From Blastococcus saxobsidens (GTDB lineage: Bacteria; Actinomycetota; Actinomycetes; Mycobacteriales; Geodermatophilaceae), in the NCBI RefSeq assembly GCF_010682065.1, contig NZ_JAAGWG010000002.1:124001-188000 (forward strand): 64,000 bases of DNA, read 5' to 3'. Of this stretch, positions 1 to 64,000 are shown piece by piece (position 1 is the stretch's first letter; every line of letters begins with the position of its first letter). Both the position numbers and the translations under genes were made by a program. The notes under the pieces were generated by a model. The model was not told where the DNA came from. It saw nothing but the letters and a program-made list of their open reading frames with translations, and did not search any database.

Positions 1-1287
1 GGCGGCGGCCTCGCGCTGGCGCTGGCCGGCGCGGTCCTGGGCGAGCGGCCCCTCGTGCAGCTGGCCGTCTTCGTCCTCGCGCTGCCGCTGCTCGCCGCGC
101 TCGGCGTCGTCCGCGGGCGGTTCCTGGTCACCACGCGGCGCAGCGCCACGCCTGCCCGGGTGCCGCGCGGGACGCCGGCGGAGGTCGTCCTGGAGCTGGG
201 CAGCACCGACACCCGCCGCGGCGGGCTGTGGCTGCTGACCGAGCAGCTGCCCGCCGCCCTCGGGCGATCCCCCCGGTTCACCGTCTCGGGGCTCGCCGCC
301 GGCGCCACCACACCGCTGCGGTACACCGTCACGGGCCGCTTCCGGGGCCGCTACGAGCTGGGACCGCTGAAGCTGCGGGTGGTCGACCCGTTCGGCCTGG
401 TCGAGCGGACCGCCGTCGGCACCGGCACCGCCCCGCTCGTCGTCGTCCCCCGGGTGCGCCCGCTCGGCCCTGGCGGCCCCGGCGCCGGCTCCGGGCGCGG
501 TGGCAACGGCTCGCACCGGGCGATCAGCGCGCAGGGCGACGACGACGTCAGCGTGCGGGACTACCGGCGCGGCGACGACCTGCGGAAGGTGCACTGGAAG
601 GTCACCGCGCGCACCGGCGAGCTCATGGTGCGGCTGGAGGAACGCCCCTGGCGGGCCCAGGGCACCCTGCTTCTCGACACCCGCGCCCGCGCCCACCTCG
701 TCGCGCCGCTGCGCCCGGACGCGGGCGCCGCCCCGGGCCCGGCCGGCGACGACTGCCCGCCCGCCGACAGCCTGGAGTGGCTGGTCGAGGCGGCGGCGAG
801 CATCGGGGTCACCCTGGCCGGCCGCGGATCCGACGTCCGGGTGGTCACCGACGCCGGCGAGCTCGCCCCCGCCCCGGGCCGGGCCGGGCTGCGCGCCGAC
901 GAGCTGCTCGACCGGCTGGCGACCGTGCGGCCCTCGCGGGTGGCCGGCCTGCACGACGCCGTCACCACCGCCTGCCGTGCCGCGGGTGACGGGCCGCTGA
1001 TCTGCCTGCTGGGCGCCGTCGGCCCCGACGACGTGGCCGAGCTGGTGCAGCTGCGGCCGGGGCCGGCGACCGACGTCGCCGTGCTCGTGGACGTCACCGG
1101 CTGGGCCGACCCCTCCTCGCGCGGCCGCCGCCCCGCGGGCGGGTCCGACGTGCTCCGGACGGCCCGGGAGGAGGCGGCCGCCCTGCTCACCGCCGCCGGC
1201 TGGCAGGTGGCGACGGCGACCGCGGACCGCGGCGTCGCCGACGTGTGGGCGGCGCTGGGCGGCGTTCCCCGCGGGGTGCCGGCGTGA
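1..1287 (+). CDS. DUF58 domain-containing protein, 5' end outside window
   Basis: The frame is open from base 1, so the start lies left of the window; a GTG at 55 is probably internal because the upstream codons continue a hydrophobic N-terminus. A membrane-embedded hydrophobic stretch covers roughly the first 35 visible residues. A beta-rich region follows, then the family's hallmark segment (RDYRRGDDLRKVHWK) near visible residue 185. DUF58 proteins usually form MoxR ATPase-DUF58-transglutaminase clusters thought to act on secreted or cell-envelope proteins; the molecular role is not established. Its TGA overlaps the GTG of the next gene (GTGA at 1284-1287), so the two are probably translationally coupled. 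A MoxR gene would be expected just outside the window. Confidence 0.9.
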   Translation, partial: GGGLALALAGAVLGERPLVQLAVFVLALPLLAALGVVRGRFLVTTRRSATPARVPRGTPAEVVLELGSTDTRRGGLWLLTEQLPAALGRSPRFTVSGLAAGATTPLRYTVTGRFRGRYELGPLKLRVVDPFGLVERTAVGTGTAPLVVVPRVRPLGPGGPGAGSGRGGNGSHRAISAQGDDDVSVRDYRRGDDLRKVHWKVTARTGELMVRLEERPWRAQGTLLLDTRARAHLVAPLRPDAGAAPGPAGDDCPPADSLEWLVEAAASIGVTLAGRGSDVRVVTDAGELAPAPGRAGLRADELLDRLATVRPSRVAGLHDAVTTACRAAGDGPLICLLGAVGPDDVAELVQLRPGPATDVAVLVDVTGWADPSSRGRRPAGGSDVLRTAREEAAALLTAAGWQVATATADRGVADVWAALGGVPRGVPA

Positions 1288-3593
1288 CCCGCCCGGACGT
1301 GCCCTCGGCCCTCGCCGCGGCCACCGCCACCTTCCTGGGCGCGTTCGCCCTCACCCCGGTCTTCTCCTCCACCGCCTGGGTGCTGCCCGTGGCCGCCGTC
1401 GTCGCCGTCGTCCTGGCCGGCGGGCTGCTCCTGCGCGGCGCCGGGCAGGGGCTGTCGCAAGGCCGGGCGACCGCCTGGCCGGCCGAGCGGCTGGGCACGC
1501 TGCTGGTCCCCGTCGGGCAGGTGGCGCTCGTGCTCTGCGTCCTCACCGCCCTGTTCGCCCCCGACCGGGCGGTGGCGGGGCTCCTGCCCACGCCGGGCAG
1601 TGTCGGCGACCTCGTCGGCGTCCTCTCCGACGGCACGGCGGAGATGCAGGAGCAGGCCACCCCCGCGCTGCCGCTGACCGGGCTGCTCGCGCTGACCACG
1701 CTCTTCGTGGGGCTGGTGGCGGTCGTCGTCGACCTGGTCACCGTGGCGGGCCGTCGCGGGGCGCTGGCCGGCCTGGCGCTGCTGGTCCTGGTCTGCGTCC
1801 CGGTCGCCACCGTGACCGGCGCCGTGGGGTTGCCGGCCCTGGTGGCGCCCGCGATCGGGTTCGCGGTGCTCCTGCGCGCCGACCAGCGGCGCGTGCTCGG
1901 GGGGCTGCACGGCTGGACCGGCGGCACCGGCGCGGCGCTGCGCATAGGAGTGGCCGCCCTGGCCGCCGCCCTCGTGCTGGGCCCCCTGGTGCCGACCCTG
2001 CAGGAGGGCTCCTTCGCCACCGGGTTGGGTGGCGGCGCCGGCGGCGCGACCGGGACGGCGCTGGACCCGGCGGCCGAGCTGCGGGGGCAGCTCACCCGCG
2101 GCGAGCCGATCGACCTGTTGCGCGTGGACGCGTCGGTCGAGGACCTCGGCTACCTGCGCGCCGTCGCCCTCGACGAGTACGACCCGGTCGACGGCTGGAC
2201 GCTCAGCAACCTCGACGGCCAGCGGACGGTGGCCGAGGCCGAGAGCCTTGCCCCGCTGCCGCCCCGCCAGCTCGCCCGGCCGGTCACCGCCGAGATCGAG
2301 GTGCTCGAGCACGACGACCGGTTCCTGCCCGTCCCCACCTCCCCCCTGTCGGTGCAGGTGGCGGGGAACGCCGAGGACTGGCGGTTCGACGTCCCGACCG
2401 GCACCGTGTTCGGCCGCGACGTGACCACCGCAGGGCAGCGGTACCGCGTGACGGCGAACGAGCCACGGCCCTCCGCGGAGCTGCTCTCCGGCGCCCCGCC
2501 GATGGCGGCGGACCGCCCCGTCCAGGAGCGCTTCGCGGCCCTCCCCCCGCTCGACCCGGCGATCGGCGAGCTGACCGCCCAGCTGACGTCGGGCGCTCCC
2601 ACGCCGTACGAGGCGGTCCGCCGCATCCAGGCCTACCTGACCGACCGCAGCAACGGGTTCGTCTACAGCCTCTCCACCGCCCCGGGGACCTCCGGCGACG
2701 ACCTCGTGGACTTCCTGCGCCTCAAGCGCGGCTACTGCGAGCAGTACGCGGGGGCGATGGCGGTGCTGGTGCGGCAGGCGGGCATGCCGGCACGCGTGGC
2801 CATGGGCTACACGCCGGGCTCGGTGCAGGACGACGGCTCGCGGCTGATCACCAGCGACGACGCCCACGCGTGGGTCGAGGTCTACTTCCAGGCGTACGGC
2901 TGGGTGCCGTTCGACCCCACGCCGATCGCGGTCGACCGCCGGGTGCAGCTGCCGTGGTCACCGCGCACCTCGGCCGAGCAGGACGTCACCCCGACCGCCC
3001 CCGGCTCGGCACCCACCGCCGCCCCGCCGGTGGAGGTCCCGCGGGAGGACCGCGTGCCGGAGGCGGCCCCCCAGGCGGCCGCCCGCCCGGAGGAGGCGAC
3101 GTCGCTGCGGCCGGTCCTGGCGGGCGTCGGCGCGGTGACCCTCGCGGCGGTGCTGCTGATCCTCCCCGGCAGCCTGCGGGCGCTGCAGCGCCGTCGCCGG
3201 CTGGCCGGCGGTGACGCGGCGCAGCTGTGGGACGAGCTGACGGCGAGCGCGGTGGACCTGGGCATGCGACTGCACCCGTCGTGGACCCCGCGCCGCATCG
3301 CCGGCGCTCTCACCGACGCGGCCACCCCCGGGGCGGCAGCGGCGTTCGGCGAGCTGGCGCGGGCGGAGGAGACGGCCACGTTCGGGCGGCCCGGGAGCTC
3401 GCCCGGCGACCCGCGGCTGGCGGCGACGCTGCGGACGGCGCGGCAGGCGCTGGTCGGCGCCCAGCCCTGGCCCCGGCGCCTGCGGGCCCGGGTGTGGCCG
3501 GTCTCGCTGGTGAGCGGGGTCCGGGACACGACGGCGCGCTGGGCCCGGAACGCCGCCGGCCGCCGTCCCGGAAGGACGACGGCCGGCGGCTGA
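1284..3593 (+). CDS. TgpA-like membrane transglutaminase-domain protein
   Basis: 769 residues. The GTG at 1284 overlaps the upstream stop and gives the natural N-terminus; an in-frame start at 1245 would only add residues overlapping DUF58. Several transmembrane helices occupy about residues 5-240. An extracytoplasmic transglutaminase core follows with the C-H-D triad visible: Cys485 (GYCEQYAG), His528 (DAHAWVEV) and Asp544 (FDPTP). A further helix lies near 610-630, followed by a basic cytoplasmic tail. This is the DUF3488-transglutaminase-DUF4129 architecture of TgpA-like proteins. It probably acts with DUF58 on envelope substrates; the substrate is unknown. A strong hairpin sits inside its last codons. 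Confidence 0.9.
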   Translation: MTRPDVPSALAAATATFLGAFALTPVFSSTAWVLPVAAVVAVVLAGGLLLRGAGQGLSQGRATAWPAERLGTLLVPVGQVALVLCVLTALFAPDRAVAGLLPTPGSVGDLVGVLSDGTAEMQEQATPALPLTGLLALTTLFVGLVAVVVDLVTVAGRRGALAGLALLVLVCVPVATVTGAVGLPALVAPAIGFAVLLRADQRRVLGGLHGWTGGTGAALRIGVAALAAALVLGPLVPTLQEGSFATGLGGGAGGATGTALDPAAELRGQLTRGEPIDLLRVDASVEDLGYLRAVALDEYDPVDGWTLSNLDGQRTVAEAESLAPLPPRQLARPVTAEIEVLEHDDRFLPVPTSPLSVQVAGNAEDWRFDVPTGTVFGRDVTTAGQRYRVTANEPRPSAELLSGAPPMAADRPVQERFAALPPLDPAIGELTAQLTSGAPTPYEAVRRIQAYLTDRSNGFVYSLSTAPGTSGDDLVDFLRLKRGYCEQYAGAMAVLVRQAGMPARVAMGYTPGSVQDDGSRLITSDDAHAWVEVYFQAYGWVPFDPTPIAVDRRVQLPWSPRTSAEQDVTPTAPGSAPTAAPPVEVPREDRVPEAAPQAAARPEEATSLRPVLAGVGAVTLAAVLLILPGSLRALQRRRRLAGGDAAQLWDELTASAVDLGMRLHPSWTPRRIAGALTDAATPGAAAAFGELARAEETATFGRPGSSPGDPRLAATLRTARQALVGAQPWPRRLRARVWPVSLVSGVRDTTARWARNAAGRRPGRTTAGG
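3552..3590 (+). terminator. Hairpin inside the 3' end of the transglutaminase gene
   Basis: A 17-bp stem with one mismatch (3552-3568 pairing with 3574-3590) and a 5-base loop sits just before the TGA at 3591. There is no T-tract, as is usual in high-GC actinobacteria. It lies between this gene and the convergent DUF3040 gene, so it could terminate transcripts from either side. Confidence 0.55.
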
Positions 3594-3604
3594 ACGCGGT
3601 GCGG

Positions 3605-4009
3605 CTACTGGTCGTAGCGGCGGCGGAAGCGCTCCTCGAGGCGGCTCTTCATCGGCTGACGGCCGCGGGTGCGGCCTCCCCGACCGGCCGCGGAGGACCC
3701 CCGGGGACCGGCCGGACCGGCGGACTCGACCACCGCGCCGGTGGCGGCGCGGTAGTTCAGCACGCCGAGCGTCGCGCCGCCGAAGGCGACGAGGAAGCCC
3801 AGCACCCCGAGGGGCACCGAGCTGGTGACGGCGCCGGCCACGAGGACGGCGAAGCCGACCAGGACCAGCAGCCCGCCGAGCTGCAGCATGCGGCGGGCCT
3901 TCTGACGGCGATCGCCGGTGCGGACCGAGGAAGCGAACTTGGGATCGTCATCGACGAGGGCGCGCTCGATCTGCTCCAGCAGACGCTGCTCGTGCTCGGA
4001 GAGCGGCAC
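3605..4009 (-). CDS. DUF3040 family membrane protein
   Basis: 134 residues starting at a GTG preceded by GGAGG at 5 bases spacing. The N-terminus (PLSEHEQRLLEQIERAL...DDPKFASSVR) is the DUF3040 signature. Two transmembrane helices follow at about residues 43-85. The tail is basic and ends in RLEERFRRRYDQ, typical of the family. It matches Rv2169c of M. tuberculosis as I recall that sequence; the function is unknown. A much longer frame through this region is only a GC-driven extension upstream of the real start. Confidence 0.88.
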   Translation of the reverse strand: MPLSEHEQRLLEQIERALVDDDPKFASSVRTGDRRQKARRMLQLGGLLVLVGFAVLVAGAVTSSVPLGVLGFLVAFGGATLGVLNYRAATGAVVESAGPAGPRGSSAAGRGGRTRGRQPMKSRLEERFRRRYDQ

Positions 4010-4131
4010 GTCGACCTCCAGGGTGGGGCGAAGCCGTCGGAGGCTCCCGCCGACGGTATGACCGAGGATACGAGCCGTTCGCAAGCGGCGAAAGGCGACG
4101 GCCCGGCGACCCGCCGGACGGACGGTGATGA

Positions 4132-5382
4132 TCATCCCTCCGGGTGGGCGCGGCGGCCCGTCCGCGCAGCTCCGGGGCCCGCTCCCCCGGGCCGCCCCGA
4201 ACGGTGCAGCAGCGTGGCCGGGCGGACGGCGCCGGCCCCGAACCGGCGGGCGGCGCGGTCTGCGGCCAGCTCGGCGTCCCGGCGGCCGTGCTCGCGGGCC
4301 CCGAGCTCCAGCTGCTGGGGGGCCGCCCCCGCGTCGACGAGCCGTTCGGCCCGCACGCCGACCAGCCGGATGCGGGCGCGCTCGAGGCCCAGGGCGTCGT
4401 AGAGGGCCCGGGCGGTGTCGTAGAGCTCCTTCCCCACGTCGGTGGGGGTGCCGAGCGTCCGGCTGCGGGTGATCGTGGCGAAGTCGGCGAACCGCACCTT
4501 GATGCTCACCGTGCGGGCCAGGCAGTCGATCGAGCGCAGCCGCCCGGCCGTGCGCTCGGCCAGGTGCAGCAGCTCCCGGTGGATGACGGCGGGGTCGTCG
4601 ACGTCGGAGGAGAACGTCTCCTCCGCGCCCGTGGACCGCTCCGGCTCGTCGGGCACGACCCGGCGCGGATCGCGTCCCCACGCCAGCTCGTGCAAGTGCG
4701 TGCCGGCCGCCGCGCCCAGCGCCCGCTGGAGGGTCCGCGCCGGCACGTGCGCCAGGTCGCCGACCGTCCGCAGCCCGAGCCGCAGCAGCGTCTCCTCGGT
4801 CTTGGGGCCCACGCCCCACAGCGCGTTCACCGGCAGCGGGTGCAGGAAGCCCATGACCTCCGGCGGGCGGACGACCAGCATCCCGTCGGGCTTGGCGCGG
4901 GTGGAGGCGAGCTTCGCGACGAACTTGGTGCCGGCGACGCCGACCGAGCAGGTGATGCCCTGCTCGTCGTAGACCCGGGCCCGGACGTACTCGCCGATCG
5001 CCACGGCGTCGCCCAGCCGGCGGCCGGCGCCTGCGACGTCGAGGAACGCCTCGTCCAGCGAGAGCGGCTCGACCAGCGGCGTGATCGACCGGAACAGCGC
5101 CATGACCGACCGGGACACCTCGGTGTAGAGCGCCATGTCCCCCGGCAGGACCGTCGCCGTCGGGCACAGCCGCAGCGCCCGGGCGGTGGGCATGGCCGCG
5201 TGCACCCCGTAGCGGCGGGCCTCGTAGGTGGCCGAGGTGACCACACCCCGGTTGCCGGCGCCACCGACGATCACCGGCGTGCCGGCCAGCTCGGGCCGGC
5301 GGCGCACCTCGACGCTGGCGAAGAACGCGTCCATGTCGACGTGCAGGACGGTGCAGCCGGCCGCTCGGGACACGCTGCCCAC
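4132..5382 (-). CDS. dinB: DNA polymerase IV (Y-family translesion polymerase)
   Basis: 416 residues. DinB copies past damaged template bases with low fidelity. Visible catalytic residues are Asp16 and Asp18 (LHVDMDAFFASVE) and Asp110-Glu111 (PLSLDEAFLDV). The helix-hairpin-helix segment (WGVGPKTEETLLRLG) and the little-finger domain follow. A beta-clamp-binding type motif QLELG lies near residue 360, with a basic tail of about 50 residues after it. GTG at 5382 is chosen because GGAGGGG lies just upstream; GTG at 5373 is an alternative. A perfect LexA box sits 21 bases upstream of the start, so the gene is very likely SOS-induced. Confidence 0.93.
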   Translation of the reverse strand: MGSVSRAAGCTVLHVDMDAFFASVEVRRRPELAGTPVIVGGAGNRGVVTSATYEARRYGVHAAMPTARALRLCPTATVLPGDMALYTEVSRSVMALFRSITPLVEPLSLDEAFLDVAGAGRRLGDAVAIGEYVRARVYDEQGITCSVGVAGTKFVAKLASTRAKPDGMLVVRPPEVMGFLHPLPVNALWGVGPKTEETLLRLGLRTVGDLAHVPARTLQRALGAAAGTHLHELAWGRDPRRVVPDEPERSTGAEETFSSDVDDPAVIHRELLHLAERTAGRLRSIDCLARTVSIKVRFADFATITRSRTLGTPTDVGKELYDTARALYDALGLERARIRLVGVRAERLVDAGAAPQQLELGAREHGRRDAELAADRAARRFGAGAVRPATLLHRSGRPGGAGPGAARTGRRAHPEG

Positions 5383-5402
5383 GACCCCCTCCCCACTCCT
5401 CC

Positions 5403-5420
5403 GTCGAACACGTGTTCGAC
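5403..5420 (-). promoter_or_regulatory. LexA (SOS) box upstream of dinB
   Basis: GTCGAACACGTGTTCGAC is a perfect 18-bp palindrome. It contains TCGAAC-N4-GTTCGA, the mycobacterial/actinobacterial LexA operator consensus. It lies 21 bases before the dinB start codon. Confidence 0.9.
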
Positions 5421-5482
5421 AGCGGGGACGATAGCGGGTCCGTGCCGGGGCGGCCGATTCAGGACCGCCCCGGCGTGCCGGA

Positions 5483-6178
5483 TCAGCCGACCGAGATCCG
5501 GTCGGCCTCCGCGTCCCGCTTGCTCGGCCACATCTTGGCGCCGACGATGCCGCCCAGGGAGGCGGCGGCGATGGACAGGCCCAGCCCGAGAACTGCCCAG
5601 CCGGCGGCGGAGCGGGCCACGTCGGCCGCCTGGCCGGCGGCGACGTCGGGCAGGTTCGCCCGGTCGATGCCGCCGACGTCGGTGACCACGCCGGCCAGCG
5701 ACCCGAGGAGGGCACCACCGCCGAACAGCGTCAGCACGAGCAGGGCCACCACTGTCAGGGCCCACACCAGGATGCCGTGCAGCAGTCCGTCGGCGAGGCC
5801 GCGCCACACCGCGGTCGCGCCCGCGGTCAGCCCGCCGAGGAACAGGGCGATCAGCCCGTTCACCCCGCTGATCCAGTCGGCGCTGTTGCCGGAGGACGAG
5901 CCGATGTCCCACCAGCCCAGTGCGAGGGTGGCGAGCTGCAGCAGCAGGAAGGTGGGCATCGCCACCACCAGGCCGGCCCACACCGGCCCCCAGCGGACGC
6001 GGTCGCGCCGCGACGGCGCCACCGACACCTGGGTGGGCCGCTCGACCCGCTCCTCCGTGCGGAAGACCGGCGGGGGTGCCGTGCGCGTAGCGCCCGCTAC
6101 CGGCTCCACCCGGGTCGCGGTCTGCTCACGGTCCACGTCGTCGTTGAATCCTTCGGTACGTACTCGACCCTCGGTCAT
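5483..6178 (-). CDS. Multi-spanning membrane protein of unknown function
   Basis: 231 residues from ATG 6178, with AGGAGAGGTC directly upstream as ribosome-binding site. About 70 hydrophilic, Arg- and Thr-rich cytoplasmic residues precede four to five predicted transmembrane segments (near 75-97, 110-130, 138-160 and 195-215). The loops are rich in Gly and Ala. I do not recognise a catalytic motif. It may belong to the YrzE-like actinobacterial membrane proteins, but that is a guess from topology. It reads toward dinB with about 100 bases between them. Confidence 0.6.
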   Translation of the reverse strand: MTEGRVRTEGFNDDVDREQTATRVEPVAGATRTAPPPVFRTEERVERPTQVSVAPSRRDRVRWGPVWAGLVVAMPTFLLLQLATLALGWWDIGSSSGNSADWISGVNGLIALFLGGLTAGATAVWRGLADGLLHGILVWALTVVALLVLTLFGGGALLGSLAGVVTDVGGIDRANLPDVAAGQAADVARSAAGWAVLGLGLSIAAASLGGIVGAKMWPSKRDAEADRISVG

Positions 6179-6432
6179 GACCTCTCCTGTCTCGTGCGTC
6201 GTCTCATGTGCACGGGAAGGGATGCCCGGGGAGCCCCGCGCCGACCGCGACCGTCGCGAGCTGTAACACGAACGAGATGCATCGCGGTGGGCCGCGCCCG
6301 GCGTCCGGCACGCGGTCCGCCGGACCCCGACCGCCCAGGTCACCGGCCATGTGTGGCTGCCGAGCAGGTGAGGTACAGCAGGCTCCGCAGGGCCGCCGTC
6401 CGGCGGCCTGCGTCGATGGATCGGAGGAGCCA

Positions 6433-6699
6433 GTGGCGCTCGACGAGGACATGACCACCCCGGGTGACGGCGGTGCCGACGGCGGCGCCGACAGCGGCGC
6501 CCACGGTCCTGCTGACGGCGGTGCCGCCGGCGGCGGTTCCGACGGTGGCGCGGACGGCGGTGCCGATGGCGGCGCGGACGGCGGTGCCGATGGCGGCGCG
6601 GACGGCGGTGCCGATGGCGGCGCGGACGGCGGTGCCGATGGTGGTGCCGACGGCGGCGCGGACGGCGGTGCCGATGGCGGCGCGGACGGCTCGGCCTGA
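6433..6699 (+). CDS. Small Asp-Gly-Gly-Ala repeat ORF, possible leader peptide
   Basis: An 88-residue ORF starts at GTG 6433 with a good GGAGGA ribosome-binding site 5 bases upstream. The product starts VALDEDMTTPGDGG and becomes a low-complexity DGGADGGA chain encoded by 24-bp repeats. Its TGA (6697-6699) overlaps CTG 6696 in the frame of the following cupin gene, giving a CTGA junction shaped like the GTGA junctions elsewhere here. It may be a translated leader, or the N-terminal linker of the cupin protein displaced by a frameshift. All frames through the repeat are open, so coding is not proved. Confidence 0.35.
   Translation: MALDEDMTTPGDGGADGGADSGAHGPADGGAAGGGSDGGADGGADGGADGGADGGADGGADGGADGGADGGADGGADGGADGGADGSA
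6553..6684 (+). repeat. 24-bp tandem repeat encoding DGGADGGA
   Basis: Exact 24-bp units occupy 6553-6576, 6577-6600, 6601-6624 and 6661-6684. A variant copy (6625-6648) and a half unit (6649-6660) sit between the third and fourth. Degenerate versions extend back to about 6465. The unit length is a multiple of 3, so gain or loss of copies keeps the frame. Confidence 0.95.
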
Positions 6700-6767
6700 C
6701 CGAGGACCCGACCCCGCAGGGCGGTGCGGAGCAGCTGCTCCGCCCCGCCCTGCGGCGGTGCACGGAC

Positions 6768-8027
6768 ATGGAGCCGGAGCTCTTCGGGCAGCGGTACTGG
6801 GCCCGCCGCCCGCTGCTGACCCGCGCCGAGGACACCGGCAACTCCTTCACCGACCTCCTGGATCTCCCGGCGGTCGACGAGCTGCTCTCCCGCCGCGGCC
6901 TGCGGACCCCCTTCCTGCGGATCGCCAAGGACGGCGCCGTCGTCGACCCCAAGCGCTTCACCACCTCCGGCGGCGCGGGTGCCGAGATCGCCGACCAGGT
7001 GTCGTCGGAGGCCGTGCTGCGCCTGTTCGCCGACGGCAGCACCGTGGTGCTCCAGGGCCTGCACCGGCTGTGGCCGCCGCTGATCGAGTTCGCCGACCAG
7101 CTCGCCGCCGACCTGGGCCACCCCACCCAGGTGAACGCCTACATCACCCCGCCGTCCTCGCGCGGGTTCAGCCCGCACTACGACGTGCACGACGTCTTCG
7201 TGCTGCAGGTGGCCGGCGAGAAGCACTGGACGATCCACGAGCCGGTGCTCCCCGACCCGCTGCGCACCCAGATCTGGAACGACCGCGCCGACGAGGTGGC
7301 CGCCGCGGCCGAGCGCGAGCCGGTCATCGACGCGGTGCTGCGCCCCGGTGACGCCCTCTACCTGCCGCGCGGGTACCTGCACTCGGCCCGGGCGCTCGGC
7401 GAGATCAGCGCCCACCTGACCGTCGGCATCCACTCGGTGACCCGCTGGGCGGCCGCCGAGTCGGCGCTGGACGTGGTGCGGACGCTCGCCGCCGAGGACC
7501 CGGAGCTGCGCGGCTCCCTGCCGCTCGGCCTGGACCTGACCCGCCCCGACTCGATCCGCGGCGACGTCGCCGCCGTGATCGCCGGTCTGCAGGAGTGGCT
7601 GGGTCGCGTCGACCCGACCGAGGTGGCCGACCGCCTGCGGGCCCGCTCCTGGGCGCAGGTGCGCCCCGAGCCGGTCGCACCGCTGGCGCAGGCCACCGCC
7701 GCGGCCGCGCTCACGCCGGACACGGTGCTGCGGCTGCGCACGCGGCTGCGGTGCTCGCTGCGCGACGCCGCCGGGGGCGGCATGACGCTGATCGCCGGCC
7801 GGCGGTCGCACTCGTTCCCCGCCGACGTCGGGCCGGCGCTCAGCGCGCTGCTGGAGGTGGGCGAGCTCAAGGTCGGGGACCTCCCCGGGCTCGAGCCCGC
7901 CGACCGGATCACGCTGGCCCGCAGGCTGGTCACCGACGGGATCGCCACGGTGCCCGACGCGGTGCCCGGGAACGCCCGGACCAGGGACGATGACGGTCAT
8001 GGCCACGCGACCGGGGAACACCGGTGA
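6768..8027 (+). CDS. Cupin/JmjC-type Fe(II), 2-oxoglutarate dioxygenase (ribosomal-oxygenase family)
   Basis: 419 residues from ATG 6768. The fold and motifs fit the Cupin_4 family of YcfD/RoxA-like protein hydroxylases: HxD iron ligands His137 and Asp139 (PHYDVHD), and distal His205 (LPRGYLHSA). A Phe-Leu-Arg segment near 50 and a winged-helix-like C-terminal half follow. Recognisable family sequence (LRPALRRCTD...) continues upstream of ATG 6768, back to a possible CTG start at 6696. No ATG, GTG or TTG exists in that frame before a stop at 6513, so the true N-terminus is uncertain. The 3' end overlaps the next gene by 38 bases. The protein target is unknown. Confidence 0.82.
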   Translation: MEPELFGQRYWARRPLLTRAEDTGNSFTDLLDLPAVDELLSRRGLRTPFLRIAKDGAVVDPKRFTTSGGAGAEIADQVSSEAVLRLFADGSTVVLQGLHRLWPPLIEFADQLAADLGHPTQVNAYITPPSSRGFSPHYDVHDVFVLQVAGEKHWTIHEPVLPDPLRTQIWNDRADEVAAAAEREPVIDAVLRPGDALYLPRGYLHSARALGEISAHLTVGIHSVTRWAAAESALDVVRTLAAEDPELRGSLPLGLDLTRPDSIRGDVAAVIAGLQEWLGRVDPTEVADRLRARSWAQVRPEPVAPLAQATAAAALTPDTVLRLRTRLRCSLRDAAGGGMTLIAGRRSHSFPADVGPALSALLEVGELKVGDLPGLEPADRITLARRLVTDGIATVPDAVPGNARTRDDDGHGHATGEHR

Positions 8028-9036
8028 GCCGACGGACCCGGTGGGGGGCGTGACCGGCCCGCTCCCCCCGGAGGCCGACGACTTCTGCCGCACCGACCTC
8101 CCCGCCCGTCCACCCGGCCGGCTGGACGGCACCCGGTGCTCGGTGCAGGCGCTGGCGCGCGCGGACTCCGGGATCGCGACGGCGTCCCCCGTGTCCCGCT
8201 GGCTGCTGATCGAGCAGCCGGGTCCGTGGGGACGGCAGGCGCTGCTGCAGTCCCGGTTCGACGCCGCCGTCGCGCCGCTGCTGGCCGAGCGGGCCGACCG
8301 CGAGGGCGTGCGGGTGCTGCTGGTGCGCCGTCCCGGCGACCGGCTGGCCGACTCCGGCCGCCGCTGGGCCTACGCCGACAGCCGGCCCGGCCGCGAGGGC
8401 CTGTGGTGGTCGGTCCGGTCCGCCGACGACGAGCTGGTGACCGCCCCGTGGGACGGCTCGGTCGGGGAACGGGCGCACGGCGACACCTACCTGGTCTGCA
8501 CCCACGGCGGGCACGACGCCTGCTGCGCCCTGCGCGGGCGGCCGCTGGCCCGTGCCCTGCCGACACCGGGGCCGGCCGACGTCTGGGAGTGCAGCCACCT
8601 GGGCGGTGACCGGTTCGCGGCCAACCTGCTCGTGCTGCCGCACGGCTTCTACTACGGCCAGGTGCCCGGCGACGGCGGTCTCGTGGTCTCCGCCCACGCC
8701 CGCGGGCAGGTGGCGCTGCCGTGGCTGCGCGGCCGGGCCGGCGTGGCCGCGCCCGCGCAGGCTGCCCAGCACCACGCCCGCGAGGAGCTGGGACTGCTCG
8801 GCGTCGACGACCTGCCGCCGCTCGGGGTCACCCGGCTGGACTCCCCGGACGTGGGCGCGGAGCGCTGGGAGGTGACGCTCGCCGGGCCCGCGGGAGCCGC
8901 CGTCGTCGTGGTGGTGGAGAGCCGGCCGTCGCCGGAGACCGTGCACCTGACCTGCCAGGCGACCCGGCCCGGGCGGGTGCGCACCTGGCACCACCTGTCG
9001 CTGTCGACGCGCCCTCCGGCCCCGGCCGTCGGCTGA
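7990..9036 (+). CDS. Sucrase/ferredoxin-like family protein
   Basis: 348 residues. A thioredoxin-like ferredoxin fold is indicated by the Cys/His cluster region CTHGGHDACCALRGRP (about residues 169-184) and WECSHLGGDRFAANLLVLP (about 198-216). These are the family's characteristic segments and presumably bind a [2Fe-2S] cluster. The N-terminal part has the conserved FCRTDLPARPPG...GTRCSVQ region. The start is ATG 7990 or ATG 7999, both inside the cupin gene, so the two are probably cotranscribed. The biological role in actinobacteria is unknown; the name derives from weak similarity only. Confidence 0.85.
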   Translation: MTVMATRPGNTGEPTDPVGGVTGPLPPEADDFCRTDLPARPPGRLDGTRCSVQALARADSGIATASPVSRWLLIEQPGPWGRQALLQSRFDAAVAPLLAERADREGVRVLLVRRPGDRLADSGRRWAYADSRPGREGLWWSVRSADDELVTAPWDGSVGERAHGDTYLVCTHGGHDACCALRGRPLARALPTPGPADVWECSHLGGDRFAANLLVLPHGFYYGQVPGDGGLVVSAHARGQVALPWLRGRAGVAAPAQAAQHHAREELGLLGVDDLPPLGVTRLDSPDVGAERWEVTLAGPAGAAVVVVVESRPSPETVHLTCQATRPGRVRTWHHLSLSTRPPAPAVG

Positions 9037-9053
9037 GCCGGGCCCTCAGCCGA
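9029..9053. terminator. Bidirectional hairpin between convergent genes
   Basis: A perfect 9-bp stem (9029-9037 with 9045-9053) and a 7-base loop lie across the stop codons of the convergent ferredoxin-like and phosphodiesterase genes. Confidence 0.6.
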
Positions 9054-10236
9054 GGGCGCGGCCGTGGGCGGCCAGCAGCGGGATCGCGAGCTCGGTGGCG
9101 GTCAGCGACCCGTGGTAGGCCGCGAGCCGGCTCGGCCCCGGCTCCAGCCGCGGGCTGACCAGCGCCCAGCTGCCGCGGGCCAGGGCGACGACGTCGCCGA
9201 TGCGGGCGGCGAGCGCGTCGGCGACGGGGCCGAAGACGCCGGTGGCGATCGCCTCGTCGCGGCCGACCACCCAGGCGCGGTCGCCGAGGATCTCCCGCCA
9301 CCGGTCGAGGACGTCGGCCTGCGCGCCGGGCTCGGCGTGCACGTAGCGGGCGCGGGGCTCGCCGGCCAGCAGCCGCACGCCGTCGGCGAGGTCGGTCTCC
9401 TCGTCGAGGTCGAAGCGGGTGTGCGCCGGCACGTCGAGCATCCCGTGGTCGGCGGTGACCAGCAGCGCGCCGTCGTCGGGCAGGCCGTCGACGAGCTGGG
9501 CCACCAGCCCGTCGACCAGTGCCAGCTGCGCCCGCCAGCTGGGCGAGTCGACGCCGCGGACGTGCCCGGTCAGGTCCAGCTCGGCCAGGTATCCGTAGAC
9601 GAGGGCCCGCGAGCCGGCGTCGAGCGCGGTGCGCATCAGGGCGGTGAGGTCACCGTGGCCGACGGCGCCGGTGTAGTTCGCCCCGCGGTAGGCGGCCTCG
9701 GTGAGCCCGGAGCCGGCGTAGGCCCACGGGCCGACGGCGGTGACCGCCACGCCCTCGGCGGCGGCGCGCTGGAAGACGGTGGGCTGCGCCATCCACTCGG
9801 TGGGGTCGGGGTCGTCGGCCCACTGCGTGTGGTTGAGGGTGCGGTCCTCCCCCGGCACGTCGGTGACGAAGCCGAGGACGCCGTGGGAACCCGGGGGCAG
9901 GCCGGTACCCAGGGTGGTGAGGCTGACCGGTGTGGTGCTGGGGCAGGGCGCGGCGAGGTCGCCGGCCGGGCTGGTCATCGCGGCCAGGGTGGGCGCGAGG
10001 TCGGCGTGGGCCCGGATCAGGTCGGCGCCGAGACCGTCGACCAGCAGCACCGCGACCCGGCGCGCGCCCCGTAGCGCCTCGGTCAGGCCGAGCGGGTCGG
10101 CCGGGAGGTCCCCGCGGTGCACCGGGGCGCCGAGCGCCGCGCTGACGCCGGGCAGGACGTCGGCCAGGCTCGCGGCGCCGTAGGCGGGCCGCTGCAGGTC
10201 GGCGGGGAGCACGGAGGCGCCGGCCGCCGCTGTCAC
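9046..10236 (-). CDS. Alkaline phosphatase superfamily nucleotide pyrophosphatase/phosphodiesterase
   Basis: 396 residues from GTG 10236. The metal-binding and nucleophile elements of the type I phosphodiesterase family are visible: LLVDGLGADLI near the N-terminus, CPSTTPVSLTTLGTG (nucleophile Thr or Ser), and later DLTGHVRGVDS and LVTADHGMLDVPAH. It probably hydrolyses a phosphodiester or pyrophosphate bond. There is no signal peptide, so it is likely cytoplasmic. The start overlaps the upstream methyltransferase stop (GTGA), indicating coupling. The substrate cannot be told from sequence. Confidence 0.85.
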   Translation of the reverse strand: MTAAAGASVLPADLQRPAYGAASLADVLPGVSAALGAPVHRGDLPADPLGLTEALRGARRVAVLLVDGLGADLIRAHADLAPTLAAMTSPAGDLAAPCPSTTPVSLTTLGTGLPPGSHGVLGFVTDVPGEDRTLNHTQWADDPDPTEWMAQPTVFQRAAAEGVAVTAVGPWAYAGSGLTEAAYRGANYTGAVGHGDLTALMRTALDAGSRALVYGYLAELDLTGHVRGVDSPSWRAQLALVDGLVAQLVDGLPDDGALLVTADHGMLDVPAHTRFDLDEETDLADGVRLLAGEPRARYVHAEPGAQADVLDRWREILGDRAWVVGRDEAIATGVFGPVADALAARIGDVVALARGSWALVSPRLEPGPSRLAAYHGSLTATELAIPLLAAHGRALG

Positions 10237-10967
10237 GGCCGGGTGGCCAGCAGGTGCAGGCCGGCGGCGACCTCGCGGTAGGGCGAGATCTCGGCCAGCG
10301 CCAGCTCGAGGTTCCGGACGGCGTCGGGCTCCGCGCCGGAGGCCGCCTCCAGCAGGTCGGCGACGACCGAGACGCCGCGCCACCCCCCGGGGGTCAGCCC
10401 GGCGCCGTCGACGAGGTCCAGCAGCGCCTCGGGGGTGAACCGGCGGCGGGCGGGCCGGCCGGGCGCCGTGTCCCGGTCCTCCAGGACGGCGAGCGACTCC
10501 ACCGGGTGCCCGGCGACGGCGCGGGCGAGCACCGCGCCGGCCCGGTTGGCGGCCGCGAGGCTCACCTGGCCGCCGGAGCGCAGCGCCCCGGCGATCTGCC
10601 GCAGGGTGGCGGCGGGGTCGTCGACGACCTCGAGCACCCAGTGGCACAGCGCCAGGTCGTAGCCGTCGTCGTCGGCGAGGACCTGGTGCAGCAGGTCGCC
10701 GTCGCCCTGCACGCCGACCACCCGCTCCCCCACGCCGTCGTTCTGCGCCCGGCGGGAGAGGGTCGCCAGGGCGTCGGCGCTGGGGTCGACGACGGTGACC
10801 GTGTGGCCGAGGCGGGCGAGCGGGACGGCGAACATGCCGCTGCCGCCGCCGACGTCCAGCACCCGCAGCGCGGTGCCGGCGCCGACGAGCGGGTCGAGCG
10901 CGGCCCACACGGCGGCGGTGCGGGCGGGCAGCTTCGCCGCGGTCGGCGACGGGGGAACGGTCGGCAC
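10233..10967 (-). CDS. Class I SAM-dependent methyltransferase
   Basis: 244 residues from GTG 10967. The Rossmann-type SAM site is clear: LRVLDVGGGSGMFAVPLA (motif I, near 36-53), VTVVDPS (acidic loop), and ALCHWVLEVVDDP (motif IV region). It resembles SmtA/CmoM-like methyltransferases that include an LLDLVDGAGL region, but the substrate is unknown. No ribosome-binding site precedes the start; instead TAGGCT lies 7 bases upstream, so the mRNA may be leaderless. It is coupled to the phosphodiesterase downstream by a GTGA overlap. Confidence 0.85.
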   Translation of the reverse strand: MPTVPPSPTAAKLPARTAAVWAALDPLVGAGTALRVLDVGGGSGMFAVPLARLGHTVTVVDPSADALATLSRRAQNDGVGERVVGVQGDGDLLHQVLADDDGYDLALCHWVLEVVDDPAATLRQIAGALRSGGQVSLAAANRAGAVLARAVAGHPVESLAVLEDRDTAPGRPARRRFTPEALLDLVDGAGLTPGGWRGVSVVADLLEAASGAEPDAVRNLELALAEISPYREVAAGLHLLATRP

Positions 10968-10974
10968 CCACCGA

Positions 10975-10980
10975 AGCCTA
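10975..10980 (-). promoter_or_regulatory. Candidate -10 hexamer TAGGCT for a leaderless transcript
   Basis: TAGGCT matches TANNNT and ends 7 bases before the methyltransferase GTG. There is no Shine-Dalgarno sequence between them. Confidence 0.45.
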
Positions 10981-11004
10981 GTGGCGGGCGCGGTGCCGCT
11001 CCTC

Positions 11005-11490
11005 TCAGACGGCGACGCCGTCGGCCGCGCGCCGGATCTCGGCGATGTCGATGCGGCGCATCTGCAGCATGGCCAGGGTGGCGCGCTGCGCCCGGCCGGG
11101 GTCGGGGTCGTTGGTCAGCCTGAGGAGCTCCTCCGGGAAGACCTGCCAGGAGACGCCGAACCGGTCCTTGAGCCAGCCGCACATGCTCTCCTCGCCACCC
11201 TCGGTGAGCCGGTCCCAGTAGTGGTCGGCCTCCTCCTGGTCCGAGCAGACGATCTGGAAGGAGACGGCCTCGGTGAAGGAGAACATCGGACCGCCGTTCA
11301 GCGCGGTCCACGGCTGCCCGTCGAGGGTGAAGTCGACGGTCACGACGTCGCCCTCCGTCATGGGCGCGGGCAGGCCCGGCCCGTAGCGGGTGATGGCGCC
11401 GATGCTGGAGTTCGGGAAGATCGAGGTGTAGTGCCGGGCGGCCGGCTCGGCCTGGCCGTCGAACCACAGGCACGGGATCTGGGTGGGCAT
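11005..11490 (-). CDS. VOC-superfamily (PhnB-like) protein
   Basis: 161 residues from ATG 11490, with GAGAGGAC upstream. It contains the PhnB/3-demethylubiquinone methyltransferase-like glyoxalase fold: IPCLWFDGQAEPAARHYTSIFPNSSI at the N-terminus, TLDGQPWTALNGGPMFSFTEAVSFQI in the middle, and DRFGVSWQVFP near 118-128. Proteins of this type are common in actinobacteria and mostly lack an assigned reaction. It is oriented with the methyltransferase downstream, but they have separate starts. Confidence 0.88.
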   Translation of the reverse strand: MPTQIPCLWFDGQAEPAARHYTSIFPNSSIGAITRYGPGLPAPMTEGDVVTVDFTLDGQPWTALNGGPMFSFTEAVSFQIVCSDQEEADHYWDRLTEGGEESMCGWLKDRFGVSWQVFPEELLRLTNDPDPGRAQRATLAMLQMRRIDIAEIRRAADGVAV

Positions 11491-11653
11491 GGCGGGTCCT
11501 CTCTCGCGTCCGGCCGGATCGCCGGTCGAGGGATAGACGGTTCCGGCCCGCCGAACTGATCGGTGACGTCCCTGCGCGGAGGCGGTCGTTTACCGGTCGC
11601 CGCTGCGAGGGCACAGACCTGCGGTCAGGTTCGCCGCAGACCGAGGAGATCCC

Positions 11654-11839
11654 ATGGCCACGACCAACCGCCCCCGACTGCTCCGCCGGACGGCGGCCGC
11701 GTTCGCCATCGCGGCCGCGACCCTGACGACGGCCGCCTGCGGGGAGGACGTCGTCGACGACGGCGTCGAGCAGAACGTGGAGGAGGGCGTCGACCAGGTC
11801 CAGGAAGAGGTCGAGGACGCCACCGACGGCGAGGGCTGA
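11654..11839 (+). CDS. Small acidic lipoprotein
   Basis: 61 residues from ATG 11654, with GAGGAG seven bases upstream. A basic n-region (NRPRLLRR) and a hydrophobic core (TAAAFAIAAATLTTA) lead to a lipobox-like LTTAAC with the invariant Cys near residue 29. The mature part is only about 33 residues, dominated by Asp, Glu and Val (GEDVVDDGVEQNVEEGVDQVQEE), and probably helical. It is predicted to be anchored outside the membrane by a lipidated Cys. The function is unknown. Confidence 0.75.
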   Translation: MATTNRPRLLRRTAAAFAIAAATLTTAACGEDVVDDGVEQNVEEGVDQVQEEVEDATDGEG

Positions 11840-11864
11840 GCGCCTCGCTCCACCGCGCCGCCCG

Positions 11865-12467
11865 TCAGCCGATGATCCAGCGTCGCCAGTGCGGGCGGAC
11901 GAGATCGGCGAGGACCGCGTAGCCGGCGGCGCCGGGATGCGCACCGTCGCCGGCAGCCACCTCGGCCGTCCAGGTGGGGTCGGCAGCGAGGGTGGTGAGG
12001 ACGGGGACGTACGGCACGCCGTGCTCCGCGCAGGCGCTCGCGAAGCGGCCGTCGAGGGCCGCGGTGCGCTCGTTCTGGAACCCGTCGGCGACGGCGGGCG
12101 GCCCCACCACGAGCAGCGGCCAGCCGGCGGCGGCGGTACCGGTCAGCACCCGGGTGAGCGCCGCGACCGACCGCTGGGGCGCCAGGCGCGGGGCGCCGTC
12201 CTCCTCCGTCGTGTCGTTGACCCCGGTGGAGAGGACGACGCGTGACTCCCACGCCCCGCCCGCCAGCCGGGGGCGGCACTCGGCCGCCCACCGGTCGGCG
12301 ACCTCGGCGGTGGTCTGCCGCCGCACGCCCAGGACGTAGCTCGTCGACGGCAGGCCGTCGCGTGCGTCGGCGGCGGCCAGCCGGCCGGCCCAGCCGAGGT
12401 GCTCGGGGTCGCCGATCCCGGCCACGTAGGAGTCGCCGACGAAGCAGATGCGCAGGTCACGCGGCAT
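11865..12467 (-). CDS. SGNH/GDSL-family hydrolase
   Basis: 200 residues from ATG 12467. The block I serine is in CFVGDSYVAGIGDP near residue 10. The Asn-containing block STGVNDTT lies near 80, and the catalytic Asp-His pair is in the C-terminal GDGAHPGAAGYAVLADLV. It is probably a cytoplasmic esterase or lipase of broad specificity. CAGGAT six bases before the ATG may be a weak leaderless -10 element; no good ribosome-binding site is visible. Longer in-frame starts at 12551 run into the dnaE2-derived repeat and are unlikely. Confidence 0.85.
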   Translation of the reverse strand: MPRDLRICFVGDSYVAGIGDPEHLGWAGRLAAADARDGLPSTSYVLGVRRQTTAEVADRWAAECRPRLAGGAWESRVVLSTGVNDTTEEDGAPRLAPQRSVAALTRVLTGTAAAGWPLLVVGPPAVADGFQNERTAALDGRFASACAEHGVPYVPVLTTLAADPTWTAEVAAGDGAHPGAAGYAVLADLVRPHWRRWIIG

Positions 12468-12501
12468 GGCCCCATCCTGGCCGCTCCGCCCGGTGATCGG
12501 C

Positions 12502-12645
12502 GCTGCCAGGGCTGGAGTGCCAGAGCGTGCGAGATGCCCCGGACGCCGCACGACGGGCGGCGGGCGGCGGGCGGCGTGTCGTCGCGTCGTCCCCGGCAGG
12601 CGTGATGTCGGCGTAGAGCGACCTCCGGGAGCCGGTCGGCTGCCG
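12502..12645 (-). pseudogene. Vestigial copy of the dnaE2 3' end
   Basis: This segment is a degenerate direct repeat of 13074-13205, the last ~45 codons of dnaE2. Read on the minus strand it encodes YADITPAGDD...ARRAASG...LWHSSPGS, against YADIKPAGDD...ARRAASG...LWHSSPGSSG in the intact gene. The middle carries indels (a GGCGGGCGGC run) and there is no start codon. The two copies flank the 12727-13050 gene. Confidence 0.8.
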
Positions 12646-12714
12646 GCGTCACGACGAGAGACGGCGCGTCGGTCGTGAATGCATCAGTGGCGCCGGTCGT
12701 CTGCCCGGAACCGT

Positions 12715-12720
12715 TAGGTT
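12715..12720 (+). promoter_or_regulatory. Candidate -10 hexamer TAGGTT for a leaderless transcript
   Basis: TAGGTT ends exactly six bases before ATG 12727, and no ribosome-binding site is present. Confidence 0.5.
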
Positions 12721-12726
12721 CCGGGC

Positions 12727-13050
12727 ATGACGGTCGTGATCGGTCTGGTGCTGGTCCTCTCGGCGGTGGTCGTGGCCGTCCTGCAGGCGGGGTGGGTCGC
12801 CCGGTCGGCTCGGCTGCCGCTCCAGTGGTGGCGCGTGTCCCAGCCGCTGCCCACCAAGCAGCGGTACGCCTCCGATCTGACCATCGCCGCACTGGTCCTC
12901 GCCGGGGCGTTCACGGCCGAGCACGGCCGGCCCGTCTGGACCTTCTACGTGGTCGGTGTCGGCGGCGCGGTGGTGGTCGCCGCCGCTCAGGCCGCCACCG
13001 TCCGCCTGCTGCGCAGTCGCGAGAGGGCCACTGCCGCCACGGGCTCCTGA
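12727..13050 (+). CDS. Small membrane protein of unknown function
   Basis: 107 residues. Hydrophobic segments lie at about 1-22, 55-67 and 72-92, separated by a basic loop (RLPLQWWRVSQPLPTKQRYAS). I do not recognise a family. Support for coding comes from a leaderless-type TAGGTT hexamer at the right distance from the ATG, and from the membrane-protein composition. The gene is bracketed by two copies of the dnaE2 3' end and reads convergently toward dnaE2. This suggests it arrived or was rearranged by recombination at that gene. Confidence 0.55.
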   Translation: MTVVIGLVLVLSAVVVAVLQAGWVARSARLPLQWWRVSQPLPTKQRYASDLTIAALVLAGAFTAEHGRPVWTFYVVGVGGAVVVAAAQAATVRLLRSRERATAATGS

Positions 13051-13061
13051 CGCCCGGCGCG

Positions 13062-16000
13062 TCAGTGGCCGGAGCTGCCCGGACTGGAGTGCCAGAGCTT
13101 GCGGGGTGGCCCGGACGCCGCACGACGGGCCGCGGTCGCGGCGTCGTCGCCGGCCGGCTTGATGTCGGCGTAGGGCGACATCCGGAAGCCCGTCGGGTGC
13201 ACCAGCACCGGCCGCACGACGACGGGCCGGCTGCTGCGCGACGCCGCAGCCCCGGTGATCGCCTGCTCGGTGACCTCCCTGCCTTCTCCCGCCCACCCCG
13301 CAGCCATCAGCTCCGCCACCGCCTCCATGCCACCGGCCTCCCAGGCCTCGTGCAGCGCCGGTAGCTCCCAGGCCCCGGTGGCCCGCAGCGACACCCCGCG
13401 TGGCCCGGTGCGGCGCAGCACCCCGCGGATGACCAGCAGCCACGAGTGGAAGACCGTCGCGGCGTACGGCCCCTGCGCGTCCTCGAAGAAGGTGGAGTCG
13501 GTGCAGCCCGAGCCGTCGTCCAGGGTCACGAACACCACGCGCCGGCCGGACCGGATCGGCGGCGTCTGGGTGGCCACCTTGACCCCGGCCACCAGCACCT
13601 CCGAGGCGCTGCGGCAGCCGAGCAGCTCTCCGGCCGGCACCGCGCCCAGCGCGGCGAGGAACGGCCGGTAGAAGTCGACGACGTGCCGACTGGCGTCCAG
13701 CCCGAGCACCTCCAGCTCGGCGCGCACCAGCTCCGCGTCGGTGAACTCGGGCAGCCCGCTGCTCTCCGCCCAGGACGGCGCGGCCGCCTGCCCCTCGGCC
13801 TCCTCCTCGGGAAGACCCAGCCCCATCAGGTCGAGGCTCAGCTGCCCGTTGGAGCTCGCCCGCGCGCCGCTGCGGCTCCACCTGTCCAGCTCGCTGATCT
13901 GCAGCAGCAGGTCGCGCCGGGTCACCTGCCGGCGTCGCCGGGTGGGCCGGCCGGCCTCGCGGTCCCGCATCCCGAACCCGTACAGCGAGTCGAACCCGCC
14001 GGCCAGCACCAGCCGCTCCACCACCGGCCGGGACACCGACGCCCGCGACCAGAAATCCGTCAGTGACCGATAGGGCTGCCCGTTGACGATCCGGGCCACC
14101 TCGTCGTCGGAGATGCCCTTCACGTCGGCCAGGGCGAGCCGGATGCCGTACCGCGACGGATCGGGCATCGCCACCGGCATCCACTCAGGCCGCCGCCACC
14201 CGCCCCGGTCGTCGGTCTCACCCTCCACCTCATCCTCAGGGTCTGCGCCGTCGTCGCTGGTCAGGCGCTCGATGCGGTAGCTGCCGGCCGAGGCGTTGAC
14301 GTCCAGGCCCAGCACCCGGATCCCGAAGTTGCGGGCGTCGTCGAGGATCAGCCGCTTCGGGTACATGCCGGGGTCGTGGGTCAGCACCCCGGACAGGAAG
14401 GCCGCCGGGTGGTGCGTCTTCAGCCACGCCGACTGGTAGGTGGGCAGCGCGAACGCCGCCGCGTGCGCCTTGCAGAAGCCGAACGACCCGAAGGCCACCA
14501 GCACCTGCCAGACCTGCTCGGCGACCTCCACCGGGTAGCCGGCGTCCAGCACGCGGGGCATGAACCAGGCCCGCACCTCGGGATGGGCGTCCTTCTCCCC
14601 CAGCGCGCGGCGCACCTCGTCGGCCTCGGCCAGCGTGCACCCGGCCATCCGGGACACCACCTGCAGCACCTGCTCGTGGAAGACCACCACCCCGGCGGTC
14701 TCGGCCAGCGCGAACTCCAGGTCGGGGTGCGGGTACTCCGCGTCGCGCCAGCCGTTCCGGGCCAGGAGGAACGGGGTGACCATGTCGCTCTTCACCGGCC
14801 CGGGCCGGAACAGCGAGATGTCGATGATGAGGTCCTCGAAGGTCTGCGGCCCGAACTTGCCGACCAGCTCGCGCTGACCCGGGGACTCGATCTGGAACAT
14901 GCCGAGCGTGCGGGTCGAGCGGATCAGCTCGAAGGTCGTCGGGTCGTCCCGCGGCACGGCGTCGATGTCCACCTGCTCGTGGTCCACCCGGGCCACCTCG
15001 TCGAGGGCGTGCGCGATCGCCGACTGCATCCGGATGCCGAGCAGGTCGAGCTTGAGCAGCCCGAGCTCCTCGACGTCGTCCTTGTCGAACTGGCTCATCG
15101 GGTAGCCGAGGTAGCTGCTCTCCACCGGGGTGCGGTCGAGCAGCGTGGCATCCGACAGCAGCACGCCGCAGGGGTGCAGCGCGATGTGCCGGGGCAGCCC
15201 GTCGAGCCGGGAGACGAGGTCGAACAGCAGGTCGAGGTCGCCGGTGCCGCCGGCCCGGCGCGAGCCGTACCTGCTCGCCTGCAGCTCGGGCAGGTCGCGC
15301 AGCGCGGCGTGCACCTGGTTGGCCCGGATGTGCGGGAACGCCTTGGCGACGGCGTCGATCTCCGCCTGCGGCAGCCCCAGCGCGGCGCCGACGTCGCGGA
15401 TCGCGTGCCGCACCCGGTAGGTGTCCATCATCGAGATGCAGCTGACCCGGTCGGCGCCGAACCGGTCGATGACCGCGTCGTAGACCTCCATCCGGCGGGC
15501 GGACTCCACGTCGATGTCGATGTCGGGCAGCTGGTGGCGCAGCGGGGAGAGGAACCGCTCCATCAGCAGCCCGTACCGCAGCGGGTCGACGTCGGAGATG
15601 CCGAGCAGGTAGGTGACCAGGCTGCCGGCGCCCGACCCGCGCGCCGCGGCACGAACCCTCAAGCTCTTAATGAGGTCGACGACGTCGGCGACGGTGAGGA
15701 AGTAGGAGGGGTAGCCGAGGGACTCGATGACCCCGAGCTCCTCGGCCAGCCGCTGCCGCACCCGCGCCGTGGGCGTCACGCCGCGGCGACCCAGCCCCGC
15801 CTCGCAGCGGGCCCGCAGCACCTGCGCGGAGCTCATCCCCCGCTCCGCGGGCGAGGTGACGACGTCGAGCTCGGGATAGCGGACGGTGCCCACGCCCAGG
15901 TCGCCGGCGACGTCGACGGCGCACTGCTCGGCCAGCCGGGCGGTGCGCTCGAGCAGCCGCAACGCGGCGTCCCGGTCGGGGCCGACGAGGTCCTCGGCGA

Positions 16001-16853
16001 CCTCGGCCATCTCCTTGCCCGACTTCAGGTAGCCCTCGGCGGTGGTGCGGTCGACGTGCCGGGCACCGAGCGGCACCAGTCGCCGGGCCGCGTCGAGCAC
16101 GTCGGCGGTCGGCGCGTCCAGGGCGTCGACGTAGCGGACCGCGTTGCTGAGGACCACGGGCACCTGCTGCTCGGCGGCGAACCGCAGCGCCGCCTGCGCG
16201 CGCTGCCGGTCACCCCGGCCGCGGTGGTGCACCACCTCCAGCGCCAGCCCGGACCCGAACACCGCCCGCCAGGCGTCGAGCTGGTCGGCGGCCAGGTCGG
16301 CCCGACCGGCCAGCAGCGCCCGCCCCACCGGCGAGTCCGGCCCCAGCAGCGGGACCAGCCCGTCGGCGTGCTCGGCGGCGATCGCCAGCGAGCTCACCGG
16401 CTCGCCCCGGGTGCCGCGCAGATGGGTGGCGCTGGTGAGCCGGCACAGCGAGCGCCAGCCGGCGCCGTTCCGGGCCAGGAAGGTGACCCGGGGCAGCCGC
16501 GGGTCGACGCTCGCCCCACCCCGCGCCGGGGCCCGGCGGGCGGACGCCGCGGCCCGCGACCGGGGGGCCCGCGCCGTGGCGGGGTCCTCCCCCAGCACGT
16601 GCGCGAGCGCCGGCGGCACGCTCGTGCCCAGCGCCGGCGCCACCGCCAGGTCCACCCCGAAGATCGGCCGCACCCCCGCCGACCGGCAGGCCAGCGCGAA
16701 CTTCACCGCGCCGTAGAGCCCGTCCCGGTCCGTGAGGGCCAGGGCCGACATGCCGTGCTCGGCGGCACGGGCCACCAGATCAGCCGGGTGGTTGGCCCCG
16801 TACCGCATGGAGTAGCCGGAAGCGACGTGCAGGTGGACGAAGGGGTCGCTCAC
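13062..16853 (-). CDS. dnaE2: Error-prone DNA polymerase III alpha subunit DnaE2
   Basis: 1263 residues from GTG 16853, which overlaps the stop of the HEPN gene (GTGA). An N-terminal PHP domain starts at HLHVASGYSMRYGANHP. The polymerase catalytic aspartates are in PDIDIDVES near residue 440. The fingers, FCKAHAAAFALPTYQSAWLKTHHP and the OB-fold region follow. A clamp-motif-like QLSLD lies near 1001. The conserved tail ends YADIKPAGDD...LWHSSPGSSGH. The protein is longer than the usual ~1080 residues because of inserted Arg/Ala-rich linkers. DnaE2 carries out damage-induced mutagenic synthesis; the LexA box upstream of this operon fits. The usual partners imuA' and imuB are not adjacent. Confidence 0.95.
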   Translation of the reverse strand: MSDPFVHLHVASGYSMRYGANHPADLVARAAEHGMSALALTDRDGLYGAVKFALACRSAGVRPIFGVDLAVAPALGTSVPPALAHVLGEDPATARAPRSRAAASARRAPARGGASVDPRLPRVTFLARNGAGWRSLCRLTSATHLRGTRGEPVSSLAIAAEHADGLVPLLGPDSPVGRALLAGRADLAADQLDAWRAVFGSGLALEVVHHRGRGDRQRAQAALRFAAEQQVPVVLSNAVRYVDALDAPTADVLDAARRLVPLGARHVDRTTAEGYLKSGKEMAEVAEDLVGPDRDAALRLLERTARLAEQCAVDVAGDLGVGTVRYPELDVVTSPAERGMSSAQVLRARCEAGLGRRGVTPTARVRQRLAEELGVIESLGYPSYFLTVADVVDLIKSLRVRAAARGSGAGSLVTYLLGISDVDPLRYGLLMERFLSPLRHQLPDIDIDVESARRMEVYDAVIDRFGADRVSCISMMDTYRVRHAIRDVGAALGLPQAEIDAVAKAFPHIRANQVHAALRDLPELQASRYGSRRAGGTGDLDLLFDLVSRLDGLPRHIALHPCGVLLSDATLLDRTPVESSYLGYPMSQFDKDDVEELGLLKLDLLGIRMQSAIAHALDEVARVDHEQVDIDAVPRDDPTTFELIRSTRTLGMFQIESPGQRELVGKFGPQTFEDLIIDISLFRPGPVKSDMVTPFLLARNGWRDAEYPHPDLEFALAETAGVVVFHEQVLQVVSRMAGCTLAEADEVRRALGEKDAHPEVRAWFMPRVLDAGYPVEVAEQVWQVLVAFGSFGFCKAHAAAFALPTYQSAWLKTHHPAAFLSGVLTHDPGMYPKRLILDDARNFGIRVLGLDVNASAGSYRIERLTSDDGADPEDEVEGETDDRGGWRRPEWMPVAMPDPSRYGIRLALADVKGISDDEVARIVNGQPYRSLTDFWSRASVSRPVVERLVLAGGFDSLYGFGMRDREAGRPTRRRRQVTRRDLLLQISELDRWSRSGARASSNGQLSLDLMGLGLPEEEAEGQAAAPSWAESSGLPEFTDAELVRAELEVLGLDASRHVVDFYRPFLAALGAVPAGELLGCRSASEVLVAGVKVATQTPPIRSGRRVVFVTLDDGSGCTDSTFFEDAQGPYAATVFHSWLLVIRGVLRRTGPRGVSLRATGAWELPALHEAWEAGGMEAVAELMAAGWAGEGREVTEQAITGAAASRSSRPVVVRPVLVHPTGFRMSPYADIKPAGDDAATAARRAASGPPRKLWHSSPGSSGH

Positions 16854-17362
16854 CGCCTGGTCCGGGACATGGAACCGGACACAGCACCGGACACAGCACC
16901 GGACACCGGACCGCCGACCACGTGCGGCCGGGGGCAGCGGGGCCCGACGACGTCCAGCCGCGCCTCGACCACGTCGAGGAAGCCGCGCACGTCGCGGACC
17001 AGGTCGTCGGCCTCGCGCTCGGTGACCGCACGGGACAACCCGGCCTCGGCGGCGGCGCGCTTGCCCGCGCCCGCGGCGAAGAAGGTGGCCCACTCCCCCA
17101 GCTCCGGGGCCACCTGCCCGAGCAGGACCCAGGCGCTGCGCGGCCGGCGGCGGCCGGCCTCGGGACGGGTACGGGCAGCCAGCACCGCCGCTGCGGCGCG
17201 GAGGGCCGCGAGGTGCGCGGTGGCGTACCGCTCCCGCGGATCGGGGGCCGCGGCGGCCGCGGCCAGCCCGCGGTGGGCCTGGCCGAGCAGCGCGGTGGCG
17301 GCGGCAGGCAGGGCGGGGGGCAGCGGCAGCTGGGCGGCCGGCACGGCCCGGGCGGCGCCCAT
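16850..17362 (-). CDS. SAV_6107-type HEPN domain protein
   Basis: 170 residues from ATG 17362, which shares its A with the upstream TGA. The HEPN helices are recognisable: ERYATAHLAALRAAAAVLAART (an R-x4-H pattern near residue 59-64), then SAWVLLGQVAPELGEWATFFAAGA and AVTEREADDLVRDVRGFLDVVE. The family is found next to dnaE2 in actinobacteria. Whether it has RNase activity is unknown, since the R-x4-H lies in an early rather than the last helix. The last ~25 residues come from a 12-bp tandem repeat and look non-conserved. Tight overlaps place it in one SOS operon with DUF6504 and dnaE2. Confidence 0.8.
   Translation of the reverse strand: MGAARAVPAAQLPLPPALPAAATALLGQAHRGLAAAAAAPDPRERYATAHLAALRAAAAVLAARTRPEAGRRRPRSAWVLLGQVAPELGEWATFFAAGAGKRAAAEAGLSRAVTEREADDLVRDVRGFLDVVEARLDVVGPRCPRPHVVGGPVSGAVSGAVSGSMSRTRR
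16875..16906. repeat. 12-bp tandem repeat at the 3' end of the HEPN gene
   Basis: Two exact copies of CCGGACACAGCA (16875-16886, 16887-16898) and a partial third encode the repetitive SGAVSGAVSG tail. Confidence 0.85.
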
Positions 17363-17688
17363 CAGTCGTGCACCCGGACGAGCCACCAGCGGTTGGCCGA
17401 GGCGTCCCACGAGAGGTCGAACACGCCGGCGAAGCTCATCCGCGACCGGCCGGCGCGGACCGCCTCGACCCGCCAGACCTCGCGGGGGGCCACCAGCTCG
17501 GCGGAGGCGCCACCGACGGCGCTCTCGTCGCGCAGCCACCACGGCGCCGTCTCGACCCAGGAGTCGAGCAGCTCGCCGACGGCGTAGCGCGACTGCCCGC
17601 GCCAGAACTGCACCGGCCCGAGCGGACCGCGCTCGACCTGCACCTCTTCGCCGGCCCGACCGACGACCTCACCGAGCACCCGGCTCAT
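17362..17688 (-). CDS. DUF6504 family protein
   Basis: 108 residues from ATG 17688, preceded by GGGAGGT at 5 bases. It has the family pattern PVQFWRGQSRYAVGELLDSWVETAPWW...EVWRVEAV...GVFDLSWD...WWLVRVHD, a compact beta-rich domain with many Trp. In other actinobacteria DUF6504 genes sit between imuB and dnaE2. Here it is the first gene of the operon DUF6504-HEPN-dnaE2, and no imuB precedes it. A role with the mutasome is inferred only from context. A LexA box lies 87 bases upstream. Confidence 0.8.
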   Translation of the reverse strand: MSRVLGEVVGRAGEEVQVERGPLGPVQFWRGQSRYAVGELLDSWVETAPWWLRDESAVGGASAELVAPREVWRVEAVRAGRSRMSFAGVFDLSWDASANRWWLVRVHD

Positions 17689-17774
17689 GACAGACCTCCC
17701 CACGCCTCACCCCGCGCACGCCGACCCGGCGTCCACCGGCGGGGAAGAGCCGGGCGGAACGGGCCACACGGTGT

Positions 17775-17790
17775 TCGAACGTCTGTTCGA
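17775..17790 (-). promoter_or_regulatory. LexA (SOS) box for the DUF6504-HEPN-dnaE2 operon
   Basis: TCGAACGTCTGTTCGA is a perfect TCGAAC-N4-GTTCGA operator. A second, half-conserved box (TCGAACACGTGTCC) overlaps it at 17787-17802. It lies in the divergent region between DUF6504 and the YbaK-like gene. Confidence 0.88.
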
Positions 17791-17881
17791 ACACGTGTCC
17801 AGTAGACCCGAGCGCCCTGGCGTCGTCAAGCCGCGCGCACGGCCCGGCGCGCCCCCGGCGCAGCGGTGGCAGGATCAGTGC

Positions 17882-18415
17882 ATGAGCCGACCCCCGCACC
17901 CCCGGGTGGCCGCCGTCGCCCGGGCCCTCAGCGAGGCCGGCGCCGGGGGCGAGGTGCGCGTCCTCCCGGAGGAGGTCCGCACCGCGGCCGCCGCGGCGGC
18001 CGCCCTCGACGTACCGGTCGGCGCGATCGTCAACAGCCTGGTGTTCCTCGCCGACGGGTCCCCCGTGCTGATCCTCACCAGCGGGGCGCACCGGGTCGAC
18101 GCCGGCCGGGTCGCCGCCCTGCTGGGCGTGGCCTCCCTGGAGCCCGCGCCGGCCGCCGAGGTCCGCCTGCACACCGGCCAGCCGCCCGGCGGCGTCGCGC
18201 CGCTGGGCCACCCCGCCCCCCTGGGCACGCTGGTCGACGTCGAGCTGGCCCGCTACGACCGGGTGTGGGCCGCCGCCGGGCACCCGGCCGCCGTCTTCCC
18301 GACCGACTACGAGGAGCTGCTGCGGCTCACCGCCGGCACCCCCGCCGAGGTGGGGGACGGGCCGGTCGACGCCGCACCGACCACCCCCGCCCGCCCGGAG
18401 GTGGCGGCGCTGTGA
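17882..18415 (+). CDS. YbaK/EbsC-type aminoacyl-tRNA deacylase domain protein
   Basis: 177 residues from ATG 17882. It carries the YbaK/ProX editing-domain pattern: VRTAAAAAAALDVPVGAIVNSLVFLADG, LILTSGAHRVD and GGVAPLGHPAPL. Proteins of this fold hydrolyse mischarged aminoacyl-tRNAs in trans or are uncharacterised homologues. CAGGAT lies six bases upstream and may be a weak leaderless -10; a good ribosome-binding site is absent. It is the first gene of six joined by GTGA overlaps to 23297. Its divergent upstream region holds the dnaE2 LexA box, 92 bases away. Confidence 0.88.
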   Translation: MSRPPHPRVAAVARALSEAGAGGEVRVLPEEVRTAAAAAAALDVPVGAIVNSLVFLADGSPVLILTSGAHRVDAGRVAALLGVASLEPAPAAEVRLHTGQPPGGVAPLGHPAPLGTLVDVELARYDRVWAAAGHPAAVFPTDYEELLRLTAGTPAEVGDGPVDAAPTTPARPEVAAL

Positions 18416-19002
18416 CCGGCACCCGGCCCGCCACACGGATCCTCGAGCTGCCCGCGCCGTGGATGCGGGAGCACATGCACGAGGTGCTGGCCATCTACGG
18501 GGTGGCCATGGGCTACGACTCCGGCATCGTGGCCGGGCGGTACGGCTACGCGATCCAGCACACCGAACGTCCCGGCTTCCGCGCCGTCGGCGCCTTCGCG
18601 CAGACGTCCGAGGGCGAGCGCCTGGTCGGGTTCGGGTACGGCTACCTCGTCGCGCCCGGCCAGTGGTGGCACGACCAGGTGCGCGCCGCGCTCGACCGGC
18701 GGACGGCGAAGAAGTGGCTGCCCGGCGCCTTCGAGGTCTGCGAGCTGCACGTCGACCCCGACTCCCAGAGCCTCGGCCTGGGCCGCCAGCTGCTGCACGC
18801 GCTGGTCGACGTGCCGCACCCGGTGGCGCTGCTCTCCACGCCCGACGCCGACACCAAGGCCTTCCGCCTGTACCGGGCCGACGGCTTCGTCGACCTGGCC
18901 CGCGGCTACCACTTCCCCGGGGACTCCCGCCCCTTCGCCATCCTCGGCGCCCGGCTGCCCCTGCATCCGCGGGACGGCTCGGCGGCGAACTCCCGAGCGT
19001 GA
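18412..19002 (+). CDS. GNAT-family N-acetyltransferase (Rv2170-like)
   Basis: 196 residues from GTG 18412, overlapping the YbaK stop. The acetyl-CoA-binding region is FEVCELHVDPDSQSLGLGRQLLHAL (about residues 104-128), followed by LLSTPDADTKAFRLYRADGFVDLARGYHF. The unusual QWWHDQV stretch and the end FAILGARLPL match M. tuberculosis Rv2170 as I remember it, a protein lysine acetyltransferase. The acetyl acceptor here is unknown. Confidence 0.87.
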   Translation: MTGTRPATRILELPAPWMREHMHEVLAIYGVAMGYDSGIVAGRYGYAIQHTERPGFRAVGAFAQTSEGERLVGFGYGYLVAPGQWWHDQVRAALDRRTAKKWLPGAFEVCELHVDPDSQSLGLGRQLLHALVDVPHPVALLSTPDADTKAFRLYRADGFVDLARGYHFPGDSRPFAILGARLPLHPRDGSAANSRA

Positions 19003-20681
19003 CCACCGCACCCTCCCCCGCCTCCGGCCCCGTCGACGTCCTCGTGGATGCCGTCGTCGTGGGCTCCGGCCACAACGGCCTCGTCGCCGCCTGCTACCTC
19101 GCCGCCGAGGGCCTGTCGGTCGAGGTGGTGGAGTCCGACGACGTGCTCGGCGGCGCGGTGTCGACGGTCGAGCGCTGGCCCGGGGTCCGGGTGGACCGCG
19201 GCTCCAGCGCGCACGTGATCGTGCGGCACAGCGGCATCGTCGAGGAGCTCGGCCTGGCCGGCCACGGGCTGCGCTACATCGACTGCGACCCGTGGGGGTT
19301 CGCGCCGGCGCCGTCCCCCGGCGCCCCCGGCCCCGACGGCCTCCCGCTGGTCTTCTCCGTCGACCTGGACGCCACCTGCGCCTCCATCGAGGCCGCCTGC
19401 GGCCCGGAGGACGCCGCCGCCTACCGCCGGTTCGTCGGCGTGTGGGGTCCGCGCAGCCGCGCGGTGGTGGCCTCCTTCGGCCGGGCGCCGAGCGCCGGCG
19501 GGCTGGTCCGCTCCTTCTGGCCGCTGGGCGCCCCGGCCGAGGGCCGCCCGCGCACCCCCGGCGGCGAGCTCGCCGTCGACTTCCTGGGTTCCGGGGACGC
19601 GCTGCTGGACAGGTGGTTCACCAGCGAGCGCCTCAAGGCGGCGCTGGCCTGGTTCGGCGCGCAGTCCGGCCCGCCCATGTCCGAGCCCGGCACGGCCGCG
19701 ATGGTGGGCTGGGTGGCGCTGCTGCACGACGTACCGCCCGGCCACCCCGTGGGCGGCTCCGGCGGACTCACCCAGGCCCTGCGGCACCGGCTGGAGTCCG
19801 ACGGCGGCCGGGTGGTGCTCGGCGACGGCGCCGAACGGCTGCTGGTCGAGGACGGGCGCGTGACCGGGGTGCGCACCCGGTCCGGCCGCACCGTGCGGGC
19901 CTCCGCCGTGGTCGCCGCCTGCCACATCGACGTCACCCGGCGCCTCGCCGGGGACGACGCCCCGCCGGTGCTGGCCGACGCGGCGCCGCCGATCGGCAAC
20001 GGCTTCGGCCTGGTGGTGCGGGCGCTGACCGACGCCCCGCCGTCCTATCCCGGCGTCGCCCCCGAGCAGGCGCTGCACGGCTTGCAGCTGCTGTGCACCG
20101 ACCGCGGCCAGCTCGCCGCCGCGCACGGCGACTGGGGAGCCGGCCGGGTTCCCCGCGAGCCGGTGCCCCTGGCGATGTCGTTCTCGGCCAGCGACCCCAC
20201 CCTGGCGCCGCCCGGGCGGCACGTCGTGACGATCTGGGGGCAGTGGTACCCCTACGCCCTGGCCGACGGCGCCGACTGGGACGCCCTCGCCGAGACCGAG
20301 GCCCAGCGGCTGATCGAGGCCGTCGACCGGTACGCGCCCGGTTTCGCGGACTCGGTCCAGGAGACCTACGTCCAGACGCCGCTGGCGCTGGAGCGGGAAC
20401 TGTCCCTGCCCCGGGGCAACGTCATGCACGTGGAGATGGGCCTGGCCAGCATGTTCGCCTTCCGGCCGGCCCCTGGACTGTCCGGCTACCGGGTGCCGGG
20501 GCTCCCGGGCCTCTACCTGGCCGGCGCCTCGACGCACCCCGGCGGCGGGGTGTCGGGCAACTCGGGGCGGACGGCGGCCCGGGTGCTGCTCGCCGACCGC
20601 CGGGCCCTCCCCCGCGCCCGCGCGGCGGCGGACAGGACCCTGCGCCGCGCCGCCGCCCGGCTGGTCCGGGCGCGGCCGTGA
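18999..20681 (+). CDS. FAD-dependent carotenoid desaturase/CrtO-ketolase-like oxidoreductase
   Basis: 560 residues from GTG 18999 (GTGA overlap). An N-terminal dinucleotide-binding motif VVVGSGHNGLVAACYLAAEGLSVEVVE starts near residue 15. A C-terminal FAD motif PGLYLAGASTHPGGGVSGNSGRTAA lies near 505-530. GHNGLVAA is typical of the CrtO/PYROXD2 branch rather than CrtI. With CruF and a CruG-like transferase downstream, a 4-ketolase or 3',4'-desaturase acting on a cyclised carotenoid is the best inference. Sequence alone does not settle which, and a non-carotenoid role is possible. Confidence 0.8.
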   Translation: MTTAPSPASGPVDVLVDAVVVGSGHNGLVAACYLAAEGLSVEVVESDDVLGGAVSTVERWPGVRVDRGSSAHVIVRHSGIVEELGLAGHGLRYIDCDPWGFAPAPSPGAPGPDGLPLVFSVDLDATCASIEAACGPEDAAAYRRFVGVWGPRSRAVVASFGRAPSAGGLVRSFWPLGAPAEGRPRTPGGELAVDFLGSGDALLDRWFTSERLKAALAWFGAQSGPPMSEPGTAAMVGWVALLHDVPPGHPVGGSGGLTQALRHRLESDGGRVVLGDGAERLLVEDGRVTGVRTRSGRTVRASAVVAACHIDVTRRLAGDDAPPVLADAAPPIGNGFGLVVRALTDAPPSYPGVAPEQALHGLQLLCTDRGQLAAAHGDWGAGRVPREPVPLAMSFSASDPTLAPPGRHVVTIWGQWYPYALADGADWDALAETEAQRLIEAVDRYAPGFADSVQETYVQTPLALERELSLPRGNVMHVEMGLASMFAFRPAPGLSGYRVPGLPGLYLAGASTHPGGGVSGNSGRTAARVLLADRRALPRARAAADRTLRRAAARLVRARP

Positions 20682-21487
20682 TCCCGTCGATCGCCGCGAT
20701 CCCGCTGCCGCGCGACCTGACCGTCCGCCGGCTGGTGCCACTGGCCCTGGCGCTGGCCCTCGTCGGCACGGCGATCGCCTATCCGCTCACCGACGGCGGC
20801 ACCCGGAACGCGGTCAGCTGGGCGATCGTGCTGCTGGGCGCGACGCTCTCGGTGGTGCACGCGTCGCTCAGCCGCGGGCTGCGCGCCGGCGTCACCGTCC
20901 TCCTGCTCGTCGGGGCCGTGTCGGTGGCGTTCGAGTCGGTCGGCCTGGCCACCGGCTACCCGTACGGCAGCTACACCTACAGCGACACCCTGGGCCCCAC
21001 GCTGCTCGGCGTCCCGTTCCTGGTGCCGCTGGCCTGGCTGATGATGGCCTGGCCGAGCTGGCTGCTGGCCGAGCACCTCGCTCCCCGCCGCCGGCCGGTC
21101 CGGATCGCCTGGGCGGCCGGGATCTTCGCCGCCTGGGACGTGGTCCTGGACCCGCAGATGGTGCAGGCCGGCTACTGGACCTGGGCGGACCCCTCCCCGG
21201 GCCTGCCCGGGATCGACACCGTGCCGCTCACCAACCTGGCCGGCTGGCTGTTCGCCGGTGCGGTGCTCATGACCCTGCTCGACCTGCTCGTGGCCCGCAC
21301 GCGGCACCCCGGCCCGTCGCGGATCGGTCCGGCGGCCCCGTTCCTCGCGCTGGGGTGGATGACCCTCGGCGGGGCCCTGGCGCACGCCGGCTGGCTGGGG
21401 CTGCCCGGCTCGGCCGCCTGGGGCGCGGTGCTGGCGGTGCCCGTCCTCCTGGCCCTGGCGGCGCGGCACCGACGGGAGCGGCGGTGA
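20678..21487 (+). CDS. cruF: CruF-type carotenoid 1',2'-hydratase (DUF422 membrane protein)
   Basis: 269 residues from GTG 20678 (GTGA overlap). Seven or so transmembrane segments carry the family's conserved polar motifs: FESVGLATGYPYGSYTYSDTLGP (near 87-109), WDVVLDPQMVQAGYWTW (near 149-165) and LTNLAGWLFAG. CruF adds water across the psi-end double bond of acyclic or monocyclic carotenoids. In Deinococcus and cyanobacteria it works with a ketolase/desaturase and a glycosyltransferase, which fits the neighbours here. Confidence 0.85.
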   Translation: MIPSIAAIPLPRDLTVRRLVPLALALALVGTAIAYPLTDGGTRNAVSWAIVLLGATLSVVHASLSRGLRAGVTVLLLVGAVSVAFESVGLATGYPYGSYTYSDTLGPTLLGVPFLVPLAWLMMAWPSWLLAEHLAPRRRPVRIAWAAGIFAAWDVVLDPQMVQAGYWTWADPSPGLPGIDTVPLTNLAGWLFAGAVLMTLLDLLVARTRHPGPSRIGPAAPFLALGWMTLGGALAHAGWLGLPGSAAWGAVLAVPVLLALAARHRRERR

Positions 21488-22641
21488 GCGGTCGCCTGGT
21501 GCGCACGCTGGCCGCCGTGTCGGTGGTCGGTGCCGCGCACGCCGCGGTCAACGCCGCGCTGCTGCGCCGTCCACCGGCGGACCCGCCGTCGTCCGGCCGG
21601 CCGGTCACGGTCGTCCTCCCGGTACGCGACGAGGCTGCGCAGGTGGGCGCCTGCCTGGCCGCCCTGCTCGACCAGCGCGGGCTCGACCGCCTCCGGGTCG
21701 TCGTGGTCGACGACGGCTCCACCGACGGCACCGCCGACGTCGTCCGCGCGGTGCACGACCGGCGGGTCCGCCTGGTGACCGCTCCCCCGCTCCCGCCCGG
21801 CTGGCTCGGCAAGCCGCACGCCTGCGCCGCCGGGGTCGCGGCCGCGGCACCGCAGGGCGACGGCGAGGTGCTGGTGTTCGTCGACGCCGACGTGCGGCTG
21901 TTCCCCGACGCGATCGCCGCCGCTGTCGACGTCCTGGACGGCAGCGGGCTGGACCTCGTCTCGCCGTGGCCGCGCCCGCTGGCGGTGGGGGCGGCGGAGC
22001 GCCTGGTGCAGCCGCTGGCCCCGTGGCTCTGGATCACGACGCTCCCGCTGCGCCTGGCCGAGCGCTCGCCCCGGCCGTCGCTGGCGGCCGCCAACGGCCA
22101 GTTCCTCGTCGTGCGCCGCGACGCCTACGAGCGGGCCGGCGGTCATGCCGCCGTCCGCGGCGAGGTGCTGGAGGACATCGCCCTGCTGCGTGCCGTCAAA
22201 CGGTCCGGTGGCCGCGGCGGACCGGTCGACGGCTCGCGGCTGGCCGCCTGCCGGATGTACGAGGGCTGGCCGCAGGTGCGCGACGGCTACGCCAAGTCGC
22301 TCTGGGCGTCGGTCGGCGGCCGGCCGGCCGGGGGGCTGGCCGCGGCGGCGGCGCTGACCGCCGTCTACGTGCTGCCCCCGGCGGCCGCGCTGACCGGCTC
22401 CCGTGCGGGGCTGGTCGGCTACCTGGCCGGGGTCGCCGGGCGGGTGGCCAGCGGGGTGGCCGGTGGCAGCCGGGTGTGGCCCGACGCGCTGGCGCACCCG
22501 CTGTCGGTGCTGGTGCTCGACGTCCTGATGGTCGGCTCGGTGCGCGGCCGGCGGCGCGGGACGCTGCGCTGGCGCGGTCGCACGGTGACCGCCGACCCCG
22601 CCGGGCCGACCCCGGTGTCCTCGGCGACGATGGCCCGGTGA
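21484..22641 (+). CDS. Family 2 glycosyltransferase, CruG-like
   Basis: 385 residues from GTG 21484 (GTGA overlap). GT-A motifs are clear: VVVDDGSTDGTADVV, the DxD-like VFVDADVRLFPDA (near 141), an ED motif in GEVLEDIALLRAVK (near 230), and GWPQVRDGYAKSLW in the QxxRW position. A membrane helix lies at the N-terminus and two or three hydrophobic helices near the C-terminus. Its place directly after cruF suggests it glycosylates the hydroxylated carotenoid end group. Donor sugar and linkage are unknown. Confidence 0.82.
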   Translation: MSGRLVRTLAAVSVVGAAHAAVNAALLRRPPADPPSSGRPVTVVLPVRDEAAQVGACLAALLDQRGLDRLRVVVVDDGSTDGTADVVRAVHDRRVRLVTAPPLPPGWLGKPHACAAGVAAAAPQGDGEVLVFVDADVRLFPDAIAAAVDVLDGSGLDLVSPWPRPLAVGAAERLVQPLAPWLWITTLPLRLAERSPRPSLAAANGQFLVVRRDAYERAGGHAAVRGEVLEDIALLRAVKRSGGRGGPVDGSRLAACRMYEGWPQVRDGYAKSLWASVGGRPAGGLAAAAALTAVYVLPPAAALTGSRAGLVGYLAGVAGRVASGVAGGSRVWPDALAHPLSVLVLDVLMVGSVRGRRRGTLRWRGRTVTADPAGPTPVSSATMAR

Positions 22642-23297
22642 CCACTCCCGAGCAGTCCCGGCCGCGCACCACCTTCGACCCGGAGCAGATGGAGACCGGC
22701 GCGTTCTACCGGGTGATGAACTCCGTGGTCGTGCCGCGCCCGATCGCGTGGGTGTGCAGCCGCTCGGCCGAGGGCGTGGACAACCTGGCGCCGCACTCCT
22801 TCTACACCGTCGCCTGCGTGGACCCGCCCATCGTGCAGTTCACCTCGGTCGGCCGGAAGGACTCGCTGCGCAACGTGGAGGCGACCGGCGAGTTCACCGT
22901 GAGCCTCACGCCGGAGGCGCTGTTCGAGAAGATCAACGCGACCGGCACGGACTTCCCCGCGGGGATCAGCGAGGCCGAGGCCGTCGGCGTCCGGCTGGAG
23001 CCGTCGGACAAGGTGTCGGCGCTGCGGGTCGCCGACTCCCCCGTCACCCTCGAGTGCACCCTGCACAGCACGCTGCGGCTGGGCGACAGCACGGTCGTGC
23101 TCGGCCGGGTGGTGCACGTCAGCGTCTGGGCCGACGCGGTGCGGGACGGGCGCCCGCGCATCGAGCAGCTGCGCCCGCTGGCCCGCCTCGGCGGCAACGA
23201 GTGGGCGACGATCGGCGAGGTGCGAGAGATCGCCCGCATCCCCTACCGCGGGTGGGCCGAGGACCCCTCGATCGGCGAACGCCTCAGAGGCAGCTGA
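22638..23297 (+). CDS. Flavin reductase-like (FMN-binding split-barrel) protein
   Basis: 219 residues from GTG 22638 (GTGA overlap). It shows the flavin_reduct domain: YRVMNSVVVPRPIAWVCS, LAPHSFYTVACVDPPIVQFTS, KDSLRNVEATGEFTVSL and LGRVVHVSVWAD. These bind FMN on a split beta-barrel. It might supply reduced flavin to the upstream oxidoreductase or be a stand-alone nitroreductase-like enzyme; the sequence does not say. It is the last gene of the six-gene chain. Its stop at 23297 directly abuts the stop of the convergent adenosine kinase gene. Confidence 0.87.
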   Translation: MTTPEQSRPRTTFDPEQMETGAFYRVMNSVVVPRPIAWVCSRSAEGVDNLAPHSFYTVACVDPPIVQFTSVGRKDSLRNVEATGEFTVSLTPEALFEKINATGTDFPAGISEAEAVGVRLEPSDKVSALRVADSPVTLECTLHSTLRLGDSTVVLGRVVHVSVWADAVRDGRPRIEQLRPLARLGGNEWATIGEVREIARIPYRGWAEDPSIGERLRGS

Positions 23298-24275
23298 TCA
23301 GCCGGGCAGGTGGGCGGCGACCTCGTCGGCCGCCTCGGCCCCGAAGGCCTCGGCGAAACGGGCCAGGAAGCTCTCCCGCGGCAGGTCGTACTCCTGCGTG
23401 CCGACGACCTCGACGGCCGCGGTCGCGACGGCCGAGCCGAGCTGGGTGGACCGCTCGAGCCCCAGGCCCCACGCCCGTCCGGCGATGAACCCGGCGCGCA
23501 GCGCGTCGCCGCCGCCGGTGGGCTCCACCGGCTTGGTCTCCGGGACGGCGATGACGGTCAGCGGCTCCTCGCCGGCCCGCCGCACCAGGACGCCGTCGGC
23601 CGCCCGGGTGGTCACCCAGCAGCCGACGCGCTCGAGCACCTCGTCGGCGGTCCAGCCGGTCTTCTGCAGCAGCAGGGCCGCCTCGTACTCGTTGGTGAAC
23701 AGCACCTCGGCGCCGGCGACCAGCTCGCGGATCATCTCGCCGTCGGCCCAGGCCAGCTGCTGGCTGGGGTCGGCGGCGAAGGGGTAACCGCGGTCGCGGC
23801 ACTCCTGGGTGTGCCGCACCATCGCCGTCGGGTCGTTGGGCCCGACGACGACGAGGTCGGCGCCGCCCACGCGGCCGACGACCGGCGCCAGCTCGATCTG
23901 CGAGGCCTCGGCCATGGCGCCCGAGTAGAACGACGCGATCTGGTTGTTGGCCTCGTCGGTGGTGCAGACGAACCGGGCGGTGTGCTTCAGCTCCGACCAG
24001 TGCACGCCGGCGGTGTCCACGCCGTGCCGGGTGAGCCAGGCGTCGTAGTCGGCGAAGTCGCTGCCGACGGCGCCCACGAGCACCGGCGTCAGACCCAGCA
24101 GCCCCAGCCCGTAGGCCATGTTGGCGCCGGCGCCACCGCGGTGCTGCACGAGGTCGTCGACCAGGAAGGAGAGCGAGACGTTCTCCATCTGGCCCTCGAC
24201 GAACTGCTCGGTGAACCGACCGGGGAAGGTCATCAGGTGGTCGGTGGCGATGGAGCCGGTGACGACGACGGGCAC
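23298..24275 (-). CDS. adoK: AdoK-type adenosine kinase (PfkB family)
   Basis: 325 residues from GTG 24275, with AGGAG eight bases upstream. The order of motifs matches mycobacterial AdoK (Rv2202c): VTGSIATDHLMTFPGRF, SLSFLVDDLVQHRGGAGANMAY, ARFVCTTDEANNQIASFY, FAADPSQQLA, and the anion-hole/catalytic segment EPTGGGDALRAGF with the base Asp near 247. It phosphorylates adenosine to AMP in purine salvage. The usual GxGD reads GGGD here, which is acceptable for PfkB enzymes. A related sugar kinase cannot be excluded. Confidence 0.85.
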   Translation of the reverse strand: MPVVVTGSIATDHLMTFPGRFTEQFVEGQMENVSLSFLVDDLVQHRGGAGANMAYGLGLLGLTPVLVGAVGSDFADYDAWLTRHGVDTAGVHWSELKHTARFVCTTDEANNQIASFYSGAMAEASQIELAPVVGRVGGADLVVVGPNDPTAMVRHTQECRDRGYPFAADPSQQLAWADGEMIRELVAGAEVLFTNEYEAALLLQKTGWTADEVLERVGCWVTTRAADGVLVRRAGEEPLTVIAVPETKPVEPTGGGDALRAGFIAGRAWGLGLERSTQLGSAVATAAVEVVGTQEYDLPRESFLARFAEAFGAEAADEVAAHLPG

Positions 24276-24411
24276 GGGGTTCGCTCCTGGGAGAGGTGTG
24301 GCTGGCGTCGACGGCGGCGGGCCGGCTGCGAGGGCCTGGAAGGGGGCGGGGCACCGAACACCTTAGGAGCCGCCTTCCGCCGGTGCCCTGGCGAGGTGCA
24401 CGCCCGGCCGG

Positions 24412-25110
24412 TCAGTCCGGTGGCGGGACGTCCCCCTCGCCGGGCCCGCCGAGCTCCCCGCGCAGCCAGAGGCCGAGCTGGACGACGCCGACGGCGCCCA
24501 GCAGGGCACCGACGGCGGCCCCGCTGGTGACCACCACGCGGTCGGCGCCCAGCCCGGCGACCTCCAGGCCGGACACCACTCCGGCGCCACCGAGGGTGAA
24601 GCCGGCCAAGGCCACCCGAGTGGGGCGCTCCCACAGCGAGATGGGGCCGGTGCGGTGCACGCCCGCCTGGCCGGCGCGCGCCCGCAGGTAGTCCGGCAGC
24701 CAGCACAGCGCACCGAAGGTGACGGCGAGCCAGCTCGGCGCACCGGCTGCCCACAGCGCCGCGGCGTAGGCGGCCTCGGTGAGCCGGTCGACGACGGAGT
24801 CGAGCACGTACCCGCGCTGCGAGGCCCGGCCGGTGCCGATGGCGAGGGCGCCGTCCAGGCTGTCCAGCAGCCCGGAGAACCCGACCAGCACGCCGGCCAG
24901 CACCAGCCAGGCCCCACCGGCGGCGGCCGGGGGCACGGCCGCGGCCGCGACCAGCACGCCGGCGGCCGTGGCCACCCACGGCGGCAGGGCGGCGAGCGGC
25001 CGGGCGAGCGTGTGCGCCAGCGTCAGCCAGCCGCGGACCAGCGGCGCGCCGGTGTCTGCGCCACCGTGCCAGCGCGACCAGGCGGCCAGGTACTCGTCCC
25101 GCGTCAGCAC
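24412..25110 (-). CDS. CDP-alcohol phosphatidyltransferase family protein
   Basis: 232 residues from GTG 25110, with GGAGGAG eight bases upstream. Six or so hydrophobic segments are predicted. The family signature D-x2-D-G-x2-A-R-x8-G-x3-D-x3-D is present as Asp83, Asp86, Gly87, Ala90, Gly100, Asp104 and Asp108. The arginine position is Ile91. These membrane enzymes join a CDP-activated lipid or polyol to an alcohol. The substrate is unknown, and the Arg-to-Ile change points to a divergent subgroup. A 136-base gap separates its stop from adoK, in which I see nothing. Confidence 0.85.
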   Translation of the reverse strand: MLTRDEYLAAWSRWHGGADTGAPLVRGWLTLAHTLARPLAALPPWVATAAGVLVAAAAVPPAAAGGAWLVLAGVLVGFSGLLDSLDGALAIGTGRASQRGYVLDSVVDRLTEAAYAAALWAAGAPSWLAVTFGALCWLPDYLRARAGQAGVHRTGPISLWERPTRVALAGFTLGGAGVVSGLEVAGLGADRVVVTSGAAVGALLGAVGVVQLGLWLRGELGGPGEGDVPPPD

Positions 25111-25156
25111 CGCGCCTCCTCCCCCGGCCGTCGGACCCACCAGGGACAGTAGGGCC

Positions 25157-25960
25157 ATGCCCGCCGCCTCCCCCACGCGACGCCTGCTGCTGGTCCTCCT
25201 CGCGGTGGCGGTGCTGGGTGCGGCGGCCCTCGCCGTCGTGCTGCTCACCCGGGAGCACGGCCCGGCGGCGTCGGTCCGGCTCCCCGCGGCCGGAGAGGAG
25301 CCGGGGCCGGTCCTCCTCGTGCCCGGGTACGGCGGCAACACCGCGGTGCTGGAGCCTCTGGCCGACCGGCTGCGGGCGGCCGGCCGGGACGTCACCGTGA
25401 TCGCGGTCCCCGGCGACGGCACCGGTGACCTGCGGGAGTCCGCCGCCGTCCTCGATGCCGGGGCGAGGGCCGCGCTGGAGCGCACGGGGGCGGAGAGCGT
25501 CGACGTCGTCGGCTACTCGGCCGGTGGGCTGGTGGCGCGGATCTGGGTGGCCGACGGCAACGCCGACGTGGCCCGCCGGGTGGTCACGCTCGGCGCCCCG
25601 CACCACGGCACCGAGCTGGCCGGGTTCGCCGGGGCCTTCGCCGCCGACCGGTGCCCGGACGGGTGCCGGCAGATGGTCCCCGGCAGCGACCTGCTGGTCG
25701 GGCTGAACGAGGACGAGACCCCCGACGGGGTCGACTGGGTGTCGCTCTGGACCGAGCAGGACTCCGTCGTCACGCCGCCCGGCTCGGCCCGGCTCGACGG
25801 CGCGCTGAACCTGCCCGTCCAGTCGATCTGCGCCGGGGCGCGTCTGACCCACCAGGGCCTGCCGACCGCCCCGGTCGTCACGGCGATCGTCGTCGAGCAG
25901 CTGACCGCCGACGAGGTGGTGCCGCTCGCCGCCGCGGACTGCGCCCGCCTGGGCGGCTGA
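25157..25960 (+). CDS. Secreted or membrane-anchored alpha/beta-hydrolase (lipase)
   Basis: 267 residues from ATG 25157. An N-terminal hydrophobic segment (LLLVLLAVAVLGAAALAVVLL) serves as signal peptide or anchor. PVLLVPGYGGN supplies the oxyanion region. The nucleophile Ser is in VVGYSAGGLVARIW, followed by GAPHHGTELAG, an acidic DSVVTPP, and a late His in ARLTHQGLP. This matches the lipase class 2/triacylglycerol-lipase-like group. It acts outside the membrane. Its start lies 46 bases from the divergent CDP-alcohol transferase gene. Confidence 0.88.
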   Translation: MPAASPTRRLLLVLLAVAVLGAAALAVVLLTREHGPAASVRLPAAGEEPGPVLLVPGYGGNTAVLEPLADRLRAAGRDVTVIAVPGDGTGDLRESAAVLDAGARAALERTGAESVDVVGYSAGGLVARIWVADGNADVARRVVTLGAPHHGTELAGFAGAFAADRCPDGCRQMVPGSDLLVGLNEDETPDGVDWVSLWTEQDSVVTPPGSARLDGALNLPVQSICAGARLTHQGLPTAPVVTAIVVEQLTADEVVPLAAADCARLGG

Positions 25961-25972
25961 GCGCCTCAGCCG
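25954..25972. terminator. Bidirectional hairpin between convergent genes
   Basis: CGGCTGAG and CTCAGCCG form an 8-bp stem with a 3-base loop. It spans the stop codons of the lipase (+) and the following membrane-protein gene (-). Confidence 0.55.
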
Positions 25973-26343
25973 AGCGCGACGACCAGGCAGCAGCCGGCCA
26001 GCAGCAGTGCGACGGGGGTCATGAGCATCCGCTCGGGGCGGCTGCGCGAGATCCCGTTCATCAGGACGCCGAGGGCGAAGTAGCCGGTCAGTACCCAGAT
26101 GCCGACGTCAGCCACCGCCTCGGGCAGGACCACGAGCGCCCCGGCCGCCTGCAGGATCACCACGGCGAACGCCGCGTACAGGACGACGGAGACCGCGCTG
26201 CCGACCCGCAGCCCGCGCGGCAGCACGTCGTGCTGCCCGCCCCAGGCGAACCGGCCCAGCGGCCGGCCGGCGACCAGCAGGAGCTGGAGCACGGCGAGGC
26301 CGGCGAGGAGCAGGCAGGCAACGACGGAGGCAGCGGTGACCAC
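25966..26343 (-). CDS. Four-helix membrane protein of unknown function
   Basis: 125 residues. Hydrophobic helices lie at about 3-25, 48-70, 78-97 and 105-124. A conserved-looking GRPLGRFAWGGQHDVLPRGLRVGSAVS loop follows the first helix. Similar small four-helix proteins are common in actinobacteria without assigned function. It ends six bases from the lipase stop, and the shared hairpin probably terminates both. Its promoter must lie in the 26344-26437 interval next to the SOS box of the divergent DUF222 gene. Confidence 0.7.
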   Translation of the reverse strand: MVTAASVVACLLLAGLAVLQLLLVAGRPLGRFAWGGQHDVLPRGLRVGSAVSVVLYAAFAVVILQAAGALVVLPEAVADVGIWVLTGYFALGVLMNGISRSRPERMLMTPVALLLAGCCLVVALG

Positions 26344-26439
26344 GCGCGCAGGCTACGGCTCCGGCCGGGCCCACCTGCGCGGCGCGCGGCACTCGACCGA
26401 CGGAGAAAGTGCTGGTGGACGGCTTGCTGCGCGGATTGT

Positions 26440-26455
26440 TCGAACATATGATCGA
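26440..26455 (+). promoter_or_regulatory. LexA (SOS) box overlapping the DUF222-HNH promoter
   Basis: TCGAACATATGATCGA differs from TCGAAC-N4-GTTCGA by one base. Within it, TATGAT (26447-26452) fits a -10 hexamer 7 bases before ATG 26460. LexA binding would directly cover the promoter core of a leaderless gene. Confidence 0.75.
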
Positions 26456-26459
26456 ACGC

Positions 26460-28535
26460 ATGTCCACGGATGCGCCGAGCGACTGGTATGCCGAGGTACG
26501 CCGCCGCGCGGTGGCGGCGGGTCGACGGCGCCGGGCGGCCACCGCCTCCACGGACTGGCCCGAGTTCGCACCTCCGGTGGCCCTGTCCGACGGGCCCCTG
26601 GGCGAGGTCCAGGCCGCGGACCGCGAGATCGCCCGCCAGACCGCGTTGCGGGCACGTGCGGTGGCCCGGTTCGCCGCGGACCGTCCGGCCACGGCCGACC
26701 GGGCGCAGGGCGAGCCGGGCGCCATGAGCGCCGAGCGCTGGGCCACCCGCCCGGCCAACCTGCGGGCGGTGAGCGAGTGGGCGGGGCGCGAACTCGTGGT
26801 GGCTCTCTCCCTCAGCGCGCAGGCCGCCGATGCCCTGCTGACCCGCTCGCTCGACCTGGTGCACCGGCTGCCCGGGACGCTGGCCGCGCTGGAGGCCGGT
26901 GCACTCCACCCGGGGCATCTGTGGACGATGCTGGACAAGGTCGCCCCGATCGAGGACGCCGTCATCCGCGCGGAGGTGGAGGCCGAGCTGCTGCGCTGGG
27001 CCGTCGGCCGGGTCGTCTCCCCCGCTCAGCTGGGCGACAAGGCACGCCGGGAGGTCGCGCGGCGGGACGCCAGGGCCGCCGCGCGACGGCTGGAGAAGGC
27101 CCTGGCGCAGCGTGGCATCCACCTGCGGCCGCACGACGTCGACGGCATGGCCACCCTGACCGTGATCGCCACCATGCCCGAGGCCCGGGCGCTGCACCGG
27201 GCGCTGGTCGCCTGCGCCGACTCCCTGGCCACGGACGACGACCCGCGCACCCGAGGGCAGAAGATGCTCGACTGCCTGCTCGACCTCGTGCTGCGGCCCG
27301 GTGAGAGCGAGCTGCCGCCGGTTCAGGTGCTGCTCACCGTGGTGGCGTCGATCGCCACGCTGTCCGGTGGCGACGAGGCCGGGGAGATCGACGGCCAGGT
27401 GATTCCCGCGGAGATGGTCCGGCAGTTCCTCGCCGCCCTGACCGGGGTGGGCCCGGACGATCCGACCGGCGGCGACGGAGCGGATCACGGGCGCCCGGCC
27501 GATCCGATCCCGTGGCAGGAGCGGGAGCAGGGGGAACTCGAGGGCTGGTGGGCGGAGATGGAGCGGCGCGTCCTGGCCGGCGAGCTGGTCGACCCGGATC
27601 CCGAGCCCTGCCCGCTCTCCTCGCAGGACCTCGACGGCCTTCCGCTCGACCGCGACCCGTCGCCCGGGGGCACCGACCCGGAGCTCGAGGACGGCGCCCC
27701 GGGGCCCGGCGATGACGACCTCGGACCCGGCGGCGGCGAGCTGGAGCCGACGGATCGTCGGGCGACGGCCGATCGGGCGGTCGACGACGCCGGGCAGGCG
27801 CCCGGGCCGCCGAACCGATGGGCAACGGCCGATAGGGCCGTCGACGACGCCGGACAGGCGGTCGAGCGCGCCCACCGCGCCCTGGCCCGGGCCGAACGGG
27901 CCGTGCGCACCGCCGCGGTCGCCGACACCGCGGACGAGGACGCCTGGCGGGCGGGACCCGGCGGACGTGTCGCCGACGCCGCGGACTCCATCGCCGGACT
28001 GCGGGCGGTGGGTGCGGCACAACGCGACCTGATCGCCGAACTGTTGTCCACGACCGGCGGGGGCGGGCTGGCCGAGCGTCCGCGCATCGCCCTGACCGAC
28101 GCGCTGACCGGCGCGCTGGTCGCTCTCACCGACCTCCCCGGACTGCGCCGGGCGGGCACCTGCGGCCTGGCCGCCTGCCGCCGGCACGATGCCTGCTGCC
28201 GCCACGACCTCTCTGCCCGACCGGGGGTTGGCCCGCCCGGGCCCACGGACGGCTACCGCCCGTCCGCCGGGCTCGACCGCTTCGTGCGCGGCCGCGACAG
28301 GCGCTGCCGGTTCCCGGGCTGCCGTCGGAGGGTGCCCCGGGGCGGCGAGCTGGACCACAGCCACCCCTACCCCGCGGGCCCGACCAGCGCAGGAAACCTG
28401 GCCGGGTACTGCACCACCGACCACCGCGGCAAGCACCAGGCACCGGGGTGGCGGCACCGGCTCGACGCGGACGGCACCCTCACCGTGACCACCCCGACCG
28501 GCCTCGTCGCCGTCACCGCCCCGCCGCCGTACTGA
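26460..28535 (+). CDS. DUF222 / 13E12-repeat family HNH endonuclease-like protein
   Basis: 691 residues from ATG 26460. A long helical DUF222 domain covers roughly 60-330. An acidic, partly repetitive linker follows (about 380-520). A C-terminal HNH motif reads RDRRCRFPGCRRRVPRGGELDHSHPYPAGPTSAGNLAGYC...HRGKH. The paired Cys and His residues form the metal-binding beta-beta-alpha site. The family is multi-copy in mycobacteria and Geodermatophilaceae, and several mycobacterial members are LexA-regulated. The start is chosen because TATGAT inside the SOS box lies 7 bases before it. An upstream GTG (26409 or 26415) would extend the protein through the box and is less likely. Confidence 0.88.
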   Translation: MSTDAPSDWYAEVRRRAVAAGRRRRAATASTDWPEFAPPVALSDGPLGEVQAADREIARQTALRARAVARFAADRPATADRAQGEPGAMSAERWATRPANLRAVSEWAGRELVVALSLSAQAADALLTRSLDLVHRLPGTLAALEAGALHPGHLWTMLDKVAPIEDAVIRAEVEAELLRWAVGRVVSPAQLGDKARREVARRDARAAARRLEKALAQRGIHLRPHDVDGMATLTVIATMPEARALHRALVACADSLATDDDPRTRGQKMLDCLLDLVLRPGESELPPVQVLLTVVASIATLSGGDEAGEIDGQVIPAEMVRQFLAALTGVGPDDPTGGDGADHGRPADPIPWQEREQGELEGWWAEMERRVLAGELVDPDPEPCPLSSQDLDGLPLDRDPSPGGTDPELEDGAPGPGDDDLGPGGGELEPTDRRATADRAVDDAGQAPGPPNRWATADRAVDDAGQAVERAHRALARAERAVRTAAVADTADEDAWRAGPGGRVADAADSIAGLRAVGAAQRDLIAELLSTTGGGGLAERPRIALTDALTGALVALTDLPGLRRAGTCGLAACRRHDACCRHDLSARPGVGPPGPTDGYRPSAGLDRFVRGRDRRCRFPGCRRRVPRGGELDHSHPYPAGPTSAGNLAGYCTTDHRGKHQAPGWRHRLDADGTLTVTTPTGLVAVTAPPPY
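27751..27860 (+). repeat. 60-bp period direct repeat in the DUF222 linker
   Basis: 27751-27800 and 27811-27860 are near-identical and encode two copies of the pattern ATADRAVDDAGQA. The repeat stays in frame. Confidence 0.85.
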
Positions 28536-28592
28536 CGGGGTCACCGGGGACCACCGTGGGTGAAAGCGTCCGGCCCGGGGCATGGTCGGCCC

Positions 28593-29228
28593 ATGGCTGC
28601 ACCTCTCAGCGACGCCGTCGTCGTCGACGTCCTGCGCCGGGTCGACCGGTTGCTCACCCCGCTGGCCACCCGGCTCGGCCGGCCGCCCGCGCTCCCCCGC
28701 GACCAGCGCGACAGCTGGTGGGCCGACCAGGTCTCCCGGGTGGCGGCGGGCGTCTCGGCTACGCCCCGCTTCGCCGGCAAGCTCGCCGACCTGCTGCCGC
28801 TGCAGAACACCGTCGGCACGGCGGTGCAGTCCCTCGTGGTGCTCGGCGTGGCCGGGGAGCACGACGTCACCGCACCCGCCGAGCGGGTGTCCCTGCTGGC
28901 CCGGGTCCTGCTCGACCGCGAGCTGCCCGCGAGCCGCGTCGAGCCGCTGCTGGCGGGCGGCAAGGGCACCTACGTCCAGGGCACCCTCGGCCCGCGGGAG
29001 GAGCGCACCGGCGTCCGGGGCGCCGGCCGCACCCTGTGGCGCGCCGCCCGGCTGCTCAGCCGGATCGACGACGCGCTCGACGCCCGCCCGAAGGGCCGGC
29101 TCGCCGCGCGGGCGCTGTCGAACCTGCCGGTCGTGGGCGTGGTCGGCGGCTACCTCGCCGAGCGCGAGGGGCTCCGCCGCGCGGCCGCCCGCGCCGCCGA
29201 CCTGCTCGAGGGCGCCGTCAGCCCCTGA
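28593..29228 (+). CDS. Hypothetical protein
   Basis: 211 residues from ATG 28593. The protein looks soluble and largely helical, with [46 protein letters not shown] in the first half, an acidic/basic middle, and [28 protein letters not shown] at the end. Helices such as [20 protein letters not shown] are amphipathic. I recognise no family or catalytic motif. Its last 11 bases overlap the 3' end of the convergent metF gene, and no good ribosome-binding site is visible. Confidence 0.6.
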
Positions 29229-30126
29229 CGTCGCCGTCGGGGCCGACGAGGTTGGTGAACACGTCGCGGGTCGCCGTCGACCGGTTCATGGTGATGAAGT
29301 GGATGCCCGGCACGCCCTCCTCGAGCAGGCGGGCGCACAGGTCGGTCGCCACCTCCACACCGAGCGCCCGCACCGCCGCCTTGGCCTCCGGGCCCTCCCC
29401 GTCGAGCGCGGCGAACCGCTCGGCCAGCTCGGCGGGGAACGCCTGGCCGGACAGCTCCACGATCCGGGTGATCTGCCGGACGTTCGTGACCGGCATGACC
29501 CCGGCCAGGATCGGCACCTCGCAGCCGCGCGCGGTCACCCGGTCGCGCAGCCGCAGGTAGTCCTCGGCCCGGAAGAACATCTGGGTGATGGCGAAGTCGG
29601 CGCCGGCCTGGCACTTGGCGACGAACCACTCGACGTCGGAGTCGAAGTCCGGCGAGCGCGGGTGCCGCTCGGGGAAGGCGGCCACCCCGACGGAGAAGTC
29701 ACCGATGGAGCGGATCAGCTCCACCAGCTCAGAGGCGTACTGCAGCCCGTCGGGGTGGGCGACCCAGTCCGACTGCGGATCGGCACCCGGCGGGTCGCCG
29801 CGCAGGGCCAGCAGGTTCCGCACGCCCGCCGCGGCGAGCCGGCTGACGACGTGTCGCAGCTCGGCGACGCTGTGGTCGACGGCCGTCAGGTGGGCCAGCG
29901 GGGTCATCGTCGTCTCGGCGGCGATGCGCTCGGTCACCGCGACGGTGCCCTCGCGGGTGGAGCCGCCGGCGCCGTAGGTCACCGACACGAAGGAGGGCCG
30001 CAGGCGCTCGAGCTCGCGCAGCGCCGTCCACAGCTGCGCCTCCCCCTCCGGCGACTTCGGGGGGAAGAACTCGAACGACCACGTCGGGCGCTCGGTGGCC
30101 AGCAGCTCGCGCACGGTCCGGGTCAC
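29218..30126 (-). CDS. metF: Methylenetetrahydrofolate reductase
   Basis: 302 residues from GTG 30126. MetF reduces 5,10-methylene-THF to 5-methyl-THF for methionine synthesis, using FAD. Family motifs are visible in order: [13 protein letters not shown] with the catalytic Glu, [78 protein letters not shown] and [10 protein letters not shown]. The length is normal. In M. tuberculosis a MetF-like gene also precedes the polyprenyl synthase, as crtE follows here on the other strand. Confidence 0.95.
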
Positions 30127-30266
30127 GCCAGCCGAGGGTACGGGCGTAGCCCAGGTCACCCGACCGGCAGCTCCCGGTTTCCTCCCCTCCGGGTGCATCC
30201 GCACCGGGGTCCGGGGACGAAGAGCGGCAGGAACACGCACACCACAGAGCGCGGACGGAGGTCCTC

Positions 30267-31463
30267 ATGGACCGCAGCACGGGCATGACCACGCTGACGA
30301 GGTCGGCCACCGCCGGGTTGGGCGATACTGAACAGATGATCGCCGGGGCGCAGCAGCGCGAGTCCGCCCGCTCCGCCCCCACCCTGGCCGCCGCAGAGCT
30401 GGACCGGCTGCGCGCCGCCGTCGCCGAGGCGCTGACCGACTTCCTCGACCGGCAGCGCGCGACGCTCGCCGCCATGGACCCACGGCTGGCCCCGGTCACC
30501 GACGAGGTCTGCGCCATCGCGGAGGGCGGCAAGAAGCTCCGCCCCTCCTTCGCCTACTGGGGCTGGCGCGGCGCCCGGCACGCCGGCGCCGGCGCGGGCG
30601 AGGAGGACGCGGCCGTGCTGCGGGCCGTCGCCGCGCTGGAGTTCGTGCACGCCAGCGCGCTGGTCCACGACGACGTCATGGACGCCGCCGGCACCCGCCG
30701 CGGCCGGCGGACCACCCACATCGGCTTCGCCGACCGGCACGCGACCGAGGACCTCTCCGGTGACCGCGACCTCTTCGGCGTCGGCGCCGCCATCCTCGTC
30801 GGCGACCTCGCCCTCGTGTGGTCCGACGAGATGCTGCGCTGCTCGGGGATCTCCGAGGCCGCCCTGGGCCGGGCGCGCGCGGTCTGGGACACGATGCGCA
30901 CCGAGGTCACCGCCGGCCAGTACCTGGACCTGCTCCGTGCCGCCGGTGGGCTGCCCGGCGCCGAGGGCGCCCTGACGGTCGCCCGCTACAAGAGCGCCGG
31001 CTACACGGTGCAGCGGCCGTTGCAGCTCGGCGTCGCGATCGCCGGCGCCGGCCCCGCGGTGGTCGAGTCCTGCACCGCCATCGGCCTGCCCCTGGGCGAG
31101 GCGTTCCAGCTGCGCGACGACGTCCTCGGCGTGTTCGGCGACCCGTCGGTCACCGGCAAGTCCGCCGACGACGACCTGCGCGAGGGCAAGCAGACCCTGC
31201 TCATCGCCCTCGCCGAGGAGGTCGCCGACGACGCCGGCCGCCGGCTGCTGCGCGACCTGCTCGGCAACCCCGACGCGGGCACCGACGAGTTCGACGCCCT
31301 GCGCGCGCTGCTGGTCTCCACCGGCGCCCGCGACCGGGTGGAGGAGCGGATCACCCGCCGCACCGTGGAGGCGCGGGCCGCCATCGCCGACGCCCCCATC
31401 GCCGACGACGCCCGGGACGCCCTCGACGCGCTCGCCGTCGCCGCCACCACCCGCACCGCCTGA
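30267..31463 (+). CDS. crtE: Polyprenyl (geranylgeranyl) diphosphate synthase
   Basis: 398 residues from ATG 30267, with GGAGG five bases upstream. It condenses IPP with allylic diphosphates, most likely to GGPP. The first Asp-rich motif is HDDVMD (Asp135, 136, 139) and the second is RDDVLGVFGD (Asp284, 285). GGKKLRPSF lies near residue 87. The TGA overlaps the crtI ATG (TGATG at 31461), so the gene supplies substrate for the phytoene pathway encoded directly downstream. The polyprenyl synthase position is shared with mycobacterial idsA2. Confidence 0.92.
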   Translation: MDRSTGMTTLTRSATAGLGDTEQMIAGAQQRESARSAPTLAAAELDRLRAAVAEALTDFLDRQRATLAAMDPRLAPVTDEVCAIAEGGKKLRPSFAYWGWRGARHAGAGAGEEDAAVLRAVAALEFVHASALVHDDVMDAAGTRRGRRTTHIGFADRHATEDLSGDRDLFGVGAAILVGDLALVWSDEMLRCSGISEAALGRARAVWDTMRTEVTAGQYLDLLRAAGGLPGAEGALTVARYKSAGYTVQRPLQLGVAIAGAGPAVVESCTAIGLPLGEAFQLRDDVLGVFGDPSVTGKSADDDLREGKQTLLIALAEEVADDAGRRLLRDLLGNPDAGTDEFDALRALLVSTGARDRVEERITRRTVEARAAIADAPIADDARDALDALAVAATTRTA

Positions 31464-32959
31464 TGGTCCGCACCGTCCCAGGTCGCACCGATCGCGTCGT
31501 CGTCGTCGGGGCCGGGCTGGCCGGGCTCGCCACCGCGCTGCGGCTGCGCGGCGCCGGCCGCGAGGTCACCGTGGTCGAACGCGGCGAGGGCCCGGGCGGG
31601 CGGGCCGGGCGCATCGAGCGCTCCGGCTACGCCCTGGACACCGGCCCGTCGGTCTTCACCGCCCCCGAGGTCGTCGCCGACACCCTGGCCGCCGTCGGGG
31701 AACGGCTCGAGGACCGGCTGACGCTGCGCCGGCTGGACACCAGCTACCGCGCGCAGTACGCCGACGGCACCCACCTGGACGTGCACGCCGACCCCGACGC
31801 GTTCGCCGCCGAGGTCGCCGCGCTGTGCGGTCCGGCCGAGGCCGACGCGCTGCGCCGCTACCTGGCCGACCTCGCCGAGCTCTACCGCCTGCAGCTGACC
31901 ACCTTCATCGACCGCAACCTCGACTCCCCGCTGGACCTGCTCGGCCCCGAGCTGGTCACGCTGGCCCGCCGTGGTGGGTTCGGCCGGCTGTCCCGGCACG
32001 TCGGCAGGTACTTCGCCGACGACCGGCTGCGCCGGCTGTTCAGCTTCCAGGCGCTCTACGCCGGCGTCTCGCCGTTCCGCGCGATCGCCGCCTACGCCGT
32101 CATCGCCCAGCTGGACATCGGTGCGGGCGTCTGGCACCCCGAGGGCGGCATCGCCGCGGTCCCCCGGGCGCTGGGCGCGGCGGCCGCCGACGCCGGCGTG
32201 GTCTTCCGCTACGGGACCTCGGTGGCCGAGCTGGAGACCAGCGGCGGCCGGGTCGGCGCCGTCCGGCTGACCGACGGCGAGCGGCTGCCCTCCGACGCCG
32301 TCGTCGTCACCTCCGACGCGCCGCACACCCTCGTGCCCGGGCTCAAGGGCCCGCGCCGGCCGGTCTACTCCCCCTCGTGCGTCGCCCTGCACCTCGGCGT
32401 CCGGGCCGAGGTGCCTGGGCAGGCGCACCACACCATCAGCTTCGGCGCCGCCTGGGAGCAGGTGTTCGACGAGCTCACCCGCGACGGCCGGCCGATGAGC
32501 GACCCCAGCCTGCTGATCAGCATGCCGTCGGTGACCGACCGCAGCCTGGCGCCCGACGACGGCCAGGTGCTCAGCGTGGTCGCGCCCACGCCCAACCTGG
32601 ACCCGCGCAGCGGCGGCAACCCCGACCTGGACTGGACGGAGCTCGCGCCGCGGTACCGCGAGGAACTGCTGGCGACCCTGGAGGCCCGCGGCTTCACCGG
32701 CGTCGGCGACGCGATCGAGGTGGAGCACATGGACACCCCCGAGACCTGGGCCGCGCAGGGCATGGCCGCAGGCACGCCGTTCGCGCTGGCGCACACCTTC
32801 GGCCAGACCGGCCCGTTCCGGCCCTCGACGCTGCCGCGCAGCGGTCCGGAGAACGTGGTGCTGGCCGGCTCCTCGGTGCAGCCCGGCGTCGGCGTCCCGA
32901 TGGTGCTGATCAGCGGCCGCCTGGCGGCCGAGCGGATCACCGGGCCGGTGGGCCGGTGA
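31463..32959 (+). CDS. crtI: Phytoene desaturase
   Basis: 498 residues from ATG 31463, overlapping the crtE stop. The N-terminal FAD motif VVVVGAGLAGLATALRLRGAGREVTVVERGEGPGGRAG and the substrate-region DTGPSVFTAPE are typical of CrtI. The C-terminal signature LAGSSVQPGVGVPMVLISGRLAAERI is complete. It converts phytoene to lycopene at the membrane by successive dehydrogenations. It lies between crtE and crtB in a tightly coupled unit. Confidence 0.93.
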   Translation: MVRTVPGRTDRVVVVGAGLAGLATALRLRGAGREVTVVERGEGPGGRAGRIERSGYALDTGPSVFTAPEVVADTLAAVGERLEDRLTLRRLDTSYRAQYADGTHLDVHADPDAFAAEVAALCGPAEADALRRYLADLAELYRLQLTTFIDRNLDSPLDLLGPELVTLARRGGFGRLSRHVGRYFADDRLRRLFSFQALYAGVSPFRAIAAYAVIAQLDIGAGVWHPEGGIAAVPRALGAAAADAGVVFRYGTSVAELETSGGRVGAVRLTDGERLPSDAVVVTSDAPHTLVPGLKGPRRPVYSPSCVALHLGVRAEVPGQAHHTISFGAAWEQVFDELTRDGRPMSDPSLLISMPSVTDRSLAPDDGQVLSVVAPTPNLDPRSGGNPDLDWTELAPRYREELLATLEARGFTGVGDAIEVEHMDTPETWAAQGMAAGTPFALAHTFGQTGPFRPSTLPRSGPENVVLAGSSVQPGVGVPMVLISGRLAAERITGPVGR

Positions 32960-33909
32960 CCGCCCTCCGCCCGCCGGGCACCCAGGCCGCCCGCCAGGAG
33001 CAGCTGGCCGCGGCGTACCGGCACTGCGCGGCGATCGCCGCCGAGCACGGGAAGAGCTACCACCTGGCCACCCGCCTCCTCACCGCCGACCGACGGCCGG
33101 CGGTGCACGCCCTCTACGCCGCCGCACGGGTGGCCGACGACCTGGTCGACCACCCCGGCGCCGACCCCGAGGGCGACCTCGCGGAGTGGTCGCGGGCCGT
33201 GCTCGCCGAGCTGGAGGCGGGCTGGTCCGACGACCCGGTCCGGCTCGCGCTGGTGCACACCTACCGCCGCTACGACATCCCGCTCGAGCACCTCGTCGAC
33301 TTCCTGGCCGCGATGACCAGCGACCTCGACATCACCGGCTATCCCGACCTCGCCGCCCTGGACCGGTACATGTGGGGCTCGGCGTCGGTCATCGGGCTGC
33401 AGGTGCTCCCCGTCCTGGGCACGGCCCGGGGCGTCCCCCGCGAGGAGGCCGCGCCGCACGCGATCGCGCTGGGCGAGGCGTTCCAGCTGACCAACTTCCT
33501 CCGCGACGTCGGCGAGGACGTCGACCGCGGCCGGGTGTACCTCCCCGAGGACCTGATGGCCGCCCACGGCGTGACCCGGGAGCAGCTCGAGGCCAAGCGG
33601 TTCGACGACGGCTTCCGCGAGCTGATGCGCGAGATGGTCGCGATCGTGCGCCGCCGCTACGACGACGCCGCCCCGGGGACGCCGATGCTCGCGCCGGAGT
33701 CGCGCGACTGCGTGCGGGCGGCCACCGCCCTCTACGGCGGGATCCTCACCGAGATCGAGCGCGCCGACTACCGGGTGCTCGACCGGCGGGTGTCGGTGCC
33801 CAAGCCGCGGCGCCTGGCCGTGTTCGCCCGCCGGTTGACCGCCGCCCAGCTGGCCAGGGTGAGGGTGACCATGGCGAACCCGAAGAGCAGGTCCTCCACC
33901 GGCGCGTAG
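32956..33909 (+). CDS. crtB: Phytoene synthase
   Basis: 317 residues from GTG 32956 (GTGA overlap with crtI). It couples two GGPP molecules to phytoene. Both Asp-rich motifs are present: ARVADDLVDHPG near residue 60 and NFLRDVGEDVDRGRVYLPEDL near 180-200. The C-terminal helix YRVLDRRVSVPKPRRLAVF is normal. The last 142 bases are antisense to the lycopene cyclase subunit gene, so the terminal RVRVTMANPKSRSSTGA is probably a consequence of that overlap. Confidence 0.93.
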   Translation: MTALRPPGTQAARQEQLAAAYRHCAAIAAEHGKSYHLATRLLTADRRPAVHALYAAARVADDLVDHPGADPEGDLAEWSRAVLAELEAGWSDDPVRLALVHTYRRYDIPLEHLVDFLAAMTSDLDITGYPDLAALDRYMWGSASVIGLQVLPVLGTARGVPREEAAPHAIALGEAFQLTNFLRDVGEDVDRGRVYLPEDLMAAHGVTREQLEAKRFDDGFRELMREMVAIVRRRYDDAAPGTPMLAPESRDCVRAATALYGGILTEIERADYRVLDRRVSVPKPRRLAVFARRLTAAQLARVRVTMANPKSRSSTGA

Positions 33910-34115
33910 GCGATCCGCGGCCCCCAGATGGTGCGCTCGTCGTAGGTGACGACGTCCAGGCCGGTGAGCACGCCGTTCATCAGGAGCTGGAACGTCACGA
34001 TGATCGCGTAGGCGGTCCAGAAGACCTTCCGCGTCACCATGCGCGTCCGGTAGACGGCCAGGTCGACGACGAGGACGGCGACGACGGCGAGGACGGCCAG
34101 GGTCGAGTAGCTCAC
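33768..34115 (-). CDS. Lycopene cyclase domain protein, second subunit (CrtYd-like)
   Basis: 115 residues from GTG 34115, which overlaps the stop of the first subunit (GTGA). Three transmembrane helices are predicted. The heterodimeric cyclase motif PVED is at residues 72-75 in RIAYAPVEDLLFGFAMVTLTL. Such pairs close the ionone ring of lycopene. The gene overlaps crtB tail-to-tail by 142 bases, which includes its PVED motif. Whether the product ring is beta or epsilon cannot be read from sequence. No lycopene elongase (UbiA-like) gene is present, so C50 formation is unlikely. Confidence 0.85.
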   Translation of the reverse strand: MSYSTLAVLAVVAVLVVDLAVYRTRMVTRKVFWTAYAIIVTFQLLMNGVLTGLDVVTYDERTIWGPRIAYAPVEDLLFGFAMVTLTLASWAAVNRRANTARRRGLGTDTRRSSTR

Positions 34116-34477
34116 CGCCCGGTCACCTCTCCCCCGGGCAGGGCCTCCTCGGCGGGGTAGCCGGCGTCCCAGCCGGTCACCTTGCGCACCGCCTCCAGCG
34201 CCAGCACCGAGCACAGCGGGACGACGAGGAAGAAGAGCACCTCCTCCACCGGGATGCCCCCGGGCAGGCGGACGCCGAGGGTGCGCACGTCCGAGTAGTC
34301 CCAGTGGCCCTGGGTGATCGCGTAGAGCACCCAGACGACGAACACGGTGAACTCCGGCACGACGGCCAGCAGCAGCCGCCGCCAGCGGGCGTAGACCCGC
34401 ACCCGGAGGACGAGCTCCAGCGGTGCGGTCACCACGAGGCAGCCGACCAGCAGCCCGAGGTAGGTCAGCTGCTCCAC
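34112..34477 (-). CDS. Lycopene cyclase domain protein, first subunit (CrtYc-like)
   Basis: 121 residues from ATG 34477. Three transmembrane helices carry the polar motif GIPVEEVLFFLVVPLCSVLALEAV near residues 74-97. This is the partner of the downstream subunit, and the two form the actinobacterial heterodimeric cyclase. Transcription runs toward crtB, opposite to crtE-I-B, so cyclase dosage can be set separately from lycopene supply. Confidence 0.85.
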   Translation of the reverse strand: MEQLTYLGLLVGCLVVTAPLELVLRVRVYARWRRLLLAVVPEFTVFVVWVLYAITQGHWDYSDVRTLGVRLPGGIPVEEVLFFLVVPLCSVLALEAVRKVTGWDAGYPAEEALPGGEVTGR

Positions 34478-34519
34478 GTCAGCAGCTTCGTCCCGGTGCC
34501 CCCGGCCGGATGCATCGGC

Positions 34520-34843
34520 TCAGAACGCCAGGGCCTGGGCGCGGCGGGTGACCTCGGTGTGCCGGTCGTCGCGGAGCGCCTGCACCGGCGTGCCGGGGAG
34601 CGTGTCGTCCTCCCGGAACAGCCAGTCGAAGGCCTCCTCGTCGGTGAAGCCGCCGTCCTGCAGCACCGTCAGCAGACCCGGCAGGTGCTTGAGGATCACG
34701 CCGTCCTGCACGAAGTCGGCGGGGATCTTGCCGTTGCCGCTGCCGGGGACGGCCATCAGCTTCCGGTCGCGCAGCAGCTGGCGGACCCGGTTGGGCGAGG
34801 TGCCCAGGAGCTGGGCGACCTCCGTGGGGGTGAGCGTGTCCAT
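34520..34843 (-). CDS. Rv2175c-family DNA-binding protein
   Basis: 107 residues from ATG 34843. An N-terminal winged/helix-turn-helix segment reads LTPTEVAQLLGTSPNRVRQLLRDRKL. The family continues with GKIPADFVQDGVILKHLPGLLTVLQDGGFTDEEAFDWLF and ends RRAQALAF. In M. tuberculosis Rv2175c is a DNA-binding substrate of the kinase PknL, and a PknL-like gene lies 1.2 kb away here. The start codon lies 13 bases from the divergent FMN-oxidase start. A TAGGCT hexamer eight bases upstream suggests a leaderless mRNA. Confidence 0.87.
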   Translation of the reverse strand: MDTLTPTEVAQLLGTSPNRVRQLLRDRKLMAVPGSGNGKIPADFVQDGVILKHLPGLLTVLQDGGFTDEEAFDWLFREDDTLPGTPVQALRDDRHTEVTRRAQALAF

Positions 34844-34848
34844 AGAGT
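34843..34848 (+). promoter_or_regulatory. Candidate -10 TAGAGT for the FMN-oxidase gene
   Basis: TAGAGT (TANNNT) ends 8 bases before ATG 34857. It overlaps the first base of the divergent gene's start codon. Confidence 0.45.
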
Positions 34849-34851
34849 GCC

Positions 34852-34857
34852 AGCCTA
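34852..34857 (-). promoter_or_regulatory. Candidate -10 TAGGCT for the Rv2175c-like gene
   Basis: On the minus strand TAGGCT ends 8 bases before ATG 34843. It overlaps the first base of the opposite start codon at 34857, mirroring the plus-strand element. Confidence 0.45.
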
Positions 34858-35999
34858 TGGCGAGCAGCGAGCCCACGAGCAGCCCGGTGCCGGGACAGCG
34901 ACGGCGTGCCGTCGGCGAGGAGACCCCGGAGGACCGGGAGCCCCCGTTCCTGGACCTGGACCTGCTCGAGGCCCGGGCCCGCGAGCTCCTGCCGCCCGAC
35001 GTCTTCGACTACTACGCCGGGGGCGCGGAGACCGAGACGACGATGGCCGAGGCGACCCCCGCCTGGCGGTCCTGGCGGCTGCGCCCCCGGGTGCTGCGCG
35101 GCACCGCCGACGTCGACCTGTCCACCGAGCTGCTGGGCACCCCCGTCCGCACCCCGATCGGCGTCGCCCCGTGGGCCTACCAGGGGATGGCGCACCCCGA
35201 CGGCGAGCTGGCCACCGCCCGCGGCGCGGCGGCGTCCGGGGCGCTGATGACCGTCTCCACCAGCGCCACGCACACCCTGGAGGAGGTCGCCGCGGCGGCC
35301 GACGGCCCGCAGTGGTTCCAGCTGTACCGGCTGCACTCCGCCCGGCACACCGACGACCTGGCCCGCCGCGCCGGGGACGCCGGCTACCGCGCGCTGGTGC
35401 TCACCGTCGACCTCGCCCTGCTGGGACGCCGGCGACGGGACCTGCGCCACGACTTCGCGCTGCCGGCGGGCCTGCGGATGGCCAACCACCCGCCGGCCGA
35501 CGCCGAGCCGTCGCTGCGGGACCTCGCCACGGCGAACTGGACCTTCGACGACATCGCCCGCTTCGGCGACCTCTCCGGTCTGCCGGTGGTGGTGAAGGGT
35601 GTCCTGCGCGGCGACGACGCCGCCCGGTGCGTCGCCGCGGGTGCCGCCGCCGTCTGGGTGTCCACGCACGGTGGCCGGCAGGTCGACCCCGCGGTGGCCA
35701 GCGCGCACGCCCTCCCCGAGGTGGTCGAGGCGGTCGGCGGCGACGCCGAGGTGTACGCCGACGGCGGGGTCCGGTCGGGCTCCGACGTGCTCACCGCGCT
35801 CGCCCTCGGCGCGTCGGCGGTGTTCCTCGGGCGCCCGGTCGCCTGGGGGCTGGCCACCGGGGGTGCGGCAGGTGTCGGCGGGGTGCTCGACGGGCTGACC
35901 GAGGAGCTGGCGCACACGATGGCGCTGTGCGGACTCCCGGAGGTGCGGTCGGTGCCGCGGGACACCGTGGCGCCCGCCGGCGTGATCCGGCGCACCTGA
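34857..35999 (+). CDS. FMN-dependent alpha-hydroxy-acid oxidase/dehydrogenase (lactate-oxidising type)
   Basis: 380 residues from ATG 34857. This is the TIM-barrel family of L-lactate dehydrogenase LldD, lactate monooxygenase and glycolate oxidase. Visible motifs are DVFDYYAGGAETETT (N-terminal), TPIGVAPWAYQGMAHPDGE, MTVSTSATHTLEEVA, WFQLY, LVLTVDLALLGRRRRDLR, PVVVKGVL, the catalytic VSTHGGRQVD (His-Gly-Gly-Arg), and DGGVRSGSDVLTALALGASAVFLGRP. Substrate preference is uncertain. There is no Shine-Dalgarno sequence. Confidence 0.88.
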   Translation: MASSEPTSSPVPGQRRRAVGEETPEDREPPFLDLDLLEARARELLPPDVFDYYAGGAETETTMAEATPAWRSWRLRPRVLRGTADVDLSTELLGTPVRTPIGVAPWAYQGMAHPDGELATARGAAASGALMTVSTSATHTLEEVAAAADGPQWFQLYRLHSARHTDDLARRAGDAGYRALVLTVDLALLGRRRRDLRHDFALPAGLRMANHPPADAEPSLRDLATANWTFDDIARFGDLSGLPVVVKGVLRGDDAARCVAAGAAAVWVSTHGGRQVDPAVASAHALPEVVEAVGGDAEVYADGGVRSGSDVLTALALGASAVFLGRPVAWGLATGGAAGVGGVLDGLTEELAHTMALCGLPEVRSVPRDTVAPAGVIRRT

Positions 36000-36068
36000 C
36001 CATTCGCCACAGGCGCCCCGGATACCCCCTGCGCCGCGTCGTGGGACGACCAGCGCCGTCTGCGCTCC

Positions 36069-36074
36069 TACACT
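36069..36074 (+). promoter_or_regulatory. Candidate -10 TACACT for the PASTA kinase gene
   Basis: TACACT ends 7 bases before GTG 36082, and there is no clear ribosome-binding site. Confidence 0.4.
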
Positions 36075-36081
36075 CCTCAGG

Positions 36082-38070
36082 GTGGACACCGCCGTGACCG
36101 ACCCCGTGGTCGGGCTCGTTCTCGAGGGGCGCTACCGCCTCGAGGAGCGACTCGCGCGCGGCGGCATGTCCACGGTCTACGCCGCCACGGACCTGCGGCT
36201 GCACAAGACCGTCGCGGTCAAGGTCATGGCCGAGCACCTGGCGCACGACCCCACGTTCGTCGACCGGTTCACCCGCGAGGCGCGCGCCGCCGCGATGCTC
36301 AGCCACCCCAACGTCGTCGGCGTGAGCGACCAGGGCAGCGACCAGGGCCTGGTGTTCCTGGTCATGGAGCTGGTCCGCGGCCGCACGCTGCGCGACCTGC
36401 TCAGCGCCCGCGGGCGGCTGACCGTCGCCGAGGCGTTCGCCGTGCTCGAGCCGGTGCTCGCCGGGCTCACCGCTGCCCACCGGGCCGGCATCGTGCACCG
36501 CGACATCAAGCCCGAGAACGTGCTGATCGGCGTCGACGGCGTGGTCAAGGTGGCCGACTTCGGCCTGGCCCGCGCCGTCGTCGGCACCGGGCAGACCAGC
36601 CAGACCGGCGGCGTGCTCATCGGCACGGTCGCCTACCTCTCCCCCGAGCAGCTCGAGCGGGGCCGGGCCGACGCGCGCAGCGACATCTACGCCGCCGGGA
36701 TCGTGCTGTTCGAGATGCTCACCGGCCACCCGCCCTTCGGTGGCGACACCCCGCTGGCCGTGGCCTACCAGCACGTCCACCACGACGTCCCGGCGCCGTC
36801 CACCGAGGTCCCCGGCCTGCCGTGGCAGGTCGACGAGCTGGTCGCCCGCACCACCCGGCGGGACCCGGCCGGGCGCCCGATCGACGCCGGGGGCTTCCTG
36901 GCCGAGATGAACGACCTCCGCAAGGACCTCGGCATCGACCCGGTGCCCGTGCCGACCGGCCACAGCAGCGCGGGCCCGGACACCCTGCGGCCCACCAACC
37001 GGCCGACCCGCCCCCGCCCCTCCGACCGGCACCCCAGTGACCCCGGCACCGCGGTGGTCGGCGGACGGTCCGCGCGCGGCGGGCGCACCAGCATGCTGCC
37101 CGGCATGGGGGCCGGCCCGACCACCGACGTGCACGGCCGCCGTCCCCAGCCCGCCCGCCCGCGCCCCGGCGTCCCGGACCACATCCGGCGCCGCCGCGCA
37201 CGGCTGGTCGTCGCCGTCATCGCGCTGATGGCGATCACCGTCGGCGCCGTCGGCTGGTGGCTGGGCATGGGCCGCTGGACCGACGTGCCCGCCCTGGCCG
37301 GCAAGCAGCAGGACGCCGCCATCGACCTGCTGCAGGGCGCCGGCCTCGACCCGGACCCGGTCGTCGCGGAGTGGAGCGAGACCGTCCCCGAGGATGAGGT
37401 CATCTCCACCGACCCCTCCTCCGGCGAGGTCATCCGCGGCACCGACGTGCGCGTCGTGGTGTCCAAGGGCCCCGAGCGCTACGAGGTCGCCCCCGACCTC
37501 GTCGGCAAGCCGGTCGAGGAGGTCGAGGCGGCCCTGGAGAACCTGCCCGTGCAGGTCACCCGGGCCGAGGACTACGACGACGACCTGCCCCCGGGAGCGG
37601 TCATCCGCTTCGACCCGGCCGCCGGCACCCCGCTCAAGCGCGACCAGGTGGTCACCGTCGTGGTCAGCCAGGGCCGGGCCCCGGTCGCGGTGCCCGACGT
37701 GACCGGCCAGCAGCCCGACCAGGCGACCGCAAACCTGCAGGCGCTCGGCTTCACCGTCGAGCGGATCGAGGACGGCCGCAGCGACACCGTCGACAAGGGC
37801 GAGGTCATGGCCGTCGACCCGGCGCCGTCGGCCGGGCCGGTCCGCTTCGGCAGCGTCGTCCGGATCCAGGTGTCGGCGGGCATCCCGCTGGTCACCGTCC
37901 CCGACGTGCGGGGCAAGACCGGTGACGAGGCCACCCAGATCCTTGAGGCGGCCGGACTCCGGGTGGAGGCCACCCGCTTCTTCGGCAACAGCGTGCTGCG
38001 CCAGAGCCCCGCCGGGGGCGAGACCGTCGAGCGGGGCACGCCGGTCACGATCCTGCTCAGCTTCGGATAG
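36082..38070 (+). CDS. Membrane Ser/Thr protein kinase with four PASTA repeats (PknL/PknB type)
   Basis: 662 residues from GTG 36082. An N-terminal Hanks-type kinase domain covers about 12-280: glycine loop ARGGMSTVYAA, VAVKVMAE, catalytic HRDIKPENVLI, DFGLARA and SPEQL. A Pro-rich juxtamembrane linker follows. One helix spans about 374-396 (LVVAVIALMAITVGAVGWW). Four extracellular PASTA domains begin at PALAGK, PDLVGK, PDVTGQ and PDVRGK. PASTA domains bind peptidoglycan fragments or lipid II, so it probably senses cell-wall state. The Rv2175c-like gene nearby is a candidate substrate by analogy with PknL. Confidence 0.92.
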   Translation: MDTAVTDPVVGLVLEGRYRLEERLARGGMSTVYAATDLRLHKTVAVKVMAEHLAHDPTFVDRFTREARAAAMLSHPNVVGVSDQGSDQGLVFLVMELVRGRTLRDLLSARGRLTVAEAFAVLEPVLAGLTAAHRAGIVHRDIKPENVLIGVDGVVKVADFGLARAVVGTGQTSQTGGVLIGTVAYLSPEQLERGRADARSDIYAAGIVLFEMLTGHPPFGGDTPLAVAYQHVHHDVPAPSTEVPGLPWQVDELVARTTRRDPAGRPIDAGGFLAEMNDLRKDLGIDPVPVPTGHSSAGPDTLRPTNRPTRPRPSDRHPSDPGTAVVGGRSARGGRTSMLPGMGAGPTTDVHGRRPQPARPRPGVPDHIRRRRARLVVAVIALMAITVGAVGWWLGMGRWTDVPALAGKQQDAAIDLLQGAGLDPDPVVAEWSETVPEDEVISTDPSSGEVIRGTDVRVVVSKGPERYEVAPDLVGKPVEEVEAALENLPVQVTRAEDYDDDLPPGAVIRFDPAAGTPLKRDQVVTVVVSQGRAPVAVPDVTGQQPDQATANLQALGFTVERIEDGRSDTVDKGEVMAVDPAPSAGPVRFGSVVRIQVSAGIPLVTVPDVRGKTGDEATQILEAAGLRVEATRFFGNSVLRQSPAGGETVERGTPVTILLSFG

Positions 38071-38083
38071 GCCGCGCCCGCTC

Positions 38084-39013
38084 GTGTCGAACACCTCCCC
38101 CGGTGTGCCGCCCGTCGGCGCGCACATCCAGATCAAGGGCGGCCTGGCCAAGGGCGGGCTCGCCTACACCGATGCCGTCGCCGCCCGCGCCGTGCAGGTC
38201 TTCGTCGGCAACCCGCGCGGGTGGAAGCTCACCGACGGGGACCCGGCCCAGGACGCGCTGTTCACCGCCGGCTGCGCCGACCGGGGCGTGCCGTCGTTCA
38301 TCCACACGCCCTTCCTGGTGAACGTCGGCTCCCCCACCGAGGCCACGGTCGAGCAGTCGATCGCCTCCATCGCCCACAACCTCCGCCGGGGGGCGCAGCT
38401 GGGCTGCCGGGGCGTGGTCGTGCACGCGGGCTCCGCGGTGGGTGAGGACCGCTACGCGGACGCGCTCCGCCAGCTGCACGAGCGGCTGCTGCCGGTCCTG
38501 GAGGCGGCCGACCCGAACGGGCCGCGGCTGCTGATCGAGCCGACCGCCGGCGGCGGCAGGGCCCTCGCGGCCACCGTCGAGGACCTCGGCCCCTACTTCG
38601 CCGCACTGGAGCACCACCCGCTTCTCGGGGTCTGCTTCGACACCTGCCACGCCTGGGCGGCGGGGCACGACCTCTCCGTCCCGGGCGGCATGACGGCGAC
38701 CCTGGACGTCCTGGAGGCGACGGTCGGGCCGGGACGGCTCGGGCTGGTGCACGTCAACGACTCGCTCGACGCGTGCGGCTCCAAGCGCGACCGGCACACC
38801 ACCATCGGCGCGGGCACCATCGGTTCGGGCCCCTACGGCACCGGCCCGTTCGCGGAGCTGCTGCGGCACCGCACGACGGCGGACGTGCCGATGGTCGTGG
38901 AGACGCCGAGCGAGCGCGACGGCCACCCCTCCGCCGGGCATGCGGCCGACATCGCCCTGCTGCGCTCGCTGCGGGACGAGGTGCCGGGGACCGCTGAGGC
39001 CCCCGCCGCCTAG
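38084..39013 (+). CDS. nfo: Deoxyribonuclease IV (AP endonuclease family 2)
   Basis: 309 residues from GTG 38084. Endonuclease IV cleaves the backbone 5' to abasic sites in base-excision repair. Metal ligands lie in the family signatures FIHTPFLVN, VVHAGSAVG, IEPTAGGG, GVCFDTCHAWAAGHD, HVNDSLDACGSKRDRHTTIGAG and VETPSE. The start is weakly supported, with no clear ribosome-binding site. The TAG stop (39011-39013) lies inside the 6-bp target duplication of the adjacent insertion sequence, so the insertion left the reading frame intact. Confidence 0.9.
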   Translation: MSNTSPGVPPVGAHIQIKGGLAKGGLAYTDAVAARAVQVFVGNPRGWKLTDGDPAQDALFTAGCADRGVPSFIHTPFLVNVGSPTEATVEQSIASIAHNLRRGAQLGCRGVVVHAGSAVGEDRYADALRQLHERLLPVLEAADPNGPRLLIEPTAGGGRALAATVEDLGPYFAALEHHPLLGVCFDTCHAWAAGHDLSVPGGMTATLDVLEATVGPGRLGLVHVNDSLDACGSKRDRHTTIGAGTIGSGPYGTGPFAELLRHRTTADVPMVVETPSERDGHPSAGHAADIALLRSLRDEVPGTAEAPAA

Positions 39014-39014
39014 C
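39009..39014. repeat. Left target-site duplication CCTAGC of the IS481-family element
   Basis: CCTAGC immediately precedes the left inverted repeat, and the same six bases follow the right end at 40128-40133. They fit the NCTAGN target known for IS481. Confidence 0.9.
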
Positions 39015-40008
39015 TGTACTGCTCGGTGACGTTGGTGCAGCGGGTGATCGGTGGGAGGTTGCCCAGGGCGGTGTGGGGCCGGTGGTGGTTGTAGTGGTGC
39101 AGCCAGCCTGACAGGGCCGCTCGCCGGTTGGTCTCAGAGGTGAAGAGCCGGCGGTAGGCCCACTCCTCCAGCAGGGTGCGGTTGAGTCGTTCGACCTTGC
39201 CATTGGTCTGCGGGCGGCGGACCCGAGTTCGGGAGTGCTTGATGCCCAGGGCGGCGTGTTCATCGCGCCAGGCGTGGCTCTTGTAGGCGCTGCCGTTGTC
39301 GGTGAGCACACGCTCGACGGTGATCCCGTGGCTGGCGAAGAAGGTCCGGGCTCGGGTCCAGAAGGCCAGCGCGGTGGCGGCGGTCTCGTCGTCGAGGGCT
39401 TCGGAGTAGGCCAGCCGGGAGTAGGCGTCGACGGCGGAGTGGACGTAGCAGTAGCCCAGGTTCGGCCGGCCGGAGACTTTCCGCGGCCGCGCGGGGTCCT
39501 GATGGATCTGGCTGTTGCGTTTGCCCTGGTCTCGGCCGTGGGCGCGCCAGCCGCCGCCGTCGGGGATGTTGCCCAGCTTCTTGATGTCGATGTGCACCAG
39601 CTCGCCGGGGCGGGTCATCTCGTAGCGGCGGATCGGTTCGCCGGTGGCCCGGTCGACGTGCCAGAGCCGGTTGATCCGGCAGCTGGTCAGCACTCGGTGC
39701 ACCGTCGAAGGCGCGCACCCGACCTTGCCGGCGATCGCCACCGGGCCCAGCCGCTGCTTCCACCGCAGGTGCACGATCTTCCGCACCACCGGCTGCGGAG
39801 TTCTCCGCGGCGAGTGCGCGGGCCGGCTGGACCGGTCGACCATCCCCGCCGGGCCGGCCTGCCGATAGCGGGTCGCCCAGCGGGTCGCCGTTGGCCGGGA
39901 CACCTGGAACCGCTCCGCTGCTCGGGCGATCGGCCAGCCGTCCTCGACGATGCAGCGGGCCAATCGAAGTCGGCCGGTCTCAGTCAACGGCGCATTACGG
40001 TGGACCAC
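39010..40008 (-). CDS. IS481-family transposase
   Basis: 332 residues from GTG 40008, with AGGAGGT five bases upstream. An N-terminal helix-turn-helix pair (RAAERFQVSRPTATRWATRY and VAIAGKVGCAPSTVHRVL) binds the ends. The rve catalytic core follows with DDE residues in VHIDIKKLG, VLTDNGSAY and QTNGKVERLNRTLLEEW. The last codon is split by the IS end, and the TAG stop (39010-39012) lies wholly in the flanking target duplication. The element itself therefore encodes no stop in this frame. The gene appears intact. Confidence 0.93.
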   Translation of the reverse strand: MVHRNAPLTETGRLRLARCIVEDGWPIARAAERFQVSRPTATRWATRYRQAGPAGMVDRSSRPAHSPRRTPQPVVRKIVHLRWKQRLGPVAIAGKVGCAPSTVHRVLTSCRINRLWHVDRATGEPIRRYEMTRPGELVHIDIKKLGNIPDGGGWRAHGRDQGKRNSQIHQDPARPRKVSGRPNLGYCYVHSAVDAYSRLAYSEALDDETAATALAFWTRARTFFASHGITVERVLTDNGSAYKSHAWRDEHAALGIKHSRTRVRRPQTNGKVERLNRTLLEEWAYRRLFTSETNRRAALSGWLHHYNHHRPHTALGNLPPITRCTNVTEQYS

Positions 40009-40127
40009 GAGGGACCTCCTGGGTCTGTGCGGGTGCTTGGCGGCTCCCACACCCAACCCGGAGGTCCCTCCTCACATCAAGATCAGCTGCTCACCGCAGC
40101 ACTGCACCAACCTGTCCGGGCAGTACA
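39015..40127. mobile_element. IS481-family insertion sequence, 1113 bp, intact ends
   Basis: Terminal inverted repeats 39015-39040 and 40102-40127 match at 22 of 26 positions and begin TGTACTGC at each outer end. A 6-bp direct repeat CCTAGC flanks them. One transposase gene on the minus strand fills the element. Exact ends and an intact target duplication suggest a fairly recent insertion. It lies between nfo and a subtilase gene, 148 bases upstream of the latter's start. Confidence 0.93.
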
Positions 40128-40133
40128 CCTAGC
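40128..40133. repeat. Right target-site duplication CCTAGC of the IS481-family element
   Basis: Second copy of CCTAGC, directly after the right inverted repeat. Confidence 0.9.
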
Positions 40134-40275
40134 CCGCGACACGCCCGGCGGAGGGCGCCGCGCCGCGCCGACCTGCGTATCGATTCCAGGGGGTTCCGTT
40201 CCGCCTGTCCGTGGGCTTCACTCTGCGCACCCGCGCCGCTGCAGAGAGCGGCCGTCCGGTGACCGAGGAGTACCT

Positions 40276-41442
40276 GTGCAGATCCGAAAGACCCTCGCCG
40301 GCGTGGCAGTCGCCGTCGTCGCATCCTCCGGCGTCGGCGCCACCGCCGGAACCGCGGCGGCCGCCCCGCCGCCCGCGTCCGACGTCGCCACCTACATCGT
40401 CACCCTCCAGCCGGGCAGCACCCCCGGCCCGGTCGCCGAGCGGGCCGCTCGGATGGGTGGCAGCGTCCGGCACCTCTACACCGCGGCCCTGGACGGATTC
40501 GCGGTCCGCCTGCCCACCGCCCTGGCCGAGCGGCTCGCCTCGCTCCCGGGCGTCGTCGCCGTGGAGCGCGACGCCCCGGTCACCCTGGCCGCCACCCAGA
40601 CCTCGGCCACCTGGGGGCTGGACCGCATCGACCAGCGCGCACTGCCGCTGAGCGGCAGCTTCACCTACGGCGCCACCGGCGCCGGGGTCACCGCCTACGT
40701 GATCGACACCGGCATCCGGCTGGACCACGCCGACTTCGGTGGCCGGGCCGTCACCGGCTACGACGCCGTCGACGGCGGCAGCGCCGACGACTGCAACGGG
40801 CACGGCACCCACGTCGCCGGCACCGTGGGCGGGGCCACCCTGGGCGTGGCCAAGGCGGCCTCGCTCGTCGCCGTCCGGGTGCTGGACTGCGCCGGCTCCG
40901 GGACGAACGCCGGCGTCATCGCGGGCATCGACTGGGTGACCGCCCACCACCAGCCGGGACGGCCCGCGGTGGCCAACATGAGCCTCGGCGGCGGCGCCAG
41001 CAGCGCGGTGGACAGCGCCGTGCAGCGCTCGATCGCCGACGGCGTCACCTACGCCGTGGCCGCGGGCAACGGCAACGCCTCGGGCGTTCCGCAGAACGCC
41101 TGCAACTCCTCGCCGGCCAGGGTCTCGGCCGCGCTGACCGTGGGGGCCTCGGACCGCACCGACCGGCCCGCCTCCTTCAGCAACTACGGAAGCTGCGTGG
41201 ACCTGTTCGCCCCTGGAGTCTCCATCACCAGCGACTGGCACACCGGCGCGACGGCGACGAACACGATCAGCGGCACGTCCATGGCGACGCCGCACGTCGC
41301 GGGCGTGGCCGCGCTGTACCTGCAGGGCGCCCCGACCGCGTCCCCGGCCACGGTGGCCACGGCCATCCGGGCGGGGACGACGAAGAACGCCGTCCCGACC
41401 AACCGCACGGCGAACAACGACCTGCTGTTCAGTACCTACTGA
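40276..41442 (+). CDS. Secreted S8 (subtilisin-like) serine protease
   Basis: 388 residues from GTG 40276, with GAGGAG six bases upstream. A signal peptide ([27 protein letters not shown]) precedes an inhibitor I9 propeptide (about 38-108). The peptidase S8 domain holds the triad Asp144 (VIDTGI), His176 (HGTHVAG) and Ser335 ([11 protein letters not shown]). The oxyanion Asn lies in the AAGNGN region. It resembles extracellular proteinase K/aqualysin-type enzymes without C-terminal extras. The IS ends 148 bases upstream, so its native promoter may have been displaced or replaced. Confidence 0.93.
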
Positions 41443-41461
41443 TCCGCCGCCGGCCGGGGCC

Positions 41462-41488
41462 GGGTCGTCCGCAGCCGCGGACGGCCCG
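41462..41488 (+). terminator. Candidate terminator after the subtilase gene
   Basis: CGTCCGC and GCGGACG (41466-41472, 41477-41483) form a 7-bp stem with a 4-base loop, 20 bases after the stop. It can be extended outward with one bulge. Confidence 0.45.
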
Positions 41489-41589
41489 ACCCTCCGGCTG
41501 ACGCCCGGCTCGCTGCCCTACCGCACCCGCGAACCGTCCTGGTGCCGGCCGGCGGCGGTCGGGTAGCTTGCCCGCGGTGCCGCGTGCCG

Positions 41590-42128
41590 GTGACGGCCCG
41601 CGTCAGGCATGGAGGCGCCGGACACGGAGAGGTGGCCGCGGCCATCCCTGACCACATCCGTCGAACGACGACCGACCGGGCCCGCGCCTGGGCACACGAG
41701 ATGCGCGCGGTGCACGCGCGGCTGCGCGCGGCGATCGAGGTCGCGCGCGACTCGGTGGAGGCCGGCGCGGGCCTCACCCCGCCGGACCGGGAGCTGCTCC
41801 TGCACTGCTGGGGCTTCTGCGCCGCCCTGGACGGCCACCACCGCGCCGAGGACGAGCACCTCTTCCCCAGGATCGGCGCGGCTCTCCCCCACCTGGTGCC
41901 GGTTCTGGCCCAGCTCCGGCAGGACCACGCCATGATCGGGCACCTGCTCGGCCAGCTCGGCCGGGCGCTCGACGAGGGGGCAGCCGCCGCGGAGCAGCTG
42001 CGCCACCTCGACGGCATCGAGGCGGTCATGGAGACGCACTTCCGCTACGAGGAGCTGCGCCTGCTCGACGTCCTCGACCAGGTCGTCCCCGAGGGCGTGA
42101 CGGCTCCGGACCTCTTCGGCCCGCTCGC

Positions 42129-42132
<4 letters not shown>
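41590..42132 (+). CDS. Hemerythrin-like (HHE) domain protein
   Basis: About 180 residues if GTG 41590 is used; GTG 41584 and GTG 41632 are alternatives and none has a convincing ribosome-binding site. The four-helix bundle carries His and Glu ligands: AHEMRAVHARLR, ALDGHHRAEDEHLFPRIG, LRQDHAMIGHLL and METHFRYEELRLLDVL. Such domains bind a di-iron centre and sense or handle oxygen, nitric oxide or iron. Its stop overlaps that of the convergent threonine aldolase gene by 4 bases. Confidence 0.82.
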
Positions 42133-44523
<2,391 letters not shown>

Positions 44524-44561
44524 TCACCCGAGCTTGCGAGGGGTGAGGGGGACGGGGTCCT

Positions 44562-45584
44562 TCAGCCGAAGAACACCTCGGCCTCGGCGTAGCGCTCGGG
44601 CGGGACCAGCTTGAGCTGCGCCGTCGCCTCGCTCAGCCGCACACGCACGATGTCGGTCCCGCGCAGCGCGACCATGATCCCGGTGGCCCCGTCGTGCACG
44701 GCGTCGACCGCGGCGAGCCCGAAGCGGGTGGCCAGCACCCGGTCGAACGGGGACGGCGTGCCGCCCCGCTGGACGTGACCGAGCACGACGGCCCGCGACT
44801 CCCGGCCGGTCCGCTCCTCGAGCACCGCGGCCAGCGCGGGCCCGATGCCGCCGAGCCGGACGTGCCCGAAGGCGTCGGTGGCCCCGGAGGACGTGCGCAG
44901 CGAGCCGTCCCTCGGGGCGGCGCCCTCGGAGACGACGACGATCGGCGAGAAGCCGGACGCGAACCGGTGCCGGCAGTGCTCGACCACGGCGTCGACGTCG
45001 AACGGGTGCTCGGGGATGAGGACGACGCTGGCCCCGCCGGCCATGCCCGCGTGCAGGGCGATCCAGCCCGCGTGCCGCCCCATCACCTCCACCACCAGCG
45101 TGCGGTGGTGGCTGTCGCCGGTGGTGTGCAGCCGGTCGATGGCCTCCATCGCCACGCCGACGGCCGTGTCGAAGCCGAAGGTGTAGTCGGTGGCGTCCAG
45201 GTCGTTGTCGATCGTCTTCGGCACGCCCACCACCCGGACCCCGGCCTCGCCCAGCCGGGTGGCGACCCCGAGGGTGTCCTCGCCGCCGATCGGGATCAGC
45301 GCCTCGATGCCGAGCCGCTCCAGCGTGGCCAGCACCCGCTCGGGGCCGCCGTCGACGGCGTAGGGGTTGGTCCGCGAGGTGCCGAGCACCGTTCCGCCGC
45401 GGGGCAGGATGCCGCGCACGGCCGCCAGGTCGAGCGGCACGCTGTCGGCGTCCAGCACACCCCGCCAGCCGTCGCGGAACCCGACGACCTCGTCGCCGTG
45501 CCCGGCGCCCTTGCGGACGACGGCCCGGATGACGGCGTTCAGCCCCGGGCAGTCGCCGCCGCCGGTCAGGATGCCGATGCGCAT
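44562..45584 (-). CDS. 6-phosphofructokinase, probably PPi-dependent
   Basis: 340 residues from ATG 45584, with GGAGG six bases upstream. It phosphorylates fructose 6-phosphate; PPi forms work reversibly. The fold is that of PfkA: GILTGGGDCPGLNAVIR, TIDNDLDATDYTFGFDTA, VVEVMGRHAGWIAL, VVLGHVQRGGTPSPFDR. Two donor-determining positions favour pyrophosphate: Asp103 in GGEDTLG (Gly in ATP enzymes) and Lys123 in VPKTIDND. The related Amycolatopsis PPi enzyme carries the same pair as I recall. Confidence 0.88.
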   Translation of the reverse strand: MRIGILTGGGDCPGLNAVIRAVVRKGAGHGDEVVGFRDGWRGVLDADSVPLDLAAVRGILPRGGTVLGTSRTNPYAVDGGPERVLATLERLGIEALIPIGGEDTLGVATRLGEAGVRVVGVPKTIDNDLDATDYTFGFDTAVGVAMEAIDRLHTTGDSHHRTLVVEVMGRHAGWIALHAGMAGGASVVLIPEHPFDVDAVVEHCRHRFASGFSPIVVVSEGAAPRDGSLRTSSGATDAFGHVRLGGIGPALAAVLEERTGRESRAVVLGHVQRGGTPSPFDRVLATRFGLAAVDAVHDGATGIMVALRGTDIVRVRLSEATAQLKLVPPERYAEAEVFFG

Positions 45585-45711
45585 GCGTTCCTCCGAGCGG
45601 ACGGGCCTGCCGGGCAGCTGCCGCTCATGGTGCCGCAGGTCAGGCCGTCGACGGCCGGTTCTCGCGCGCCACACCCGCCCCACCCGTCGCACCGGATGAC
45701 GAACACGTCAC

Positions 45712-45724
45712 GAACCGCAGGTTC
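45712..45724. promoter_or_regulatory. Short inverted repeat in the divergent pfk/chemoreceptor region
   Basis: GAACC-GCA-GGTTC is a 5-bp inverted repeat, imperfectly extendable, in the 218-base region between two divergent genes. It may be an operator. Nothing else is recognisable in that region. Confidence 0.25.
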
Positions 45725-45802
45725 CGTGCCGAAATCGTCCCGATCTGCCGAGGAACCCCATGGCAGCGCGATCGGACGCTGCACCGACCGGAAAGGCAGA
45801 AC

Positions 45803-47953
45803 ATGCGCTGGACGAAGCTGCCCCCCTGGGCGGCGCCCGCGAACTGGGGCATCCGCACCAAGGTGGTCGCGCTCGCGGTGGCCAGCGTCGCCGTCACCGG
45901 TGTGGCCATGGGCGGCGTGAGCGCCTGGCAGAGCGGGGGCTTCGCCGACGACGCCGAGCGCGACGTGCGCGCACTGGTCGACGAGGACATCTCCCGCACC
46001 GCGGCCGGGGTCCAGGACGTCGTCGCCACCCAGGGCGCGTCCACCGCCGCCAAGGTCGACTCGGACCTGGCCACGGCCTTCTACGTGCTCGACCAGTCCG
46101 GTGGCTTCTCGATCGACACCTCGGCCAGGGACCAGGTCACCTGGGACGCCAAGAACCAGCTGTCGGGCGAGGTCACGCCGGTCACGCTCCCCCGGGTGCT
46201 GATCGGCGGCGAGTGGCTCGGCAAGAACAGCGACGTCGCCGTCCCGACCCCGGTCGTCGACACCGTCATGGACATGGTCGGCGCCACCGTCACCATCTTC
46301 CAGAAGACCCCCGACGGCAACTTCCTGCGGGTGGCCACCAACGTCCGGGCGGCCAACGGGGCCCGCGCCATCGGCACCTACATCCCCGCGGTGAACCCGG
46401 GCGGCAGGCCCAACCCGGTGAACGCCGCCGTGACCAGGGGCGAGACCTTCCGCGGGAACGCGTTCGTGGTCGACTCCTGGCTCGTCTCCGCGTACGCGCC
46501 GCTGTACGGCCCGGCCGGGGACGTGACCGGCGTGCTCTACGTCGGCGTCAAGCAGGAGAACCTGCCCGCGCTGCGCGAGAGCCTCAACGCCACGACGGTC
46601 GGCGACACCGGCCACATCGAGGTCTACGGGGGCACCGGTGACCGCGCCGGCACCGTCCTGATCAGCCCCGACGCAGTCCGCGACGGCGAGAACATGCTCG
46701 AGGCCACCGACGCCGAGGGCGGCGCCTACGTGCAGCAGATCGTCGAGGCCGGCGTCGGCCTCGAGGGCGACGAGCAGGCCACCGTCCGCTACGTGGACCC
46801 GGAGGCCGGGCCGACGACCGTGCGGGTCTCCTACTACCAGCCGTGGGACTGGGTGATCGCCACGGTGGCCCGCGACCGCGACTTCGCCGGCCCGGTGAAG
46901 ATGCTCGACGAGGGGCGCTCGAACATGGTCACGGCGCTGCTCATCGCCGGTGTCCTCATCGCCCTGCTCGGTGGCGCGATCGCCTACTGGGTCGGCCGTC
47001 GCCTCACCAAGCCGCTGATCTGCCTGCGCGACCGGATGGCCGAGATCGCCGACGGCGAGGGTGACCTGACCCAGCGCATGGACGACTCCCGCGACGACGA
47101 GGTCGGCCAGCTCTCCGGGGCCTTCAACCGGTTCGTCGACAAGGTGGCCGGCACGGTGCGCGACATCCACCGGTGCGCCCAGGAGGTCGCCGCCTCCGCC
47201 ACCGGCGTCTCCGGGGTCGCCGACGGTCTGGCCACCCGCGCCGCACGCAGCCGCGACCAGGCGCAGGGTGCCCACGGCGTCGCCGCGGACATCAGCGCCA
47301 GCGTCTCCTCGGCCGCGGCCGGCGCGGAGGAGATGGGCGCCTCGATCACCGAGATCGCCCGCAGCGCCGCCGAGGCGGCCGAGGTCGGCCGCCAGGCCGC
47401 CTCGCTCGCCGAGCGGACCGAGTCGACGATCGCCGCGCTGGGCGCCAGCTCGGCCGAGATCGGTGACGTGGTGAAGGTGATCTCCGGCGTGGCCGAGCAG
47501 ACCAACCTGCTCGCGCTGAACGCGACGATCGAGGCGGCTCGGGCCGGTGACGCCGGCAAGGGCTTCGCCGTCGTCGCCAACGAGGTCAAGGAGCTGGCGC
47601 AGGAGGCGGCGAAGGCCAGCGAGGAGATCGCCCAGCGCGTCCAGGGCATCCAGTCCGAGACCACCGCCGCGGTGCGCTCCATCGCCCAGATCGCGGAGGT
47701 CGTGCGCTCGATCAACGACCACCAGACCACGATCGCCAGTGCCGTGGAGGAGCAGACGGCCACCACCCGCGAGCTCACCCGCAGCGTGGCCACGGCCGCC
47801 CACGGCGCGGGCACGGTGACCACCACCCTCACCACGGTCAGCCAGGACGCCGACGACAGCGCCGCCGACGTCGAGCGCGCCCGCTCGGCGGCCCAGGAGC
47901 TCGACAACCTGTCGAAGGAGCTCAACCGGCTGCTGGCGGTCTTCACCGTCTGA
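45803..47953 (+). CDS. Methyl-accepting chemotaxis protein
   Basis: 716 residues from ATG 45803. A first helix spans about 20-42. A periplasmic double/single Cache-type sensor region (TDTGHIEVYGGTGDRAGTVLIS near 270-290) follows, then a second helix near 374-394, a HAMP domain (RRLTKPLICLRDRMAEIADGEGDLTQRM) and a long coiled-coil signalling domain. The receptor tip is GVAEQTNLLALNATIEAARAGDAGKGFAVVANEVKELA near 565-600. It senses an extracellular small molecule, unidentified. No other chemotaxis genes are near, so it is an orphan receptor here. Confidence 0.93.
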   Translation: MRWTKLPPWAAPANWGIRTKVVALAVASVAVTGVAMGGVSAWQSGGFADDAERDVRALVDEDISRTAAGVQDVVATQGASTAAKVDSDLATAFYVLDQSGGFSIDTSARDQVTWDAKNQLSGEVTPVTLPRVLIGGEWLGKNSDVAVPTPVVDTVMDMVGATVTIFQKTPDGNFLRVATNVRAANGARAIGTYIPAVNPGGRPNPVNAAVTRGETFRGNAFVVDSWLVSAYAPLYGPAGDVTGVLYVGVKQENLPALRESLNATTVGDTGHIEVYGGTGDRAGTVLISPDAVRDGENMLEATDAEGGAYVQQIVEAGVGLEGDEQATVRYVDPEAGPTTVRVSYYQPWDWVIATVARDRDFAGPVKMLDEGRSNMVTALLIAGVLIALLGGAIAYWVGRRLTKPLICLRDRMAEIADGEGDLTQRMDDSRDDEVGQLSGAFNRFVDKVAGTVRDIHRCAQEVAASATGVSGVADGLATRAARSRDQAQGAHGVAADISASVSSAAAGAEEMGASITEIARSAAEAAEVGRQAASLAERTESTIAALGASSAEIGDVVKVISGVAEQTNLLALNATIEAARAGDAGKGFAVVANEVKELAQEAAKASEEIAQRVQGIQSETTAAVRSIAQIAEVVRSINDHQTTIASAVEEQTATTRELTRSVATAAHGAGTVTTTLTTVSQDADDSAADVERARSAAQELDNLSKELNRLLAVFTV

Positions 47954-47972
47954 GCAGGAGTCCCCGCACGAC

Positions 47973-48002
47973 GGGCCCCCTCCGGAGATCCGGAGGGGGC
48001 CC
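47973..48002. terminator. Strong bidirectional terminator hairpin
   Basis: A perfect 13-bp GC stem (47973-47985 with 47990-48002) with loop AGAT lies between the chemoreceptor stop (47953) and the convergent gene ending at 48011. Confidence 0.8.
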
Positions 48003-48010
48003 CGTCCGCG

Positions 48011-48643
48011 TCAGGTGCCGGTGGTGTCCCGGTCGACGCTGATGTGCGGGACGGGCGACCGTCCACCGGCCGCGAGCCACTCGGCGACCCCCGCCGGGTC
48101 CCTGCGGGCGAGCTCGTCGAGGAGCACCTCCCGGAGCTCGGCGACCCGGCGATGCTCCCGGGCCGACCGGAGCAGGTCCTCGGTCCCGAGCCAGGCGTGG
48201 ACCAGGTCCTGGGTCGGCAGCGCGCCCACGACCGACCGCAGCTCGGCGGCGCCGGCCACCGGCGGTCCGGGCTGCTCCTCGGCCAGCCAGTCGGCCGCCA
48301 CGAGAGATGCCACGACCAGCAGGAACAGGACGACCACGCCGCCCGCCCCGCCCAGTGCCGGGAGGCCGGCACCGAACGGGACGGCGAGGAAGCCCACGAC
48401 GGCGGCGTGGACGACGGTCCGGCGCGACGCCGCGTCCTGCCGGGAACCCGAGCGGGCCAGCGCCACGGTCCCGCCCGCGAGTGCCCCGACGGCCGGTGCG
48501 TACAGCAGCATCCACGGCCACGGCGCGACCACCGCGCCGATCAGCGCCGTCGTGACGAAGATCGTCGCCGCGAGGACCCGGCCCACCCGTACGGCGACCC
48601 GCAACGCCGAAGGCCGGCCGGCCCAGGTGACCTGGGTGCTCAT
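48011..48643 (-). CDS. Membrane protein of unknown function
   Basis: 210 residues from ATG 48643. Hydrophobic helices lie at about 23-42, 44-64, 80-98 and 101-122. A cytoplasmic, charged C-terminal half follows (LPTQDLVHAWLGTEDLLRSAREHRRVAELREVLLDELARRDPAGVAEWLAAG). That last part resembles short bacterial helical domains predicted in septum- or envelope-linked proteins, but I do not recognise a family. It sits beside a GlsB-like gene in the same direction, 10 bases apart. Confidence 0.65.
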   Translation of the reverse strand: MSTQVTWAGRPSALRVAVRVGRVLAATIFVTTALIGAVVAPWPWMLLYAPAVGALAGGTVALARSGSRQDAASRRTVVHAAVVGFLAVPFGAGLPALGGAGGVVVLFLLVVASLVAADWLAEEQPGPPVAGAAELRSVVGALPTQDLVHAWLGTEDLLRSAREHRRVAELREVLLDELARRDPAGVAEWLAAGGRSPVPHISVDRDTTGT

Positions 48644-48653
48644 GGGGCGTCGG

Positions 48654-48947
48654 TCAGGCCACGCCGCGGCGTGTGCCGGAGTCCGCCGCCCGGCGGTCGG
48701 AGAACCGGTTGTAGACGAGCAGCACGATCACGGCCCCGATGACCGAGCCGATGATGCCGGCGGGGCTGAAGCCCCGGTCGCGGAAGCCGCCGAAGAGCAG
48801 GCCGAGGACGAGCCCGCCCACGACGGAGCCGCTCACCCCCAGCAGCAGGGTGGCGATCAGGCTCATCCGGTCCTTGCCGGGGACGAGCGCACGGGCGAGG
48901 AAGCCGGCGATGAGGCCGACGACGAGCAGCCAGAGCAGGGAAAGCAT
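48654..48947 (-). CDS. GlsB/YeaQ/YmgE-family transglycosylase-associated membrane protein
   Basis: 97 residues from ATG 48947. Three transmembrane segments have the family pattern LLVVGLIAGFLARALVPGKDRMSLIATLLLGVSGSVVGGLVLG and GFSPAGIIGSVIGAVIVLLVYNRF. Family members are small stress-associated inner-membrane proteins of unclear mechanism. The next gene in the same direction follows after 10 bases, suggesting cotranscription. The 151 bases upstream hold no recognisable motif. Confidence 0.9.
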   Translation of the reverse strand: MLSLLWLLVVGLIAGFLARALVPGKDRMSLIATLLLGVSGSVVGGLVLGLLFGGFRDRGFSPAGIIGSVIGAVIVLLVYNRFSDRRAADSGTRRGVA

Positions 48948-49098
48948 GAGGACTCCGTCCGGAGGGGTGGGGAATGGGGTGCAGCAGAGGGATGTCCGTT
49001 CCCCGGGCTGCAGACCCGGTCCCTCCTGGGCACCGTTCGCCTCCCGCTTCCTGCCGGGAGCCGGAAAGGTCGGCCGCAGCGGCGCGGGATCGGCCCCC

Positions 49099-49548
49099 TC
49101 AGCCGGCCCGGCGCCGGCGTGGGCGGCCGTCCGGTCCGTCGGCCGGGTCCGGCAGTCCCATCAGCGAGAGCAGCCGGCACACCACCCGCGAGGGGTCGAC
49201 CAGGACCACGTCCGGCTGCATTGCCGGCGCCAACCCGTGGGTGTCGACGAACGTCACCCCGGACAGGTCCACCGCGACGAGCTCGGCCCGGCTCGAGCGC
49301 ACGTGGTCGAGGACGGCCGCGAGCAGGTCGCCGCCGACGAGGTCCAGCTCGCCGGAGACCACCACCACCGGCCGGGGGCCGTCCCACTCGACGTCGAGGG
49401 CCATCGCCGCCTGCTCCCGCTCCGGGACGGATCGCGGGCACGGTTGCGCCACCACCCGGGGACGGGGACGGATCGCGGCCCGTCGGCGGTCGGGGGTGCC
49501 GGTGGATCGGGCGCGGAACCGCAGGACCGGGTGGGTGTTCCGTGTCAT
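49099..49548 (-). CDS. STAS-domain protein (anti-sigma-factor antagonist type)
   Basis: 149 residues from ATG 49548. About 48 basic residues precede the STAS domain, which starts at MALDVEWDGPRPVVVVSGELDL and has VDLSGVTFVDTHGL, where the phosphorylatable Ser of classic antagonists is replaced by Thr. Such proteins regulate anti-sigma kinases by partner switching. The ATG at 49404 would give only the domain and has a weak ribosome-binding site. A leaderless-type TAGCGT six bases before 49548 favours the longer form. Confidence 0.75.
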   Translation of the reverse strand: MTRNTHPVLRFRARSTGTPDRRRAAIRPRPRVVAQPCPRSVPEREQAAMALDVEWDGPRPVVVVSGELDLVGGDLLAAVLDHVRSSRAELVAVDLSGVTFVDTHGLAPAMQPDVVLVDPSRVVCRLLSLMGLPDPADGPDGRPRRRRAG

Positions 49549-49554
49549 GGTCCG

Positions 49555-49560
49555 ACGCTA
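49555..49560 (-). promoter_or_regulatory. Candidate -10 TAGCGT for the STAS gene
   Basis: TAGCGT ends six bases before ATG 49548 on the minus strand, and no ribosome-binding site is present. Confidence 0.45.
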
Positions 49561-49648
49561 GGACCGCGGGGGCGCCGCCCGGCAGGCAGCGGCCCGGACG
49601 ACTACCGGCGGGTCTCCTTGCCGTGTCCCGGCAGTTCCGCGCGACGGC

Positions 49649-50856
49649 TCACTCGGTGGTGAGGGCCGTGGCCGGCCAGTCGAGCAGTCGTGCCCCGGTC
49701 ACGGCGACCATGAGCGGCAGCTGGTCGGCGGGGTCGGCGGGGTCGTAGCCGGTCAGCTCCCGGACGCGCTGCAGGCGGTAGGTCACCGCCCGCACGCTCA
49801 GGTGCAGCCGGCGGGCGGCCGACGCCGCGTTCCGGCCGTCGGCGAAGTAGGCCTCGACCGTCGCCACCAGCGCCTCGGGTCCACCGCGCGCGTCGGACAG
49901 CGGCCCAGGACGGTGCCGACCAGGTCGGAGATCGCGTCCTCGTCGCGCAGGAGCACGCGGTAGACCAGCATGTCGCGGGCGTGGACGACCCGGTCGCCCA
50001 GACCGAGCCGCTCGGCGACCTCCAGCGCCTCGACCGCCTCGCGGTAGGACCGCAGGACGCCGCGGGGGCCCGGGTGCGACCGGCCCACCCCGACCCGCCA
50101 CTGCGGTCGCCGGGTCAGCCGCGCCACGGCCGGACCGGCTGCCTCGGCCAGCGCGTGCCCGTCGCCGTCCCGGCCCTGCGCCGGGCCGGAGGAGATGACG
50201 CTGACCAGACGACCGTCCTTGGCCGCCACCAGCAGGCCCCGGTCCCCGAAGCGCATCCGCGCCTCGTCCTCCAGCCACTTCGTCAGGTGCATGCCGGAGT
50301 CGGCGGGGCGGTCGGTGGCCGCCACCGTCACGGTGTGGCTGCCCGTGAGGGCCAGGCCCAGGCGCTCGGCGCGTTCCACCAGCGAGCCGACCTCCGACCG
50401 GCCGGTCAGCAGGTCGTCGACGAATTCCCGCCGGAAGGCCTCTTCCCGGCGGACCACCTCCCGCTGGGCCTCCTCGTGACCGGCGGCCAGCGCGGCGAGC
50501 GCGGTGTCCGCGCCCTGCCACACGGCCTCCCCCACCGCGACGAGCCCGGTGGAGCCCAGGGAACGGCCCCGTGCGTCGGCGACGAGCCGTGGCAGTCGCG
50601 GCCAGAGCCGGCGGGAGGCCGTCATGTAGAGGTCGACCAGCGCGGGCAGCGCGACGCCCTGCTGCGCGGCCCGGGCCCCGAGGTCCCGGCAGTGCTGGGT
50701 CTCGGCGGGGGTGAGGCGCCGGTCGTGCACGGCCACCTCGACGAGGGCGGTCAGGTAGCCCTCCAGCAGCGAGGTGGGCAGTCCGTGCTCGCGGGCCGCC
50801 GCCTCGCGCACCTCGGCCACCACCGCCGACGGGAGGGGTTCCGGGGCGCGGCGCAC
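49649..50856 (-). pseudogene. PucR/CdaR-type transcriptional regulator with a frameshift
   Basis: The first ~316 codons from GTG 50856 give a helical sensor and the GGDEF-like CdaR domain (SVISSGPAQG, VGVGRSHPG...LRSYREAVEALEVAERLG). The frame then turns into nonsense after TVLG. The expected continuation, PLSDARGGPEALVATVEAYF plus the PucR helix-turn-helix NAASAARRLHLSVRAVTYRLQRVRELTG, is intact in another frame. One missing G in the run at 49904-49906 explains it, and the total span lacks exactly one base of a 403-codon gene. As written, the product lacks its DNA-binding domain; a sequencing error is possible. Confidence 0.8.
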
Positions 50857-50938
50857 CCTCCGCAGTCTTCCGTCCCCGCCGGAGGGAGCCGACGGTGCCC
50901 CCTCGGGGCAGGGCCCGGCGCCCCCGCGCAGCGGCCCG

Positions 50939-51427
50939 TCAGCGGCCGGCGGCCTCGATCGCCTGCCAGCGGGCCAGGTTGAAGCGGGCGTCGACCAGCG
51001 CGTCGTGCGTGCCGGCCGGCTTGGGCGGCAGGGCCGGCTGCCCGCGGTCGTCCCACCGCTGGCGCAGCTCGCGGGTGAACCGCGGGATCGGGCGGGGCAG
51101 CGCCGGCATCGCGCCCCACAGCTGGCACAGCGCCACGTGGTCGTAGGCGGCGAACCAGGCCCAGAGCTCGATCTCCTCCCCCGGCGCGGTGAGGAAGGAG
51201 AGCAGGTCCTCCCGGATCCGCTGCCGGCTGCGCCACGCCTTGTCCGCCGGGGAGGGCAGCTGGTCGAGCACGTTGCGCCGCACCCACGGGATGGCCCGGT
51301 CGGGGTCGAACTCGGTGCTGACCGCGTAGAACTCGCGGCCGGTCTCGTCCACCACGCCGATGGAGACCAGGTCGATGGTCGTGCCGTCCTCGATGAACTC
51401 GGTGTCGTAGAAGTAGCGGCGCACCAT
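50939..51427 (-). CDS. 3'-5' exoribonuclease RNase AS (Rv2179c type)
   Basis: 162 residues from ATG 51427, sharing its A with the RidA stop (TGATG). The DEDD-type nuclease starts YFYDTEFIEDGTTIDLVSIGVV with the metal-binding Asp and Glu, continues AVSTEFDPDRAIPWVRRNVL and ELWAWFAAYDHVALCQLWG, and ends HDALVDARFNLARW with the final acidic residues. M. tuberculosis Rv2179c has this same layout and degrades adenylate-rich RNA. The size is normal for the family. Confidence 0.92.
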   Translation of the reverse strand: MVRRYFYDTEFIEDGTTIDLVSIGVVDETGREFYAVSTEFDPDRAIPWVRRNVLDQLPSPADKAWRSRQRIREDLLSFLTAPGEEIELWAWFAAYDHVALCQLWGAMPALPRPIPRFTRELRQRWDDRGQPALPPKPAGTHDALVDARFNLARWQAIEAAGR

Positions 51428-51888
51428 CACTCGTCCAACGTAGCGGCGTCGTCCGGCGGCCCCGGCTCCTGCCACGAGTCGCGGACCGCGACCGCCTCCA
51501 CCTCGACCAGCTGGTCGGGATGGGCGAGCACGGTGACGCCGACCAGCGTGCTCGGCGCGGCATGCCGGCCGAACGCCTCGCGCAGCACCGCCGCGGCGGC
51601 GGCGAGGTCGGACCGGTCGGTGGTGGCGACGTAGACGGTGGTCCGGAGGACGTCGCCGAGCCCCGCCCCGGCCGCCTCCAGCGCCGCCCTCAGGTTGTCC
51701 ACGACCTGGCGCGTCTGGCCGGCGACGTCGCCGACCGCGACGGTCCGCCCCTCGGCGTCGAGCGGGCAGGCGCCGGCGGTGAACACCATGCGCCCGGGGT
51801 CGGTCACCGCGGCGTACGCGTGGGGCAGGGAGTCGGCGAGGCCCGGCGGACGGACGAGCTCGATGCCTGGAGTCACGCCGCCGATCAT
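51427..51888 (-). CDS. RidA family (YjgF/YER057c) protein
   Basis: 153 residues from ATG 51888. The RidA barrel is visible from LVRPPGLADSLPHAYAAVTDPGRMVFTAGACPLDAEG through VDNLRAALEAAGAGLGDVLRTTVYVATTDRSDL to PSTLVGVTVLAHPDQLVEVEAVAV. The catalytic Arg of true RidA (RxxxY at the 100s) is not obvious, so the imine-deaminase activity is uncertain. It is coupled to RNase AS downstream. The start lies 38 bases from the divergent glpK gene. Confidence 0.88.
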   Translation of the reverse strand: MIGGVTPGIELVRPPGLADSLPHAYAAVTDPGRMVFTAGACPLDAEGRTVAVGDVAGQTRQVVDNLRAALEAAGAGLGDVLRTTVYVATTDRSDLAAAAAVLREAFGRHAAPSTLVGVTVLAHPDQLVEVEAVAVRDSWQEPGPPDDAATLDE

Positions 51889-51914
51889 GGGTCACGCGGG
51901 CGCGCGCCGCCCGC

Positions 51915-51920
51915 TAGGTT
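51915..51920 (+). promoter_or_regulatory. Candidate -10 TAGGTT for a leaderless glpK transcript
   Basis: TAGGTT ends exactly six bases before ATG 51927, with no ribosome-binding site. It is identical in sequence and spacing to the element at 12715. Confidence 0.5.
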
Positions 51921-51926
51921 CGAGCC

Positions 51927-53402
51927 ATGCCGGTGCTGGCGATCGATGCAGGGACGACCGGGGTGACCGCCCTGGTGGTCGACGAGCAGGGTGCGGTGCT
52001 GGCGCGCGGCTACCGCGAGTTCGCGCAGCTGTTCCCGCGCCCGGGCTGGGTGGAGCACGAGCCCGACGACATCTGGACCGCGACCGTCGCCGCCTGCCGG
52101 GAGGCGCTGGCCGGCAGCGACGCGCAGCCGACGTGCGTCGGGATCACCGACCAGCGGGAGACCGCGGTGGTCTGGGACCGGCGGACCCTGCACGCCCCCC
52201 GGCCGGCGATCGTCTGGCAGGACCGGCGCACCACCGGCATCTGCGACCGGCTGCGCGGCGACGGCGTCGAGGACCGGGTGGCCGCACTCACCGGGCTCCG
52301 GCTGGACCCCTACTTCACCGGGACCAAGTTCGCCTGGCTGGCCCAGCACGAGCCCCGGCTGTGGGCCGGGGTGCGCGAGGGCTCGCTGGTGCTGGGCACC
52401 GTCGACTCCTACGTCATCGCCCGGCTCACCGCTGGGGCGGCGCACGTCACCGACGCGACCAACGCCAGCCGCACGCTGCTGTTCGACCTGGAGAAGGGGG
52501 CCTGGTCAGCGGAGCTGTGCGACCTGTTCGACGTCCCCCGGTCGGCGCTGCCCGAGGTGGTCCCGAGCTCCGGCGTCGTGGGCACCACCGACCCGGACGC
52601 CTTCCTGGGCCTGTCGCTGCCGATCGCCGGCATCGCCGGCGACCAGCAGGCCGCCCTGTTCGGCCAGGCCTGCTACTCCCCCGGCGACTCGAAGTGCACC
52701 TACGGCACCGGCTCCTTCGTGCTCACCAACACCGGCACGACGCCGGTGCGCTCGGGTGCCGGGCTGCTCACCACGGTCGCCTGGGACCTGGGCGACGGGC
52801 TGGTGTACGCGCTCGAGGGCGCCATCTTCGTCACCGGCGCCGCAGTGCAGTGGCTGCGCGACGGGCTGGGGCTCATCGACTCCGCCGCCGAGATCGAGGG
52901 GCTGGCCCGCACGGTGCCCGACTCCGGCGACGTCGTCTTCGTCCCGGCGCTGACCGGGATGGGCGCTCCGCACTGGGACCCGCACGCCCGCGGCGCGCTC
53001 CTCGGCATCACCCGCGGGACAACCCGTGCGCACATCGCGCGGGCCACGCTGGAAGCGATCGCCTTCGAGGTGCGCGACGTCGTCGACGTCATGGTCGACG
53101 AGGCCGGCCTGTCGGTCCCGGAGCTCTCGGCCGACGGCGGCGCCAGCGCCAACGACCTGCTGCTGCAGCTCCAGGCCGACCAGCTGGGCGCCCCGGTCCG
53201 CCGGCCGAAGGTCACCGAGACGACGGCGCTGGGGGCTGCGTTCCTGGCCGGCCTGGGCACCGGCGTGTGGAGCAGCACCGACGAGCTGGCGCAGACCTGG
53301 GCGCTGGACCGACGGTTCGAGCCGACCGCCGGCGCGCGGGACGACGGTCGGCACGACCGCTGGCGTGGCGCCCTCCCCCGCGCCGGCGGCTGGACCGGGT
53401 AG
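51927..53402 (+). CDS. glpK: Glycerol kinase
   Basis: 491 residues from ATG 51927. It phosphorylates glycerol with ATP. FGGY motifs are present: AIDAGTTGVTALVVDEQG at the phosphate loop, GWVEHEPDDIW, GITDQRETAVVWD, IVWQDRRT, FTGTKFAWL, GTVDSYVIARLTAGAAHVTDATNASRT, AGIAGDQQAALFGQ, YGTGSFVLTNTG and APHWDPHARGALLGITRGTTRAHIARATLEAIAFEVRDV. Length and order are normal. No glycerol transporter or glpD lies nearby. Confidence 0.93.
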   Translation: MPVLAIDAGTTGVTALVVDEQGAVLARGYREFAQLFPRPGWVEHEPDDIWTATVAACREALAGSDAQPTCVGITDQRETAVVWDRRTLHAPRPAIVWQDRRTTGICDRLRGDGVEDRVAALTGLRLDPYFTGTKFAWLAQHEPRLWAGVREGSLVLGTVDSYVIARLTAGAAHVTDATNASRTLLFDLEKGAWSAELCDLFDVPRSALPEVVPSSGVVGTTDPDAFLGLSLPIAGIAGDQQAALFGQACYSPGDSKCTYGTGSFVLTNTGTTPVRSGAGLLTTVAWDLGDGLVYALEGAIFVTGAAVQWLRDGLGLIDSAAEIEGLARTVPDSGDVVFVPALTGMGAPHWDPHARGALLGITRGTTRAHIARATLEAIAFEVRDVVDVMVDEAGLSVPELSADGGASANDLLLQLQADQLGAPVRRPKVTETTALGAAFLAGLGTGVWSSTDELAQTWALDRRFEPTAGARDDGRHDRWRGALPRAGGWTG

Positions 53403-53405
53403 GAC

Positions 53406-54326
53406 CTACGCGGCGGGCTCGTCCTTGGAGCGGTCCCCGACGGAGTTCTTGCCGAACTCGCGGCCGCCCAGCGCCTGGATGTCGCGCTCCAGCTGCGGCA
53501 CCCGCTTGGCCGAGACCGCCATCGCGACCTTCTCGGCCACGACGCCGGTGACGAGCTGGCGCAGCGCCGCCACGGTGCCGACCGAGCGCGGCACGAACAC
53601 CCGGCGGCGGCGGGTCTCCATGTTCTCCACCAGCGCCTCGGCGCACGCCTCGACCGAGGTGAAGGCGCCCAGCGGGCCGGGCAGCTGCTTGCGGGTCTGC
53701 TTGAAGGTGGGCAGCGCCTCCTCCGTGTCGCGCACCATGTCGGTGTCGATCCAGGTCGGGTGGGCGCTGGCCACGGTGACCCCGCGGTAGGCGACCTCCA
53801 GGCGCAGCGCGTCGCCGAAGCGCTCGACGCCGGCCTTGGACGCGCAGTAGGCGCTCATCCCCGGCAGCACGGTGAACGCCGCCGCCGAGCTGATCAGCAG
53901 CACGTGCCCCCTGCGCTTCGCGATCTCCGGCAGCGCCGCGTGCGCGGTGAGCATCGTGCCGATCAGGTTGACCTCGATGGTGCGGGCCAGGGCGTGCGCC
54001 GACGAGGTCATGACCGTGGTCAGCGGCGCGATGCCGGCGTTGGCGACGACGATGTCCAGCCCGCCGAACGTGTCGACCGTCCGCTGCACGGCGGCCTTCA
54101 GCGCCTCGGGGTCGGTGACGTCGGCCTCCACCCACAGGTGCTCGGGGCCGAGCTCGTCGGCCACCCGGGCCAGCTCCTGGGGCTCCAGCCCGACCAGCGC
54201 CACGCGGGCGCCGCGGGCCGCGGCCTTGCGGGCCAGGGCGGCGCCGATGCCACGTGCGGCACCGGTGATCAGCACCGACCTGCCGGTCAGGGACGTGCGC
54301 TTGCGCTTGCCGGGTCCAGCCGCCAT
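53406..54326 (-). CDS. Short-chain dehydrogenase/reductase
   Basis: 306 residues from ATG 54326, with AGGAG seven bases upstream. The NAD(P) motif is LITGAARGIGAALA. NAG appears in VVANAGIAPL, and the catalytic Ser-Tyr-Lys set is LLISSAAAFTVLPGMSAYCASKAGVERFG. A C-terminal extension of about 50 residues ends GKNSVGDRSKDEPAA. The gene is divergent from a flavin monooxygenase and shares its operator region, which resembles the mycobacterial mymA-region arrangement (monooxygenase, SDR, hydrolase). Confidence 0.9.
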   Translation of the reverse strand: MAAGPGKRKRTSLTGRSVLITGAARGIGAALARKAAARGARVALVGLEPQELARVADELGPEHLWVEADVTDPEALKAAVQRTVDTFGGLDIVVANAGIAPLTTVMTSSAHALARTIEVNLIGTMLTAHAALPEIAKRRGHVLLISSAAAFTVLPGMSAYCASKAGVERFGDALRLEVAYRGVTVASAHPTWIDTDMVRDTEEALPTFKQTRKQLPGPLGAFTSVEACAEALVENMETRRRRVFVPRSVGTVAALRQLVTGVVAEKVAMAVSAKRVPQLERDIQALGGREFGKNSVGDRSKDEPAA

Positions 54327-54358
54327 GGAACTGCTCCTGTCGGTCCGTCGCGCTCGAA

Positions 54359-54403
54359 TTGAGCACTGCTCCCTCGCCGTTGTAGCTTGTTGAGCGTTGC
54401 TCA
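54359..54403. promoter_or_regulatory. Promoter with two TetR-type operators
   Basis: Two similar inverted repeats, TGAGC-ACT-GCTCC (54360-54372) and TGAGC-GTT-GCTCA (54391-54403), are 31 bp apart centre to centre. TTGAGC (54359-54364) and TAGCTT (54383-54388) form a -35/-10 pair with an 18-bp spacer for the monooxygenase gene. One operator covers the -35 and the other covers the likely start of transcription. The TetR gene at 56941 is the obvious candidate regulator. Confidence 0.6.
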
Positions 54404-54447
54404 GCAAGCGGAACGAGATCGTGGGAAACCACTGCAAGGAGCCGTTC

Positions 54448-55977
54448 GTGACCAGCACGCTCGAGAGCCCCGCCCCCGCGCAGCCCGGCGCCGTCCGGGA
54501 GGTGAGGACGGCGATCATCGGGTCCGGCTTCGCCGGTCTCGGCATGGCCATCGCGCTGAAGCGGCGCGGCGAGTCCGACTTCGTCCTCCTGGAGCGGGCC
54601 GACGACGTCGGCGGCACCTGGCGCGACAACACCTATCCGGGTGCGGCCTGCGACGTGCAGTCCAACCTCTACTCGTTCTCCTTCGCCCAGAACCCGGACT
54701 GGGGCCGGTCGTACTCCGAGCAGCCGGAGATCCAGGCCTACCTGCGCGGGGTGGCCGACCGCTTCGACGTCCGCCGGCACTGCGTCTTCGGCGCCGAGGT
54801 GACCGCCGCCCGCTGGGACGACACCGCCCAGCGCTGGCTGGTCTCGACCGCCGCCGGTGAGTTCAGCGCCCGCGTCCTGGTCTCCGCGGCCGGCGCGCTG
54901 GCCGACCCGACCTACCCCGACATCCCGGGGCTGGACTCCTTCGCCGGCACCGTCATGCACTCGGCCCGCTGGGACGACACCCACGACCTCACCGGCGAGC
55001 GCGTCGCCGTCATCGGCACCGGCGCCTCGGCGATCCAGGTGGTCCCGGCCATCCAGCCGATCGTCGGCAGCATGGCCGTCTACCAGCGCACCCCGGCCTG
55101 GGTGGTGCCGCGCACCGACCACCCGGTCAAGCCGTGGATGCGCCGCCTCTACAAGCTGGTCCCCGGCTTCCAGAACGCCGTCCGCGCGTTCCTCTACCTC
55201 TTCCGCGAGTTCCTGGTCATCGGGATGGCCAAGAACCGGCGGTTCCTCAAGCCCGTCGGCAAGCTGGCGAAGGCCCACCTGCACCGCCAGGTGCGCGATC
55301 CCAAGCTGCGCCGCGCGCTGACGCCGGACTACACGATCGGCTGCAAGCGGATCCTGATCAGCAACGACTACTTCCCCGCGGTCGCCGCCCCCAACGCCGA
55401 GCTGGTCACCGCCGGCATCCAGGAGGTCCGGCCGCACTCGGTCGTCGCCAGGGACGGCGTCGAGCGGCCGACGGACACGATCGTGCTCGCCACCGGCTTC
55501 CACGTCACCGACCTGCCGATCGCCGAGCGGATCCGCGGCCGCGACGGCCGCTCCCTGGCCGAGGTCTGGGCCGACGGCATGGTGAGCAACCGCAGCGCCG
55601 CCGTCGCCGGGTTCCCGAACATGTTCCTGCTGGTCGGCCCGAACGTCGGCGTCGGCCACACGTCGATGGTCTACATGATCGAGTCCCAGGTGGCCTACGT
55701 CGACGACGCGCTGAGGACGATGGACGCCGAGGGGCTCGCCGTGCTCGAGACCACCCCCGAGGCCCAGGAGGCGTGGCGCTCCCTGATCGCGGAGAAGTCG
55801 AAGGGCACCGTGTGGCTCGCCGGCGGGTGCGCCAGCTGGTACCTGGACAAGCACGGGCACAACACGACGCTGTGGCCGGACTTCACCTTCCGCTTCCGCA
55901 AGCTGACGCGGCAGCTGGACCGCGAGAACTACGTCGGCGTCCCCGCCGGCACCCAGAGCCAGGAGGTGGCCGCGTGA
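54448..55977 (+). CDS. Flavin-containing (Baeyer-Villiger type) monooxygenase
   Basis: 509 residues from GTG 54448, with AAGGAG six bases upstream. The FAD motif is AIIGSGFAGLGMAIALK, and GGTWRDNTYPGAACDVQSNLYSFSF matches the BVMO fingerprint region. A second nucleotide motif, VAVIGTGASAIQVVPAI, binds NADPH near residue 185. ATGFHVTDLPI is the ATG-type motif. It oxidises ketones or heteroatoms with oxygen and NADPH, perhaps a lipid or steroid-like substrate, as suggested for M. tuberculosis MymA. Its stop overlaps the next gene's start (GTGA). Confidence 0.9.
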   Translation: MTSTLESPAPAQPGAVREVRTAIIGSGFAGLGMAIALKRRGESDFVLLERADDVGGTWRDNTYPGAACDVQSNLYSFSFAQNPDWGRSYSEQPEIQAYLRGVADRFDVRRHCVFGAEVTAARWDDTAQRWLVSTAAGEFSARVLVSAAGALADPTYPDIPGLDSFAGTVMHSARWDDTHDLTGERVAVIGTGASAIQVVPAIQPIVGSMAVYQRTPAWVVPRTDHPVKPWMRRLYKLVPGFQNAVRAFLYLFREFLVIGMAKNRRFLKPVGKLAKAHLHRQVRDPKLRRALTPDYTIGCKRILISNDYFPAVAAPNAELVTAGIQEVRPHSVVARDGVERPTDTIVLATGFHVTDLPIAERIRGRDGRSLAEVWADGMVSNRSAAVAGFPNMFLLVGPNVGVGHTSMVYMIESQVAYVDDALRTMDAEGLAVLETTPEAQEAWRSLIAEKSKGTVWLAGGCASWYLDKHGHNTTLWPDFTFRFRKLTRQLDRENYVGVPAGTQSQEVAA

Positions 55978-56924
55978 CCGTCCCGACGCTGCTGCGCCAG
56001 GTCGCCGCGGTCCGCACCGCGGACGGCGCACTCATCCACGCCGTCGTCGACGGGTCCGACGACGCGCCGGTCACCCTCGTCCTCGCGCACGGCTGGACGC
56101 TGGCCCAGGCCGCCTGGGACGACGTCGCCGAGCTGCTCACCCCGCGCGTCGCCGCCGGCGAGCTGCGGCTGATCCGCTACGACCAGCGCGGGCACGGCCG
56201 CTCCACCTGGGGCCGCTACGCCGACGACGTCGCCGAGCTCTCCATCGACCAGCTCGGCGAGGACCTCGGCACGCTGATCGACGAGCTCGCCCCCTCCGGG
56301 CCCGTGGTGCTCGGCGGCCACTCGATGGGCGGCATGACGATCATGTGCCTGGCCGCGGCCCTCCCGGAGCTGTTCGGCGAGCGCGTGACGGGCGTGGCGC
56401 TGGTGTCCACGTCAGCCGGCGACCTGGCCCCGGCGGGGAAGAACCTGGCCGAGCGGCTGCAGCTGAAGCTCGCCCCGGGCATGGTCACCGTGGCGATCGG
56501 TGGCGCGCGGGCGTTCGAGCGGGTGCGCCAGCTGCTGCCGCCCACGCACCCTCGCCACCAGAAGCTCGTGCGCGAGCTCCTCTACGGCGCCGACGCCACC
56601 GACGAGATGGTGGTGACCGGGGCGGAGATCATGCACGCGTCGACGGTGCGGGCGTTCGCCGCCTTCTACCCGGCGCTCGGCCAGCACGACAAGCGCTCGG
56701 AGCTCGAGGCGCTGACGAACGTGCCGGTCGAGATCCTGGTCGGGGACAGCGACAAGCTCACCCCGAAGCGGCACAGCCGCCAGCTGGCCGAGGCCCTTCC
56801 CGGCGCGCGGCTGCAGATCGTCCCGCGCTCCGGCCACATGCTGCCCCAGGAGGGCGCCCCGCTGGTCGCCGAGGCGATCGAGCGGCTGCTCACCGCGGCG
56901 GCCGCCGGCCGGAGCGCCGCATGA
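55974..56924 (+). CDS. Alpha/beta-hydrolase
   Basis: 316 residues from GTG 55974 (GTGA overlap). LVLAHGWTLAQAAWDD holds the oxyanion turn, the nucleophile Ser is in VVLGGHSMGGMTIMCLA, the acid is in ILVGDSDKLTPK, and the late His is in IVPRSGHMLPQEG. The closest type is the LipR/epoxide-hydrolase-like esterase group. It may hydrolyse the ester or lactone formed by the upstream monooxygenase, an inference from coupling. Confidence 0.9.
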   Translation: MTVPTLLRQVAAVRTADGALIHAVVDGSDDAPVTLVLAHGWTLAQAAWDDVAELLTPRVAAGELRLIRYDQRGHGRSTWGRYADDVAELSIDQLGEDLGTLIDELAPSGPVVLGGHSMGGMTIMCLAAALPELFGERVTGVALVSTSAGDLAPAGKNLAERLQLKLAPGMVTVAIGGARAFERVRQLLPPTHPRHQKLVRELLYGADATDEMVVTGAEIMHASTVRAFAAFYPALGQHDKRSELEALTNVPVEILVGDSDKLTPKRHSRQLAEALPGARLQIVPRSGHMLPQEGAPLVAEAIERLLTAAAAGRSAA

Positions 56925-56940
56925 GGGTTCGCCGGCGCCG

Positions 56941-57528
56941 ATGACGGCGTCCTCCCGCCCCGAGCACCCCCGGCTGCGCCGCAGCGCCGGGGACCGGAGG
57001 GCGCAGCTGGTGCAGATCGGGCTGGAGCTGCTGCCGACGACGCCGGTGCAGGAGCTGACCATCGACGAGGTGGCGCGGCGGGCCGGCATCAGCCGCAGCC
57101 TGCTGTTCCACTACTTCGCGACCAAGCGGGAGTACTACACCGCCGTCACCCGTGCGGCGGCGGACGTGCTCCTCGAGCACCTCCTCCCCGCGCCCGGCAC
57201 CCCGGCAGAGCAACAGGTCACCGGCATGCTCGACCGCTACGTCGGGTGGGTCGAGACGTTCCCCGAGAGCCACCTGGCCTTCGTGCGCGGCGCCGGCGGT
57301 GGCGACCCGTGGGTGTCGGAGGTGTACGAGGAGACGCGCGGAAAGCTGGTCGAGCTGGCGCTGACCACCCTCGAGCTGCCCGATGACGCGCTGCGCCGTC
57401 AGCTCGTGCTGGCCTGGTTCGCCTTCACCGAGGACCTGGTCGGCCAGTGGGTCGCGGAGCCCACGCTGCCCCGGACCGAGCTGCTCGGACTGCTGCGCGA
57501 CGTCCTGGACCGGCTCGTCGCCCGCTGA
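56941..57528 (+). CDS. TetR-family transcriptional regulator
   Basis: 195 residues from ATG 56941, 16 bases after the hydrolase gene. The helix-turn-helix is TIDEVARRAGISRSLLFHYFATKREYYTAVTR (about residues 40-71). The C-terminal ligand domain is unremarkable. It is the fourth gene of the cluster and the natural candidate to bind the paired TGAGC-N3-GCTCA operators between the SDR and monooxygenase genes. The stop is 5 bases from the convergent acyltransferase stop. Confidence 0.9.
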   Translation: MTASSRPEHPRLRRSAGDRRAQLVQIGLELLPTTPVQELTIDEVARRAGISRSLLFHYFATKREYYTAVTRAAADVLLEHLLPAPGTPAEQQVTGMLDRYVGWVETFPESHLAFVRGAGGGDPWVSEVYEETRGKLVELALTTLELPDDALRRQLVLAWFAFTEDLVGQWVAEPTLPRTELLGLLRDVLDRLVAR

Positions 57529-57532
57529 ACCG

Positions 57533-58294
57533 CTAGCCCGCCAAGGACGTCGGTGCGCGGTCGGCGGCCTCGTTGGCCGGCGGCTGCAGGGTGGCGACGA
57601 CCTCGTTCGCGCTCGCCCCCGTGGCGTCCATCGACTTCTTCACGGTGGCGCCGTAGACGTCGACGTACTCCTGGCCCGACAGCGTCATGATCTCGTACAT
57701 GATCTCGTCGGTGATCGAGCGCTCGACGAAGCGGTCACCGGCCAGGCCCTCGTAGCGGCTGAAGTCCAGCGGCTCGCCGAAGACGACCTTCACCCGGGTC
57801 AGCTTCTTGCCGAACGGGAGCTTTCGGCTGCTGTAGCACATGGCGACGGGGATGACCGGGCAGCCGGTCTCCAGCGCCATGCGGGCCACGCCGATCTTGC
57901 CCCGGAACAGGCGTCCGTCGGGTGAGCGGGTGCCCTCCGGGTAGATGCCCAGCAGCTTGCCCTCGTGCAGGGTGCCGATCCCGGTCTGGATCGCGTCCTC
58001 CGCGGCCGACGCGCTGGACCGGTCGATCGGCACCTGGCCGGCGCCGGTGAAGAACGCCCGCTGGAGGAACCCCTTCGCGCCCGTGCCGGTGAAGTACTCG
58101 GCCTTGGCCAGGAAGGTGACCCGCCGCTTGAGCTGAAGCGGCATGAAGATCCAGTCGGCGGCCGACAGGTGGTTGCTCGCCAGGATCGCTGCGCCCGTCG
58201 CGGGCACGTGCTCGGTGCCCTCGGCCTTCGGACGGAACACCACGCGCACCGCCGGGCCGATCGCGACGAACTTGAGGAACCAGTAGAACAACAC
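57533..58294 (-). CDS. 1-acyl-sn-glycerol-3-phosphate acyltransferase (PlsC-like)
   Basis: 253 residues from GTG 58294, with GGAGG close upstream. The acyltransferase motifs are NHLSAADWIF (H-x4-D), FFTGAGQVPIDRSS, and GIYPEGTRSPDGRLFRGKIGVARMA. It makes phosphatidic acid from lysophosphatidate and acyl-CoA or acyl-ACP at the membrane. A hydrophobic N-terminal helix is present. It matches Rv2182c of M. tuberculosis in family and position. Confidence 0.9.
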   Translation of the reverse strand: MLFYWFLKFVAIGPAVRVVFRPKAEGTEHVPATGAAILASNHLSAADWIFMPLQLKRRVTFLAKAEYFTGTGAKGFLQRAFFTGAGQVPIDRSSASAAEDAIQTGIGTLHEGKLLGIYPEGTRSPDGRLFRGKIGVARMALETGCPVIPVAMCYSSRKLPFGKKLTRVKVVFGEPLDFSRYEGLAGDRFVERSITDEIMYEIMTLSGQEYVDVYGATVKKSMDATGASANEVVATLQPPANEAADRAPTSLAG

Positions 58295-58404
58295 GCCTCC
58301 CTCGGGGACTGCCAGACTAGGGAGCCTGGGGCTCGAATCACAATCGGGTGCCCACCGTGAGGTAGCTGACACCGGCGTCGAGCCGGACGCCGAGGAGGAC
58401 CACC

Positions 58405-59223
58405 GTGCCCGGACCGACCCCTGTCCCCGAGGTCATGCCCGGCGCCGAGCCGTTCTCCTTCCCCGGGGGCGACGGCCCGGACGGGCGCACCGGCGTGCTG
58501 CTCGTGCACGGGTTCACCGGCACGCCGATGAGCATGCGGCCCTGGGGCGAGCACCTGGCCGCCGAGGGCTTCGCCGTCAGCTGCCCGCTGCTGCCCGGCC
58601 ACGGCACCCGCTGGGAGGACTGCAACGCCAGCACCCACGACCAGTGGACCGGCACCGTCGAGGACGCCTTCGACGAGCTCGCCGGCCGGTGCGACCGGGT
58701 GTTCGTCGCGGGCCTGTCGATGGGCGGCACGCTGGCCACCCGCCTGGCCCAGGTGCGGCCGGACGACGTCGCCGGGCTGCTGCTGGTCAACCCGGCGCTG
58801 ATGACCCAGCGGCTGGACGCCAAGCTGCTGCCGCTGATCGCCCGCCTCACCGGCAGCTGGGCGCCGATCGCCAGCGACATCAAGAAGCCCGGCGTCACCG
58901 AGCTGGCCTATCCGAAGCTGCCGACCCGGGCGATGATGCAGCTGCGCGGGCTCTGGGCCACCACCCGCGCCGAGCTGCCCCTGGTCACCGCGCCGACCAT
59001 CGTCTTCCACAGCGCCGAGGACCACGTCGTCGAGCCGGTGAACAGCACGGTGCTGCTCGACGGGATCTCCAGCGCCGACACCGAGGAGGTCGTCCTCCGG
59101 GACAGCTACCACGTGGCCACCCTGGACAACGACGCCCCGCTGATCTTCGCCCGCTCGGCCGAGTGGATCCGGGCCCACGTGCGGGCCGGCGAACCCGACG
59201 CACCGCCGGCCGACCGCCGGTGA
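58405..59223 (+). CDS. Alpha/beta-hydrolase (carboxylesterase or monoacylglycerol lipase type)
   Basis: 272 residues from GTG 58405, with GAGGAGG upstream. Motifs are GVLLVHGFTGTPMSMRPWGEHLA, CPLLPGHGTRWEDC, nucleophile Ser in VFVAGLSMGGTLATRLA, acid in IVFHSAEDHVVEP, and His in RDSYHVATLDND. This pattern is typical of Est30-like carboxylesterases and monoglyceride lipases. It probably acts on short acyl esters in the cytoplasm. Its stop overlaps the start of the next gene. Confidence 0.9.
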   Translation: MPGPTPVPEVMPGAEPFSFPGGDGPDGRTGVLLVHGFTGTPMSMRPWGEHLAAEGFAVSCPLLPGHGTRWEDCNASTHDQWTGTVEDAFDELAGRCDRVFVAGLSMGGTLATRLAQVRPDDVAGLLLVNPALMTQRLDAKLLPLIARLTGSWAPIASDIKKPGVTELAYPKLPTRAMMQLRGLWATTRAELPLVTAPTIVFHSAEDHVVEPVNSTVLLDGISSADTEEVVLRDSYHVATLDNDAPLIFARSAEWIRAHVRAGEPDAPPADRR

Positions 59224-59942
59224 CCGAGCGACGGGGGCGAGGCCGCCGCGACAACGGTCTGGACGCCACCCTCTGGAGCCCGGTGCGCGACGTGGACCCA
59301 CGGGTCGGCGAGCACCTGCTCGACGTGCTCGAGGCCGCCGGGATCGCCGCCTACCTGGAGCCGGCCGCGGACGTCGCCCCGTACACCCGGTCGGTGTTCC
59401 TGCCCAGCCCGCCCTCGGACCGGTTGTTCGTCGACCGCACCCGGACCGCCGAGGCCCGCGGCCTGGTCGACCAGTACGCCGACGAGCACCCGGTGCCGCC
59501 GTCCCGGCCGGAGCCCCGCCCCCTGCGCCAGGACCTCGACCGGGACATCGACCGGGACACCGACCGGGACATCGACCAGGACGCCGAGTGGCGGCGCATC
59601 GTGGCCGCGTTCGAGGCCGAGCACGGGCGGACGGTCCTCGACGAGCAGCCCTCGGACGCCGCTGTTCCGCCGCCGGCGGAGATCCCGATCCTGGACCGGC
59701 CCGAGGAGCACTACGAGCCGCCACCGCCCCCGCCGCTGCCGGTGCCCGCCCCCGCCGTCCTGTACGCGGTGCTGCTCGTGCTCGCCGGCGTGCTGCTCAT
59801 CGGCGCCCCCGAGGTGATCGGCCTCTCCGGTGACGCCGGGCTGGTCCTGGGCGTCGCGATCGTCGCCGGCGGTGCGGCCGTGCTGGTCTCGCGCATGCGG
59901 GAGCGGTCGGTCGACGACGGGGACGACGGCGCGGTCGTGTAG
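59220..59942 (+). CDS. Conserved actinobacterial protein with C-terminal membrane helices
   Basis: 240 residues from GTG 59220 (GTGA overlap). The N-terminal domain (LWSPVRDVDPRVGEHLLDVLEAAGIAAYLEPAADV...FVDRTRTAEARGLVDQY) resembles regulatory or DUF-type domains seen beside acyltransferases in actinobacteria. A repetitive acidic/basic linker DRDIDRDTDRDID follows, then a Pro-rich segment. Two helices (LYAVLLVLAGVLLIGAPEVIGL and AGLVLGVAIVAGGAAVLV) end the protein. It could be a DUF308-like protein. Function unknown. Confidence 0.65.
   Translation: MTERRGRGRRDNGLDATLWSPVRDVDPRVGEHLLDVLEAAGIAAYLEPAADVAPYTRSVFLPSPPSDRLFVDRTRTAEARGLVDQYADEHPVPPSRPEPRPLRQDLDRDIDRDTDRDIDQDAEWRRIVAAFEAEHGRTVLDEQPSDAAVPPPAEIPILDRPEEHYEPPPPPPLPVPAPAVLYAVLLVLAGVLLIGAPEVIGLSGDAGLVLGVAIVAGGAAVLVSRMRERSVDDGDDGAVV
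59538..59585 (+). repeat. 12-bp tandem repeat encoding DRDI
   Basis: Four 12-bp units based on GACCGGGACATC (59538-59549, 59550-59561, 59562-59573 and a diverged 59574-59585) lie inside the membrane-protein linker. Confidence 0.9.
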
Positions 59943-59958
59943 CGCCCCGGCCGCGGGC

Positions 59959-59964
59959 TACGGT
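59959..59964 (+). promoter_or_regulatory. Candidate -10 TACGGT for the TIGR00300 gene
   Basis: TACGGT ends 7 bases before GTG 59972, supporting that start over GTG 59963. Confidence 0.45.
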
Positions 59965-59971
59965 GCGCGAC

Positions 59972-61201
59972 GTGAGCAGCGTCACCGCCGTCGTCACCCT
60001 CACCGGCCACCTGATGGACACCGGGATCCTGGCCCGGGTGCTCGACGACGTCCTGGAGTACGGGGGCGACTACCGGATCACCGACCTCGACCTCGGCCGC
60101 GAGCACGAGGACGAGTCGACGGCGCTGATCGAGGTGCGGGCCGACGAGGCCGAGCGCCTCGACCGCATCCTCATGCGGGTGCAGGTGCACGGCGCCAACC
60201 CGATCGACCCCGGCACCGCCACCACCCGGCCGGCCCCGGCCGACGGTGTCTTCCCCGACGACTTCTACTCCACGACCAACCTCGACACCCTCGTGCGGCT
60301 GGACGGCGAGTGGCTCCGGGTCCGCCGCCCCGAGATGGACTGCGGGCTCGTGGTCACCGAGGAGGACGGGCGCTCCGTCGTCGACACGGTGCCGGTCAGC
60401 GACGTCCGGGCGGGCGACGCCGTGGTGTGCGGCGCCTCCGGCGTCCGGGTGGAGCTGCCGCCGGCCGCGCCGAAGGGCAGCGACGACGACTTCGGCTTCA
60501 TGAGCTCGGCGGTGTCCAGCGAGAAGCCGCAGGCGCTGCTGGTGCGCCAGATCGCCGAGCGGATGCGGGAGGTCAAGGCCGAGGGCAGACGGATCCTCTG
60601 GGTCGGCGGCCCGGCGGTGGTGCACACCGGCGCCTCCCCGGCGATGGTGCGCCTGGTCCGCGCCGGCTGGGTCGACGTGCTGTTCGCCGGCAACGCCCTG
60701 GCCACGCACGACATCGAGTCGGCGCTGTTCGGCACCTCCCTGGGCGTGGACCTGGCCAAGGGATCGGGGGTCCCGCACGGCCACGAGCACCACATCCGGG
60801 CGATCAACACCATCCGGGCCGCGGGGTCGATCCGGGCGGCCGTCGACTCCGGCGTCCTCACCGGCGGCGTCATGCATGCGATGGTCGGGGCCGGCCGGCC
60901 GTTCGTGCTGGTCGGCTCGGTGCGCGACGACGGCCCGCTGCCCGACGTGCACACCGACGTGATCGACGGTCAGCGCGCCATGCGGGCCGAGCTGCACGAC
61001 GTCGGTTTCGCCATCATGGTCGCCACGATGCTGCACTCCATCGCCACCGGGAACCTGCTGCCGGCGTCCGTCCCGCTGGTGTGCGTGGACATCAACCCGG
61101 CCACCGTCACCAAGCTCGCCGACCGCGGCAGCGCCCAGGCCATCGGCATCGTCACCGACATCGGCCTGTTCCTCGAGCACCTGGCCCGGGAGCTCTGCTG
61201 A
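59972..61201 (+). CDS. TIGR00300 family (LOR/SDH-like, ornithine cyclodeaminase-type) protein
   Basis: 409 residues from GTG 59972. The N-terminal part (VTLTGHLMDTGILARVLDDVLEYGGDYRI...DLGREHEDESTALIEV) and the second domain (ALLVRQIAERMREVKAEGRRILWVGGPAVVHTGASPAMVRLVRAGWVDVLFAGNALATHDIESALFGTSLG) match TIGR00300. The NAD-binding region and VCVDINPATVTKLADRGSAQAIGIVTDIGLF follow. Homologues in archaea and cyanobacteria include ornithine cyclodeaminases of arginine catabolism. No arginine-pathway gene is adjacent, so the substrate remains uncertain. Confidence 0.82.
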   Translation: MSSVTAVVTLTGHLMDTGILARVLDDVLEYGGDYRITDLDLGREHEDESTALIEVRADEAERLDRILMRVQVHGANPIDPGTATTRPAPADGVFPDDFYSTTNLDTLVRLDGEWLRVRRPEMDCGLVVTEEDGRSVVDTVPVSDVRAGDAVVCGASGVRVELPPAAPKGSDDDFGFMSSAVSSEKPQALLVRQIAERMREVKAEGRRILWVGGPAVVHTGASPAMVRLVRAGWVDVLFAGNALATHDIESALFGTSLGVDLAKGSGVPHGHEHHIRAINTIRAAGSIRAAVDSGVLTGGVMHAMVGAGRPFVLVGSVRDDGPLPDVHTDVIDGQRAMRAELHDVGFAIMVATMLHSIATGNLLPASVPLVCVDINPATVTKLADRGSAQAIGIVTDIGLFLEHLARELC

Positions 61202-61205
61202 CCGG

Positions 61206-62195
61206 TCAGGCCTCGCCCTCCGCGACGGCCTTCCGCACGAGGTCGGCGGCGCCGACGATGCCGGCCTGGGCGCCCAGGGCCGCGGCGACCACGCGTGGTC
61301 CGGGGCGGAACCCGCGGCCGGGCAGCGCGCGGTCCAGCCGCTCGCGGGCCGGCCGCAGCACCATCTCGCCCAGCACGCTCACGCCGCCGCCGATGACGAC
61401 CACCTCCGGGTCCAGCACCGCGGCGAGGTCGGCGATGCCCTGACCGAGCCAGTAGCCGACCTCGGTGACCAGCTCCAGGGCCAGCGGGTCGCCGTCGTAG
61501 GCGGCGCGCGCCACGTGCTCCCCGGTGAGTCGGTCGGGCTCGCAGTCCACCCGCTCGAGCAGCAGCGCGGCAGCCGCCGGTGACGTGCGCGCCACCTCCC
61601 GGGCGGTCTGGCCGAGCGCGGTGCCGCTGGCGTACTGCTCCCAGCAGCCGCGGTTGCCGCACGCGCACAGCCGCCCGTCGGGGACCACGCGCATGTGGCC
61701 CCACTCGCCCGCCACCCCGTGCGCACCGCGGCGGAGCCGGCCGTCGAGCACGATCCCGCCCCCGATGCCCGTGCCCAGGGTGATCATCAGCGCCAGGTCG
61801 GCGCCCCGGGCGGCGCCGTAGCGGTACTCGGCCCAGGCCGCGGCGTCCGCGTCGTTGCCCACCCACAGCGGCCGCTGCAACCGGGCGCCCAGGTCCTTGC
61901 GCAGGGTCGAGTTCCGCCAGGCGAGGTGCGGGCTGAACAGCACGGTGTCGCCGGTCCGGTCGAACCAGCCCGCGGCGCCGACACCGACGCCGACGACCTC
62001 GCCGTCGTGCCCCTCGGCCAGCTCCTCCACGACGGCGGCGATGGCGTCCTCGGTCTCGCTGACCGACGCTCCGGGGGTGGCCCGGCGCGCGGTGGCCAGG
62101 ATCGTGCCGTCGGGCGCCACCAGCCCCCCGGCGACCTTCGTGCCGCCGATGTCGATGCCGAGCGCCGGCAGCTCCTGCGCGTCGCCGGCGGTCAC
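61206..62195 (-). CDS. ROK-family glucokinase
   Basis: 329 residues from GTG 62195, overlapping the upstream stop (GTGA). The ATP motif is GIDIGGTKVAGGLV. The sugar-binding region is GNDADAAAWAEYRYG, and TLGTGIGGGIVLDG follows. The ROK signature GEWGHMRV precedes a zinc site, CACGNRGCWEQYASG. The last part, VVVIGGGVSVLGEMV, completes the fold. It makes glucose 6-phosphate; other hexoses are possible. It is the last gene of the SRPBCC/ATPase operon. Confidence 0.92.
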   Translation of the reverse strand: MTAGDAQELPALGIDIGGTKVAGGLVAPDGTILATARRATPGASVSETEDAIAAVVEELAEGHDGEVVGVGVGAAGWFDRTGDTVLFSPHLAWRNSTLRKDLGARLQRPLWVGNDADAAAWAEYRYGAARGADLALMITLGTGIGGGIVLDGRLRRGAHGVAGEWGHMRVVPDGRLCACGNRGCWEQYASGTALGQTAREVARTSPAAAALLLERVDCEPDRLTGEHVARAAYDGDPLALELVTEVGYWLGQGIADLAAVLDPEVVVIGGGVSVLGEMVLRPARERLDRALPGRGFRPGPRVVAAALGAQAGIVGAADLVRKAVAEGEA

Positions 62196-62518
62196 GCGAT
62201 GTCGATCCGCTGCGCCTGCGGCGGCGGCTCCTCCGCCCCGGCCGCGGGCTCGTCCTCCGCCTCGGGCGCCGGCTGCACGTGCTGGGCCGCGTCCGCGGCG
62301 AACGTCCGCAGGGCGGCGGCAGCGGTGGTGAGGACGTCGGCCAGCGCGGCGGTGACCTCCGGGCGCTCACCGCGGACGACCGCGGCGGCCTGGCACACCG
62401 GGCACCAGCGGCAGTCCGCCGCGTGGTCCGCGGAGGTGGCGGCGTCGGTCGGCTCGGGACCGCGGACGGCGTCGAGCAGACGCCGGGCCTGCTCGATCCA
62501 GTCGGCACCGGTCGTCAT
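62192..62518 (-). CDS. Small conserved protein with a Cys-rich motif
   Basis: 108 residues from ATG 62518 (ATGA overlap with the ATPase stop). The middle has HAADCRWCPVCQAAAVVRGERPEV, with three Cys spaced like a metal or redox site (C-x2-C-x2-C). The C-terminus is acidic and Pro/Ala-rich (APEAEDEPAAGAEEPPPQ). No family assignment is secure. Position and size make it a candidate for the Rv2183c-like slot between the ATPase and the glucokinase. It is coupled both ways. Confidence 0.65.
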   Translation of the reverse strand: MTTGADWIEQARRLLDAVRGPEPTDAATSADHAADCRWCPVCQAAAVVRGERPEVTAALADVLTTAAAALRTFAADAAQHVQPAPEAEDEPAAGAEEPPPQAQRIDIA

Positions 62519-63663
62519 GAGGTCCTCCCCTCGGCGGCCAGGAGATCGGCCGGCCACTGCTGCGGATCCGGTCGGAAACTGACCTCGAGCCGCGCCTGCG
62601 CGCTCCCGGGGTCGGCGAGCCGTCCCCCGGTCACCTCGCACCGGCGCAGCAGCGAGTCCAGCCGCAACGAACGTCGATCCTCCCCCACGGCCACCACGAG
62701 GTCATCGCCCCACCGGGTCAGGGAGACCTGCGGCCGCTCGGCGAAGGGCAGCGGCACGGTCAGCTGCCAGCCGGTCTCGCCCCGCCGTGGCTCGGGGGCG
62801 GGCGTCCCGCCGGCCGTCGGCAGGTCCAGCCCCTCGACCAGCCCGAGCGCACGGGGCACGTCGGCCGGGTCGCCGGTGGCCTCCGGGACGGCGTGCACCG
62901 GCGCGAGCGCGCCCAGCCCGGCGACGGCGTCGTCCTGCTCCGCCGCCCGGTGCTCCCACCACTCCCCCGCACCTGCGGTGGGGAGGACGCGGGCGAGCAC
63001 CGCCGCGGGCCGCAGACCGTGCAGGCCGAGCACCGTCGTGGCGCTGCGCAGCGCGCCGACGGCGGAGCTGCGGGCGGGGGCGGTCAACCAGACCGCGGTC
63101 CCGGTCGGATCGGCGAGCCGGTCACGGGCGAGCAGCCCCTCGACCACCGGGAGGACCGCCAGCGCGGCGTCGAGCGGCCCTCGCTTCACCGCGCCGGCGC
63201 CCACCGCCGCCGTGCGCACCGCGGCCAGCGCACGCACCGTCGGCGGCAGCGCCAGCCCGGTCCACCAGCGCAGCGCGGCCGGGAGGGCGAGCAGCCGCAG
63301 CGCGTCGTCCAGTGGTCCGGCGTCCACGACCACCAGGTCGGCCTCCGCGTCACCGAGCGCGGCGAGGAGGGCGAGCTCCTCGCTCCCCGGCAGGGGGACG
63401 ACGGAGGTGGCCGGCGGCAGCGTCAGGTGCGGCGCCAGGCCGGCGAGCGCCCCGGAGTGCGCCGACCACAGGTCGGCCACCGCACGGGTGCCGGAGATGC
63501 GGCCGAGCTGCAGCCCGGGCTCGTCGTCCAGGCCCTGCACCGGGGAGGGCTGCCGGCCGAGCAGCAGTGTCGAGCGACCCGACCGGGCGGCGCGGACCGC
63601 GGCCGCGGCCGCCACCGTCGAGGAACCGGCGCCGCCCGGGCCGGTGACGAGCAGGGTGCGCAC
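62515..63663 (-). CDS. ArsA/ParA-like ATPase domain protein with degenerate Walker A
   Basis: 382 residues from GTG 63663. The N-terminal P-loop region is TLLVTGPGGAGSSTVAAAAAV, an ArsA/MinD-type deviant Walker A in which both expected lysines are missing (Pro9 and Ser14 instead). LVVVDAGPLDDALRLLALP is the Walker B-like region. A C-terminal domain with LTVPLPFAERPQVSLTRWGDDLVVAVGEDRRSLRLDSLLRRC resembles the ArsA-HSP20 domain found at the end of actinobacterial ArsA-like proteins. M. tuberculosis Rv2184c occupies the same place. ATPase activity is doubtful. Confidence 0.82.
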   Translation of the reverse strand: MRTLLVTGPGGAGSSTVAAAAAVRAARSGRSTLLLGRQPSPVQGLDDEPGLQLGRISGTRAVADLWSAHSGALAGLAPHLTLPPATSVVPLPGSEELALLAALGDAEADLVVVDAGPLDDALRLLALPAALRWWTGLALPPTVRALAAVRTAAVGAGAVKRGPLDAALAVLPVVEGLLARDRLADPTGTAVWLTAPARSSAVGALRSATTVLGLHGLRPAAVLARVLPTAGAGEWWEHRAAEQDDAVAGLGALAPVHAVPEATGDPADVPRALGLVEGLDLPTAGGTPAPEPRRGETGWQLTVPLPFAERPQVSLTRWGDDLVVAVGEDRRSLRLDSLLRRCEVTGGRLADPGSAQARLEVSFRPDPQQWPADLLAAEGRTS

Positions 63664-63668
63664 GCCGC

Positions 63669-64000
63669 TCAGCTCTCGACGCGCTTCTTGAGCTCCTTGA
63701 GGGCGGTGTCGAGGATGACCTTCTCCGCCTTGCGCTTGATCATGCCGAGCATCGGGATGGAGAGATCGATGGTGATCGAGTAGGTCACCTCGGTGCGCCC
63801 CCCGCTCTCGCTGAGCGTGTAGGAGCCCTCCTGCCGCTTCTGCATCTGGCCCTTGACGAGGGTCCAGGAGACGCGGCGGTCGTCGTCCCAGGTGTACTCG
63901 AGGACGTAGTCGTCCTTGACCGCACCGGCGTCGAGCACGAAGTGCACGCGGCGGGCGCGCCCGTCCTCGCCGCTCTCGAGCACCTCGACCTTCTTGGCGG
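63669..64000 (-). CDS. SRPBCC (polyketide cyclase/START-like) protein, 5' end outside window
   Basis: The last ~110 residues are visible and the frame continues past base 64000, so the start lies to the right. The sequence ARRVHFVLDAGAVKDDYVLEYTWDDDRRVSWTLVKGQMQKRQEGSYTLSESGGRTEVTYSITIDLSIPMLGMIKRKAEKVILDTALKELKKRVES is the C-terminal half of a START-like ligand-binding domain. It matches the Rv2185c (TB16.3) type in M. tuberculosis as I recall. It is only 5 bases upstream of the ArsA-like gene and probably heads that operon. The ligand is unknown. Confidence 0.85.
   Translation of the reverse strand, partial: AKKVEVLESGEDGRARRVHFVLDAGAVKDDYVLEYTWDDDRRVSWTLVKGQMQKRQEGSYTLSESGGRTEVTYSITIDLSIPMLGMIKRKAEKVILDTALKELKKRVES

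Follow-up and report, generated by a model that had tools for sequence, protein, structure and literature searches.

A target-supplied stop codon ends the transposase frame of an IS481-family insertion sequence next to nfo in Blastococcus saxobsidens

How does a transposase gene end when the insertion sequence that carries it contains no stop codon for its frame, and how does a neighboring host gene remain intact when the element lies directly behind its last codon? Both questions are raised by an IS481-family element located at the 3' end of the nfo gene for deoxyribonuclease IV in Blastococcus saxobsidens, which we analyzed in a window of 64,000 nucleotides (positions 124,001 to 188,000 of contig NZ_JAAGWG010000002.1) and compared with related elements. 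The element almost certainly represents a type of IS481-family insertion sequence that prefers and duplicates a palindromic NCTAGN target and whose transposase frame is stopped by the TAG of that target; its anatomy, the phase of its frame, the duplication and the conservation of the arrangement among relatives were all observed directly.

The terminal inverted repeats of the element, with TGT at the start and ACA at the end as in the IS481 family, are identical at 22 of 26 positions in an alignment of both ends, and the element is flanked by two copies of CCTAGC (Table 1). The 3' end of the transposase gene, read directly on the minus strand, is GAG CAG TAC A|GC TAG. The A of the border codon is the last base of the element (39015), its GC comes from the duplication, and the TAG that follows (39012-39010) consists entirely of target sequence; the transposase frame has no stop codon anywhere inside the element. 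Direct reading showed the preliminary description to be exact to the base in the extent of the element, its repeats and its duplication, and confirmed that the transposase has no stop of its own, that its AGC codon is split across the border and that its TAG belongs to the duplication. Since CTAG is palindromic, TAG can be read on both strands, and the same CTAG also ends nfo, as had been claimed, the 3' end of which reads GCC GCC TAG on the plus strand. The two genes are thus convergent, with a stop in common and zero spacer (39010-39013).

Table 1. Coordinates of the features at the nfo-transposase junction, numbered along the window.
Feature	Position	Strand	Basis and remarks
nfo, deoxyribonuclease IV, 309 aa	38084..39013	+	GTG start chosen by script; PF01261
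nfo TAG stop	39011..39013	+	sequence; two-base overlap with the transposase stop on the opposite strand
Target duplication CCTAGC, left copy	39009..39014	.	sequence; contains the nfo stop (+) and the transposase stop (-)
Transposase, 332 aa from likely GTG	39010..40008	-	start by eye, sequence
Transposase TAG stop, entirely within the target duplication	39010..39012	-	sequence
IS481-family insertion sequence, 1,113 bp	39015..40127	-	ends, inverted repeats, target duplication; NF033577
Inverted repeat, transposase 3' end	39015..39040	+	alignment; last transposase codons run through the repeat
Inverted repeat, transposase 5' end	40102..40127	-	alignment
Target duplication CCTAGC, right copy	40128..40133	.	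sequence

The transposase scores 339.1 bits against the family model NF033577 (transpos_IS481; cut-off 224) and contains the LZ_Tnp_IS481 and rve domains. Its DDE triad, located by motifs that we take to be those of the family, falls at residues 157, 253 and 289 (348-aa reading), so that 35 residues separate the second Asp from the Glu. This 348-aa reading corresponds to the listed open reading frame, which opens with a TTG at 40056. The TTG is probably too early, and the GTG at 40008, picked by eye, is the probable start, as it is preceded by AGGAGG (40015-40020) with a 6-base spacer and yields a protein of 332 aa. The listed open frame of nfo begins at 37922, upstream of the GTG start used in Table 1, and this longer frame matches the deoxyribonuclease IV model TIGR00587 with 166.5 bits (cut-off 129.65).

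The following scenario almost certainly accounts for this arrangement. The transposase prefers a palindromic NCTAGN target and copies it at both ends of the element. Its frame crosses the element's own terminal repeat with one element base remaining for the last codon, and in this conserved phase the border reads ANC TAG. The first base of the target affects nothing but the final residue (Ser, Thr, Ile or Asn), and ribosomes presumably terminate at the TAG that follows. An internal stop presumably remains missing as the target nearly always supplies one. A host gene that already ends in CTAG keeps its stop, because the target is duplicated at both ends. At nfo, where the insertion had been proposed to be harmless, the duplication preserves the stop.

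The target-stop arrangement was followed among relatives identified by a protein search of genome contigs, where the best 80 of 481 relatives and 30 loci of the genus made up 110 loci, 96 of them with the transposase C-terminus (the window's copy included). Among these, an NCTAGN flank supplies the terminating TAG at 77 loci, and three have a different stop in that position (ACTAAC, GTTAGT and TCTAAC); nine loci have the contig end in or at the flank, two show no stop there (a run of N in one, GCTTAG on the right of locus L063 in the other), and the ends of five were not placed. When repeats were dropped, the same classes held 74, 2, 5, 2 and 5 of 88 loci, again with the window's copy. Inspection of the five unplaced loci by eye showed that L067 ends on TCTAGC and L023 on CTTAGC, whereas L026, L059 and L099 stayed unplaced. 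In many loci a single internal stop was flagged upstream of the likely start, close to query residue 7 or 12; the one in L026 lies near query residue 272. The first target base determines the last residue of the 77 transposases terminated by NCTAGN, which is Ser in 31, Thr in 24, Ile in 14 and Asn in 8.

Further copies were available as 37 stretches from ten genomes, and in all 36 with found ends, of which nine occupy nine sites of a single genome, the frame is ended by the flank TAG two bases out. A wider set contained 78 elements with clean ends among 133 distinct loci (several of the other 55 lie at contig breaks); some loci of the 36-copy set also belong to this wider set. According to script calls, 73 of the 78 stop inside the duplication and five have their own stop. 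It should be noted that one of the five calls (L007) resulted from the use of a part of a frameshifted gene, and the window query puts its C-terminus on the TAG of the duplication.

The true own-stop elements thus comprise four of the 78 (L157, L160, L251 and L192, with L007 set aside). Phase 0, in which NCT AGN yields no stop, is found in three of them (L157, L160 and L192). An internal TGA lies within the terminal repeat of L157 and L160, at a distance of 15 bases from the end. The flanks of L160 read GGTAGC, and the target of L157 is TCTAGT, its own stop notwithstanding. L251, in phase 1, carries an additional TAG within its repeat, and L192, with 22% identity a distant relative, has a 7-bp duplication, CTTTATT. 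Targets with the off-consensus cores CTAA, TTAG and TTAA still put a stop at the same place, namely ACTAAC, TCTAAC and GTTAGT in the 96-locus set and GTTAGC and GTTAAC in the clean-ended set; the other off-consensus duplications, GGTAGC and CTTTATT, occur with own-stop elements. The target-supplied stop is therefore found in nearly all relatives with placed ends, but it is not absolute; the interpretation offered in the preliminary description holds for the most part. The expectation that every relative would be flanked by NCTAGN and end its frame there stands for 77 of 96 loci and 36 of 36 copies and fails for the four own-stop elements of 78 and a few non-CTAG targets: internal stops (L157, L160, L251, L192) and sites other than CTAG (CTAA, TTAG, TTAA, GTAG, CTTTATT), which the preliminary description had named as refuting cases, do occur, as exceptions.

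At the right end of an IS481-like element on a Rhodococcus plasmid (L188), the target GTTAAC gives the transposase the stop TAA at the same place, which extends the rule beyond TAG. More speculatively, the target might carry a dual code, in which any YTAR core (CTAG, CTAA, TTAG or TTAA) would be tolerated and its half-site TAR would always be a stop in the conserved phase. Recognition and phase would then co-evolve, out-of-phase lineages would have their own stop, and in GC-rich hosts, with few CTAG sites inside genes, the motif would steer insertions to gene ends and, being duplicated, leave the host stop intact. We consider this extension possible but rather doubtful. Neither the phase rule nor the YTAR reading is stated in the passages of the literature that were searched, which is no proof of their being unpublished.

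Why the internal stop is missing can be read in different ways. Quite probably, CTAG is targeted for DNA recognition only, so that an internal stop is superfluous and nothing is regulated: target preference and phase alone yield the rule, and a CTAG could not have ended the frame in three of the four own-stop elements, given their phase 0. This reading is compatible with the explanation preferred here and concerns the reason why the trait persists. Alternatively, a properly ended transposase might be made only from sites that give a stop, so that off-target insertions would be penalized. Consistent with such coupling, loss of the target TAG would extend the frame by a median of 66.5 codons (between 2 and 642 at 76 loci, with repeats counted) and by 59 codons in the window's element, and passages of PMC4803752 suggest that activity may be lower in an ISRme5 copy whose C-terminus is longer. 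However, the own-stop relatives likewise show clean ends and duplications, and we regard coupling as unlikely. We think that the missing internal stop mostly reflects redundancy rather than regulation.

A stop that falls in the flank of this single copy merely by chance would agree with the fact that just one copy of the element was found in the B. saxobsidens genome (assembly 91% complete, 77 contigs). This reading is refuted by the relatives, in which the flank TAG likewise ends the frame at 74 of 88 distinct loci and in all 36 copies whose ends were found, and chance is left with practically no probability. An NCTAGN-duplicating element with a target-supplied stop, as proposed above, illustrates clearly how a mobile element can rely on host sequence to end its gene. 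For annotators, it means that such transposases end outside the element, with a last residue that varies with the site.

A transposase stop supplied by the target is an established phenomenon rather than a new one, and what is added here are the counts, the CTAG depletion and the figures for host stops. IS870 is a member of an IS family other than IS481. The title of a 1993 article on it, cited in PMC6471742, states that its large ORF depends on a CTAG target for its stop codon. Within the IS481 family, passages of PMC2516522 (2008) describe ISLxc2 and ISLxx4 from Leifsonia xyli, a host different from ours, with the transposase stop within the host insertion site and an NCTAGN duplication. ISLxc2 (1,105 bp) resembles the window's element in its transposase of 332 aa but, unlike it, carries an additional in-frame stop near the beginning of the gene. 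In Rhodococcus equi (2019), ISRe46 and TnRErm46 duplicate NCTAGN, and according to passages of PMC6794481 the CTAG gives TAG both to the ISRe46 transposase and to some target genes, such as parB, which are left uninterrupted; TnRErm46 is a 6.9-kb transposon with cargo genes, whereas the window's element is a bare insertion sequence. The latter shares the features of the ISLxc2/ISRe46 type, that is, a 6-bp NCTAGN duplication, no internal stop and the TAG of the duplication in frame. ISRme5 of Cupriavidus metallidurans (2016) and other IS481 members likewise have no internal stop, as described in passages of PMC4803752, but the ISRme5 copies end at varied lengths, from 321 to 463 aa, unlike the window's element. 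Finally, the preliminary description had noted that IS481 of Bordetella targets NCTAGN, in accordance with the consensus target given for B. pertussis in a passage of PMC3053399, which also reports an insertion at CCTAAC; our element shares this target.

The nfo gene is present in all 23 genomes of the genus, and only in the window's genome is it followed by CTAG and then the element. In the 22 others, nfo stops with TGA, and no TGTACTG element end occurs within the next 20 bases. When the joined flanks of the element were compared with six of these 22 empty nfo loci, four (L112, L113, L115 and L116) aligned clearly across the junction, with the alignments centered around gcgacacgcccgg, and two (L121 and L124) aligned poorly. 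The empty loci and these alignments indicate that the element was inserted at the end of nfo in the window's lineage. Empty sites for the suggested comparison came from other genomes of the genus, with the TGA stop at all 22 loci, and no conspecific empty nfo site with CTAG was found. The stop of nfo was presumably already TAG before the insertion, because the two duplications are identical.

CTAG was counted in 359,918 bases of the window's genome (loci L136-L150 and L152-L154), where 67 sites were observed versus 858 expected from base composition, i.e., the tetranucleotide is about 13-fold rarer. With a retrained gene caller, 18 of the 67 sites were assigned to gene stops, 39 to intergenic regions and 10 (15%) to the inside of genes, and called genes cover 90.9% of the sampled bases. 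Complete flanks were available for 47 distinct insertions, of which 21 coincide with the stop of a host gene, 25 fall between genes and one is inside a gene; control CTAG sites of the window's genome under the same treatment gave 15, 32 and 10, respectively (n = 57). The stop class is not clearly higher among the insertions than in the control (Fisher p 0.063). The inside-gene class is lower among the insertions (Fisher p 0.011), a comparison between one control genome and insertions from many genomes in which weaker gene calling elsewhere would also shrink this class; the caller was trained on the window's genome, and some genes of other actinobacteria may escape it. A Pfam domain was found in 17 of the 21 host genes whose stop lies in the target, including nfo, a part of pyruvate dehydrogenase E1, a 2-oxoacid dehydrogenase acyltransferase, NrdR and a UvrD-type helicase, and in the other four there was none. 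The simplest reading is that CTAG targeting by itself already avoids genes, and harmful insertions may be lost in addition. Because CTAG is rare inside genes and is duplicated at both ends, a gene ending there stays whole, which makes a palindromic, stop-containing target gentle on a GC-rich host.

Several minor observations concern the element and its copies. No promoter-like or terminator-like sites were found in the region 38800-40400 by a scan with the sigma-70 consensus, which may not suit this organism. Circle or tandem junctions were sought in 296 genomes with the pattern CAGTACA N0-24 TGTACTG, which fits exactly those end letters only and whose reversed control also matched in some genomes; none of the listed matches, from seven genomes, has a 6-base NCTAGN spacer. 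At three loci (L278, L287 and L288), both flanks hold CTAG and their outer bases differ, a mismatch that could stem from recombination between copies.
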